NCBI GenBank assembly: GCA_002783205.1
Contig: PFEY01000012.1
Location: 27,463-68,346 of the forward strand
Direction: 5' to 3'
DNA: 40,884 nucleotides
Origin: Rhodobacteraceae bacterium CG17_big_fil_post_rev_8_21_14_2_50_63_15
GTDB taxonomy: Bacteria > Pseudomonadota > Alphaproteobacteria > Rhodobacterales > Rhodobacteraceae
The translations under genes and the position numbers were made by a program. The notes below the pieces were generated by a model, which saw only the letters and a program-made list of their open reading frames with translations, was not told the DNA's origin and did no database searches. Numbering within the stretch: position 1 is the stretch's first letter; each line of letters opens with the position of its first letter. Below are positions 1 through 40,884 of the stretch, in pieces.

Positions 1-1281
1 CCATTCTGACACCTCTGGCATTAGCGCGTTCGGGTCATTGCCTCTGAGCGCCCGTGCGATCAGCCCTGCCATGCGCGGTGCGTCCTCGGGCGTCACCCCC
101 CAGCGGACCAGTTCCGGTGTGCCGAGTCTGAGCCCGTTCATGTCGCCCGGAACGGCGGCAATCGGCAGGCCGATGCCGCAAGCGAGAAAGCCCGCACGGC
201 GCAGGGTCTTGGAGGCCGCCTGACCGCCACCGAACCCCGCCGCCGCGATGGCGAACTGATGCGAGCGGGTGGCCGTGCCCCCGGCCTTGAAAACCGGCAG
301 CCCCTCGGCCTCTAGTGCAGTGGCAAGGGCTTGGCTGAGCGCCACCATCTGCGCCGCATAGGCGCGTCCATGCACCCGCCAGTCAAGCAGCGTGATCGCC
401 AGCGCCGCCGATTTTGCCGCGTCGAAATTGGCCGTCATGCCGGGAAAGGCGATGGCGTCCAGCCGCTGGGCAAGGCTTGCATCATTGGTCACGATGAGCC
501 CGCCGGCAGGGCCGCCGAGGCTCTTGTAGGTGCTCATCGTCATAAGATGGGCGCCCTCATCGAGCGGATTTTTCCACGCCCCGCCGGCGATGATCCCGCA
601 TTGATGCGCGGCGTCGAAGAGCAGATGCGCTCCCACCTCGTCGGCGATCGCCCGCACCTCGCGCACCGGGTGCTCACAGAGGTTGAGGCTTGCGCCCAGG
701 GTGATCAGCCGGGGCCGCGCGGCCAGCGCCAGCGCACGCAGCCTCTCGACATCGACGGTATAGCCGTCGGCGTTGACCGGGGCCTCGAGGATATGCAAGC
801 CGTAGAGCCCGGCGCAGCCCGGCCCGTGATGCGTCACATGTCCACCGATGCTGGCGGGCGGTGCGATGATCGTGTCGCCGGGGCGGCACGTGGCCATGAA
901 GCCGTAAAGATTGGCGATGGCCCCCGAGGGCACGCGGATCTCGGCGTAGAGCGCATCAAAGACTTCGGCTGCCAATTCCGCCGCGATCACCTCGATTTCC
1001 TCGATCGCCTCGAGCCCCATCTCGTATTTGTCGCCGGGATAGCCGAGTGACGGGCGCGAGCCGATGCCCGAGGCGAGAAGCGCCTCGGCACGCGGGTTCA
1101 TCACATTGGTGGCGGGGTTGAGGTTGAAACACTCGGCCTCGTGGATACGGCGGTTGTCCTGCGCCAGAGCCTCGATACGTGCGGCGATTCCGCTGGCGTC
1201 CCCGGCGGCGGTGCGGGCGGCAAGCGTCTGGATCAGGTCTTCGCAGGGGCTAGGAACCCAAGGGCGGCGGGCAAGCGACAT
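1..1281 (-). CDS. SHMT-like PLP-dependent enzyme (partial)
   Basis: A fold-type I PLP enzyme of the serine hydroxymethyltransferase family. 427 codons are visible and no stop is reached at the window edge, so only the extreme C-terminus is missing. The start is the ATG at 1281. The PLP-binding Asp lies in the DAAHQ segment (residues 223-227) and the Schiff-base Lys is K253 in STYKSLGGPAGG. Canonical GlyA has TTHKTLRGPRGG at this place, so the His before the Lys and both Arg residues differ. This suggests a paralogue rather than the housekeeping enzyme; a hydroxymethyltransferase or aldolase acting on another amino acid is possible. It is divergent from ribB, and its leader carries a glycine-riboswitch-like 3' motif. 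Confidence 0.8.
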   Translation of the reverse strand, partial: MSLARRPWVPSPCEDLIQTLAARTAAGDASGIAARIEALAQDNRRIHEAECFNLNPATNVMNPRAEALLASGIGSRPSLGYPGDKYEMGLEAIEEIEVIAAELAAEVFDALYAEIRVPSGAIANLYGFMATCRPGDTIIAPPASIGGHVTHHGPGCAGLYGLHILEAPVNADGYTVDVERLRALALAARPRLITLGASLNLCEHPVREVRAIADEVGAHLLFDAAHQCGIIAGGAWKNPLDEGAHLMTMSTYKSLGGPAGGLIVTNDASLAQRLDAIAFPGMTANFDAAKSAALAITLLDWRVHGRAYAAQMVALSQALATALEAEGLPVFKAGGTATRSHQFAIAAAGFGGGQAASKTLRRAGFLACGIGLPIAAVPGDMNGLRLGTPELVRWGVTPEDAPRMAGLIARALRGNDPNALMPEVSEW

Positions 1282-1285
1282 GGTG

Positions 1286-1385
1286 GACCTCTCGGGAATA
1301 TTGTCACGCAGTCTGGTGCCTGAGAGCAACGGGTGCAAACCCAAAATCACACAGCGTGCAGCGCCATTCCACTCTGGCCATCGCC
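1286..1385 (-). promoter_or_regulatory. Glycine-riboswitch-like leader (candidate, degenerate)
   Basis: On the minus strand the leader of the SHMT-like gene contains GCTCTCAGGCACCAGAC (about 1311-1327), close to the 3' signature of glycine aptamers (CTCTCAGGCA...GAC). It is preceded by a small GGGT-TTGC-ACCC hairpin. The other hallmark, a GCCGAAGG-GCAA segment, is not recognisable. This could be a diverged single aptamer, another folate- or glycine-related leader, or chance. The link to an SHMT-family gene makes a regulatory role plausible. Confidence 0.35.
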
Positions 1386-1435
1386 GCGAGGCTGCGCTAT
1401 CCGGGCCGGGTTGATGCAAACGCGGAGGGCGCGCC

Positions 1436-2587
1436 ATGTCCGACACTTCACCGTTCGAAAAGCCCGGTCCCGTCGAGGCCGATTTGCGCCATGCGATTTC
1501 CTCGACCAAAGAGATCATCGCCGAAGCGCGCGCAGGGCGCATGGTCATACTGGTTGATCACGAGGATCGCGAAAACGAGGGCGATTTCGTGATCCCAGCC
1601 GAATTTGCCACGGCCGAGGCGATCAATTTCATGGCCATCCACGGTCGGGGCCTGATCTGCCTGCCGATGTCGCCCGAGCGGATCGACCGGCTGGGTCTGC
1701 CCATGATGGCGGTCAACAACTCCTCGCGTCACGAGACGGCGTTTACCGTTTCCATCGAGGCACGCGAGGGCGTCACCACTGGCATATCTGCTGCGGACCG
1801 CGCCCTGACCGTTGCCACTGCGATCAACGAGCAGAACACCATGGCGGCGCTTGCCACGCCGGGGCATGTCTTTCCTCTGCGCGCGCGGCGCGGAGGGGTG
1901 CTGGTGCGCGCGGGGCATACCGAAGCGGCGGTCGATATCGCCCGGCTCGCCGGGTTGAATCCGTCAGGCGTGATCTGCGAGATCATGAAAGACGACGGAA
2001 CCATGGCGCGGCTGCCCGATCTGGTTGATTTTGCCGCCCGCCACAAGATGAAGATCGGCACGATTTCTGACCTGATTTCCTATCGCCACAAGCATGACAA
2101 TCTCATCATCGAATTGCGCCGTGAAAAGGTCACATCCAGCCATGGCGGAGACTGGGACATGCGTATCTTTGCCGATCAGATCACCGGCACCGAGCATGTG
2201 GTGCTGATCAAGGGAGATATCACCGACGGCCGCCCGGTGCTGGCGCGCACGCATGCTCTCAATGCGCTGGAGGATGTTCTGGGGATCGGTCTGAGCAAAC
2301 GCGCTCATGGCCCCACCGGCAAGCTGCCTCGCGCGATGGAGATCATTGCCCGTGAAGGGCGTGGCGCGGTGTTTCTCTTTCGCCAGCCGCGGCCCAAGCT
2401 GGCCGGCGAGATGGAGGATGACGACGCGCCGCGGACGGTCAAGCAAACCGGGCTCGGGGCGCAGATCATATCGACCATGGGGCTGCGCGAACTGATCCTT
2501 CTCACCGACAGCCCCCAAACACGATACTTGGGCCTTGATGCCTATGGCATTACCATCACCGGCACCCAGCCTTTGACCGAGGAGTAA
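1436..2587 (+). CDS. ribB: 3,4-dihydroxy-2-butanone 4-phosphate synthase with degenerate GTP cyclohydrolase II domain
   Basis: Makes the four-carbon precursor of riboflavin from ribulose 5-phosphate. 383 aa. The DHBP synthase domain covers about residues 18-215, with the acidic metal-binding [11 protein letters not shown] motif (41-51), GLICL (72-76) and GHTEAA (160-165). Residues 220-383 resemble RibA, but the zinc Cys cluster of GTP cyclohydrolase II is absent (the region reads [16 protein letters not shown]) and the GRNIGL and DTVEAN-type segments are missing. Only the RibB activity is therefore expected, as in RibBX-type proteins. It begins an operon with ribH (4-bp gap) and nusB. No FMN riboswitch is visible upstream. 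Confidence 0.93.
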
Positions 2588-2591
2588 GGCC

Positions 2592-3137
2592 ATGGCCGAA
2601 CATGACTATACCCTGCCGCGCGCGACATTCGACAAGCCGGTCAAGATCCTGATCGTGGTGGCGCCGTTCTACCGCGACATCGCCGACAACCTGATTGCGG
2701 GGGCGGTGGCGGAAATCGAGGCGACGGGCGGCAGCCATGAGATCGTGGAGGTTCCGGGTGCCTTGGAGATTCCGACAACGATCGGGATCGCCGAACGCCT
2801 GTCAAACTATGATGGTTACGTGGCGCTTGGCTGTGTGATCCGGGGCGAGACGACGCATTACGAGACGGTCTGCAATGACAGCTCGCGTGGCGTGATGCTG
2901 CTCGGGCTTCAGGGTCTGTGCATCGGCAACGGCATCCTCACGGTGGAGACCCGCGCGCAGGCCGAGGCGCGCGCCGATCCGGCGCGGCTGAACAAGGGGG
3001 CGGGGGCGGTGGCAGCGGCCTTGCATCTCGTGGCCCATGCTCGTAGATGGGGCGGCCCGCGCAAGGGTGTTGGATTTCAGCCTATGGCCGAGGAATACCG
3101 GGTTGCGGGCGTGACAAAGGGCAAGCCAACGGCATGA
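2592..3137 (+). CDS. ribH: 6,7-dimethyl-8-ribityllumazine synthase
   Basis: Condenses the RibB product with 5-amino-6-ribitylaminouracil to give lumazine, the penultimate step of riboflavin synthesis. 181 aa. Family motifs are VPGALEIP (substrate loop), GCVIRGETTHYETVCN (phosphate loop and catalytic His) and the GILTVETRAQAEAR segment. The protein carries about 20 extra residues at the C-terminus, ending in VTKGKPTA, beyond the usual core. A GAGGAGTAAGG ribosome binding site overlaps the end of ribB. Its stop overlaps the nusB start (ATGA), so translational coupling is likely. Confidence 0.95.
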   Translation: MAEHDYTLPRATFDKPVKILIVVAPFYRDIADNLIAGAVAEIEATGGSHEIVEVPGALEIPTTIGIAERLSNYDGYVALGCVIRGETTHYETVCNDSSRGVMLLGLQGLCIGNGILTVETRAQAEARADPARLNKGAGAVAAALHLVAHARRWGGPRKGVGFQPMAEEYRVAGVTKGKPTA

Positions 3138-3616
3138 GCGATCAACCTGCCCGCTCGGGCAACCAGAAACGTCAGATGAAGTCCGCAGCGCGGCTCTATG
3201 CCGTGCAGGCGCTGTTTCAGATGGAACAGTCCGGCCAGACCTCCGACGCGGTGCGCGAGGAGTTTCTCGAGTACCGATTCGGGGCCGAGATTGACGATGG
3301 CATCGAGATGGCCGAAGGAGATGCGGGACTGTTTCGAAAGCTGCTCGATGATGCGGTCAACTGGCAGGCACGGATCGACCAGATGACCGACCGTGCACTG
3401 GTCGAAAAATGGCCGATTGCGCGGATCGATCCAACCTTGCGCGCGCTGTTTCGAGCCGCCGGCGCAGAGATGATCCAGTCCGACACGCCCCCAAAGGTGG
3501 TGATCATGGAATTCGTCGATGTCGCCAAGGCGTTTTACCCCGACGGCAAGGAAGCGAAATTTGTAAATGCCGTGCTCGACCACATGGCGCGTGAGGCAAG
3601 ACCCGAGGCCTTTTGA
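3134..3616 (+). CDS. nusB: Transcription antitermination factor NusB
   Basis: NusB binds boxA RNA with S10 (NusE) to support rRNA antitermination. 160 aa, all-alpha. The N-terminal SAARLYAVQALFQMEQSG and the C-terminal PPKVVIMEFVDVAKAFYPDGKEAKFVNAVLD match the family core. The ATG at 3134 overlaps the ribH stop; the upstream in-frame ATG at 3047 would sit inside ribH and is not used here. The order ribB-ribH-nusB is common in Alphaproteobacteria. Two hairpins follow the stop codon. Confidence 0.94.
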   Translation: MSDQPARSGNQKRQMKSAARLYAVQALFQMEQSGQTSDAVREEFLEYRFGAEIDDGIEMAEGDAGLFRKLLDDAVNWQARIDQMTDRALVEKWPIARIDPTLRALFRAAGAEMIQSDTPPKVVIMEFVDVAKAFYPDGKEAKFVNAVLDHMAREARPEAF

Positions 3617-3657
3617 GGCGATCAGGTGCATCGCCTGTTTGGGGGCCAGCCCCCAAA
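3616..3657 (+). terminator. Tandem hairpins after nusB
   Basis: The first stem is AGGCGAT/ATCGCCT (3616-3622 with 3630-3636), starting at the nusB stop. The second is TTTGGGGGC/GCCCCCAAA (3638-3646 with 3649-3657), a perfect inverted repeat with a 2-base spacer. The second hairpin belongs to the GGGGGC-element described separately. Neither has a clean T-run, so termination is inferred from position and stem strength. Confidence 0.5.
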
Positions 3658-3674
3658 CCCCCGGAGTATTTCAG
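3638..3674 (-). repeat. Rhodobacterales-type intergenic GC hairpin element, copy 1
   Basis: Read on the minus strand this gives GAAATACTCCGGGGG followed by a GGGGGCTGGCCCCC hairpin. The same arrangement occurs on the plus strand at 16274-16317 (GAAATATCCC, then the GGGGGGCTGGCCCCCC hairpin). Such elements lie only between genes here. They resemble short GC-rich elements often seen in this family; their function is unknown, though transcription termination is plausible. Confidence 0.5.
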
Positions 3675-3701
3675 GAACAGTGAAAGGCGGACGGATTCAG
3701 G

Positions 3702-3722
3702 CCGTCACCGGCACCGTGACGG
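3702..3722. repeat. 7-bp inverted repeat upstream of the beta-helix gene
   Basis: CCGTCAC (3702-3708) and GTGACGG (3716-3722) form a perfect inverted repeat with a 7-base spacer. It lies 16 bases before the CtrA-like half-site and about 100 bases before the beta-helix gene. It could be a protein operator or a small hairpin. Confidence 0.35.
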
Positions 3723-3737
3723 TGCTGTGAGGTGTGA

Positions 3738-3752
3738 TTAACGCCTCATTGA
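3738..3752 (+). promoter_or_regulatory. Candidate CtrA binding site
   Basis: TTAACGCCTCATTGA fits the CtrA consensus TTAA-N7-TTAA at 7 of 8 positions (second half TTGA). It lies 68 bases before the start of the beta-helix gene. CtrA controls gene-transfer-agent and motility genes in Rhodobacterales, which suits the proposed spike function. One short site can occur by chance. Confidence 0.4.
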
Positions 3753-3819
3753 TACTTCCCTCTCCCATCGCACCAGCCCGAAGCCTCGCGCAGGCCGCGG
3801 GACAAGGAAAGGGATCTCC

Positions 3820-6111
3820 ATGAACAAGGCAATTACCGACGGCATCGTTTTCCTGCCGATGCCCTTTGCGGCGGGGCTCGATCAATGGTCGAGCGAGGAC
3901 GGCACGCCGGGGTCGGACACCTATCAGGGCGCGGCCAATGCGGCCCTTGTTGCGGCGGATCAGGATTTCGGCGGCGCGCTCGAACTGCAGAAGGCCGAAA
4001 GCCTCCAGAAGCTGCGTTACATGCGCGAGACGCCGATCCTGCCGGGTTGCTACCTGCAGATCCGCGCGCGGATCAAGGCCATCGCGGGAAATCTGCCCAA
4101 CGTTCGGATCGCCGGATTCGCGGGGGGTGCGGGGGGAGTGGCCCTGCCGGGGGTCGTGCTGAGCGGGCCGGAGGTGGCGCTGACCACCTATGGCGAGGTG
4201 GTGGAACTGCGCGCCATCGTCGGCACTGGCGCGCGTCCCGGTGTGGATATGGTCTGGGGGCGCGCCGCGCTCTTTGGCCATTTCGGGATTGATCTGACCG
4301 GTCCCTCGGGCGGCATCGTGCGGATCGACGATCTCGAGATCGAGGATGTCAGTTCGGTCTTTCTGAGCAAGATCGTGAGTGCGGTCGATGTGCGCGATTA
4401 TGGCGCGCTCGGGGATGGCGTCACCGACGATCACGACGCCTTCGAGGCGGCTGACACGGCGGCGCAGGGCCGCGAGATCATCGTGCCGGCGGGGACGTAT
4501 TTTCTGGGCCAGAGCACGACGATCCAGAGCCGGATCCGGTTCGAGGGGCGGGTGGTGATGCCCGATGCCGCGATCCTCGCGCTGACCGGGAATTTCGATC
4601 TGCCCGCCTATATCGATGCCTTGGGGGATGGCGAACTGGCCTTTCGGAAGGCCTATCAGGCGCTTCTGAACAACCCGGGCCATGTCATGCTCGATCTGCG
4701 CGGGCGCAAGGTGGCGTTGCGCCAGCCGATCGACATGGCGGCGGCGGTGGCCAACCAGACCAGTTACAATCAGCGGCACGTGATCGCGAATGGCCAGTTC
4801 TCGGTCTTTCCCGGCGCGGCCTGGCAGACCGAGGTGCTGACCTCGCAGGCCAGCTACGACCCGGCGGCGGCCCGGCGGCTGAGCAACGTGGTGGATGTCG
4901 CCAACATCCCGGTGGGGGCGCTGATCGAGGGCAATGGCGTGGGCCGCGAGGTCTATGTCACCGCCAAGAACGTCGCCGCCCAGCGCCTTGACATCAGTCA
5001 GCCGCTGTTTGATGCGGCGGGCACGCAGGTCTTTACCTTCCGGCGGTTCAAATACATGCTGGATTTCAGCGGCTTTGGCGATCTCTCGCGGATGGTGCTC
5101 TCGGAGATCGACTTTCAATGCGGGGGCGATTGCAGCGCGATCCTGTTGCCGCCGCAGGGCTCTGCCAATCATATTCGCGACTGCTTCATCACCCGGCCGA
5201 AGGATCGCGGGATCACCAGCCATGGCGAGGGCGATCAGGGGCTGATGATCGACCGCTGCCAGTTCCTGTCGAACGAAAGCCCGCTCCTGTCGACAGAGCG
5301 CGTTTCGATCGGGTTCAACGCGAATGCCAATGACATCAAGGTGCGCGACAACCGCGTCCTGCATTTCCGGCATTTCGGCGTGATCGCCGGGTCAAGCTCG
5401 ATCCTGACCGGTAATCATGTGTTTCAGGGCGACGCGGCGCAGAACGGCATTCGCACGGCGGGTGTCGTGCTGACGCGGACCAACAATCGTGGCACGCTGA
5501 GCGCAAATTACATCGACAACTGCTATGTCGAATGGGGCAACGAGCACGATCAGGCCCCCGAGTTTGCCAGCGAGTTCTCGTTCAGTGCGCTCAGCCTGAC
5601 GGGCAATGTGTTTCTGGCAAGCGACGTGGCGCCCTGGTTCACCTTCTTCACGGTCAGGCCGCATGGTGCGGGGCATTTTCTCAACAACCTGATCGTGACC
5701 GGCAATTCGTTTCGCGTCATCGGAGCGAGTATCGACCGGATCGAGAGGGTGGACACGAGCTTTGCCGATCTCGATTATGACCGGATCAGCAACATCACTT
5801 TTGCCGAGAATGCCTATCATAATGTCACCACGCCGGTGGCCAGCCCGCTTGTCCTTCAGCATAGCGAAGCCAGTGCGCAGAGCGCATGGACGGTTTCGCC
5901 CGCCCCGAAGTTGCCCTTCGGGGCCTGGGCGCAGACAGTCGAATCCGCCGTCGTCACCGGACCGCTGCGCGATGGGGCGGGGGCGGTGATCTTTGCCGTG
6001 CCCTATGCCGAGCCGGGTCAGGGGCTGGCCCGCGATCAGATCACGCTGCGCTGGCCCGAGCCGGTGTCGGGCACGGTGACGCTGCGGGTGCGGATCGACG
6101 ATCCGTTTTGA
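3820..6111 (+). CDS. Right-handed beta-helix (Pectate_lyase_3) protein; possible GTA head-spike fibre
   Basis: 763 aa with no signal peptide. Residues 1-180 form a non-catalytic N-terminal region beginning MNKAITDGIVFLP. At about 190 comes VRDYGALGDGVTDDHDAFEA, the classic start of a Pectate_lyase_3 beta-helix of the kind found in phage tailspikes and GH28-related proteins. Repeats rich in N, D and G follow, such as LTGNHVFQGDAA and LSANYIDN. A beta-sandwich-like end (ITLRWPEPVSGTVTLRVRI) closes the protein. Absence of a signal peptide argues against a secreted pectinase. Rhodobacter capsulatus GTA particles carry a pectate-lyase-fold head spike (GhsB, rcc01080), encoded away from the main GTA cluster, and this protein may be its homologue; that is inference. 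It has a good ribosome binding site (AAGGAAAGGGATCTCC) and follows nusB after a 203-base gap. Confidence 0.8.
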   Translation: MNKAITDGIVFLPMPFAAGLDQWSSEDGTPGSDTYQGAANAALVAADQDFGGALELQKAESLQKLRYMRETPILPGCYLQIRARIKAIAGNLPNVRIAGFAGGAGGVALPGVVLSGPEVALTTYGEVVELRAIVGTGARPGVDMVWGRAALFGHFGIDLTGPSGGIVRIDDLEIEDVSSVFLSKIVSAVDVRDYGALGDGVTDDHDAFEAADTAAQGREIIVPAGTYFLGQSTTIQSRIRFEGRVVMPDAAILALTGNFDLPAYIDALGDGELAFRKAYQALLNNPGHVMLDLRGRKVALRQPIDMAAAVANQTSYNQRHVIANGQFSVFPGAAWQTEVLTSQASYDPAAARRLSNVVDVANIPVGALIEGNGVGREVYVTAKNVAAQRLDISQPLFDAAGTQVFTFRRFKYMLDFSGFGDLSRMVLSEIDFQCGGDCSAILLPPQGSANHIRDCFITRPKDRGITSHGEGDQGLMIDRCQFLSNESPLLSTERVSIGFNANANDIKVRDNRVLHFRHFGVIAGSSSILTGNHVFQGDAAQNGIRTAGVVLTRTNNRGTLSANYIDNCYVEWGNEHDQAPEFASEFSFSALSLTGNVFLASDVAPWFTFFTVRPHGAGHFLNNLIVTGNSFRVIGASIDRIERVDTSFADLDYDRISNITFAENAYHNVTTPVASPLVLQHSEASAQSAWTVSPAPKLPFGAWAQTVESAVVTGPLRDGAGAVIFAVPYAEPGQGLARDQITLRWPEPVSGTVTLRVRIDDPF

Positions 6112-6132
6112 ACAGAAGGGCTCTGACGCGGA

Positions 6133-6789
6133 TCAGAACGTGCGCCACAATCCGATCTTGAGTCCGGTGTCACCGCCGCCCGAAACGGACGTGATGATGC
6201 CAAGCTCGATCTGCTGACCCGGCCGCGTCTGATAGACGAAGGAGGGCGCAATCCGGGTATAGGGATCGCCCGCCTCGGGCCGTCCGGTCTGGATCTGGAG
6301 GATCACCTTGGTGTTCTGGCTGGTGGAGAGCCCGAGGGTGAGATCACTTTCCAGCGCCACATCCCGCCCGCCAAGGAGCGCCGCACGCCCGTCGAGCGTC
6401 AGCCATCCGGCGCGGTCCCAGAGAACAAATCCGCGTCCCAGTGACAGGCCGGGACGCAGGGCGTTTTCCTCTTCGACCTGTCCGACACCCAGTTCGACAG
6501 CGAATTTCAGGGGTCTGTCCGGGGGCCCCAATTGCCAACGCATAAACGCAATCGCCTTGGTCATGCGCAGCGTATCGCCGCCCAGATCGAGGCCGAGGGT
6601 CAAATGCTCGGTTGCACCATATTCAGCGTAGAGCGCGCCGTGCTGCTGGTAAAGACCGGAGTCATCGCGCCCCTCGATCTGTCCCGAGAGCACCATAAAG
6701 ACCTGCCCCTTGTCGCGCGGCCAGGCGCCAGCCTCCACCATGGCAACCATCCATGGCAGAAGCATGAGCGCAAGGATCGAGCATCGCAT
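6133..6789 (-). CDS. Secreted beta-strand-rich envelope protein, unknown function
   Basis: 218 aa if started at the ATG at 6789; the adjacent ATG at 6792 would add one residue. Both follow an AGAGGTAATC ribosome binding site. The longer open frame upstream lacks one and crosses the promoter region. An N-terminal signal peptide (MRCSILALMLLPWMVAMVEA) is followed by alternating amphipathic strands such as HLTLGLDLGGDTLR, ESDLTLGLSTS and QIELGIITSVSGGG, ending in an aromatic residue (RTF). This pattern suggests a small outer-membrane beta-barrel. I recognise no named family. It converges on the beta-helix gene and diverges from the ABM gene. Confidence 0.7.
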   Translation of the reverse strand: MRCSILALMLLPWMVAMVEAGAWPRDKGQVFMVLSGQIEGRDDSGLYQQHGALYAEYGATEHLTLGLDLGGDTLRMTKAIAFMRWQLGPPDRPLKFAVELGVGQVEEENALRPGLSLGRGFVLWDRAGWLTLDGRAALLGGRDVALESDLTLGLSTSQNTKVILQIQTGRPEAGDPYTRIAPSFVYQTRPGQQIELGIITSVSGGGDTGLKIGLWRTF

Positions 6790-6825
6790 CATGATTACCT
6801 CTTCGTTAACACTCATTGGAAAGGG

Positions 6826-6840
6826 TAAAGCGAGGGTTAA
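6826..6840. promoter_or_regulatory. Possible CtrA-like half-site between divergent genes
   Basis: TAAA-N7-TTAA (reverse: TTAA-N7-TTTA) fits the CtrA consensus at 7 of 8 positions. It sits in the 115-base gap between the minus-strand envelope gene and the ABM gene. The evidence is weak, as such short motifs are frequent. Confidence 0.25.
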
Positions 6841-6884
6841 GACGGATGGAGAATTTACCGTTGCAGAGGCGCGTGTTAGAGAGG

Positions 6885-6905
6885 TTGGACAAAGGAGGTG
6901 TCCAA
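6885..6905 (+). promoter_or_regulatory. Hairpin presenting the Shine-Dalgarno in its loop
   Basis: TTGGACA (6885-6891) and TGTCCAA (6899-6905) form a perfect 7-bp stem. The 7-base loop, AAGGAGG, is an ideal Shine-Dalgarno sequence. The 3' arm runs into the first base of the ATG at 6905. Initiation of the ABM gene is therefore probably sensitive to RNA folding, for instance to temperature, a small RNA or a protein. Confidence 0.55.
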
Positions 6906-7222
6906 TGCCGCATATCACCACCGACACAAGCCACCAGACCGTGATCACCACTTTCGAGGTGACTCCAGGCACCTGCCAGGATCTGCTTGATCTGCTGACC
7001 GATGCCTATGAGACGTTCATCTCGTGCCAATCGGGTTTCGTCGCCGCCGGTCTGCATGTGAACGATGCCCAGACCCGGATTGCCAATTATTCGCAATGGC
7101 GCGCGCGCGAAGATTTCCAGGCCATGTTGCGCAGCGACGAGATGCGCGCGCGCAACCGAAAAATCAACGAGCTCTGCAAGAACTTCGAGCCCGTGATGTA
7201 TGATGTGGCTGCGACCTTCTGA
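6905..7222 (+). CDS. Antibiotic biosynthesis monooxygenase (ABM) domain protein
   Basis: 105 aa, the size of a single ferredoxin-like ABM domain. The strand TVITTFEVTPG, the helix CQDLLDLLTDAYETFIS and the SGFVAAGLHVNDAQTRIANYSQWRAREDFQAML segment follow the ABM pattern, where a W at the end of the YSQW strand precedes the second helix. Members include cofactor-free monooxygenases and many proteins of unknown activity; the substrate is not predictable. The start at 6905 is chosen because of the AAAGGAGG just upstream. Its stop overlaps the next start by one base, so the two genes form an operon. Confidence 0.78.
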   Translation: MPHITTDTSHQTVITTFEVTPGTCQDLLDLLTDAYETFISCQSGFVAAGLHVNDAQTRIANYSQWRAREDFQAMLRSDEMRARNRKINELCKNFEPVMYDVAATF

Positions 7223-7506
7223 TGACAGACAAGCCAGCCGCGCCGGAGGATCTCACGCGCGAGATCGCGGCCTTGCGGGCGGAACTGCGGTTGCTCAACA
7301 GTCATCGGTTCGTCCGCATCCACAATTCCTTTCCGCGCTTTCTCGCATTCAATTTCGCGCGGGGGCTTGCCTTGGGTCTGGGCACGGTTGTGGGCGCGAC
7401 GCTGCTCTTGTCCATGCTGGTGGGCGCGCTCAGTCAGATCGAGTTCTTGCCGATCATCGGGGACTGGGCGGCCGAGATCGCGGCCCGGATCCGCGAAGCG
7501 CAATAG
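7222..7506 (+). CDS. DUF5665-type small membrane protein
   Basis: 94 aa. A coiled N-terminal stretch (LTREIAALRAELRLLNSH) precedes one or two hydrophobic segments (LALGLGTVVGATLLLSMLVGAL and FLPIIGDWAAEIAA). The FNFARGLALGLGTVVGATLL region matches DUF5665 proteins, which have no known function. It starts on the last base of the ABM stop codon, so coupled translation is likely. Confidence 0.75.
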   Translation: MTDKPAAPEDLTREIAALRAELRLLNSHRFVRIHNSFPRFLAFNFARGLALGLGTVVGATLLLSMLVGALSQIEFLPIIGDWAAEIAARIREAQ

Positions 7507-7516
7507 CGCGGCACGG

Positions 7517-7530
7517 GTGATCTGGATCAA
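7517..7530. promoter_or_regulatory. FNR/FnrL-type box upstream of uspA
   Basis: GTGAT-CTGG-ATCAA matches TTGAT-N4-ATCAA at 9 of 10 positions. An AATATT -10-like element lies about 30 bases downstream (near 7553), placing the box near -41 and fitting class II activation under low oxygen. uspA is a known FnrL target in Rhodobacter. Confidence 0.6.
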
Positions 7531-7587
7531 GGCGCATGCCTGCGTTTTGCCTCAATATTTGCTTAACGCAACAGGAAAGGACGTCTC

Positions 7588-7995
7588 ATGTACAAACACA
7601 TTCTTTTGCCGATCTCGTTTGATAAGGAGCGTGATGCCGCGCGCGCTCTCGATGTGGCGCGGCTTCTGGCCGGGCAGGATGGCAAGGTCAGCCTGCTGCA
7701 TGTGATCGAACAGATACCGGGCTATGCCATCTCCTACATGCCTGAGGGGTATCTCAACGAGGCGCGCAAGGCGATCAAGGCAGAACTGGACGAGCTGGTG
7801 GCAACCCTGCCCAACGCAGAAGCCCATGTGGTTGACGGCCATTCGGGGCGCACGATCCTCGACTGGGCTGAGGCGCATTCCCCCGATTGCATCGTGATTG
7901 CCAGCCACCGTCCGGGGATGCAGGATCTGCTCCTCGGTTCGACAGCGGCCAAGGTGGTGCGCCATGCCAATTGTGCGGTGCATGTGATCCGCTGA
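7588..7995 (+). CDS. uspA: Universal stress protein UspA family
   Basis: 135 aa, a single Usp domain. MYKHILLPISFDKE is the first strand and nucleotide-binding loop; VSLLHVIEQIPG follows. The C-terminal CIVIASHRPGMQDLLLGSTAAKVVRHANCAVHVIR contains the G-x(n)-G-S/T-type ATP-binding loop of UspA proteins. The likely role is stress or starvation survival. A ribosome binding site (AGGAAAGGACG) precedes the ATG, and an FNR-type box upstream suggests induction at low oxygen. Confidence 0.9.
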   Translation: MYKHILLPISFDKERDAARALDVARLLAGQDGKVSLLHVIEQIPGYAISYMPEGYLNEARKAIKAELDELVATLPNAEAHVVDGHSGRTILDWAEAHSPDCIVIASHRPGMQDLLLGSTAAKVVRHANCAVHVIR

Positions 7996-8047
7996 GGGGT
8001 TCTGGTCTTTGCTTGCTTTCACGGTGCGCCGCGTCTAAGCGAGGGGC

Positions 8048-8377
8048 ATGGCCCGTGGTCTCACCGTGATCCTTGCGCTGGCGATCGCCGCGCTGACGCT
8101 CTTGCCGTATCCCCCCGGTCCGCCGGGGGTGCAGGGCATGGACAAGCTGGTGCATCTGCTGGCCTTTGCCGCCCTCGCGGCCCCTCTTGCCTGGCGTTAC
8201 CCCAACCACTGGGCGATGGTGGCACTGGCGGCTCTCGCCTATGGTGGGGTAATCGAGATCGTGCAGCCGCATGTCGGGCGCGCTGCGGAAGGGGCGGATG
8301 TTCTGGCCGATGGGCTGGGCGCGTTCGGTGGGGCTTGGTTTGCGGCGCGGCTGGGGCGGGCGTGGCAGACGTTCTGA
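8048..8377 (+). CDS. VanZ-like family membrane protein
   Basis: 109 aa with three to four hydrophobic segments (ARGLTVILALAIAALTLLPY, LVHLLAFAALAAPLAW, WAMVALAALAYGGVIEIVQ and a C-terminal helix). The MDKLVHLLAFAAL motif and the later EIVQPHVGRAAEGADVLADGLGA segment are characteristic of small VanZ-like proteins, whose role is not established outside teicoplanin resistance. The ribosome binding site is GAGGGG. Its last 139 bases overlap the open frame of the DnaE2 remnant on the other strand. Confidence 0.8.
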   Translation: MARGLTVILALAIAALTLLPYPPGPPGVQGMDKLVHLLAFAALAAPLAWRYPNHWAMVALAALAYGGVIEIVQPHVGRAAEGADVLADGLGAFGGAWFAARLGRAWQTF

Positions 8378-8742
8378 GCGCCGGGCAGGGCAAGTCCGCT
8401 CATCGGATCGCTCAGTCGGTCGAGCAGCGCCGAGATATCCTCGATCTCCTCGGCCACCAGATGAACCACGCCCGCTTGCCGCTCGATCCGCCCGGTGACG
8501 CGCAGCATCCGCCCGGCGATCACCGCGCGACGAAAATGATCGAAGACCTTGCGCCAGATCACGACATTGACGACCCCGGTCTCATCTTCCAGGGTGAGAA
8601 AAACCACCCCCTTGGCGGTGCCGGGCCTTTGCCGGACGAGCACCAGACCGGCAACGCTGACGCGTGCGCCGGAATGCGGTTCGTGCAGGCGCGCGGCGAC
8701 AAGGGCGGAGGGCGGTCGGGGCCAGGACAGAGCGTGACTCAT
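8239..8742 (-). pseudogene. DnaE2 C-terminal OB-domain remnant under a LexA box
   Basis: The open frame from the ATG at 8742 encodes 167 aa. Residues 27-110 (VSVAGLVLVRQRPGTAKG, LEDETGVVNVVIW, HLVAEEIEDISALLDRL) match the C-terminal OB-fold of error-prone polymerase DnaE2. The roughly 950 residues of PHP and polymerase domain before it are absent, as is the usual basic KSRDFH-type tail; the frame instead runs on antisense to the VanZ-like gene. A perfect SOS box ends three bases before the ATG, leaving no room for a ribosome binding site. An internal deletion in an imuA-imuB-dnaE2 cassette that kept operator and last domain would explain this. It could be dead or a small repurposed OB protein. 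Confidence 0.7.
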
Positions 8743-8744
8743 GA

Positions 8745-8759
8745 GAACAAAAATAGAAC
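8745..8759 (-). promoter_or_regulatory. LexA (SOS) box
   Basis: On the minus strand GTTC-TATTTTT-GTTC is a perfect match to the alphaproteobacterial LexA operator GTTC-N7-GTTC. It lies three bases upstream of the ATG of the DnaE2 remnant, a spacing seen for leaderless SOS genes. imuA-imuB-dnaE2 cassettes are standard LexA targets in this class. Confidence 0.75.
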
Positions 8760-8833
8760 ACAATGTGAGATGCCGCAACTCTTTCCAAGGCGGGTCGCAA
8801 ATTGCGCTGGCCTGCACTAGATCGCTTGGCTAG

Positions 8834-9196
<363 letters not shown>

Positions 9197-9383
9197 GCGC
9201 CTGCGCGCCCCGGCGATTGTGCTCGCGGCACTCTGCGCCGGGAGCGTTGCCGCCGAAGAACCCTGGGTGACAGCCACGGGGCAGGGCCTTGTCGCCGCCC
9301 GCTACGAGGCCCCCGACGACAGCTATCCTCACCGGATCGCGGCTGATCCGGCGGGCTTCAAAGAGGCCATGGCTTGCCGCTGA
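9197..9383 (+). pseudogene. Possible N-terminal remnant of a secreted protein
   Basis: Just after the ferredoxin stop the same frame reads like a signal peptide plus mature N-terminus (IVLAALCAGSVAAEEPWV, then VAARYEAPDDSYPHRI) and stops at 9383. The ARYxxPxxxYxH pattern resembles the start of VCBS/FG-GAP-repeat periplasmic proteins of Rhodobacteraceae, but nothing of the repeat region follows. There is no convincing start codon or ribosome binding site. I read this as a truncated remnant, with low certainty. Confidence 0.3.
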
Positions 9384-9415
9384 TCTTCATCTGGCCGAAA
9401 AGACCTCGGCGGTGT

Positions 9416-9430
9416 GGGGGCAGCGCCCCC
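9416..9430. terminator. GC hairpin between convergent genes
   Basis: GGGGGC-AGC-GCCCCC is a 6-bp perfect stem with a 3-base loop, lying in the gap between the plus-strand ferredoxin/remnant and the minus-strand GNAT gene. It may end transcription from either side. It resembles the core of the intergenic GC element found at 3638 and 16302. Confidence 0.4.
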
Positions 9431-9443
9431 GCAGGACCAAAGC

Positions 9444-9920
9444 TCAGTTCACCGCGCGCCGCAGGGTGATCGAGGTGGGGCGATCATATCCGGGATGGGC
9501 GCTCTCGCCCGTCCGGACAAATCCCATCTTCGCAAAGGCCGCGTGGTTTTCCACGAGTTCCACGCGCGTCTGCAATTTCACGGCCCGCAAGCCCAAGGCG
9601 CGGGCGCGACGCTCGGCGTGCTCCACCAGCAGCCGGGCCAGACCCTGCCCCCGCCAGCGCGCATCGACCGCGAGCTTGCCGAGATAGAGGCAATCCGGTC
9701 GTGGTGTCAGGAACATGCAGGCGATCGGCGGGCGTCCGAGAACCCAGACCTCGCCGTCGCGGCACTGTTGCGCGATGGCCCGAGGCGTCAGGCGATGCAT
9801 CGAGGAGGGTGGGTCGATCCGGCCTTCCATTGACGCAAAACACCGGCGGATCAGGGCGAGGATCTCGCCATGGGGCCCGGTGTCCGGATGAGCCCGGATC
9901 GGAACCGGATCGCTCCTCAT
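9444..9920 (-). CDS. GNAT family N-acetyltransferase
   Basis: 158 aa. The acetyl-CoA loop is in LYLGKLAVDARWRGQGLARLLVEHAERRARALG (the R-x-x-G-x-G/A motif is RWRGQGLAR). It is followed by the conserved VKLQTRVELVENHAAFAKMGFVRTGE motif B region. The substrate is unknown. The ATG at 9920 overlaps the purD stop (ATGA), so it is translated with purD; the longer open frame upstream lies inside purD and is not used. No purine-related role is evident from the sequence. Confidence 0.85.
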   Translation of the reverse strand: MRSDPVPIRAHPDTGPHGEILALIRRCFASMEGRIDPPSSMHRLTPRAIAQQCRDGEVWVLGRPPIACMFLTPRPDCLYLGKLAVDARWRGQGLARLLVEHAERRARALGLRAVKLQTRVELVENHAAFAKMGFVRTGESAHPGYDRPTSITLRRAVN

Positions 9921-11182
9921 CGCAGCGCCCGCCAGCCGATATCGCGGCGGCAGAAGCCTTCGGGCCAGTCGATCCGGTCCACCATCGCATAGGCGCGCGC
10001 GGCGGCGACCTGCAGCGTCGCGCCGCGAGCGGTCACGGCCAGGACGCGACCGCCATTGGCCACGAATTGCCCCTCGACGCGCGCCGTTCCGGCGTGAAAG
10101 ACCTGATGAAAGCTGTCCTCGGGGCAACGCTCCAGCCCCCGGATGACGCTACCTCTTTCATGTTCCCCCGGATAGCCCCGCGCGGCCATCACGACGGTCA
10201 GCGCGTGATCCTCCGCCCAGTTCACGGCGCACTCCGCGAGCCGCCCCTCGGCTGTGGCCAGCATAAGATCGAGCGCCTGCCCGCCAAGCCGCATCATCAG
10301 CACCTGACATTCCGGATCGCCGAAACGAGCGTTGAACTCCACCAGTCGGGGCACGCCCGCCTCAATCATCAACCCGACGAAAAGCACACCCTGATAGGGC
10401 GTGCCACGCCGGACCATCTCCGAGAGAACCGGGCGCACGATTCTGTCGAGCGCGCGCTCTGTGACGGCCTGGGTCATCACCGGGGCGGGCGAATAGGCGC
10501 CCATGCCGCCGGTATTGGGCCCGGTATCGCCCTCGCCGACGCGCTTGTGATCCTGCGCCGTGCCGATGGGCAGCGCGGTTTCGCCATCGCAGAGCACGAA
10601 GAAGGAGGCCTCTTCGCCTGTCATGAATTCCTCGATCACGACCTCCGCCCCCGCCGTGCCGAAGGTGCCGCCGAACATCTCGTCGAGCGCGGCCAGCGCT
10701 GCGTCCGTCGTCTCGGCCACGATCACGCCCTTGCCGGCGGCGAGCCCGTCGGCCTTGACCACGATCGGCGCGCCTTGGGTCCGAACATAGTCGCGCGCCG
10801 CTGCGAGATCGATGAAATGCCCATAAGCCGCTGTTGGCGCGCCCGCTGTCGCGCAGACGGATTTGGTAAAGCTCTTGGAGGCCTCGAGCCGGGCGGCCGC
10901 CTGCGACGGGCCAAAGACCAGCACCCCTGCCTCGCGCAGCCGGTCCGCCACGCCAGCCGCGAGCGGCGCCTCGGGGCCGATGATGACAAAATCCACCGCC
11001 TCGGCCTCGCAGAACCCGGCTACCGCGCCGCCATCGAGGATGTCGAGGCTTGCACATTCTGCGATTTCGGCGATGCCCGCATTGCCCGGAGCGACGATCA
11101 GGCGGTCACATTTCGGGTTTTGCAGCACCGCCCAGGCAATGCTGTGTTCGCGCCCGCCGCCGCCCAGGATCAGGATGTTCAT
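9917..11182 (-). CDS. purD: Phosphoribosylamine-glycine ligase (GARS)
   Basis: Second step of purine synthesis: joins glycine to phosphoribosylamine using ATP. 421 aa, the standard length. The N-terminal MNILILGGGGREHSIAW, the ATP-grasp region VVKADGLAAGKGVIV, the PNTGGMGAYSP loop and the metal-binding VEFNARFGDPECQVLM are all intact. The start at 11182 is preceded by GGAGAAAG; an upstream in-frame ATG would overlap the divergent xseA. It leads a two-gene operon with the GNAT gene, divergent from xseA with a 74-base gap. Confidence 0.96.
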   Translation of the reverse strand: MNILILGGGGREHSIAWAVLQNPKCDRLIVAPGNAGIAEIAECASLDILDGGAVAGFCEAEAVDFVIIGPEAPLAAGVADRLREAGVLVFGPSQAAARLEASKSFTKSVCATAGAPTAAYGHFIDLAAARDYVRTQGAPIVVKADGLAAGKGVIVAETTDAALAALDEMFGGTFGTAGAEVVIEEFMTGEEASFFVLCDGETALPIGTAQDHKRVGEGDTGPNTGGMGAYSPAPVMTQAVTERALDRIVRPVLSEMVRRGTPYQGVLFVGLMIEAGVPRLVEFNARFGDPECQVLMMRLGGQALDLMLATAEGRLAECAVNWAEDHALTVVMAARGYPGEHERGSVIRGLERCPEDSFHQVFHAGTARVEGQFVANGGRVLAVTARGATLQVAAARAYAMVDRIDWPEGFCRRDIGWRALR

Positions 11183-11256
11183 CGCGTCTTTCTCCGGCTT
11201 GGCCTCATGTGTCGGGCGTTCTAAGGTGCCGATCACGCAGACACAAGGGAATGCCC

Positions 11257-12765
11257 ATGTCCGACCTGATCGACGATCCCAGCCTGGGGGAGAATGCACC
11301 CGAATTCTCGGTCTCCGACCTCTCGGGCGCGATCAAGCGGATGATCGAGGGCGAATTCAGCCATGTCCGGGTGCGCGGCGAGTTGGGGCGCATTTCACGG
11401 CCACGCTCGGGGCATGTCTATCTCGATCTCAAGGATGACCGATCCGTGCTTGCCGGGATCATCTGGAAGGGTGTTGCCAGCCGTCTTGCCGTGCAACCCG
11501 AGGAGGGGATGGAGGTGATCGCCACCGGGCGGCTGACCACCTTCCCCGGCCAGTCGCGCTATCAGATCATCATCGAGGATCTCAAACCGGCGGGCATGGG
11601 CGCGCTGATGGCGATGCTGGAGCGGCGCAAGCAGGCCCTGGCGGCTGAGGGGCTGTTCTCGCCCGAGCGCAAGCGCCCGCTGCCTTACCTGCCCGACATC
11701 ATCGGGGTTGTGACCTCGCCTTCGGGGGCGGTGATCCGCGATATCCTGCACCGGCTGCGCGAGAGATTTCCCCGCAAGGTGCTGCTCTGGCCGGTGGCCG
11801 TTCAGGGCGAGGCCTGCGCGGCAGAGGTGGCGCGCGCGATCCGCGGTTTCAACGCCCTCAGCCCCGGTGGCCCATTGCCCCGGCCCGATCTCATCATCGT
11901 GGCGCGCGGCGGCGGATCGGTCGAGGATCTCTGGGGATTCAACGAGGAAATCGTCGTCCGCGCCGCCGCCGAGAGTGCTATTCCGCTGATTTCGGCCGTT
12001 GGCCACGAGACCGACACGACCCTGATCGACCTTGCCGCCGACAAGCGTGCGCCGACGCCAACGGCGGCGGCCGAACTCGCGGTGCCGGTGCGGCTCGACC
12101 TGTTGGTCTGGCTTGACGGGCAGGCGATGCGTCTGTCGCGGGCGTTGAGCACCGGCGTGGCGCTCCGCGCGCAACGCCTGCGTGATCTGTCGCGGGCCTT
12201 GCCGCGGCCCGAGACCCTGCTCGACTCGGCGCGTCAGCGGCTCGACACTTGGTCGGACCGTTTGCCGTCGGCACTGATTCGCGTGGTGCAGACGCGGCGT
12301 ATTCACCTCGCGGAGATTTCCGGCGCCCTGCGTCCGGGGCTGTTGCGCCGGGCGTTCGAGGCCGACCGGCGGCGGCTGGATCATACGGCGGCGCGGCTCA
12401 ACATCAAGGCTTTGCACCGCGACATGGATGTGAAGAGACGTGAGCTTGACCGTCTTGCCGACCAGTTTGCAGAGGTCGCCACCCGCCAAACGCGCGCCTT
12501 GCGCGAGCGAATCGAGGGGCTCGACCGGTTGCGCGAAACGCTGGGATACACGGCCACGCTCAAACGCGGCTATGCCGTTGTCTGGGGCGATGGTTCGGTG
12601 GCGACGACCCAATCCGCGGCCTTGTCCTCCAACAAGCTCGAGATCGAGTTCATGGATGGCAGGCTTGGCGTGGGCCGGGCGACAGCCTTGGCGAAACCCG
12701 AGCGCAAAACACAGAAACCGATCGCCGAGGACGGGGCGACCAAGGGTCAGGGAAGCCTGTTCTGA
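11257..12765 (+). CDS. xseA: Exodeoxyribonuclease VII large subunit
   Basis: Catalytic large subunit of ExoVII, which with XseB degrades single-stranded DNA to oligonucleotides. 502 aa. The N-terminal OB domain (residues 15-110: FSVSDLSGAIKRMIEGEFSH, RPRSGHVYLDLKDD) is followed by the catalytic core with GVVTSPSGAVIRDILHRL, ARGGGSVEDLWGFNEE and SAVGHETDTTLIDLAADKRAPTPTAAAE. Then come a long helical region (300-450) and the TLKRGYAVV closing domain. ATG 11257 is preferred over 11251 because AAGGGA sits six bases upstream. xseB is not in the window. Confidence 0.95.
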   Translation: MSDLIDDPSLGENAPEFSVSDLSGAIKRMIEGEFSHVRVRGELGRISRPRSGHVYLDLKDDRSVLAGIIWKGVASRLAVQPEEGMEVIATGRLTTFPGQSRYQIIIEDLKPAGMGALMAMLERRKQALAAEGLFSPERKRPLPYLPDIIGVVTSPSGAVIRDILHRLRERFPRKVLLWPVAVQGEACAAEVARAIRGFNALSPGGPLPRPDLIIVARGGGSVEDLWGFNEEIVVRAAAESAIPLISAVGHETDTTLIDLAADKRAPTPTAAAELAVPVRLDLLVWLDGQAMRLSRALSTGVALRAQRLRDLSRALPRPETLLDSARQRLDTWSDRLPSALIRVVQTRRIHLAEISGALRPGLLRRAFEADRRRLDHTAARLNIKALHRDMDVKRRELDRLADQFAEVATRQTRALRERIEGLDRLRETLGYTATLKRGYAVVWGDGSVATTQSAALSSNKLEIEFMDGRLGVGRATALAKPERKTQKPIAEDGATKGQGSLF

Positions 12766-12866
12766 AATTGCGCTCTCTCTGGAGGGATTTGTAAAAAAGC
12801 GTTGAAAGTCCAATCAAGATTGATTTTTGTCGGAAAAAATTCGAATAATTGCATGAAAAGTGAAAT

Positions 12867-13259
12867 TCAGACACCGATATCCGGACCAAGACACATCAGC
12901 GGCTCCTTTGATTTTTCGACCTCGTAGAGCTCTGTCGAGGGCTCCGATCCGACGAATCGCGCGACCAGACCGTTGTCGGATTGCTCGAAGCTCCAGCATT
13001 GCGGGTCGGGGCGGTCTTCGTAGAGAAAACAGATCAGGCCATCCGCCTCATACCAGTATCCGGACTGGCATTGCCCGTCGAGAAACGACCAGCGGACGCG
13101 GCGATTGTCGAGATATTCCTCGCCCCCGTAAGCCGCGCCGCCTGACCCGTAATAGAAGGTCTGTCCGCGCGTGTAGCGGTCGAATTCGGCGGCGGTCATC
13201 TGCGCCTGTGCGGCACAGGCCAGACCGATGAGACCGAGGATCAGGAACACAAGGCGCAT
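12867..13259 (-). CDS. Small secreted hypothetical protein
   Basis: 130 aa from the ATG at 13259, where a signal peptide begins (MRLVFLILGLIGLACAAQAQ). The mature part contains four to five Cys (GQCQSGYW, LICFLY, DPQCWSF, MCLGPDIGV), so periplasmic disulfides are likely. TAAEFDRYTRGQTFYYGSGGAAYGGEEYL suggests a small beta-rich fold. It resembles conserved hypotheticals of Rhodobacteraceae, but I cannot assign a function. The longer open frame (start 13295) only adds residues before the signal peptide. An AT-rich stretch separates it from xseA. Confidence 0.72.
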   Translation of the reverse strand: MRLVFLILGLIGLACAAQAQMTAAEFDRYTRGQTFYYGSGGAAYGGEEYLDNRRVRWSFLDGQCQSGYWYEADGLICFLYEDRPDPQCWSFEQSDNGLVARFVGSEPSTELYEVEKSKEPLMCLGPDIGV

Positions 13260-13440
13260 GGCGGCAGCCTGCCAGATCGCGCGCTGGCGCGCCACAGGAT
13301 TCGGTCTTGTCTGCGGCCTGTCGGGATCACCGTCCGGGCGCCGGGACTGAACGCATCCGGCGGCGGAAATGTCGCATTTGCGCTGCCGTCACCGCCTGTG
13401 GCACGCTATCTCTGGGGCAGACAGGATCGGGGATGGGCAG

Positions 13441-15126
13441 ATGGCACTTGATGAGCGCAAGGGTGTATGGAAATCGGGCAAGGGCAAGGGTCGGCACACC
13501 CCCAAGGGCCGCCAGGTGGAGGATCAGGCCTGGGCCGAGATTCGCGCGCTCCTCGTCGAGGGGCCGCATCGCCGCGATCTGCTGATCGAATATCTGCATC
13601 GCATTCAGGACGCCCATGGCCATCTCTCGGCCGCGCATCTGCGCGCGCTCGCCGAAGAGATGCGGCTGGCGCAGGCCGAAATCTACGAAGTCGCCACCTT
13701 TTACGCGCATTTCGACGTGATCAAGGAAGGCGAAACGCCGCCGCCCGCGCTGACCATCCGGGTCTGCGAGTCGCTATCGTGCGAACTGGCAGGTGCGCAG
13801 CGACTCAGGCAGGCGCTGGAAGATGGTCTTGATCCGACCGAGGTGCGCGTCTTGCGGGCGCCCTGCATGGGGCGCTGCGATACGGCTCCGGTGCTGGAAC
13901 TCGGCCACAACCACATTGATCACGCCACGCTGGACAAGGTCAAGGCGGCGATCACGGCGGGTGATACCCATGCGCGTATCATGGATTATCAGGATCTTGC
14001 CGCCTATACCTCAACCGGGGGTTACGCCAAGCTCATCGAGTTGCGCAAGACCGGCGAATTCGCGACGGTGCAGCAGGCGCTGCTCGCGTCCGGCCTGCGT
14101 GGCCTGGGGGGCGCGGGCTTTCCCTCGGGGCGCAAATGGGGCTTCGTGCGGGCAGAGCCCGGTCCGCGCTATCTGGCTGTCAATGGCGACGAGGGCGAGC
14201 CGGGCACCTTCAAGGATCGCTACTATCTCGAACGTATGCCGCATCTCTTTCTCGAAGGCATGTTGATCGCCGCCTGGGCGATCGAGGCCGAGCGCTGTTT
14301 CATCTACATGCGCGATGAATACCCGGCCGTGCTGGAAATCCTGCGCCGCGAAATCAAGGCGCTGGAGGATGCAGACTTGGTGACACCGGGCTATGTCGAA
14401 TTGCGACGCGGGGCCGGGGCCTATATCTGCGGCGAGGAATCGGCGATGCTCGAATCGATCGAGGGCAAACGCGGCCTGCCGCGCCACCGCCCGCCCTTTG
14501 TCGCGCAGGTGGGGCTTTTCAACCGGCCAACGCTCGTCAACAACGTCGAGACGCTCTACTGGGTGACACGGGTGTTGCGCGAGGGTGGTCAGATCCTGTC
14601 CGGGGTCGAGAAGAACGGACGCAAGGGGTTACGCTCCTTTTCGGTGTCGGGCCGCGTGAAAACCCCCGGCGTGCATCTGCTGCCCGCAGGCTCGACCATT
14701 CGCGATGTCATCGACGCCGCGGGCGGAATGCTTGAGGGGCACCGTTTCAAGGCCTACCAGCCGGGCGGACCCTCCTCGGGGCTGCTGCCGGCGTCGATGG
14801 ACGACATCCCGCTCGATTTCGACATGCTGCAACCGCATGGCTCGTTCATCGGATCCGCCGCGGTCGTGGTCTTGTCGGACAAGGACAGCGCCCGCGATGC
14901 GGCGCTCAACATGCTGCGCTTCTTCGAGGATGAAAGCTGCGGCCAATGCACGCCCTGCCGGGTCGGCTGTGAAAAGGCGGTCAAGCTGATGCAGGCCGAG
15001 CATTGGGATCAGCCGCTCTTGACCGAATTGTGCAGCACCATGGCCGATGCCTCGATCTGCGGTCTGGGGCAGGCCGCGCCGAACCCGATTCGCCTGACGA
15101 TGCAGCATTTTCCGGACGAGATCTGA
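13441..15126 (+). CDS. NuoE-NuoF fusion; formate dehydrogenase beta subunit-like (FDH1B type)
   Basis: 561 aa from the ATG at 13441. Residues about 25-185 are NuoE-like with a [2Fe-2S] site (VCESLSCE and APCMGRCD). Residues about 200-555 are NuoF-like, with the FMN loop GLGGAGFPSGRKWGF, the NADH loop NGDEGEPGTFKDR, GAGAYICGEESAMLESIEG, and a [4Fe-4S] site (SCGQCTPCRVGC plus ASICGLGQ). Fused NuoEF subunits of this size serve as the diaphorase part of NAD-dependent formate dehydrogenases such as Methylobacterium FDH1. The Mo/W alpha subunit is not adjacent: ftsY follows on the same strand and a minus-strand gene lies upstream. All cofactor motifs are intact, so the protein is probably active with a partner encoded elsewhere. 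Confidence 0.85.
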   Translation: MALDERKGVWKSGKGKGRHTPKGRQVEDQAWAEIRALLVEGPHRRDLLIEYLHRIQDAHGHLSAAHLRALAEEMRLAQAEIYEVATFYAHFDVIKEGETPPPALTIRVCESLSCELAGAQRLRQALEDGLDPTEVRVLRAPCMGRCDTAPVLELGHNHIDHATLDKVKAAITAGDTHARIMDYQDLAAYTSTGGYAKLIELRKTGEFATVQQALLASGLRGLGGAGFPSGRKWGFVRAEPGPRYLAVNGDEGEPGTFKDRYYLERMPHLFLEGMLIAAWAIEAERCFIYMRDEYPAVLEILRREIKALEDADLVTPGYVELRRGAGAYICGEESAMLESIEGKRGLPRHRPPFVAQVGLFNRPTLVNNVETLYWVTRVLREGGQILSGVEKNGRKGLRSFSVSGRVKTPGVHLLPAGSTIRDVIDAAGGMLEGHRFKAYQPGGPSSGLLPASMDDIPLDFDMLQPHGSFIGSAAVVVLSDKDSARDAALNMLRFFEDESCGQCTPCRVGCEKAVKLMQAEHWDQPLLTELCSTMADASICGLGQAAPNPIRLTMQHFPDEI

Positions 15127-15195
15127 GGCACCGGCAGGCTTCCATCTTTCTGCGATCCGCATTAGGTGACAGGGAGCACGCGGATCGGAGGGCGC

Positions 15196-16257
15196 ATGGC
15201 GTTTTTCTCGAAACTCAAGGAACGGCTGTTCAAATCCTCTTCCCGGCTCGACGAGGGGCTGGCGGCGATCGTCGAGGAGGCCGACGCCAAGGAAACGGAT
15301 CAAGGCGCGCAGCTGGAAACAGCCGCGCCGGAGACGATCCAGCCCCCCCAACCCGCCGCAGCGCCACGGGCCGGCCTGCTGGGGCGCCTCCTGGGACGCG
15401 CAGAGGTGTCGAACGTGCCGCGCCGCACGCTCGACGATGCCATGCTCGAGCAACTCGAGGAACTGCTGATCGGCACCGACATGGGCGTCGATACCGCGCT
15501 GCGCGTGACCGCCAACATGGCCGAGGCACGGATCGGCAAGCGGCTCTCGACACAGGAAATCAAGCAGCTGCTCGCGCAGGAGATCAGTCGCATCATGGCG
15601 CCGGTGGCGCGCCCCATGCCGCTCTATCCCAACCGCCCGCAGGTCGTTCTGGTGGTGGGCGTCAACGGCTCGGGCAAGACCACGACTATCGGCAAGCTGG
15701 CCAGTCAGTTCAAGGCGGCGGGAAAATCGGTGGTGATCGCGGCCGGCGACACGTTCCGCGCCGCCGCTGTCGAGCAGTTGCAGATCTGGGGCGACCGGGC
15801 CGGCGTGCCGGTGCTGACCGCGCCCGAAGGATCGGACCCGGCGAGCCTCGCCTTTGACGCGATGACCCGCGCCGAGGCCGAGGGCGCGGATCTGCTGATG
15901 ATCGATACGGCGGGCCGCTTGCAGAACCGTGCCGATCTGATGGAGGAACTGGCCAAGATCGTGCGCGTGATCCGCAAGAAGGATCCCACCGCGCCGCACA
16001 ACACGCTTCTCGTGCTCGATGCCACCACCGGACAGAATGCGCTGCGCCAGGTCGAGATCTTTCAGAAACTCGCCGATGTCACGGGTCTGATCATGACCAA
16101 ACTCGACGGCACGGCGCGTGGCGGTGTTCTGGTCGCCCTCGCGGACCGATTCGGGTTGCCGATCCATGCCATCGGCGTGGGCGAGCAGATCGACGATCTC
16201 GCCCCCTTCGACCCCGACGAATTTGCTGCTGCCCTCGTCGGACTTGATCTGGAATGA
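15196..16257 (+). CDS. ftsY: Signal recognition particle receptor FtsY
   Basis: SRP receptor GTPase that docks ribosome-SRP complexes at the membrane translocon. 353 aa. A short variable A domain (residues 1-70, with a basic MAFFSKLKERLF start) precedes the N domain. The G domain has GVNGSGKTTTIGKLA (P-loop), DTFRAAAVEQL, DTAGRLQNRADLM, TKLDGTARGG and GVGEQIDDLAPFD. The start at 15196 follows GGAGGG; the upstream ATG at 15166 has no such site. It ends before an intergenic GC element. Confidence 0.96.
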   Translation: MAFFSKLKERLFKSSSRLDEGLAAIVEEADAKETDQGAQLETAAPETIQPPQPAAAPRAGLLGRLLGRAEVSNVPRRTLDDAMLEQLEELLIGTDMGVDTALRVTANMAEARIGKRLSTQEIKQLLAQEISRIMAPVARPMPLYPNRPQVVLVVGVNGSGKTTTIGKLASQFKAAGKSVVIAAGDTFRAAAVEQLQIWGDRAGVPVLTAPEGSDPASLAFDAMTRAEAEGADLLMIDTAGRLQNRADLMEELAKIVRVIRKKDPTAPHNTLLVLDATTGQNALRQVEIFQKLADVTGLIMTKLDGTARGGVLVALADRFGLPIHAIGVGEQIDDLAPFDPDEFAAALVGLDLE

Positions 16258-16273
16258 CGGCGCTTCCGCCTTC

Positions 16274-16317
16274 TTCTGGCCAGAAATATCCCGGGGGGCT
16301 CGGGGGGCTGGCCCCCC
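16274..16317 (+). repeat. Rhodobacterales-type intergenic GC hairpin element, copy 2
   Basis: TTCTGGCCAGAA (16274-16285), a perfect 12-bp palindrome, is followed by AATATCCCGGGGGG and then the hairpin GGGGGGC-TG-GCCCCCC (16302-16317). It is related to the element at 3638-3674, which lies in the opposite orientation. Its place right after ftsY suggests a terminator or a processing site. Confidence 0.55.
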
Positions 16318-16336
16318 GTCCGGTGGCCTCTCCGCA

Positions 16337-17239
16337 ATGAGCGATTGGCTGATCGCGCTGGAAGGCACCGCGCAGGGAAAGCAGCTGGCAACGGTGCTGG
16401 CGCTGGCTGCCGCCCTCCTGCACGCGATCTTCGGTGCGTTGCAAAAGGGGCGGCATGATCCTTGGCTCAGCCGTGGTGCAATTGATTTCAGCTACGCTGC
16501 GATGGCCGCTCCCTTTGCATTTTTCGTTGTGCCATGGCCTCAGCCGCATCTGTGGCCGATCCTGGCGGGTGCGGTGCTGATCCATATCGGCTACAAGATC
16601 TTTCAGGGACTTGCCTATATCAAGGGAGCCTATACGGTGGTCTATCCGGTGGTGCGTGGCACCGGCCCGCTCTTTACCGTGATCGGCGCCTGGCTGATTT
16701 TTGAAGAGCGGTTCACAGCGGTGCAATGGCTTGGGGTCGGGGTTTTGTTGAGCGGGATCTATGGGTTGGCGATGTATAATCTGCGCACCCTGACGCTCAA
16801 TCGCGACACCATGCCGGTAGCACTCGGCCTGGCGGTGATGACCGGGCTTTTCGTGGCGCTCTACACCACCTATGACGCTTATGGCATCCGTGCCGCTGCC
16901 GACCCTTTCACCTTTCTGGCGTGGTTCTTCTTTCTTGATGGTCTGACGATGCCGGGCTTTGCCTGGGTGCGCTGGCGCAGCCTTACCGACCGGCCCACGC
17001 TGGGCCCATTGATGCTGCGCGGGGTTGTGGGCGGGCTGGTAGCGTTCTTCTCGTTCGGTTCGATCATGCTGGCCACCCGTCTGGACAAGGTGGGACAGGC
17101 GGCGGTGTTGCGCGAGACCTCGACGGTGTTTGCCGCGCTGATCGGCTGGCTGGTGCTCAAGGAAACGGTCGGGCCGCGGCGAATCGCGCTCATGGCCTTG
17201 ATCGCGACCGGGGCGGTGATAGTTGAATTCGGTGACTGA
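16337..17239 (+). CDS. EamA/DMT family transporter
   Basis: 300 aa with about ten hydrophobic helices arranged as two EamA repeats, for example ATVLALAAALLHAIFGALQK in the first half and ALGLAVMTGLFVALYTTYDAYG in the second. VYPVVRGTGPLFTVIGAWLIFEERFTAVQWLGVGVLLSG and AVLRETSTVFAALIGWLVLKETVGPRRIALMALIATG are the paired signature segments ending each repeat. It is a probable inner-membrane metabolite exporter of unknown substrate. The start at 16337 is the first ATG after the ftsY intergenic element. It sits between ftsY and yciB. Confidence 0.85.
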   Translation: MSDWLIALEGTAQGKQLATVLALAAALLHAIFGALQKGRHDPWLSRGAIDFSYAAMAAPFAFFVVPWPQPHLWPILAGAVLIHIGYKIFQGLAYIKGAYTVVYPVVRGTGPLFTVIGAWLIFEERFTAVQWLGVGVLLSGIYGLAMYNLRTLTLNRDTMPVALGLAVMTGLFVALYTTYDAYGIRAAADPFTFLAWFFFLDGLTMPGFAWVRWRSLTDRPTLGPLMLRGVVGGLVAFFSFGSIMLATRLDKVGQAAVLRETSTVFAALIGWLVLKETVGPRRIALMALIATGAVIVEFGD

Positions 17240-17284
17240 CGGGTCCAGAAGTTCCTCTGGGATCCGCAAGGAAAGCATGACGAG

Positions 17285-17899
17285 ATGACAAACACCCCGG
17301 CGCCCAAATGGGCCAAACCCGTTCTGGAATTCGGCCCCATCCTGGTGTTTTTTGCCGCCTATCTCTGGCTCAAGGACAAGGCTTTTGTCATTGACGGTAC
17401 CGAGTATGACGGGTTTATCGTTGTGACCGCAGGATTTATCCCGGTCTTTCTGGTTTCAATGGCTCTGCTGTGGCGCGTTACCGGGCATCTGTCCAGGATG
17501 CAGGTGGTCACGGCGCTCTTGATCGTGGTGTTTGGCGGTCTCTCGGTCTGGTTCAACGACCCGCGCTTCTTCAAGATGAAACCGACGATGATCTACATCC
17601 TGTTCGGCGGGGTGCTGGGCTATGGTCTCTGGCGCGGGCGGTCCTATCTGCAGTATGTGATGGAAGGCGTGATGCAGCTCACCGATCAAGGCTGGATGAT
17701 CCTGACCCGACGCCTGATGGTCTTTTTCTTTGGGCTTGCGGTGTTGAACGAGGCGATCTGGCGGACCCAGTCCGACGAAATCTGGGTCTACTTCAAGACC
17801 TTCGGTCTGACGGCAGCGATTTTCGTGTTCTTCATGACCCAGGGGCGCCTCTTCCGGGACCATTCCACCGAGGACAAGGCAGAGGATCGCGTCGAGTGA
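17285..17899 (+). CDS. yciB: Inner membrane-spanning protein YciB (septation protein A family)
   Basis: 204 aa with about five to six membrane helices. VLEFGPILVFFAAYLWL near the N-terminus, the TALLIVVFGGLSVWFNDPRFFKMKPT segment and MILTRRLMVFFFGLAVLNEAIWRT are diagnostic of YciB/IspZ. Family members support envelope integrity and septation in enterics and Shigella. The acidic and basic tail (STEDKAEDRVE) is cytoplasmic. It follows the EamA gene by 45 bases and may be cotranscribed with ftsY. Confidence 0.92.
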   Translation: MTNTPAPKWAKPVLEFGPILVFFAAYLWLKDKAFVIDGTEYDGFIVVTAGFIPVFLVSMALLWRVTGHLSRMQVVTALLIVVFGGLSVWFNDPRFFKMKPTMIYILFGGVLGYGLWRGRSYLQYVMEGVMQLTDQGWMILTRRLMVFFFGLAVLNEAIWRTQSDEIWVYFKTFGLTAAIFVFFMTQGRLFRDHSTEDKAEDRVE

Positions 17900-17978
17900 T
17901 CCGTCCGCTTCGACCCTCTTCGTGAGGCCTCCCCGGAATACTCACATCTCTGTCGAGATCTGGCCCCAATTCGTCGCT

Positions 17979-18614
17979 ATGGCTGAGGTCATGATCAAGC
18001 GCATCTCCTCACGTCTGCTCGACGCAACCCTGTCCATCCCGCCCCTCCGGGCCCGCAATGTCCTGCCAGTGATCATCATGTTGTTGGTCTGGATCGGTCT
18101 GCGCGCCGTGCAAGTGGATGAAAACATGGCCTTTGTTCTGTCGGTGGTGTTGGCGCAGGCCTATGCGATCTGGCGCAACCTGCCACAGGCGGCGCATGAC
18201 ATGGCGCAGATGCCCGTCGGCCGGCCGGGATTGCTGCGCTGGCCGGTGATTGGGGTGCTGCTGCTGGCCGCGCTCCAGATCTGGCTGAGCGATCCGCTGC
18301 TGACGCAGCGTCTGATCACCGCCTTCGCAACCTTCTTTCTGATCGTCATGGTCCTCGGTGTGATGCGCGAGGGCGAGGTGCTCGAACGGGTCACGCCGCG
18401 CCTTGCGGACGGCACCCCGGAATACAAGGTGGTCAGCCTGCTGCGGGTCAACGCCCTGGTGGCGATGATAGTGATCTGCGTCAATGAAGCGCTGATCGCC
18501 TACGAGACGCCGGTGATCTGGATCACGGTCATGCCGATCTTTGTCTTGATGCTGCACGGTCTCTACTGGTTCATCGTTCTCATGCTGTTGCCGTCGGAGT
18601 CGCAGCCGGCCTAG
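17979..18614 (+). CDS. Hypothetical polytopic membrane protein
   Basis: 211 aa if started at 17979; ATGs at 17922 and 17991 are in the same frame. 17991 has a GAGG close upstream, so the start is uncertain. Five or six hydrophobic helices are visible, among them VLPVIIMLLVWIGLRAV, WPVIGVLLLAALQIWL, ITAFATFFLIVMVLGVM, ALVAMIVICVNEALIAY and VMPIFVLMLHGLYWFIVLML. A cytoplasmic loop carries MREGEVLERVTPRLADGTPEYKVVSLLRVN. I do not recognise the family. It converges on the alpha/beta hydrolase gene. Confidence 0.65.
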   Translation: MAEVMIKRISSRLLDATLSIPPLRARNVLPVIIMLLVWIGLRAVQVDENMAFVLSVVLAQAYAIWRNLPQAAHDMAQMPVGRPGLLRWPVIGVLLLAALQIWLSDPLLTQRLITAFATFFLIVMVLGVMREGEVLERVTPRLADGTPEYKVVSLLRVNALVAMIVICVNEALIAYETPVIWITVMPIFVLMLHGLYWFIVLMLLPSESQPA

Positions 18615-18669
18615 ATCGCGGATCTTTGGGGGCGGCGGCGGGATGTCCGTGCCGTTTGACAAAGCGGCC

Positions 18670-19620
18670 TCAGAATGACGGTTTGCGCCCGATGGGCAAG
18701 GACAGCGCCAAGGCCGGAACAATGAGGCGACGCGACCTTTGTGGGGGCGCCTTTGCGGGCAAGACGCTGCGCAGAAAGGACATCTGAAGATCCGGCGCAT
18801 GTCGAAGTAGGCTACTGTAAAGTGGAAAGACGCCGGGCCTGGTATAGGCCGACCAGTGACAGACCCGCGCCATTGGGGAGGCAATCGGAAAGCCAAGCCG
18901 ACGAAGTGCTGTGAGCGTGTCAGGGTCATCCATGCGCAGGGTCAAGACATTCGAGGCGACCGGACCCGTCTGGCCCAGGCTGCAATCCCCGCGCCGGGGC
19001 GGCGGGATCACGCATTCGAGCAGGAAATCAAAGAAATCGTTCTCGCGGCTGGTGACATTGATCACCTCGGCGCTGCGTCCGGCGGGTGTTGCCAGCGCCG
19101 CCGCCGCCCGTGTGCCGAATTCTGCACCGGCCAAAAGGATGATGCGCGAGAGCGCATTTTCGGGCAGATGCGGCAGCGCGCTCAGCACCACGCGCGCGCC
19201 GAAGGAATGCGCCACCGCATGCACGGCCCGGCCCGGCGCGACGGCGTGGATCATCGCGACGAGTTCGGCGAGGCTCTCGCCCGCCCGCGCGGCTTCGGCA
19301 TAGGCCTGCCAGACGCTGCCGCGGGCCTGCCAGCCGAAACCGATCGCCAGTCCTTCCTCCGCGCGTCCCTCACCAAAACCGAACCCCGCGGGCCAGCTGA
19401 GAACCTTGAAGGAATGGCGTTCCGGCACCAGTGCGAAGATGTGGCGATGCGGGCAATCGCTGGCATGGCCGGGCGCGTATTTGAAGCCATGCACCATCAG
19501 GATGACCGGCCCCGGCGTGGCCAGAAGGCGCGGCAGCAGCGCGTGCAGCTCCTCGGGCCTGTCATGCGGGACAGGACCATTTGGTCCGGCATTCACGGCG
19601 AGAAGCGGCATGTTCTTCAT
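18670..19620 (-). CDS. Alpha/beta hydrolase
   Basis: 316 aa from the ATG at 19620; a second ATG at 19611 is possible. The frame stays open much further upstream, but that part is antisense to metZ. The oxyanion segment VILMVHGFKYAPG and the nucleophile elbow VAHSFGARV (G/A-x-S-x-G with Ser) are clear. A conserved CHWSAYTRPG near residue 250 may supply the catalytic His. The middle (VLSWPAGFGFGEG, then the AEAARAGESLAELVAMIH helix) fits the esterase-like group of proteins with DUF900/COG4782-type layout. The substrate is unknown. It is divergent from metZ. Confidence 0.78.
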   Translation of the reverse strand: MKNMPLLAVNAGPNGPVPHDRPEELHALLPRLLATPGPVILMVHGFKYAPGHASDCPHRHIFALVPERHSFKVLSWPAGFGFGEGRAEEGLAIGFGWQARGSVWQAYAEAARAGESLAELVAMIHAVAPGRAVHAVAHSFGARVVLSALPHLPENALSRIILLAGAEFGTRAAAALATPAGRSAEVINVTSRENDFFDFLLECVIPPPRRGDCSLGQTGPVASNVLTLRMDDPDTLTALRRLGFPIASPMARVCHWSAYTRPGVFPLYSSLLRHAPDLQMSFLRSVLPAKAPPQRSRRLIVPALALSLPIGRKPSF

Positions 19621-19699
19621 CCCACTAGATCTTGTGAGTAAGACATAACCGGGCCATACGTCGCTTTGGTGACGCTCGGATGAACCCTGCGTGACGCTG

Positions 19700-19728
19700 T
19701 TGACGCAGCGCGGGTGCAGGAGTAATGC
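19700..19728 (+). promoter_or_regulatory. metZ promoter
   Basis: TTGACG (19700-19705), a 17-base spacer and TAATGC (19723-19728) form a good sigma-70 promoter. The predicted transcription start falls at about 19735, where the SAM-II aptamer begins. This agreement strengthens both calls. Confidence 0.6.
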
Positions 19729-19734
19729 GCCTCT

Positions 19735-19786
19735 GTGGCGCTTTGTTGCCGGATTGCGGGCCACGTTAAACAAACCGCTAAAGAGG
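19735..19786 (+). ncRNA. SAM-II riboswitch
   Basis: The sequence has the SAM-II (metA motif) layout. P1 is GTGGC (19735-19739) with GCCAC (19760-19764). The pseudoknot pairs TTTGTT (19742-19747) with AACAAA (19769-19774). The conserved 3' segment GCTAAAGAGG (19777-19786) holds the ribosome binding site. These riboswitches reduce expression of methionine genes when S-adenosylmethionine is abundant, which fits the downstream metZ. Confidence 0.9.
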
Positions 19787-19794
19787 TCAGGATG

Positions 19795-19831
19795 AAAGCC
19801 CCCTTTCGCTTGGCCGCGTCGGGGCTTTTTT
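19795..19831 (+). terminator. Intrinsic terminator in the metZ leader
   Basis: AAAGCCCC (19795-19802) pairs with GGGGCTTT (19821-19828), followed by further Ts up to 19831. It lies between the SAM-II aptamer and the annotated metZ start, so transcription attenuation is likely in addition to hiding of the GAGG site in the aptamer. Confidence 0.7.
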
Positions 19832-19860
19832 CTTGGGTAAGGCGGCCCGGAGGATGGGAT

Positions 19861-21045
19861 ATGAGCGAGACTTGGCACAAGCGCACCAGACTGGTGCATG
19901 GCGGCACGCGGCGCAGCCAGTATAACGAGGTCAGCGAGGCGATCTTTCTGACCCAGGGCTTTGTCTACGAGACCGCCGAGGCGGCCGAGGCGCGGTTCAT
20001 CAAGGCGGGACCGGACGAATTCATCTATGCCCGCTACGGCAATCCCACCGTGGCGATGTTCGAGGAGCGCATCGCGGCCCTCGAAGGCGCGGAGGATGCC
20101 TTTGCCACCGCGAGCGGCATGGCTGCGGTCTCCGGTGCGCTGACCTCGATGCTGCGGGCAGGGGATCATGTGGTAGCAGCCCGCGCGCTCTTTGGCTCGT
20201 GCCTCTATGTGCTGGAGGAAATCCTGACGCGCTTTGGCGTCGAGGTGAGCTTTGTGGATGGCACCGATCTGGCGCAATGGCGCGCGGCGATCCGGCCCGG
20301 CACGAGGGCGGTGTTCTTCGAGACGATCTCCAATCCGACGCTCGATGTGGTGGACATCCGTGCCGTGGCGGATCTGGCCCATGCGGTGGGCGCCCTCGTG
20401 GTGGTGGACAATGTCTTTGCCACGCCGGTTTTTTCCAACGCGATCGGGCAGGGGGCGGATGTGGTGGTCTACTCGGCGACCAAGCATATCGACGGACAGG
20501 GGCGCACCCTGGGTGGCGTGATCCTTGGCACGCGGGATTTCATTCGCGGCACGGTCGAGCCCTACATGAAGCATACGGGCGGCTCGATGTCGCCCTTTAC
20601 CGCCTGGGTCATGCTCAAGGCGCTCGAGACGATCGACCTGCGGGTGCGCGCGCAGGCCGAGAGCGCGCTGGCCATCGCCGAGGCCTTGCAGGGCGATCCC
20701 CGTCTGGCGCGGGTGATCTACCCCGGCCATCCCAGCCATCCGCAGCATGATCTCGTCAAGCGGCAGATGGGGCAGGGCGGCACGGTGCTGGCGCTCGATC
20801 TGGCGGGTGGGCAGGCGGCGGCGTTCCGCTTTCTCAATGCGTTGAAGATCGTGATCATCTCGAACAATCTGGGCGATGCCAAGTCCATCGCCACCCATCC
20901 CGCGACCACGACCCATCAGCGCCTGCCCGCCGCGCAAAAGGAGAGCCTTGGCATCACGCCGGGGCTGGTGCGGTTGAGCGTCGGACTGGAGGATTGCGGC
21001 GACTTGATCCGCGATATCGCGGCTGCTTTGGCGGCGCACAGGTGA
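19861..21045 (+). CDS. metZ: O-succinylhomoserine sulfhydrylase
   Basis: PLP enzyme that makes homocysteine directly from O-succinylhomoserine and sulfide. 394 aa, the usual length. Cys/Met-metabolism family motifs: YARYGNPTVAMFEERIAALEGAE, ATASGMAAVSGAL, VDNVFATPVF, the PLP lysine in SATKHIDGQGRTLGG, and SIATHPATTTHQRL near the end. ATG 19861 follows GGAGGATGGGAT and matches the family start (SETWHKRTRLVHGG). An in-frame ATG at 19792 would add 23 residues (see findings). It is controlled by the SAM-II riboswitch. Confidence 0.93.
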   Translation: MSETWHKRTRLVHGGTRRSQYNEVSEAIFLTQGFVYETAEAAEARFIKAGPDEFIYARYGNPTVAMFEERIAALEGAEDAFATASGMAAVSGALTSMLRAGDHVVAARALFGSCLYVLEEILTRFGVEVSFVDGTDLAQWRAAIRPGTRAVFFETISNPTLDVVDIRAVADLAHAVGALVVVDNVFATPVFSNAIGQGADVVVYSATKHIDGQGRTLGGVILGTRDFIRGTVEPYMKHTGGSMSPFTAWVMLKALETIDLRVRAQAESALAIAEALQGDPRLARVIYPGHPSHPQHDLVKRQMGQGGTVLALDLAGGQAAAFRFLNALKIVIISNNLGDAKSIATHPATTTHQRLPAAQKESLGITPGLVRLSVGLEDCGDLIRDIAAALAAHR

Positions 21046-21184
21046 AGGCAAAGATTTCTTTCAGCTTTTTCCGAGGGTTGAATGATCCATCTTGCCGCAT
21101 TTGCCGTAAAATACTGCGATATTAGCAATTTTGCCAAAAACGGTCTATGTAATGATCTGGCAAATCGGATAGGGAACCGTCGCG
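21046..21184. promoter_or_regulatory. folE2 upstream region with TTTGCC repeats
   Basis: This AT-richer 139-base gap holds several TTTGCC-type motifs. ATTTGCC near 21100 and GGCAAAT near 21160 are in inverted orientation, with GCAATTTTGCC between them. No GTTAT-N3-ATAAC Zur box, often found before folE2 in Proteobacteria, is visible. A promoter is expected, but I cannot place it firmly. Confidence 0.3.
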
Positions 21185-22285
21185 ATGAACATACATTCCT
21201 CTGATTTACAGCCGATGCCGGATCGGGATGACGCCAGAGAGGCGCTGAGACTGCTCAAGGTGTGGGCCAAGTCGGCGTCCCCCGAGGAAGTGGCGGACCT
21301 TGATCCTGCGATTGCGCGGTTGCTGCCGAGCGATCAATTGGCGAACTATCCGCTGTTGAAACGGGTTTACCCGGAGAGTTTTGTTGCGGATGAAACATAT
21401 CTCAAGACCATGCCTGATCTTCAGAATGGTCCTGCCTCGCTGATTCGCGGGACCAAGCAACAGTTGCAGCATGTCGGGATCTCGAATTTTCGGCTACCGA
21501 TCCGGTATCACACGCGTGAAAACGGTGATCTGACATTGGAGACATCCGTCACCGGCACCGTCAGTCTCGAAGCCGACCGCAAGGGCATCAATATGTCCCG
21601 CATCATGCGGAGCTTTTACAGACATGCCGAAAAGACCTTCAGTTCCGAGGTCATGGAAGCAGCGCTGTCCGATTACATCACGGATCTGGACAGCGTTGAT
21701 GCGCGGCTTCAGATGTGCCTGTCCTATCCGGCCAAGGTACGATCGCTTCGCTCGGGGCTCGAAGGCTATCAGTATTACGACATCGCGATGGAACTGGTCG
21801 AGAGCCGCGGGATCAAGCGCAATTTCATGCATCTCGATTATGTCTATTCTTCGACCTGCCCCTGTTCGCTCGAACTGTCGGAACATGCCCGCTCGGTGCG
21901 CGGACAGTTGGCGACGCCCCATTCGCAACGCTCGGTGGCGCGTCTTTCGGTTGAACTGGTGGAGAAGCATTGCCTGTGGTTTGAGGATTTGGTCGACATC
22001 GCCCGTCGGGCCGTGCCCACAGAGACTCAGGTGATGGTCAAGCGCGAGGACGAACAGGCCTTTGCCGAATTGAATGCCGGCAACGCGATTTTTGTCGAGG
22101 ATGCGGCGCGGTTGTTCTGCGAACAACTGCTGTCCGACCCGCGGATCGGGGATTTCCGGGTCATTGCGAGCCATCAGGAGAGCCTGCACAGTCATGATGC
22201 GGTGAGCGTTCTGACCGAGGGTGAGACCTTTGCCGCGCAGAGCCTTGATCCGAAACTTTTTCAGACATTGGTGCACGGACGATAA
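21185..22285 (+). CDS. folE2: GTP cyclohydrolase FolE2 (type IB)
   Basis: Converts GTP to 7,8-dihydroneopterin triphosphate, the first step of folate and related pterin synthesis, using a metal more flexible than the zinc of FolE. 366 aa. Family features are VGISNFRLPIRY (T-fold start), DRKGINMSRIMR, the metal site in YSSTCPCSLELSEHAR and TPHSQRSVARLSVEL, and the late SHQESLHSHDAVSV segment. A long N-terminal extension (about 90 residues) is usual for the family. The ribosome binding site is a GGGAACC-like sequence. It is a single-gene unit after metZ. Confidence 0.93.
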   Translation: MNIHSSDLQPMPDRDDAREALRLLKVWAKSASPEEVADLDPAIARLLPSDQLANYPLLKRVYPESFVADETYLKTMPDLQNGPASLIRGTKQQLQHVGISNFRLPIRYHTRENGDLTLETSVTGTVSLEADRKGINMSRIMRSFYRHAEKTFSSEVMEAALSDYITDLDSVDARLQMCLSYPAKVRSLRSGLEGYQYYDIAMELVESRGIKRNFMHLDYVYSSTCPCSLELSEHARSVRGQLATPHSQRSVARLSVELVEKHCLWFEDLVDIARRAVPTETQVMVKREDEQAFAELNAGNAIFVEDAARLFCEQLLSDPRIGDFRVIASHQESLHSHDAVSVLTEGETFAAQSLDPKLFQTLVHGR

Positions 22286-22373
22286 GCAAGGGGGTTTCTG
22301 GGGCGCCTGCCGCCTGTCGTTTCGGCATTGCGCGACATTTTTCAGCGTGTTCCTGCCCATTGGGGCCAAAGTG

Positions 22374-22392
22374 ATTTGACGCTGCGTCAAAT
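22374..22392. promoter_or_regulatory. 19-bp perfect palindrome (operator candidate)
   Basis: ATTTGACGC-T-GCGTCAAAT is a perfect palindrome with a one-base centre. It ends two bases before a -35-like CTGACA, so a bound dimeric regulator would touch the promoter of the phasin-like gene. The regulator is unknown; a PHB-responsive factor such as PhaR is one possibility, though the site is not its published TGC-rich motif. Confidence 0.5.
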
Positions 22393-22394
22393 TG

Positions 22395-22423
22395 CTGACA
22401 CCCGGGCTGCGCGCGCGTTACAT
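22395..22423 (+). promoter_or_regulatory. Promoter of the phasin-like gene
   Basis: CTGACA (22395-22400), a 17-base spacer and TTACAT (22418-22423). The placement directly after the palindromic operator supports it. A second small inverted repeat, ATGTT-N5-AACAT (22426-22440), overlaps the expected transcription start. Confidence 0.4.
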
Positions 22424-22478
22424 GAATGTTATCGGAACATGGTATCGTGCAGATGAACATGTCGAAAAGGATATCATC

Positions 22479-23141
22479 ATGCTTTCCCCAGATCTTTCGC
22501 TCAAAATGTCCGCTGCCGGAATCAGGTTGACCGGCTATGTGATCGAAACCAATCTTCGGGTTGCGAGGGTCTTTGGTCAGGCGGCCCTGAGATCGGGATC
22601 GTTTTCCAAGCCTGTGATTGCCAGGGCAGAAGAGCCCGTTGCAACGAAGCCTCTGATCAAGAGGGAAAAGCAACATACGACCAAGGCATCATTGGACGCT
22701 GGCGCGCCCGAACGCCTTCGGTCCGTTAAGGGCCCGCAAACCGTGATCGAGATCGCGTCGAAGACGGCTGAACCGGTGGAATCATTGGCTGAAGTCAAAT
22801 CGGTTCCTCTCGCGGAAATGACGTCTATCCCCGTTTCCGAGACCAAACCGGGAATGCCAACAAATCTTCGGATCGAAACCGGTGCCGGAACCCAGCCCGC
22901 AGCGGCCCCAAAGGTCAAGTCCCCGCGGACCAGCGAGGCGCGCCCAACCGCATTGGCAAGCAAGCCTGTGATATCTGTTGCGGTCCCCAAGGCAGCAGCA
23001 CCTGGGACGGGAACGGCGACCTCAGCATCTGTTGCTGCTGCCGTAGAAAAGATCACCGAGTCAACTGGTGTCAAACGCCCGCGTGCGCCGTCAATGCCGC
23101 CAGCCCTGCCTGAAGCTCCTAAAAAAACCAAGTCAGAGTAG
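22479..23141 (+). CDS. Phasin-like protein with long Pro/Ala/Lys-rich tail
   Basis: 220 aa from ATG 22479, chosen for the AAAAGGAT ribosome binding site; upstream in-frame ATGs would cross the promoter. Residues 1-45 (MLSPDLSLKMSAAGIRLTGYVIETNLRVARVFGQAAL) form an amphipathic helix like short phasin or granule-binding helices of Rhodobacteraceae. The remaining 170 residues are low-complexity, rich in P, A, K, T, S and E, and end in PKKTKSE, so they are probably disordered. A role at storage granules or in nucleoid association is possible; neither is proved. Confidence 0.6.
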   Translation: MLSPDLSLKMSAAGIRLTGYVIETNLRVARVFGQAALRSGSFSKPVIARAEEPVATKPLIKREKQHTTKASLDAGAPERLRSVKGPQTVIEIASKTAEPVESLAEVKSVPLAEMTSIPVSETKPGMPTNLRIETGAGTQPAAAPKVKSPRTSEARPTALASKPVISVAVPKAAAPGTGTATSASVAAAVEKITESTGVKRPRAPSMPPALPEAPKKTKSE

Positions 23142-23150
23142 GGTCTTGCA

Positions 23151-23179
23151 GGCCGGATTGCACGTGATGCATTCCGGCC
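23151..23179 (+). terminator. Hairpin after the phasin-like gene
   Basis: GGCCGGA pairs with TCCGGCC and the inner TGCA pairs with TGCA, giving an 11-bp stem with one mismatch and a 5-base loop, ten bases after the stop. There is no long T-run, so it is only a likely terminator. Confidence 0.5.
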
Positions 23180-23235
23180 ATTCGGAATTGATGCTAGTCA
23201 TGTCAATCTTGCTTACCTAAATTGGAGCAAGGGGA

Positions 23236-23266
23236 GGAAACCTGAAGTCAAACGAAAGGGTTTCCA
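23236..23266 (+). promoter_or_regulatory. Leader stem overlapping the DUF1127 ribosome binding site
   Basis: GGAAACC (23236-23242) and GGTTTCC (23259-23265) form a 7-bp stem whose 3' arm ends one base before the ATG. It includes the last bases of the AAAGGG ribosome binding site. Translation may depend on opening of this stem. The other DUF1127 gene has a related GGGGTTCCAATGGC start context. Confidence 0.4.
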
Positions 23267-23488
23267 ATGGCACATACGACAACCGCTGTTTCTGGATCAT
23301 CTCTGCGCGAGGGGTGGAGAAAATTCCTCGCCGCGCTGATGCGTGGAATCGAGGCTCAGGCCAAAGTCACGTCTCGGCGAAACAGGATTGAAGCGCTGGA
23401 AGCAAAGACTGATGCTGAACTGGCGCGGATGGGCATCCGGCGCGAAGATATCCCCTACCATGTGTTCAGGGATCTCTTTTATGCTTGA
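23267..23488 (+). CDS. DUF1127 domain protein 1
   Basis: 73 aa. The C-terminal ALEAKTDAELARMGIRREDIPYHVFRDLF is the DUF1127 signature (L-x-x-L-x-D-x-x-L-x-D-I/M-G-I-x-R-x-x-I). The N-terminal half is basic and amphipathic. Small DUF1127 proteins in Alphaproteobacteria bind RNA or affect sRNA turnover and stress or phosphate responses (CcaF1 in Rhodobacter is one), but this one is uncharacterised. A strong terminator follows 39 bases after the stop. A second DUF1127 gene lies just downstream. Confidence 0.85.
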   Translation: MAHTTTAVSGSSLREGWRKFLAALMRGIEAQAKVTSRRNRIEALEAKTDAELARMGIRREDIPYHVFRDLFYA

Positions 23489-23527
23489 ACGACTTGATCG
23501 ATAACCTGACGGTGATCGCGAAAGCGG

Positions 23528-23563
23528 AAGCCCCGGCGCGTTCGACGTGCCGGGGCTTGTCTT
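23528..23563 (+). terminator. Strong intrinsic terminator
   Basis: AAGCCCCGGC (23528-23537) pairs perfectly with GCCGGGGCTT (23549-23558). The inner CGT/ACG bases may lengthen the stem, and GTCTTT follows. It separates the two DUF1127 genes. The 39-base stretch before it could yield a short 3'-UTR RNA. Confidence 0.75.
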
Positions 23564-23680
23564 TGCTGCATTGCAGCAACATCTTGCCACATCCGTCGGC
23601 GCCGAGGCGCATTTTGTCCACCGATGCGCTATATAGGAAAGTGGGAGGGGATCCATCCTGTCGAAAAAGAAGGGGTTCCA

Positions 23681-23908
23681 ATGGCCGAAGTTGACCTGCA
23701 CACCCGATTTCTATCCGCAACCTGGCGGCGTGACCTTGATCTCTACCTGGCCGAGCGCGCGGGCGGCATGAATGCCTACATGATCGCGCGTCACCGACTG
23801 CTCAGCGTTGCGCGACTGCACGCCCTGAGTGATGCTGAACTGAGCGGAATGGGCCTGCGACGCAGGGACATTCCAGCCTTTGTCTTTGAGGATGTCCTGC
23901 CCGACTGA
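23681..23908 (+). CDS. DUF1127 domain protein 2
   Basis: 75 aa from ATG 23681, which follows AAGAAGGGG. The C-terminal VARLHALSDAELSGMGLRRRDIPAFVFEDVL is the DUF1127 signature. The N-terminal part (TRFLSATWRRDLDLYLAERAGGMNAYMIARH) differs from protein 1, so this is an older paralogue rather than a recent duplicate. The function is unknown; roles in RNA or phosphate/stress control are known only for some relatives. It has its own transcription unit after the terminator at 23528. Confidence 0.82.
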   Translation: MAEVDLHTRFLSATWRRDLDLYLAERAGGMNAYMIARHRLLSVARLHALSDAELSGMGLRRRDIPAFVFEDVLPD

Positions 23909-23972
23909 GGTATGCGCAGGGCGCGCGCATGGTGCTTGACAGTGTGCGGCGGGCGCGCCAACTCTGCACGCC

Positions 23973-25421
23973 ATGTTCGATTTGCGCCCCGTGGGATATC
24001 TCGTCGGCCTGATGGTCCTCGCCATGGGGCTGACCATGGCGCTACCACTGCTGGTGGATCTGGCCGAGGGGCGGAAACACTGGCCTGTGTTTGCCGAGAG
24101 CATGATCGTTACCTGCGCGGTCGGTGGTCTTGTGGCACTTGCGTGCAAGAACTCTATCGGACAGGGGCTGACGATCAAGCAGGCGTTTTTGCTGACAACG
24201 CTGGTCTGGGTTGCTCTGCCGCTCTTTGGTGCGATGCCCTTCATGCTGGGAGAAACGCGGCTTGGTTTCATCGATGCCTTCTTTGAATCGATGTCGGGCG
24301 TGACGACGACCGGAACCACGGTGATTTCTGGTCTGAATGATCTGCCGAAGGGATTGCTCTTGTGGCGCGGCATCCTGCAATGGCTGGGCGGGCTTGGGAT
24401 CGTCATCGTGGCACTGGTGTTCCTGCCCGAAATGCGGGTGGGGGGGATGCAGTTCTTTCGCTCCGAAGGATTCGATACCCTTGGCAAGGCCCTGCCGCGC
24501 ACCATCGACATTTCAAAGGGAGTGTTCAATGTCTATCTGTTGCTGACGCTCGTCTGCACACTCAGCTATCTTGTCCTCGGGATGAACGCCTTCGATGCAA
24601 CGGTGCATGCGCTGACCACCGTTTCCTCTGGCGGGTTTTCCACTTCGGACAACTCCTTTGCGACCTTCCCCGGTGCGCCGCAATATGCCGCCGTCGTCTT
24701 CATGATTCTGGCCACGCTGCCCTTTGTGCGGATGATGCAGGGCTTGCAAGGGCATTTCGAGCCTCTCTGGCACGACACGCAGGTGCGCACCTATCTGCGA
24801 TGGCTGATCTACGCCTTCGTGATGATTGCTGCCTATGATCTTGTCACCAATGGCCGGTTCAACGAGGAAAGCCTGCGGTTGCGGCTGTTCAATATCGTGT
24901 CGATCTTTTCGGGGACAGGATTCGGCGACGGGGATGTGATGGCGTGGGGCTATTTTCCCTTTGTCGTTCTGATTGTTGTAGGGGCGATCGGCGGCTGCAC
25001 CGGATCCACGGGATGCTCGATCAAGATTTTCCGATATCAGCTGATGCTGAGTTCCCTGATGCAGCAAGCGCGGCGGATCTTCAACCCGTCGAGCGTGATG
25101 GTCCTGCGCCACGAGGGGCGGCGCGTCGAGGATGAGGTGCTGCAATCGGTGATGCTGCTCTTTACCAGCTACATCCTGTTGTTCGGACTATTCTCGGTGG
25201 CGCTTGAACTCACCGGACTGACGCTGCTCGAGTCGGTGACGGCCGCCTGGACCGCAATTTTCAACGTCGGCCCCGCCTTTGGCGAGAGTGTCGGGCCGAC
25301 CGGATCGGTTTCGGCCTTTCCAACCGCCGCAAAGGCGCTGATGATCCTTGCCATGTTGATGGGTCGGCTGGAGATTCTGGCGGTGGTCGTGCTGATCCTG
25401 CCCGTCTTCTGGCGACCCTGA
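23973..25421 (+). CDS. trkH: TrkH-family potassium uptake protein
   Basis: Membrane subunit of the Trk K+ uptake system, which works with the cytosolic TrkA. 482 aa with repeated M1-P-M2 units. Pore-loop segments visible are ESMSGVTTTGTTVISGL, ATVHALTTVSSGGFSTSDNS, VSIFSGTGFGDG and TAIFNVGPAFGESVGPTG, each with the selectivity glycine. Ten or more hydrophobic helices follow the usual plan. The start MFDLRPVGYLVGLMVL agrees with family starts. trkA is not in the window. The downstream ThDP gene follows in 25 bases. Confidence 0.92.
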   Translation: MFDLRPVGYLVGLMVLAMGLTMALPLLVDLAEGRKHWPVFAESMIVTCAVGGLVALACKNSIGQGLTIKQAFLLTTLVWVALPLFGAMPFMLGETRLGFIDAFFESMSGVTTTGTTVISGLNDLPKGLLLWRGILQWLGGLGIVIVALVFLPEMRVGGMQFFRSEGFDTLGKALPRTIDISKGVFNVYLLLTLVCTLSYLVLGMNAFDATVHALTTVSSGGFSTSDNSFATFPGAPQYAAVVFMILATLPFVRMMQGLQGHFEPLWHDTQVRTYLRWLIYAFVMIAAYDLVTNGRFNEESLRLRLFNIVSIFSGTGFGDGDVMAWGYFPFVVLIVVGAIGGCTGSTGCSIKIFRYQLMLSSLMQQARRIFNPSSVMVLRHEGRRVEDEVLQSVMLLFTSYILLFGLFSVALELTGLTLLESVTAAWTAIFNVGPAFGESVGPTGSVSAFPTAAKALMILAMLMGRLEILAVVVLILPVFWRP

Positions 25422-25446
25422 CTACCATCTTGAAAGGAATGCCGTC

Positions 25447-27048
25447 ATGACGGAGATCAGCGATAGGACGACGTCCCCGCTAGGGGCGCAGATCAGTCAC
25501 ATGCTCAAGGCGCGCGGCGTCGAGGTCATCTTTGGCATTCCCGGCGTGCATAATCAGGAAATGTATCGCGGTATCGAGGAGGCCGGGATCACCCATGTGC
25601 TGGCCCGCCATGAGCAGGGTGCGGGATTCATGGCCGACGGCTATGCCCGTGCCAGCGGCAAGCCCGGCGTCGCCTATGTCATCACCGGGCCGGGCCTGTG
25701 CAACATCATGACCGCGATGGGACAGGCCTATTCCGACAGCGTGCCGCTTCTGGTGCTGTCCTCCTGTCTGGACGAGACGGCGGCCACCACGGGGCAGTTG
25801 CATCAGATGCTGGATCAGCGCGCGGCCGCCGCGTGCGTTTGCGACTGGAGCCAAGAGGCCCGCACGGCGGCAAGCGCCTATGCCCTGATCGACCGCGCCC
25901 TGACAGAGTTTGCCACAAAGCGCGCCCGGCCCAAGCATGTTCAGGTGCCGATTGCAGTGCTTCAGGCGGTGTCTGAGGCCGCTCCGGCGGAGGCCCCTCT
26001 GGTCGCATGTCCCGCAATCGCGGCACAGGTCGTGGATGAGGTGGCGAAAGCACTGGATGATGCCGAAAAACCGCTGATCATTCTTGGGGGAGGTGCGGTG
26101 CGGTGCGCTTCGGCCTGGCGCGACGTGGTCACACGGCTGGGTGCCGCCACCTTCACCACCTATGCCGGGCGCGGGGTCATGGGCGTGGACGCACCGCTCG
26201 ATTTTGGCGCCTGTCTTGCGCGACCAGACAGTGCGGCGATGGTGGCCAAGGCCGATCTGGTTCTGGCTGTCGGCACTGATCTGTCGCAATGCGACCTCTG
26301 GCGCCCGCATCTGGGCCATCGCGCGCCGCTGATCAGGGTCGATATCGATCCCGCCAACCTTGGCCGGGGGCCGCATTGCGATCGCGCGGTGCTGGCCGAT
26401 GCCGGCGCCTTGGCCGAGGCCCTGCGCGCGCGCTCTCTCACGCTCAAGTCAGGGTGGCAGGCCACAGAGATCAGCGCCGCCCGCGCCCGCTGGCGTGCCG
26501 AATGTGATGCCGAACGCCCCGGCATTCTGCCTCTCTGTGACGCGCTGCGCGCGGCCTTGCCGACGGAGACGATGATCTATTCCGACATGACCCAGTTTGC
26601 CTATGTGGCGCAAGAGGTCTGGCCGATGTCCCAACCGGGTCACTGGCACCACCCGACCGGGTTTGGCACGCTTGGCTATGCGCTGCCTGCGGCGATTGGC
26701 GGGGCGGTGGCGCGGCGTGGCGGGCCAACTGTCTGCATCGCGGGGGATTACGGGTTTCAATACACAGCGCAGGAACTGGGCACAGCTGTCGAACTGAGAC
26801 TGCCCTTGCCAATCCTGCTCTGGGACAATGGCAAGCTGAAAGAGATCGAGGACAGCATGGTGCGCGCACAGATCGCGCCCAACGCGGTCATCGCGCACAA
26901 CCCGGACTTTCTTGCGCTCGCGCGCGCTTATGGTGCCCATGCGGTGGCGCCTGCGACGCTTGAGGGCTTGCAGGGGGCCGTTCGGGCCGCGCTTGGGGCC
27001 GACCGTCCGACGCTCATTCACATGTCGCCTGCGCTGTCGCACGCCTGA
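25447..27048 (+). CDS. ThDP-dependent decarboxylase, 5-guanidino-2-oxopentanoate decarboxylase-like
   Basis: 533 aa of the acetolactate synthase-like fold. The N-terminal Pyr domain has VIFGIPGVHNQEMYRGIEEAGITHVLARHEQGAGFMADGYA, with the catalytic Glu in HEQGA. A central FAD-like domain follows, then the PP domain with the Mg/ThDP motif GDYGFQYTAQELGTAVELRLPLPILLWDN. The WDNGKL end and overall length suit AruI-type 2-ketoarginine decarboxylases of the arginine transaminase pathway; acetolactate synthase or another 2-oxo-acid decarboxylase remains possible. No arginine gene is adjacent. AGGAATGCCGTC precedes the ATG. Confidence 0.75.
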   Translation: MTEISDRTTSPLGAQISHMLKARGVEVIFGIPGVHNQEMYRGIEEAGITHVLARHEQGAGFMADGYARASGKPGVAYVITGPGLCNIMTAMGQAYSDSVPLLVLSSCLDETAATTGQLHQMLDQRAAAACVCDWSQEARTAASAYALIDRALTEFATKRARPKHVQVPIAVLQAVSEAAPAEAPLVACPAIAAQVVDEVAKALDDAEKPLIILGGGAVRCASAWRDVVTRLGAATFTTYAGRGVMGVDAPLDFGACLARPDSAAMVAKADLVLAVGTDLSQCDLWRPHLGHRAPLIRVDIDPANLGRGPHCDRAVLADAGALAEALRARSLTLKSGWQATEISAARARWRAECDAERPGILPLCDALRAALPTETMIYSDMTQFAYVAQEVWPMSQPGHWHHPTGFGTLGYALPAAIGGAVARRGGPTVCIAGDYGFQYTAQELGTAVELRLPLPILLWDNGKLKEIEDSMVRAQIAPNAVIAHNPDFLALARAYGAHAVAPATLEGLQGAVRAALGADRPTLIHMSPALSHA

Positions 27049-27051
27049 TGG

Positions 27052-27336
27052 TCAGTAGACGTCCTTGAAGCCGTGCACCACGATATAGGTGGCACAGCCC
27101 GGCCGTGCCGTGTTGATGATGAGATACCAGACAGTTTCCCCCGGTCGCCCGGTGCGGGAATATTCGCAGCCGAGGGGATGTGTCCACCATTGGCCTTGGT
27201 GATCGGCAGGCGGCATCACCGCGCTGGTGCCACTCTTGATCTTGGTGGCGCGCCCTATGGTTCTTGACACATCGGCTTGCGCCATCCCGCCAAGCGTCAT
27301 CGCTAGAAGTGCGCCAAGCGCAATTGTCCTTTTCAT
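27052..27336 (-). CDS. Small secreted hypothetical protein
   Basis: 94 aa. Signal peptide MKRTIALGALLAMTLGGMAQA, then a short mature part with two Cys (LGCEYSR and PGCATYIVV) and an aromatic strand (TVWYLIIN). It is probably periplasmic with a disulfide. I recognise no family. A GAGACGCAAG sequence precedes the start. It converges on the ThDP gene (3-base gap between stops) and lies upstream of the pseudoprotease on the same strand. Confidence 0.65.
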   Translation of the reverse strand: MKRTIALGALLAMTLGGMAQADVSRTIGRATKIKSGTSAVMPPADHQGQWWTHPLGCEYSRTGRPGETVWYLIINTARPGCATYIVVHGFKDVY

Positions 27337-27470
27337 TCTTGCGTCTCCAGTCTTGACCTGTGAGGGGCGGACCAGAATGGATCAGCCAGCCGTTCAGACC
27401 GACAAATCTGCGCGCGAAAGCGTGCCGCGGTTTGTCGAATTCATGTCAAAACAACGGCGATTGACGCAGT

Positions 27471-29207
27471 TTATTCCCAACAACTGACCAGAACGGTCAG
27501 CGCACCCGCACGATCGGTCAAGGTCTCTGCCGCGATCTGACCGATCTCGGAGGTGGTGCGCGCAGAGACGCCGCTTTGATTGAGCACGCCCTGCAAGGCC
27601 CCGTTGGTGGCGGCAAAGCTCACCCCATCCGGCAAGGCGCGTCCATCCTGCTGGTGGCGCGGCAAGAGCATGCCCAGAACCGCGCCACCACGATCGAGCA
27701 CCGGCCCGCCTGCATCGCCGTCGAGCGCCGAGAGTGCGAGGCGCTTGAGATGCGTCTCGCCATTCAAGCCGCGCAGGTCCGAGATCTGGCCAAAGGTCAG
27801 GGTTGGCGCCCCCAGAAGCCCGCCATAAGAATAACCCGCGACCGCGACATCTGACATGATCCGAGGGGTCTGATCCTGAAAGATGGCAACGCTTCGGGGG
27901 GCGAGGGATGTGCGCGGGCGCAGAACGGAGACCCCAAGCGAGGGGTCTGTAAACGCGATATCCGCCTCGTATGCCTCGTCGATGGTGATACGGCCGCAGG
28001 CCTGCACGACCTCTGACGTGGTCAGAACCGCGCCGGTTTCATCGACGAAGAAACCCGAGCGCGACAGTTTGGGCTGGCGCACCTCAAGTCCCGCTATCAG
28101 GTTGATCCGCTGTGCGGCAGAGCCACCCTCGGCCGGATCAAGCGTGCCCGGCAACCACGCGAAACTGGTTTGCATCTCGCTTAGCAGGCGTTTGCGCCGC
28201 TCTTCATCCCCGGCGGGCCAAAGGAGCGTAAAGCCCTTGATCTGTCCATCCCGCAGCCACACCTGACTATGGGAAATGCTCAACGCACTCTCGCCAATCA
28301 GCGTGAAGCTGTCGCTTTCAAGACTGCGCGGCCCGGTCTCAGGCACAATCGCCAGCGTCTGCATGACGTCGTAAAGTCCGGCAAGCGTGGTGCGGTCGCC
28401 CTGCAGGCTGATCAGCAGGACACGGGCGTCAATGTCACCAATCGTTTTGAAATGCACAAATGGCGGCTCGTAGTGGTCGAATTCCACGATTGCGGTTGGC
28501 AATTTGAGGGCGATCCCGGCACCGTTGTCGCGCATGATTTCCACGCCCAGCCCCTCGAGAACCGCGTTATACCGACCCAGAAGGGTCGCGCGCTGCGCCG
28601 TGGTGAGCACGCCGGTGGGCTGATAGCCGTTGGCCTGCTGCCATTTTGCCATCGAATTGCGAGTGCCTGGTCCAAAGGCCGCGTCGATCGCGCCATCATA
28701 GACGCCGGCCCATTTCAGAGCGATTTGCAACTCGGCACGCTGCGCGGAGCTGAGATCGGATTCGCTCGCGCGTGCTTCGCTGAGGGTTTCATCCGCGGGT
28801 TCAGGCTCTGATGCGGGCTCTGGCACCATCACGGGTGGCAGATCTGGTGCGACAATTGCAGGCTGGCCCTGAAAGCGCGCGCCAATCGGCCAGAATTGCT
28901 GTTGATAAGCCGAACTCTCGGCGATGTAGCTGTCGCGTGGAACGACGCCTTCGGCGCGGTAGACCTGCAACACCCGCAGCGCCTCGTCGCGCTGGTAGGG
29001 GCCAAGGGCGATGGCATACCAACCGCGCCCAAGCGAAAACCCGTTCACATCCGGCAGGGCGGCGGCGTAGCGGCGGGCGCTGGCTTGCGCCTCTGTCAGA
29101 TTGGGCTGAGCCTCGATTTGCACCCAGACGGGCGCGGTGTCTTGCGCCGAGGCAGCAGAGACAGCCATGAAAATTCCCAGGATCAATACAATACCAAACC
29201 GCGTCAT
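27471..29207 (-). CDS. Secreted SPOR and peptidoglycan-binding protein with inactive trypsin-like domain
   Basis: 578 aa from ATG 29207, where the signal peptide (MTRFGIVLILGIFMAVSAASAQ) begins. Residues about 25-105 resemble a SPOR-type repeat (WVQIEAQPNLTEAQASARRYAA). A PG_binding_1 domain lies at about 150-215 (LQIALKWAGVYDGAIDAAFGPGTRNSMAKWQ). The C-terminal 384-560 region is a trypsin fold. SGFFVDETGAVLTTSEVV has Glu399 where proteases have the catalytic His, SLGVSVLRP has Gly425 in place of the Asp, and DGDAGGP has Ala499 in place of the Ser. All three catalytic positions are lost, so it is a pseudoprotease, perhaps a cell-wall-binding scaffold. Confidence 0.85.
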   Translation of the reverse strand: MTRFGIVLILGIFMAVSAASAQDTAPVWVQIEAQPNLTEAQASARRYAAALPDVNGFSLGRGWYAIALGPYQRDEALRVLQVYRAEGVVPRDSYIAESSAYQQQFWPIGARFQGQPAIVAPDLPPVMVPEPASEPEPADETLSEARASESDLSSAQRAELQIALKWAGVYDGAIDAAFGPGTRNSMAKWQQANGYQPTGVLTTAQRATLLGRYNAVLEGLGVEIMRDNGAGIALKLPTAIVEFDHYEPPFVHFKTIGDIDARVLLISLQGDRTTLAGLYDVMQTLAIVPETGPRSLESDSFTLIGESALSISHSQVWLRDGQIKGFTLLWPAGDEERRKRLLSEMQTSFAWLPGTLDPAEGGSAAQRINLIAGLEVRQPKLSRSGFFVDETGAVLTTSEVVQACGRITIDEAYEADIAFTDPSLGVSVLRPRTSLAPRSVAIFQDQTPRIMSDVAVAGYSYGGLLGAPTLTFGQISDLRGLNGETHLKRLALSALDGDAGGPVLDRGGAVLGMLLPRHQQDGRALPDGVSFAATNGALQGVLNQSGVSARTTSEIGQIAAETLTDRAGALTVLVSCWE

Positions 29208-29307
29208 CTGTTTTCCCTGATTTGCCGTGATCTGTCTCGATCCCGGTCCGTCTGCGCTTTTAACAAAACCACCGGTCGATGCACCCAAAATATGCGCTGT
29301 CCCGTGA

Positions 29308-29336
29308 TTGACCCTGTCGCGCGCCCGGCCTAGGTA
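29308..29336 (+). promoter_or_regulatory. glyQ promoter
   Basis: TTGACC (29308-29313), a 17-base spacer and TAGGTA (29331-29336), 37 bases before the glyQ start. It should drive the glyQ-DUF6446-glyS operon. Confidence 0.55.
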
Positions 29337-29373
29337 GAGGCGGCAATTTCAGAGGGGAACCCCAGGGGCGAGC

Positions 29374-30300
29374 ATGACGCAGGACACGGTCAGACCGCGC
29401 AGTTTTCAGGAAATCATCCTGCGGCTTCAGACCTATTGGGCCGCTCAGGGCTGTGCGATGATGCAGCCCTACGACATGGAGGTCGGTGCAGGCACCTTTC
29501 ATCCGGCAACGACGCTGCGCTCGCTTGGATCGAAACCCTGGGCTGCGGCCTATGTGCAACCGTCGCGCCGGCCCAAGGACGGGCGCTATGGCGAGAATCC
29601 GAACCGCTTGCAGCACTATTACCAGTATCAGGTGCTGATCAAACCCAGCCCGCCAAATCTTCAGGACCTCTACCTTGGCTCTCTGCGCGCCATCGGCATA
29701 GATATGGCCCTGCATGACATCCGCTTTGTCGAGGATGACTGGGAAAGCCCGACGCTTGGCGCATGGGGGCTGGGCTGGGAGGTCTGGTGCGACGGGATGG
29801 AGGTCAGCCAGTTCACCTATTTCCAGCAGGTCGGCGGGCATGACTGCGCCCCGGTTTCGGGTGAGTTGACCTATGGGCTGGAGCGTCTGGCGATGTATGT
29901 GCTGGGCATCGATCATGTCATGGACATGCCGTTCAACGATCCCGCAGCCCCCATTCCGCTCAGCTATGGCGATGTGTTCCGCCAGACCGAGGAAGAATAC
30001 AGCCGCTGGAATTTCGACGTGGCCAACACGGATGTGCTCTTGCGGCATTTCGAGGAGGCCGAGGCGGAATGCGAGGCGATCCTCAGTCAGGACCCAATCG
30101 ATCCCAGGACCGGCAGGCGCATCGTCATGGCGCATCCGGCCTATGATCAATGCATCAAGGCGAGCCATCTCTTCAACCTGCTTGATGCGCGCGGGGTGAT
30201 CTCGGTGACTGAGCGGCAGGCCTATATCGGACGTGTGCGGGCTCTCGCCAGGAAATGCGCCGATGCCTTTGTTCAGACTGAAGCGGGGGGGGCTACATGA
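29374..30300 (+). CDS. glyQ: Glycyl-tRNA synthetase alpha subunit
   Basis: Catalytic (adenylate-forming) subunit of the tetrameric alpha2-beta2 glycyl-tRNA synthetase. 308 aa. [40 protein letters not shown] is the diagnostic start. The class II motifs lie in [31 protein letters not shown] and later in [18 protein letters not shown]. It is complete. The next gene begins within its stop codon, so the genes are translationally coupled. Confidence 0.97.
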
Positions 30301-30821
30301 TGGGCAAGATCCTCGCGGCGGCGATCGTGCTCACGGCTTTGATCGCCGGGGCGGCCATGTATTACCTTCAGGTTTACTACTACTACGAAAAGGTCCGGCT
30401 CGTCTCTGAGGGCGGCGAGGTCGAGATGAAGATCACGTTGGGGGATGGCGGCATGATCGATTTGCCCGCGCGCGGGTTTCACGGGATCGACGCCGAGAGT
30501 TCCCCGATCCGGTTTCGAGCCTGTTTCGAGACCGGACTACCGCAGGATGTTGGCCTTACCCCTTATGCGGACGCCGTGCCACTCATGGCGCCGGGCTGGT
30601 TCGACTGCTTTGATGCCAAGGCGATTGGCGAGGATCTCGAGGCGGGGGGCGCGCGCGCCTATCTGGGGCAGAAGGACGTGGTCTATGGGGTGGACCGGGT
30701 GCTGGCCATTTACCCGGACGGTCGCGGCTATGCCTGGCACCAGATCAATCGCTGCGGCAAGATCGTGTTCGATGGCCAGCCCGCGCCTGCCGATTGTCCC
30801 TCTCCGCCGCAAGGATACTGA
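30297..30821 (+). CDS. DUF6446 family membrane-anchored protein
   Basis: 174 aa (start 30297, or 30300 at the next ATG). One N-terminal membrane anchor ([29 protein letters not shown]) is followed by a periplasmic domain with three Cys ([25 protein letters not shown]) and [30 protein letters not shown]. It matches the Rhodobacterales DUF6446 family, whose function is unknown. It sits between glyQ and glyS with 4-base overlap and gap, an odd location for an envelope protein that suggests stable retention of the arrangement. Confidence 0.8.
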
Positions 30822-30824
30822 GCC

Positions 30825-32936
30825 ATGCCCGATCTCCTGATCGAACTCTTCTCGGAGGAAATCCCGGCGCGGATGCAGGCACGCGCCGCCGAGGATCTCA
30901 AGCGGCTGATGACCGATTCGTTGGTTGAGGCAGGGCTCACCTATGCCGGGGCCGCGGCCTTCTCGACGCCTCGGCGGTTGGCGCTGACGGTGCAGGGATT
31001 GCTCGCGGCCAGCCCGACGACACGAGAAGAGCGCAAGGGTCCGAAGCTTGGCGCACCCGAAGGGGCGATCGAGGGTTTTCTGCGAGGCGCGGGCGTGACG
31101 CGCGATGCGTTGGAGCTGCGCGACGAGAAGAAGGGGCAAGTCTATTTTGCCACGATCACCCGACCCGGCCGCCCGGCGACAGAGATCGTGGCCGTAGAGC
31201 TGGAGAAGCTCATCCGCAGTTTCCCCTGGCCCAAGTCGATGCGCTGGGGCGCGGGTTCCCTGCGCTGGGTGCGCCCCTTGCACTCTATTCTCTGCATTCT
31301 GACCGATGATGCGGGCACGGTGCAGGTGGTCGACCTCGATGTCGATGGCATCCGCGCCGATAACATGACCGAAGGGCATCGTTTCATGGGGGCGGGGCGC
31401 TTCGCGGTCTCCTCTTTCGATGACTACCGCGCAAAATTGCGGCGCGATCACGTCATGCTCGATGCCGCAGAGCGGGCCGAACAGATCTGGCAGGAGGCGG
31501 GCAATCTGGCCTTTGCCAGCGGCTATGAGATGGTCGAGGATTCCGGGCTGCTGGCCGAGGTCGCGGGGCTCGTGGAATGGCCCGTCGTGCTGATGGGCCG
31601 GATCGACGAGGCGTTTCTGGACCTGCCGACGGAAGTCTTGCAGACCTCGATGCGCACGCATCAGAAGTTTTTCAGTGTCAAAAACCCCAAGACAGGCCGG
31701 ATCGAGCGGTTCGTCACGGTCGCCAATGTCGAGACGCCCGATCACGGTGGGACGATCCTCGCGGGCAATCAGAAGGTGCTGACGGCGCGGCTCAGTGATG
31801 CAAAATTCTTCTGGGAGAATGACCTGCAGGCGGTGCGGGGGCGTGGTCTTGAGGGCATGGCCGAGGGGCTGACCTCCGTCACCTTCCACAACAGGCTCGG
31901 CTCACAGGCCGAACGCGTGGCGCGCATCGCGGCATTGGCGCGCGAGATCGCGCCGCTGGTCGGCGCGGATGCCGATCTGGCCGCAGAGGCCGCGCGGGTC
32001 TGCAAGGCCGATCTGCAATCGGAGATGGTCGGCGAATTCCCCGAATTGCAGGGGCTGATGGGGCGCTATTACGCGGCGGCGGCGGGGCTGCCTGCGGAAG
32101 TGGCGGCGGCCTGCGAGGAGCATTACAAGCCTTTGGGGCCGGGCGACGCCGTGCCCTCTGCCCCCGTCTCGGTCGCCGTGGCGCTCGCCGACAAGATCGA
32201 CACGCTGACGGGGTTCTGGGCGATTGACGAGAAACCCACGGGGAGCAAGGACCCCTATGCGCTGCGGCGGGCGGCGCTGGGGGTTATTCGGCTGGTGTTG
32301 GGGAATGGGCTTCGGGTTAGTCTTGCTGACCTGCTTGTTTCGGCCGACTCGCAGTTGTGCGAGGCTATAAAGACGGGCGAATTGGTGCCTGAGGATGCGT
32401 CACCCGAGTATAACAGCCTCCTCGCCTTCCTCCACGACCGCCTCAAGGTCCATCTGCGGGACGAGGGCATTCGCCATGACGTGATCGACGCTTGTCTTGC
32501 GATGCCCGGCAATGACGATCTCACGCTCTTGGTCCACCGCGCCCGCGCCCTCTCGGATTTTCTCAAGACCGACGATGGCGAAAACCTGTTGCAAGGCTTC
32601 AAGCGCGCCAACAACATCCTGACCCAGGCCGAGGCCAAGGACGGGGTGGAATATTCCTACGGCGCGGATGTGAAATTCGCCGAGACCGACGCGGAACGCG
32701 CGCTTTTCGCCGCGCTCGACGCAGCAGAGCCCGCCATCGCCGCCGCGCTCAAATCCGAGGATTTCGCCGCTGCCATGACCGCCATGGCGGGCTTGCGCGC
32801 GCCCATCGACGCCTTCTTTCAAGCGGTGCAGGTCAATGCCGAAAGCGCCGTGATCCGGCGCAACCGACTCAACCTGCTGAGCAGCATCCGGCATATCTGC
32901 CTGCACGCGGCGGACCTCACCCGGATCGAGGGCTGA
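30825..32936 (+). CDS. glyS: Glycyl-tRNA synthetase beta subunit
   Basis: tRNA-recognition subunit of the alpha2-beta2 glycyl-tRNA synthetase. 703 aa, normal length. Landmarks are the start PDLLIELFSEEIPARMQ, the YFATITRPGRPATEIV region, ETPDHGGTILAGNQKVLTARLSDAKFFWENDL, the HD-like core VCKADLQSEMVGEFPELQGLMGRYYA with DKIDTLTGFWAI, and the C-terminal anticodon-binding-like helices. AGGATACTGAGCC forms the ribosome binding region at the end of the DUF6446 gene. Confidence 0.97.
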   Translation: MPDLLIELFSEEIPARMQARAAEDLKRLMTDSLVEAGLTYAGAAAFSTPRRLALTVQGLLAASPTTREERKGPKLGAPEGAIEGFLRGAGVTRDALELRDEKKGQVYFATITRPGRPATEIVAVELEKLIRSFPWPKSMRWGAGSLRWVRPLHSILCILTDDAGTVQVVDLDVDGIRADNMTEGHRFMGAGRFAVSSFDDYRAKLRRDHVMLDAAERAEQIWQEAGNLAFASGYEMVEDSGLLAEVAGLVEWPVVLMGRIDEAFLDLPTEVLQTSMRTHQKFFSVKNPKTGRIERFVTVANVETPDHGGTILAGNQKVLTARLSDAKFFWENDLQAVRGRGLEGMAEGLTSVTFHNRLGSQAERVARIAALAREIAPLVGADADLAAEAARVCKADLQSEMVGEFPELQGLMGRYYAAAAGLPAEVAAACEEHYKPLGPGDAVPSAPVSVAVALADKIDTLTGFWAIDEKPTGSKDPYALRRAALGVIRLVLGNGLRVSLADLLVSADSQLCEAIKTGELVPEDASPEYNSLLAFLHDRLKVHLRDEGIRHDVIDACLAMPGNDDLTLLVHRARALSDFLKTDDGENLLQGFKRANNILTQAEAKDGVEYSYGADVKFAETDAERALFAALDAAEPAIAAALKSEDFAAAMTAMAGLRAPIDAFFQAVQVNAESAVIRRNRLNLLSSIRHICLHAADLTRIEG

Positions 32937-33009
32937 GACTGCCCGTCCTGTCACGTGCGCGTCATGCTTTCCCTTGCCTTGTTCGCCTTGCGGCGTATGG
33001 TGCGGGCAA

Positions 33010-35565
33010 ATGAAAGGTGCCGCAGTGCAGCAAGACGAGTCCCACATTACCCCGATCACGCCATCGGCTCCGGTGCATATCAGCACCCATGGCGGCCGCG
33101 CAAAATGCCTTCAACGTCTTGTACGCCTCGATCTGCCGGTGCCGCGCACTATCGCGCTCTCCTTTGAGGCGGTGCGTCGGATCGCGGCGGGCGAATTGCC
33201 GGACATGGCCAGATTGCTGGAGCCGTTCGGCGCCGCGCCACTCTTGTGTGTCCGACCCTCGTCTGAGGATCCAGATTGGGGCGGGCCGGGCGCGATGCTC
33301 AATATCGGCATCAACGACGCACGGTTGGTCGATCTTTCGGAACGGATCGGCAAACTGGCCGCAACGGAAATCTATCTGCGCTTCGTGCAATCCTACGCCG
33401 TGCATGTGGCGCGGCTTGATCCGGACATCTTCGAGGGAGTGTCCGAAGATCCCATTCTGGGCCTGAGTCAGGCGCTCAAGGCCTATGAGGATGAGACCGA
33501 CGAGGAATTCCCGCAGAATCCGGCGGTGCAGCTGACCGAAGTGCTGCGTTCGATGGCCCGGGCCTGGACGGGCACGACAGCGCGGCTCTTGCGGCAGGCC
33601 AAGGGCGCGCCCGCCGATGCCGGTCTGGGCCTTGTCGTGCAGGAACTTGCCCTTGGACTGGGGCGGGGCGAATGCGGCTCTGGCGTGATGCAACTGGTCA
33701 ACAGCCAGACCGGTGCGCGCCAGATCACCGGGCGTTACCTCAGCCAGAGCCAAGGCCGCGATGCCCTGCGTCGGGGGGTCGATTCTGTTTATCTCGAAAG
33801 CGATCCGCGCGGTCCTTCGCTAGAGGAACTGGCGCCCGAGGCTTTTGAAGAAATCAAACGTTTCACGCATCTCATGCGCCAGAAGCTGCGCGAGGAAATG
33901 CAGACCGAATTCACCATTGAGAGTGGCAGGGTCTGGATTCTGGACGGGCTGCGTGTGGCACGCAATGCGCGTGCGGCGGTCGGGATCGCCGTGGCGCTGG
34001 CGCAGGACGGCATCATCAGCCGCGAAGAGGCGTTGATGCGGATCGAGCCGCGCGCCCTGCATGAATTGCTGCACCGCCAGGTGGATCCGAACGTGCCGCG
34101 CGACATCCTTGCGCGTGGCATTGCCGCCAGTCCCGGTGCGGCCTCTGGCCGGGTCGTCTTTTCGGCGGCCGAGGCGCAGGCTGCCGCGGCGCATGGCGAG
34201 GCCTGCATCCTCGCCCGCCGCGAGACAAGCCCGGAGGATATCCGCGGAATGCATGCCGCAGTGGCAGTTTTGACCGAACGCGGTGGCATCACCAGCCACG
34301 CCGCGGTCATTGGCCGTGGGATCGGGGTGCCCTGCGTCGTAGGGGCGTCCGACATTCACTTTGAGATCCGGCGCAAGCAAATGTCGATGCCCGATGGCCG
34401 CGTTGTCAAGGCCGGTGAGGTGATTACCATCGATGGCACGAACGGTCTTGTGCTTGCGGGCGAAACCCCCCTCCTGGAAGCGGCCGACGACGAAGCTTTT
34501 CAGACCCTGATGAGCTGGGCGGATGATCTGCGCGATATCGCGGTGCGTGCCAATGCCGATACGCCCGCGGACGCAGAGGTTGCGCGCAGGTTCAACGCGC
34601 GCGGCATCGGGCTGTGTCGGACCGAACACATGTTCTTTGACGAAGAGCGGCTAACCGTGATGCGGGAGATGATCTTTGCCGATAGTAGCGAGGATCGCGC
34701 GGCGGTGCTCGAGCGGCTCTTGCCGATGCAGCGGGCGGATTTCACCGATCTCTTTCGCATCATGCAGGGTCAGCCGGTCTGTATCCGCCTGTTCGATCCG
34801 CCCTTGCACGAATTCCTGCCCACCGACAGGGCCGGGCATCTGAAACTGGCGGAAGCCCTTGATCTGCCGCTCTCGGATGTCATCCGTCGGGTCGAGTCGC
34901 TGAGCGAATACAACCCCATGCTGGGGATGCGCGGCGTGCGCCTGGGGATCACCGTGCCAGAGATTTATGACATGCAGGCACGGGCCATCTTCGAGGCGAC
35001 ACTGGAGGCCAGCAAGCAAGGCGCGCCGGTTGTGCCCGAGGTGATGATCCCGCTGGTCAGCGCGCGCCGCGAGGTGGAACTGGTCAAGACCCGCATCGAC
35101 TCCGTGGCCGCCGCTGTGCGCAACGAGACGCAGCGCGATTTCACGTATCGGCTTGGCGTGATGGTGGAAACGCCTCGCGCAGCGCTGCGCGCGGGCGAAA
35201 TCGCGCCGTTGGTGTCTTTTCTGAGCTTTGGCACCAATGACCTTACGCAAATGACCTACGGTCTTTCGCGCGACGATGCTGGGCGCTTCATGTCTGACTA
35301 TGTCAAGCAGGGGGTTTATCCCGAAGATCCGTTTCACACGCTTGATATCGACGGGGTAGGCGAACTGCTGAAAATCGGGGCAGAGCGCGGGCGGGCTGCC
35401 AATCCCGACATCATTTTGTCGATCTGCGGCGAGCACGGCGGAAATCCCGAATCAATCGGATTCTGCCGAGATGCCGGTTTCAATTACGTTTCCTGCTCGC
35501 CATTCCGCGTTCCTGTGGCGCGACTTGCTGCCGCACAGCTGACGGTCAGAGACAAGATCGGGTAG
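33010..35565 (+). CDS. PEP-utilizing PPDK-family protein with divergent nucleotide domain
   Basis: 851 aa. The phosphohistidine domain (GGITSHAAVIGRGIGVP, catalytic His430) and the PEP/pyruvate TIM barrel (SFLSFGTNDLTQMTYGLSRDDAG, catalytic Cys806 in SICGEHGG, and NYVSCSPFRVPVARLAAAQ) match pyruvate phosphate dikinase closely. The N-terminal ATP-grasp half is diverged: CVRPSSEDPDWGGPGAMLNIG stands where PpdK has VRSGAxxSMPGMMDTILNLG, and GECGSGVMQLVNSQTG where it has GTGVAFTRNPxTG. The enzyme may use another acceptor or nucleotide, or be a reduced PpdK. The start is uncertain; a GTG at 33028 is possible. Confidence 0.82.
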   Translation: MKGAAVQQDESHITPITPSAPVHISTHGGRAKCLQRLVRLDLPVPRTIALSFEAVRRIAAGELPDMARLLEPFGAAPLLCVRPSSEDPDWGGPGAMLNIGINDARLVDLSERIGKLAATEIYLRFVQSYAVHVARLDPDIFEGVSEDPILGLSQALKAYEDETDEEFPQNPAVQLTEVLRSMARAWTGTTARLLRQAKGAPADAGLGLVVQELALGLGRGECGSGVMQLVNSQTGARQITGRYLSQSQGRDALRRGVDSVYLESDPRGPSLEELAPEAFEEIKRFTHLMRQKLREEMQTEFTIESGRVWILDGLRVARNARAAVGIAVALAQDGIISREEALMRIEPRALHELLHRQVDPNVPRDILARGIAASPGAASGRVVFSAAEAQAAAAHGEACILARRETSPEDIRGMHAAVAVLTERGGITSHAAVIGRGIGVPCVVGASDIHFEIRRKQMSMPDGRVVKAGEVITIDGTNGLVLAGETPLLEAADDEAFQTLMSWADDLRDIAVRANADTPADAEVARRFNARGIGLCRTEHMFFDEERLTVMREMIFADSSEDRAAVLERLLPMQRADFTDLFRIMQGQPVCIRLFDPPLHEFLPTDRAGHLKLAEALDLPLSDVIRRVESLSEYNPMLGMRGVRLGITVPEIYDMQARAIFEATLEASKQGAPVVPEVMIPLVSARREVELVKTRIDSVAAAVRNETQRDFTYRLGVMVETPRAALRAGEIAPLVSFLSFGTNDLTQMTYGLSRDDAGRFMSDYVKQGVYPEDPFHTLDIDGVGELLKIGAERGRAANPDIILSICGEHGGNPESIGFCRDAGFNYVSCSPFRVPVARLAAAQLTVRDKIG

Positions 35566-35621
35566 ATAACACACCGATCTGCGCAAGATATGATATGAAA
35601 ATCTGGTACGAAGTTAACAGA

Positions 35622-35638
35622 CCTTGCCATAGGCAAGG
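35622..35638. terminator. Hairpin after the PPDK-family gene
   Basis: CCTTGCC-ATA-GGCAAGG is a perfect 7-bp stem with a 3-base loop, 57 bases after the stop. There is no T-run on the plus strand. It may be a weak terminator or part of the leader of the downstream hydrolase gene. Confidence 0.4.
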
Positions 35639-35732
35639 ATCCGCCAGCCCAAGGGTGGACGCAAGCGGTCCATTTCTCTACTTGATCCTTCTTGAAGAGG
35701 GGCATTTGTCCTGACAGAGTGGGGGATCACGC

Positions 35733-36344
35733 ATGAAACGGATTGCACTGGCCGCGATCATCGCGGCGCTGGCAGGCCCGCTATTGGCTGATGCGCCATT
35801 GGACAGGCTTATGGATCAGGAGACTCAGGCGCTGCGCTCGCTTTCCGGTGAGCGCGTGGCGGGGCACACGCCGCGACCCGAACTGGCGATAGAATATTCA
35901 CAGGACTGGCTCGAAGCACAAGGCGTAGCCAAGGGCGGCGCGGACTGGCGCTGTCTTGCCGAGGCACTTTACTTTGAGGCGCGCGGCGAGAGTGTCAAGG
36001 GTCAGTTTGCCGTGGCAGAAGTGATCTTGAACCGCGTTGATGACCCGTCTTATCCGAACACGGTTTGTGGCGTGATCCATCAAGGCACGGGACGCAAGTA
36101 TCAGTGCCAGTTCACCTTTACCTGCGACGGATCCCCGGACACCATCCGCGAACAGGATGCGTTTCGTCGTGTCGGCATAGTGGCAAAACTCATGGTTGAA
36201 GGCGCTACGCGGTCCTTGACGCATGGTGCAACGCACTATCATACCCGCGCGGTCAGTCCGCGATGGGCGCGGCAATTCTCACGGACTGCGACAATCGGGG
36301 TGCATTATTTCTACCGTGCGCCGACACGCCTGTCGCAGAACTGA
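35733..36344 (+). CDS. Secreted SleB-type cell wall hydrolase
   Basis: 203 aa. Signal peptide MKRIALAAIIAALAGPLLA. The Hydrolase_2 (SleB/CwlJ) domain begins at about residue 70: WRCLAEALYFEARGESVKGQFAVAEVILNRVDDPSYPNTVCGVIHQG, with the catalytic Glu in the ALYFEARGE motif. It continues with CQFTFTCDGSPDTI, ATHYHTRAVSPRWARQ and the final IGVHYFYR. It is a probable periplasmic lytic transglycosylase or amidase acting on peptidoglycan. These genes are frequent in Alphaproteobacteria without spores. A leader hairpin lies 95 bases upstream. Confidence 0.88.
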   Translation: MKRIALAAIIAALAGPLLADAPLDRLMDQETQALRSLSGERVAGHTPRPELAIEYSQDWLEAQGVAKGGADWRCLAEALYFEARGESVKGQFAVAEVILNRVDDPSYPNTVCGVIHQGTGRKYQCQFTFTCDGSPDTIREQDAFRRVGIVAKLMVEGATRSLTHGATHYHTRAVSPRWARQFSRTATIGVHYFYRAPTRLSQN

Positions 36345-36385
36345 GGGTGAGGAACACGAAATCCGGCCAGACACGACGATCGCGG

Positions 36386-36413
36386 TTGACTCGGGCGCGC
36401 GCGTGATTAAAAG
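36386..36413 (+). promoter_or_regulatory. rpmG promoter
   Basis: TTGACT (36386-36391) with a -10-like TAAAAG or TTAAAA about 15-16 bases downstream, roughly 60 bases before rpmG. The -35 is strong and the spacing slightly short, common for stable-RNA and ribosomal-protein promoters in this group. Confidence 0.4.
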
Positions 36414-36469
36414 GCAGACTTCATGAGATATTCACGGGTGGCACGAGCGCCCGGCGCAGGAGAAGACCA

Positions 36470-36637
36470 ATGGCGAAGCCGACGACCATCAAGATCCGCC
36501 TGAACTCGACCGCAGGCACCGGCCATTTTTATGTGACCAAAAAGAACGCGCGCACCATGACTGAAAAGATGACGGTCCGCAAATACGACCCGGTGGTGCG
36601 CAAGCATGTCGAATACAAGGAAGGCAAGATCAAGTAG
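36470..36637 (+). CDS. rpmG: 50S ribosomal protein L33
   Basis: 55 aa, too short for many ORF filters. [33 protein letters not shown] and [18 protein letters not shown] match alphaproteobacterial L33. It has no Cys, so it is the zinc-independent (C-minus) type. The AGGAGAAGACC ribosome binding site is ideal. A strong terminator follows directly, so it is a single-gene unit. Confidence 0.95.
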
Positions 36638-36663
36638 GATCGCCTGACCTATCAGGATTGGAT

Positions 36664-36697
36664 AGGCCGTGCCTGCGAGGCGCGGCCTTTTGTTTTT
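36664..36697 (+). terminator. rpmG intrinsic terminator
   Basis: AGGCCGTGCC (36664-36673) pairs with GGCGCGGCCT (36679-36688; one G-U pair) and is followed by TTTTGTTTTT. This is a textbook rho-independent terminator 27 bases after the rpmG stop. Confidence 0.85.
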
Positions 36698-36719
36698 GTG
36701 ATGCAGAACGGCAGAAATG

Positions 36720-36750
36720 AACAGGGCCGGTCGCTATGACCGGCCCTGTT
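36720..36750. terminator. 13-bp perfect hairpin between convergent genes
   Basis: AACAGGGCCGGTC (36720-36732) and GACCGGCCCTGTT (36738-36750) with a 5-base loop. It lies just past the stop of the minus-strand Bax inhibitor-1 gene and downstream of the rpmG terminator, so it probably ends transcription from the minus strand. Confidence 0.7.
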
Positions 36751-36771
36751 GGTTTGGGATCGTCTGCCGTT

Positions 36772-37551
36772 TTACTCGCGTTGTCCCATGAACATCAGCA
36801 GAAACTGGAACATGTTCAGGAAGCTGATGTAGAGGCTGAGCGCGCCATTGTAGGCGGCCTTATCCATCCAGTCCTGATCGCCATGCGCCGCATGAGCCAC
36901 GTAGGTGGATTTGATTTCCTGCGTATGATACGCGGTCAGGCCGGCAAAAATCAGCAGGCCGATGGCCGAAATGGCCAGCATCATCACGGGAGAACCGAGG
37001 AAGATGTTGATGATCATCGCCACAAGAAGGCCGATCACCCCCATGATGAGAAAGCTGCCCCAGGCCGAGATGTCCTTCTTCGTCGTGTAGCCCCAGAGCG
37101 AGAGACCGGCAAATGCGATCGCCGTGACCAGAAAGGTCTGAACGATCGAAAAGCTGGTGAAGACCAGAAAGATCGAACTCATCGAAATCCCGATCAGCGC
37201 GGCAAAGGCGAAAAAGCCCAGTTGCACCGCTGATGCAGAGGCCCGCTGCAATAGCGCCGTCCAGCCAAAGAAGATGAACGCAAGCGGCGCCAGCATCACC
37301 ACCCACCTCAGCGGTGACAGGTAAATCGCGGCCCCAAGGCTTGACAGCAGCGTGCCGTTCGGCAGCTGTGCTGCGGCGGTTGAAGGATCGGTTGTGACGG
37401 CAAGCCCCGCAATGGCCCAAGCCGCAAGCGCCGTGATGAACATCCCCACGGACATCGTGCCGTAGACCTTGTTCATGTGCGCGCGCAGACCAGCGTCAAT
37501 CTGGGCGGTGCGTGTGCCCGTCGCCGTCCGGATCGTGTTGAACTCTGCCAT
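36772..37551 (-). CDS. Bax inhibitor-1 / YccA family membrane protein
   Basis: 259 aa with seven predicted membrane helices. MNKVYGTMSVGMFITALAAWAIAG starts the helical core. YGTMSVG, GYTTKKDISAWGSFLIMGVIGLL, LIFAGLTAYHTQEIKSTY and the end NGALSLYISFLNMFQFLLMFMGQRE are typical BI-1/YbhL/YccA motifs. Bacterial relatives are pH-sensitive Ca2+ leak channels or modulators of the FtsH protease. ATG 37551 is supported by GGAGGTATAT; the longer frame to 37728 has no such site. It lies downstream of the quinone oxidoreductase gene. Confidence 0.9.
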   Translation of the reverse strand: MAEFNTIRTATGTRTAQIDAGLRAHMNKVYGTMSVGMFITALAAWAIAGLAVTTDPSTAAAQLPNGTLLSSLGAAIYLSPLRWVVMLAPLAFIFFGWTALLQRASASAVQLGFFAFAALIGISMSSIFLVFTSFSIVQTFLVTAIAFAGLSLWGYTTKKDISAWGSFLIMGVIGLLVAMIINIFLGSPVMMLAISAIGLLIFAGLTAYHTQEIKSTYVAHAAHGDQDWMDKAAYNGALSLYISFLNMFQFLLMFMGQRE

Positions 37552-37728
37552 ATATACCTCCGTTATGTGAGTCTCGGCCCCGACATGAGGCTTTGAGGTT
37601 GATATCGGTAAGGTTAGCAGGGTTTTCAAGTTTTTCCGACAGTTTTTATCCTTGATCCGTCCAGAGATTCGTCCAGAACCATCATGTTGACCGGTTGAAA
37701 CGCGGTGCAACTGATGCGGTGGAGCCAT

Positions 37729-38691
37729 TCAGGTCATTGTGATCACGACCTTTCCGGTCGATCTGCGGCTGCGCAACATCTCGATCCCCTCTGCCGCCCG
37801 ATCGAGCGGCAGCACATGGCTGATATGCGGTTTGATCCGGCCCGATTCATACCAGCCAAAGAGGACTTGAAGGCTTTTGGTGACGACCTCGGGGCGGAAT
37901 TTGAGGTATCCCCCCCAGTAGAGACCCATCACCGACAGGTTCTTGACCAGAAGGTGATTGGCGGGAATCTGCGGCACCTCTCCGCTGGCATAGCCGATGG
38001 TCAGGATCCGGGCCTCGGGATTACAGGCGCGCAGGGCGGAGGTGAACTGTGCCCCTCCCACCGGATCATAGACGACATCGACGCCGCCCAAGGCCCGACA
38101 AAACTCTCGGATATCGTCGGTTCGCGCATCGATCAGATGGTCGGCTCCGGCCTGTCGCGCGACCTCTAGCTTGTCCTGCCCGCGCGCGCAGGCGATCACC
38201 CGGGCGCCCATCAGCTTACCAATCTCGACCGCAGTCAAGCCAACGCCCCCTGCCGCCCCAAGCACGAGGAGCGTCTCGCCCGTTTGCAGTCGGGCCTTGT
38301 GGTCCAGCGCGACATGGCTGGTGCCATAGGCGATCTGAAAAGCAGCGGCCTCCTCGAAAGGCATTGCGTCTGGCAACAGGACAGCCCTTTCGGCCGGAAA
38401 ACAGCCATAGTCCGCAAGGCCTCCCTGACCGCCGAACACCGCAACGCGCGTGCCGGGGGCGGGGCTGGAGATGTCGGGTCCAAGGGCGTCGACCACCCCT
38501 GCAACCTCCATCCCGAGCGTGAATGGAGCCACCGGCGTGTCCTGATACTCGCCCTTGATCATAAGCAGATCTGCGAAATTCAGCCCACAGGCGTGGATAT
38601 GCAGGCGCAATTCTCCGAGGCCCGGAACTGGGCGTGGGAGATCGCAAAGAACCGGTTTGCTTCCGCTGGATTTGACTTGGACGGCGCGCAT
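37729..38691 (-). CDS. NADPH:quinone oxidoreductase (zeta-crystallin-like MDR family)
   Basis: 320 aa. The GroES-like N-terminal domain (residues 10-120, HIHACGLNFADLLMIKGEY, LGMEVAGVV) precedes the Rossmann domain with the NADP-binding LVLGAAGGVGLTAVEIGKLMGARVIACARG. DVVYDPVGGAQFTSALR and ILTIGYASGEVPQIP are family landmarks. There are no zinc-binding Cys clusters, as expected for quinone reductases. The start at 38691 is preferred: the ATG at 38706 is five codons upstream and the AAGGAG ribosome binding site lies between them. Physiological substrates are unknown. Confidence 0.88.
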   Translation of the reverse strand: MRAVQVKSSGSKPVLCDLPRPVPGLGELRLHIHACGLNFADLLMIKGEYQDTPVAPFTLGMEVAGVVDALGPDISSPAPGTRVAVFGGQGGLADYGCFPAERAVLLPDAMPFEEAAAFQIAYGTSHVALDHKARLQTGETLLVLGAAGGVGLTAVEIGKLMGARVIACARGQDKLEVARQAGADHLIDARTDDIREFCRALGGVDVVYDPVGGAQFTSALRACNPEARILTIGYASGEVPQIPANHLLVKNLSVMGLYWGGYLKFRPEVVTKSLQVLFGWYESGRIKPHISHVLPLDRAAEGIEMLRSRRSTGKVVITMT

Positions 38692-39023
38692 CCGGTCTCC
38701 TTTCACTCGGCCATTTCTGCGTCGATCTATTGATCGAATTAAGCTAATTCCAACTGACCTGGCAAATTCCGCACCTTGGTCAAAGGAGTGCCCGTATGCC
38801 AGTCGTTGCTCGCTTAGATTGAGCCTCTTGCAGGAAGGGAGCGCTGAAGGATAGCAAAAAATCTTGTAATGTTGATGTTTCTTGATACATTCACAGGAGC
38901 GTTACCGCGTTGCGTAGCGAGCTTTGTTGCGTAGCGGCCTTTAGTGTATGGTGCGCCGGTGATAAATGATCATGGCTGCGTGTGCGCTTGTAAAATGTGC
39001 GCTTGTAAAAAAAGGAACATTGA
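38692..39023. other. 332-base gene-free gap with short direct repeats
   Basis: This AT-richer gap lies between the divergent quinone oxidoreductase and XRE genes. It contains two copies of GTTGCGTAGCG (38909-38919, 38926-38936; 17-base period), possibly protein sites on the same DNA face, and the perfect tandem repeat described separately. I see no further gene. Promoters are expected, but none stands out. Confidence 0.6.
38981..39010 (+). repeat. Perfect tandem 15-bp repeat before the XRE gene
   Basis: TGTGCGCTTGTAAAA occurs twice head to tail (38981-38995, 38996-39010), ending 13 bases before the XRE start codon. It spans the expected ribosome binding region and may be an operator or a recent slippage duplication. 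Confidence 0.75.
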
Positions 39024-39398
39024 ATGACGCACCCTGTTGATACTCATGTTGGAAAGAGGATCCGCCATCGGCGCTGGCTGGTCGGTATGACGCAACAACA
39101 ACTAGCTGAAAGTGTTGGCATAAAATTCCAACAGATTCAAAAGTATGAGACGGGTGCGAATCGTGTGAGCGCATCCCGGCTCTGGGATATCGCGGATGCG
39201 CTTGGCGTCGAAATCAGTTTCTTCTTCGAGGGGCTGGAGCATGAACCGGGCAACGCGCAAGACAAGTCTGGTGGTATGGCTGCTGACCTGATGGGTGACA
39301 AGGAAGCGCTCGATCTTGTGAGATCATACTACGCGATCCCCGAGAATCAGCGGCGTCGCCTGTTCGATCTTGCCCGCGTCCTGAGCGAGGTCGCTTGA
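39024..39398 (+). CDS. XRE-family transcriptional regulator
   Basis: 124 aa. The Cro/C1-type helix-turn-helix is at residues 9-65 (GKRIRHRRWLVGMTQQQLAESVGIKFQQIQKYETGANRVSASRLWDIADALGV). It is followed by a short C-terminal helical region (FFFEGLEHEP, then LDLVRSYYAIPENQRRRLFDLARVLSEV). The single HTH plus short tail is typical of Rhizobiales/Rhodobacterales regulators related to SinR or phage repressors. AAAGGAAC precedes the ATG and partly overlaps the tandem repeat, which suggests autoregulation. Targets are unknown. Confidence 0.88.
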   Translation: MTHPVDTHVGKRIRHRRWLVGMTQQQLAESVGIKFQQIQKYETGANRVSASRLWDIADALGVEISFFFEGLEHEPGNAQDKSGGMAADLMGDKEALDLVRSYYAIPENQRRRLFDLARVLSEVA

Positions 39399-39453
39399 GC
39401 GCGGCGGCGTGACCCGATAAGCCCAGATCTGTAGCGAAGCACAGGCGAGGCTT

Positions 39454-40245
39454 ATGAACCAGCAAAAGATCATCGCGACCGCTCATGCGCTGGCGGATAT
39501 CGCCCGCGCCGCCGTCCTGCCGTTTTTCCGAAGCGACGGATTGCACGCGGACAACAAGCTGTCAAATGGTGCATTCGATCCCGTGACCGAAGCAGACCGG
39601 GCCGCTGAACGTGCCATGCGGTCCCATCTGGAAGAACACAGACCAAAAGATGCCATTCTAGGTGAAGAATTTGGACCGAAGGCCGGCAGCAGTGGCCTGA
39701 CCTGGGTGCTTGATCCGATTGACGGCACCCGTGCATTCCTGGCGGGTGCGCCGACATGGGGCGTGCTGGTGGCGCTCTCCGATGACAGTGGGCCGATCTA
39801 TGGCCTGATTGACCAGCCCTTCATCGGGGAGAGGTTCGAAGGCGGGTTCGGTCTGGCGCAGGTTGCGGGGCCGATGGGCCTGCGGCCCCTGCGCGTGCAC
39901 GGGAATCGGCCTCTTCAAGACGCAATTCTGTTTACCACTTTCCCGGAGGTTGGCAGCCCTGCTGAGGGCGCGGCCTTCGCGGAGGTTGCGCGGCGCGCGA
40001 AACTGACGCGCTATGGTCTGGATTGCTATGCCTATGCGCTGCTGGCAGCAGGCCAGATCGATCTGGTGATCGAGGCGGGACTGGCAGCTTATGACATCCA
40101 GGCCCCGATTGCAGTCATCGAGGCGGCGGGGGGACTTGTGACCGACTGGACCGGCGGTCCGGTGCATCAGGGCGGACGTGCCGTCGCTGCGGCGGGACAT
40201 CAGCAGCTGGACGCGGCGCTGGAGATCCTGTCGCGTGTGGCGTAA
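39454..40245 (+). CDS. hisN: Histidinol-phosphatase, inositol monophosphatase family
   Basis: 263 aa. IMPase fold: FDPVTEADRAAERAM (first metal motif), ILGEEFG (metal Glu), WVLDPIDGTRAFLAGAPTWG (DPIDGT metal motif) and LVIEAGLAAYDIQAPIAVIEAAGG (final metal Asp in AYDIQA). DPIDGTRAF and overall similarity point to HisN-type histidinol-phosphatases, as used in Alphaproteobacteria and Actinobacteria, over inositol or PAP phosphatases; this distinction is inference. The GAGGCTTATG region forms a ribosome binding site. It ends 84 bases before the amidohydrolase. Confidence 0.85.
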   Translation: MNQQKIIATAHALADIARAAVLPFFRSDGLHADNKLSNGAFDPVTEADRAAERAMRSHLEEHRPKDAILGEEFGPKAGSSGLTWVLDPIDGTRAFLAGAPTWGVLVALSDDSGPIYGLIDQPFIGERFEGGFGLAQVAGPMGLRPLRVHGNRPLQDAILFTTFPEVGSPAEGAAFAEVARRAKLTRYGLDCYAYALLAAGQIDLVIEAGLAAYDIQAPIAVIEAAGGLVTDWTGGPVHQGGRAVAAAGHQQLDAALEILSRVA

Positions 40246-40329
40246 GGGATGAGCACAGACAGGCCAGTCCGGGACCAGACCTGATACGGCCGCCTGAAAT
40301 GCAACACGGACTCGTAAGGATCTGATTCA

Positions 40330-40884
40330 ATGACGGAATATCTGATTCGCGATGCGGATGTTCTGCTGACGATGAATGACAGGCGTGACGAGTTGCGTGG
40401 CACTGATGTCTTGATCCGAGAGGGTGTGATCGCCGCTGTCGGACCGAACCTGCTCAGTCGGGGCAAGGTCCTGTCCGCCCGCGGCTGCGTGGTGACACCC
40501 GGCCTCGTGAACACGCATCATCATCTCTTTCAAAGCCTGACTCGCGCCGTCCCCGGCGGTCAGGATGCGCTGCTCTTTGGCTGGCTCAGGACACTCTACC
40601 CGATCTGGGCGCGGTTCGGACCAGAGGAGATGCATGTCTCGGCGCTGACCGGTCTGGCCGAACTGGCGCTTTCGGGCTGCACGCTTACGTCGGACCATCT
40701 CTATCTCTTTCCCAACGGGGCGCGGCTTGAGGACACGATCCACGCGGCGGCCGAGATCGGACTGCGGTTTCATCCCACGCGCGGCGCGATGAGCATCGGA
40801 GAAAGCGCCGGAGGCCTGCCGCCTGACGCTCTGGTTGAGGATGAAGATCGTATTATAAACGATTGTATTCGCGTCATAGATCAG
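40330..40884 (+). CDS. 8-oxoguanine deaminase-like amidohydrolase (partial)
   Basis: 185 codons, cut at the window end. Atz/Trz-type metal-dependent hydrolase: the small beta domain (YLIRDADVLLTMNDRR), then VVTPGLVNTHHHLFQSLTRAVPG with the H-x-H metal motif, ALLFGWLRTLYPIW, and CTLTSDHLYLFPNG. This order and the conserved NTHHHLFQSLTR suggest an 8-oxoguanine deaminase or close amidohydrolase; isocytosine or S-adenosylhomocysteine substrates are possible in the wider family. AAGGAT lies upstream of ATG 40330. Confidence 0.8.
   Translation, partial: MTEYLIRDADVLLTMNDRRDELRGTDVLIREGVIAAVGPNLLSRGKVLSARGCVVTPGLVNTHHHLFQSLTRAVPGGQDALLFGWLRTLYPIWARFGPEEMHVSALTGLAELALSGCTLTSDHLYLFPNGARLEDTIHAAAEIGLRFHPTRGAMSIGESAGGLPPDALVEDEDRIINDCIRVIDQ

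Follow-up and report, generated by a model that had tools for sequence, protein, structure and literature searches.

A small LexA-boxed gene of Rhodobacteraceae appears to encode the detached OB domain of a split DnaE2 polymerase

Introduction

The OB domains of DnaE polymerases bind the single-stranded template. DnaE is divided in cyanobacteria, where it is encoded in two distant pieces and the halves are joined by a split intein.

The closest described relative of the system reported here is the ImuA-ImuB-DnaE2 (ImuC) mutasome. According to the available text of the respective papers, the mycobacterial imuA'-imuB and dnaE2 cassettes are split and lie at separate loci (PMC6511836), stand-alone ImuB-C proteins have been described (PMC3765255, PMC6511836), and the D. 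shibae cassette is carried on its 126-kb plasmid (PMC9426580). The accessible part of the survey by Timinskas et al., 2013 (PMC3919608) mentions intein-split DnaE sequences and reports several DnaE2 proteins that lack an OB domain; it holds no mention of an OB domain contributed by another gene. Likewise, the accessible text of four further papers (PMC10421592, PMC6473078, PMC1839093, PMC3290774) contains nothing on an OB domain supplied in trans, and no report of such an arrangement for DnaE2 was found in the literature searched, which consisted mostly of open papers without their supplements.

The locus described below shares with the ImuA-ImuB-DnaE2 mutasome the polymerase family, the presence of imuA and imuB, and LexA-type boxes, but here dnaE2 consists of two genes and, in the genome analysed, the set is found on four contigs instead of in one operon. 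Whereas the mycobacterial cassettes, as described in the text available, are split between genes, the break here falls inside dnaE2, between domains. As in the stand-alone ImuB-C proteins so far as their descriptions go, a C-terminal mutasome domain has become an SOS-linked gene of its own, but that domain belongs to DnaE2 (the OB domain) and not to ImuB. The cores resemble the DnaE2 proteins without OB noted in the accessible part of the 2013 survey. The arrangement also resembles cyanobacterial DnaE in that a DnaE polymerase is found in two distant pieces; in contrast to that system, no intein family was matched by the OB protein (Pfam) or by the one core scanned (NCBIfam), and most of the split cores end in short tails after an HPxALLR motif.

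Results

A stand-alone OB domain of the DnaE2 type

The window, that is, the whole stretch of 40,884 nucleotides that was analysed from a Rhodobacteraceae genome, contains the following features around the gene of interest.

8048–8377, + strand: VanZ-like ORF, convergent with the OB gene and overlapping the 3' end of its ORF
8239–8742, − strand: ORF of the stand-alone DnaE2-type OB protein, 167 aa, start ATG at 8742
8376–8742, − strand: query segment P0001, covering residues 1–122 of the 167 encoded by the OB ORF
8710–8724, − strand: W-P-R-P-P codons, OB residues 7–11, the N-terminal motif of stand-alone OBs that is absent from the fused DnaE2s examined
8745–8759, − strand: perfect LexA/SOS box GTTCTATTTTTGTTC, 2 nt before the ATG and conserved in relatives
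8750–8755, − strand: putative −10-like TATTTT inside the LexA box; the N7 is TATATTT-like in 67 aligned promoters
8773–8778, − strand: putative −35-like TTGCGG, 17 nt from the −10-like hexamer
8873–9196, + strand: 2Fe-2S ferredoxin gene, divergent from the OB gene

An earlier note on this DNA had read the ORF as the C-terminal OB domain of DnaE2 with no polymerase core, and both points were borne out. Residues 15–111 align with positions 944–1040 of the 1047-position NCBIfam error-prone polymerase model PRK05672 (E 2.2e-32), at its C-terminal end only, as compared with E 1.5e-07 for the DnaE1 model PRK05673 and the same protein. The whole score against PRK05672, 112 bits, is far under the model cut-off of 939 because a single domain is present. 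PF01336, an OB-fold family, was the sole Pfam match over its cut-off, and neither the ORF list nor the DnaE2 model revealed a polymerase core within the OB ORF or adjoining it in the window. By its profile matches, the gene is thus a DnaE2 domain and not a DnaE2 polymerase. An AlphaFold (AF2) model of residues 1–122, built on a 46-sequence alignment, is a confident OB barrel with a mean pLDDT of 87.8. Structure databases were of no use for identification: a PDB sequence search returned only marginal RPA14 matches, and the top 50 Foldseek hits of the model were other OB-fold proteins, with DnaE absent among them.

The conserved part of the ORF comprises residues 7–110, as judged from a 46-row alignment with relatives' loci. 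The sequence past residue ~122 lies beyond the position at which most relatives stop, and the last ~45 residues (8239–8376) are antisense to the VanZ-like ORF.

Conservation of the OB gene and its surroundings

For comparison we used 80 related OB loci, the best 80 of 400 confirmed matches, which were picked by similarity to the window's OB and are therefore a biased sample. The OB ORFs chosen in these relatives are 110–149 aa long, with one of 169, and all span the whole OB domain; 43 columns of the 46-row alignment are invariant. The stand-alone proteins are recognizable at both ends when compared with 44 fused sequences (36 from the family, 8 from other families), in which the chain continues from the core into the OB. 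A P.PP motif precedes the barrel in 79 of the 80 stand-alone proteins and in 0 of the 44 fused ones, the region compared being approximate for fused sequences in which the OB motif was not found. Conversely, an RDFH-type ending is present in 43/44 fused sequences and in 0/80 stand-alone OBs, which means that not everything C-terminal was kept. The T-G/S-G ending occurs in only 24 of the 80. One OB (L223, on contig C42 of G110) combines a long N-terminal part of low complexity with a C-terminal stretch, HPRDQSKLLF, that resembles fused proteins.

The median dN/dS was 0.19 and the maximum 0.55 (2834 of 3240 pairs, those with dS <1.5), rough values since synonymous distances between genera look low. 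The stand-alone OB is under purifying selection, and the broken frames in relatives that a plain relic would predict were not seen.

The ferredoxin gene and the OB gene diverge in all 74 related loci of at least 10 kb, and in 71 of them the two are no more than 600 nt apart. VanZ, Usp and DUF5665 genes were not matched beside the OB in the related loci, except for one DUF5665 (L076).

A LexA box over the predicted promoter

GTTCTATTTTTGTTC is the only GTTC-N7-GTTC sequence in the window. Its presence alone proves nothing because 0.82 such boxes are expected by chance over the whole window; its placement is informative because the boxes of relatives occupy the same spot. The earlier claim of a perfect box directly in front of the OB start was thus confirmed. 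A perfect box was found within 250 nt upstream of the matched stretch in 77 of 80 related loci; among 8000 control windows of equal length taken from these loci, 3.1% contain one. Of the three remaining loci, L100 has no box, and L036 and L098 have one with a single mismatch before the OB. The box directly precedes the chosen OB start in 76/80 loci; the gap measures 1–3 nt in 66 loci, among them 59 in which it is exactly 2 nt.

Alignment of 67 promoters on the box showed that TTGC is enriched at −18 to −15 and that the box itself contains a T-rich TATATTT. The −35-like TTGC of the window is one base further upstream than in this alignment. These elements would fit a −35/−10 pair with a spacing of 16–17 nt before the OB gene. 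The transcript is then predicted to start at or beside the ATG, giving a leaderless mRNA, and LexA bound over the −10 would repress it. With GTTC-N7-GTTC in its promoter, the OB gene is a candidate member of the LexA regulon, and we share the earlier view that it may be a damage-inducible small OB protein.

The remaining cassette genes of the window's genome

The genome of the window (G000) is 3.34 Mb in 114 contigs. The DnaE2 model finds three places in it: DnaE1, an N-terminal part of DnaE2 on contig C112, and the window's OB. The core match on C112 reaches position 22326 of 22327, such that the gene is cut by the contig end at residue ~402; the remainder of the core was not found elsewhere in the assembly. 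The genome search for the companion genes located imuB on C96 and imuA on C81; a perfect GAACAAAAAAAGAAC stands at the imuB start, and a perfect GAACATTAAGTGAAC immediately precedes imuA. ImuB shares ~47% identity with fused-type ImuB, and ImuA 39%; ImuA is divergent, scoring only 31 bits against a cut-off of 150 for NF033429. Perfect LexA-type boxes hence stand before imuA, imuB and the OB gene, and a one-mismatch box stands before the core. These are four genes of one cassette on four contigs.

The OB ORF could be a relic, a non-functional C-terminal piece that remained after a deletion within an imuA-imuB-dnaE2 cassette. Such an origin would suit the ~45 aa by which the window's ORF runs past the usual stop, antisense to VanZ, and the incomplete core gene of this assembly, but it is at odds with frames of at least 110 aa that span the OB in every one of the 80 similarity-picked loci, with the conserved spacing between box and start, the low dN/dS and the constant divergent ferredoxin, and with the core, imuB and imuA elsewhere in the same genome. 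We regard a relic as extremely improbable. The earlier note had invoked one deletion inside the cassette, and this part of its interpretation fails on the last two points; the DnaE2-type OB, the LexA box and a possibly inducible protein stand.

LexA-like boxes before split cores

We also scanned the 120 nt before 34 split cores in both orientations, leaving out L026 as this locus starts inside the gene. The best box was perfect in 9 loci, had one mismatch in 22 and two mismatches in 3. Boxes within one mismatch thus precede 31/34 cores and occur in 8.3% of control windows, in which perfect boxes amount to 0.9%. GAAC-N7-GAAT or GAAC-N7-GAAC precedes the core in 12 of the 12 Roseovarius core loci scanned. 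The idea that only the OB is LexA-controlled was discarded on account of both results.

Co-occurrence of OB-less cores and stand-alone OBs

A sample of 149 Rhodobacteraceae genomes, one per genus, was drawn automatically. At first the best 4 and then the best 28 candidates at most were scored per genome and counts were made among the matches listed, so that absences are uncertain. The raw tally was 60 genomes with OB-less core and OB, 70 with fused DnaE2 only, 10 with neither, 2 with core, OB and fused DnaE2, 2 with a core without OB, 4 with an OB without such a core, and 1 with OB and fused DnaE2; at this stage 62 of 64 cores had an OB and 80 of 85 other genomes had none. Four genomes were then moved from stand-alone to fused by their coordinates: in G047 the core stops 16 nt short of a contig end, and the OB occupies the first bases of that same contig, in G115 and G119 the OB abuts core pieces on one contig, and in G173 the OB and a core piece lie near contig ends and there is no box before the OB. 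After this change, a stand-alone OB accompanied 61 of 63 OB-less DnaE2 cores and was missing from 84 of 86 other genomes (Fisher p 9e-37, kinship ignored). The two OB-bearing genomes among the 86 are G082 and G000, the latter with a core truncated by the contig end. As a separate observation, G066 (C1, C4) contains a split set and a fused DnaE2 in one genome.

The exceptions bear on two other explanations. One is that the OB has left the polymerase and acts alone or with other SOS partners, for example as a small ssDNA-binding repair factor. G082, which has the OB (L228, on C4), its box and ImuB and in which no DnaE2 core was found, agrees with this, as do the new N-terminal motif and the separate box of the OB gene; nevertheless, presence and absence of OB-less core and stand-alone OB agree in 145/149 genomes, and the six fused-type Roseovarius genomes have no OB, which renders an independent role unlikely. 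The other is that the truncated core works without any OB, that the OB is kept for another reason and that the two co-occur by common ancestry. Here one could point to the DnaE2s reported without an OB domain in the accessible text of PMC3919608, and to G075 and G094, which have a core and in which no OB was found. These two assemblies are fragmented (~100 contigs in one, ~490 in the other), and of their 73 and 63 first-look candidates only 28 each were scored, so an OB may have been missed, and the changes of form within Roseovarius agree in all pairs, though these are few. We judge an OB-free working core to be very unlikely.

Among 24 Roseovarius genomes, all 13 with a split DnaE2 have the OB, and it is present in 0 of 6 fused and 0 of 4 DnaE2-less genomes; G002 was too incomplete to class. 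Of the 13 split cores, that of G000 is cut and those of G018 and G023 are broken. A DnaE1 tree of 21 of the 24 genomes (G002, G009 and G011 left out) contains three well supported independent switches of form, or five when all branches are counted. The OB follows the core at every switch, its trait having been entered as identical to the core trait, and a sign test on so few pairs cannot be significant. The co-occurrence is in part a matter of shared descent. The nearest sampled relative of the window's genome in this tree, G022, is of the fused type; a search for an OB up to 1.5 kb from its ferredoxin gene found none.

Break point and origin of the split

In fused DnaE2s the chain continues past HPxALLR into the OB, whereas the tail after this motif is 6–44 residues long in 30 of 33 split cores and 53, 61 and 85 residues in the other three. 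The D.D.DF segment, which we take to be catalytic, is present in all 33, and one such core (P0004 of G001) scores 1224 bits with the DnaE2 model against its cut-off of 939. An HPR-type tail like that of fused DnaE2s is kept in 3/33 split cores, as though an OB in front of this tail had been removed.

A quick tree with 77 of the fetched cores places 32 of the 33 split cores in one clade (SH-aLRT 100). The core of G186 falls outside; when all 33 were forced together the likelihood was 40.9 higher (p-AU 0.913). A single origin of the OBs was not rejected (p-AU 0.509) in a tree of 44 rows and few columns, which included 40 of the 80 loci and left out G114 as well as 11 rows, fused or outgroup, that lacked the search motif. 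The trees are compatible with, and would allow, one single split.

In G186 (L216, on C12) the OB follows the core at a distance of ~1.2 kb, on its downstream side, and each of the two has a perfect box; between them lies an opposite-strand gene that presumably encodes a dimethylarginine dimethylaminohydrolase-like protein. This genome is likely an intermediate of the split. Upstream of its ferredoxin gene, G013 (L255:1373), which is of the fused type, carries a −35-like stretch and the box GAACATAATATGAAC. No OB ORF is present upstream of that gene, where only a chance-level match of 26 residues (E 0.57) was found, and the box is likely the promoter relic of a lost stand-alone OB.

We further surveyed the class with 389 Alphaproteobacteria genomes, of which 216 had a match; ~150 of the matches were listed, and no more than 11 candidates per genome were scored. 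Outside Rhodobacteraceae, the OBs among the matches listed lie in frames of ~1000 aa or longer with nine exceptions (G338, G515, G414, G406, G361, G235, G309, G479 and G511). G515 has its OB less than 510 nt from a contig end. G414 was set aside as a candidate split elsewhere in the class, as it reads as a fused gene with a frameshift. Matches were obtained in 831 plasmid records; among the 20 listed, 18 lie in genes annotated as error-prone polymerase and 2 in unannotated records.

Discussion

We consider it very probable that the ORF encodes the OB subunit, acting in trans and under LexA control, of a split error-prone DnaE2 polymerase. Many related marine bacteria appear to encode this polymerase as two separate proteins, and the small gene appears to be a conserved working part of it. 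In the scheme we propose, dnaE2 would have come apart, in one large Rhodobacteraceae lineage, within the linker that joins the catalytic core to the C-terminal OB, leaving a core gene that ends shortly after HPxALLR and a separate OB gene elsewhere. The latter would have gained a start and, over the −10, a LexA box of its own, together with the new W-P-x-P-P motif at the N terminus of its protein. Upon DNA damage and inactivation of LexA, imuA, imuB, core and OB would be derepressed, and the OB would dock non-covalently on the core/ImuB assembly, where it would supply for DNA synthesis the single-strand-template binding that fused DnaE2s would have in cis.

It is conceivable, if rather doubtful, that the OB is a regulatory subunit and not merely a displaced domain, licensing mutagenic synthesis late in a severe SOS response. 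What suggests this is the perfect box in 77/80 loci, located on the −10 of an apparent leaderless promoter, versus the mismatch in 22 of 34 core boxes. The core may be made earlier or at a basal level and be weak until the tightly held OB appears. The OB might also act in trans on DnaE1.

If the OB is indeed a detached subunit, the split may account for part of the OB-less DnaE2s noted in 2013. It would also call for caution in annotation: small OB-fold genes beside ferredoxin in roseobacters, and truncated-looking DnaE2 genes, should not be recorded as fragments. What the OB domain contributes to DnaE-type translesion polymerases is difficult to test where it acts in cis. In these bacteria the domain is naturally detached, has been kept across some sixty sampled genera and carries its own LexA-type box, and its part in lesion bypass, recruitment and fidelity would become testable by adding or removing one small protein.
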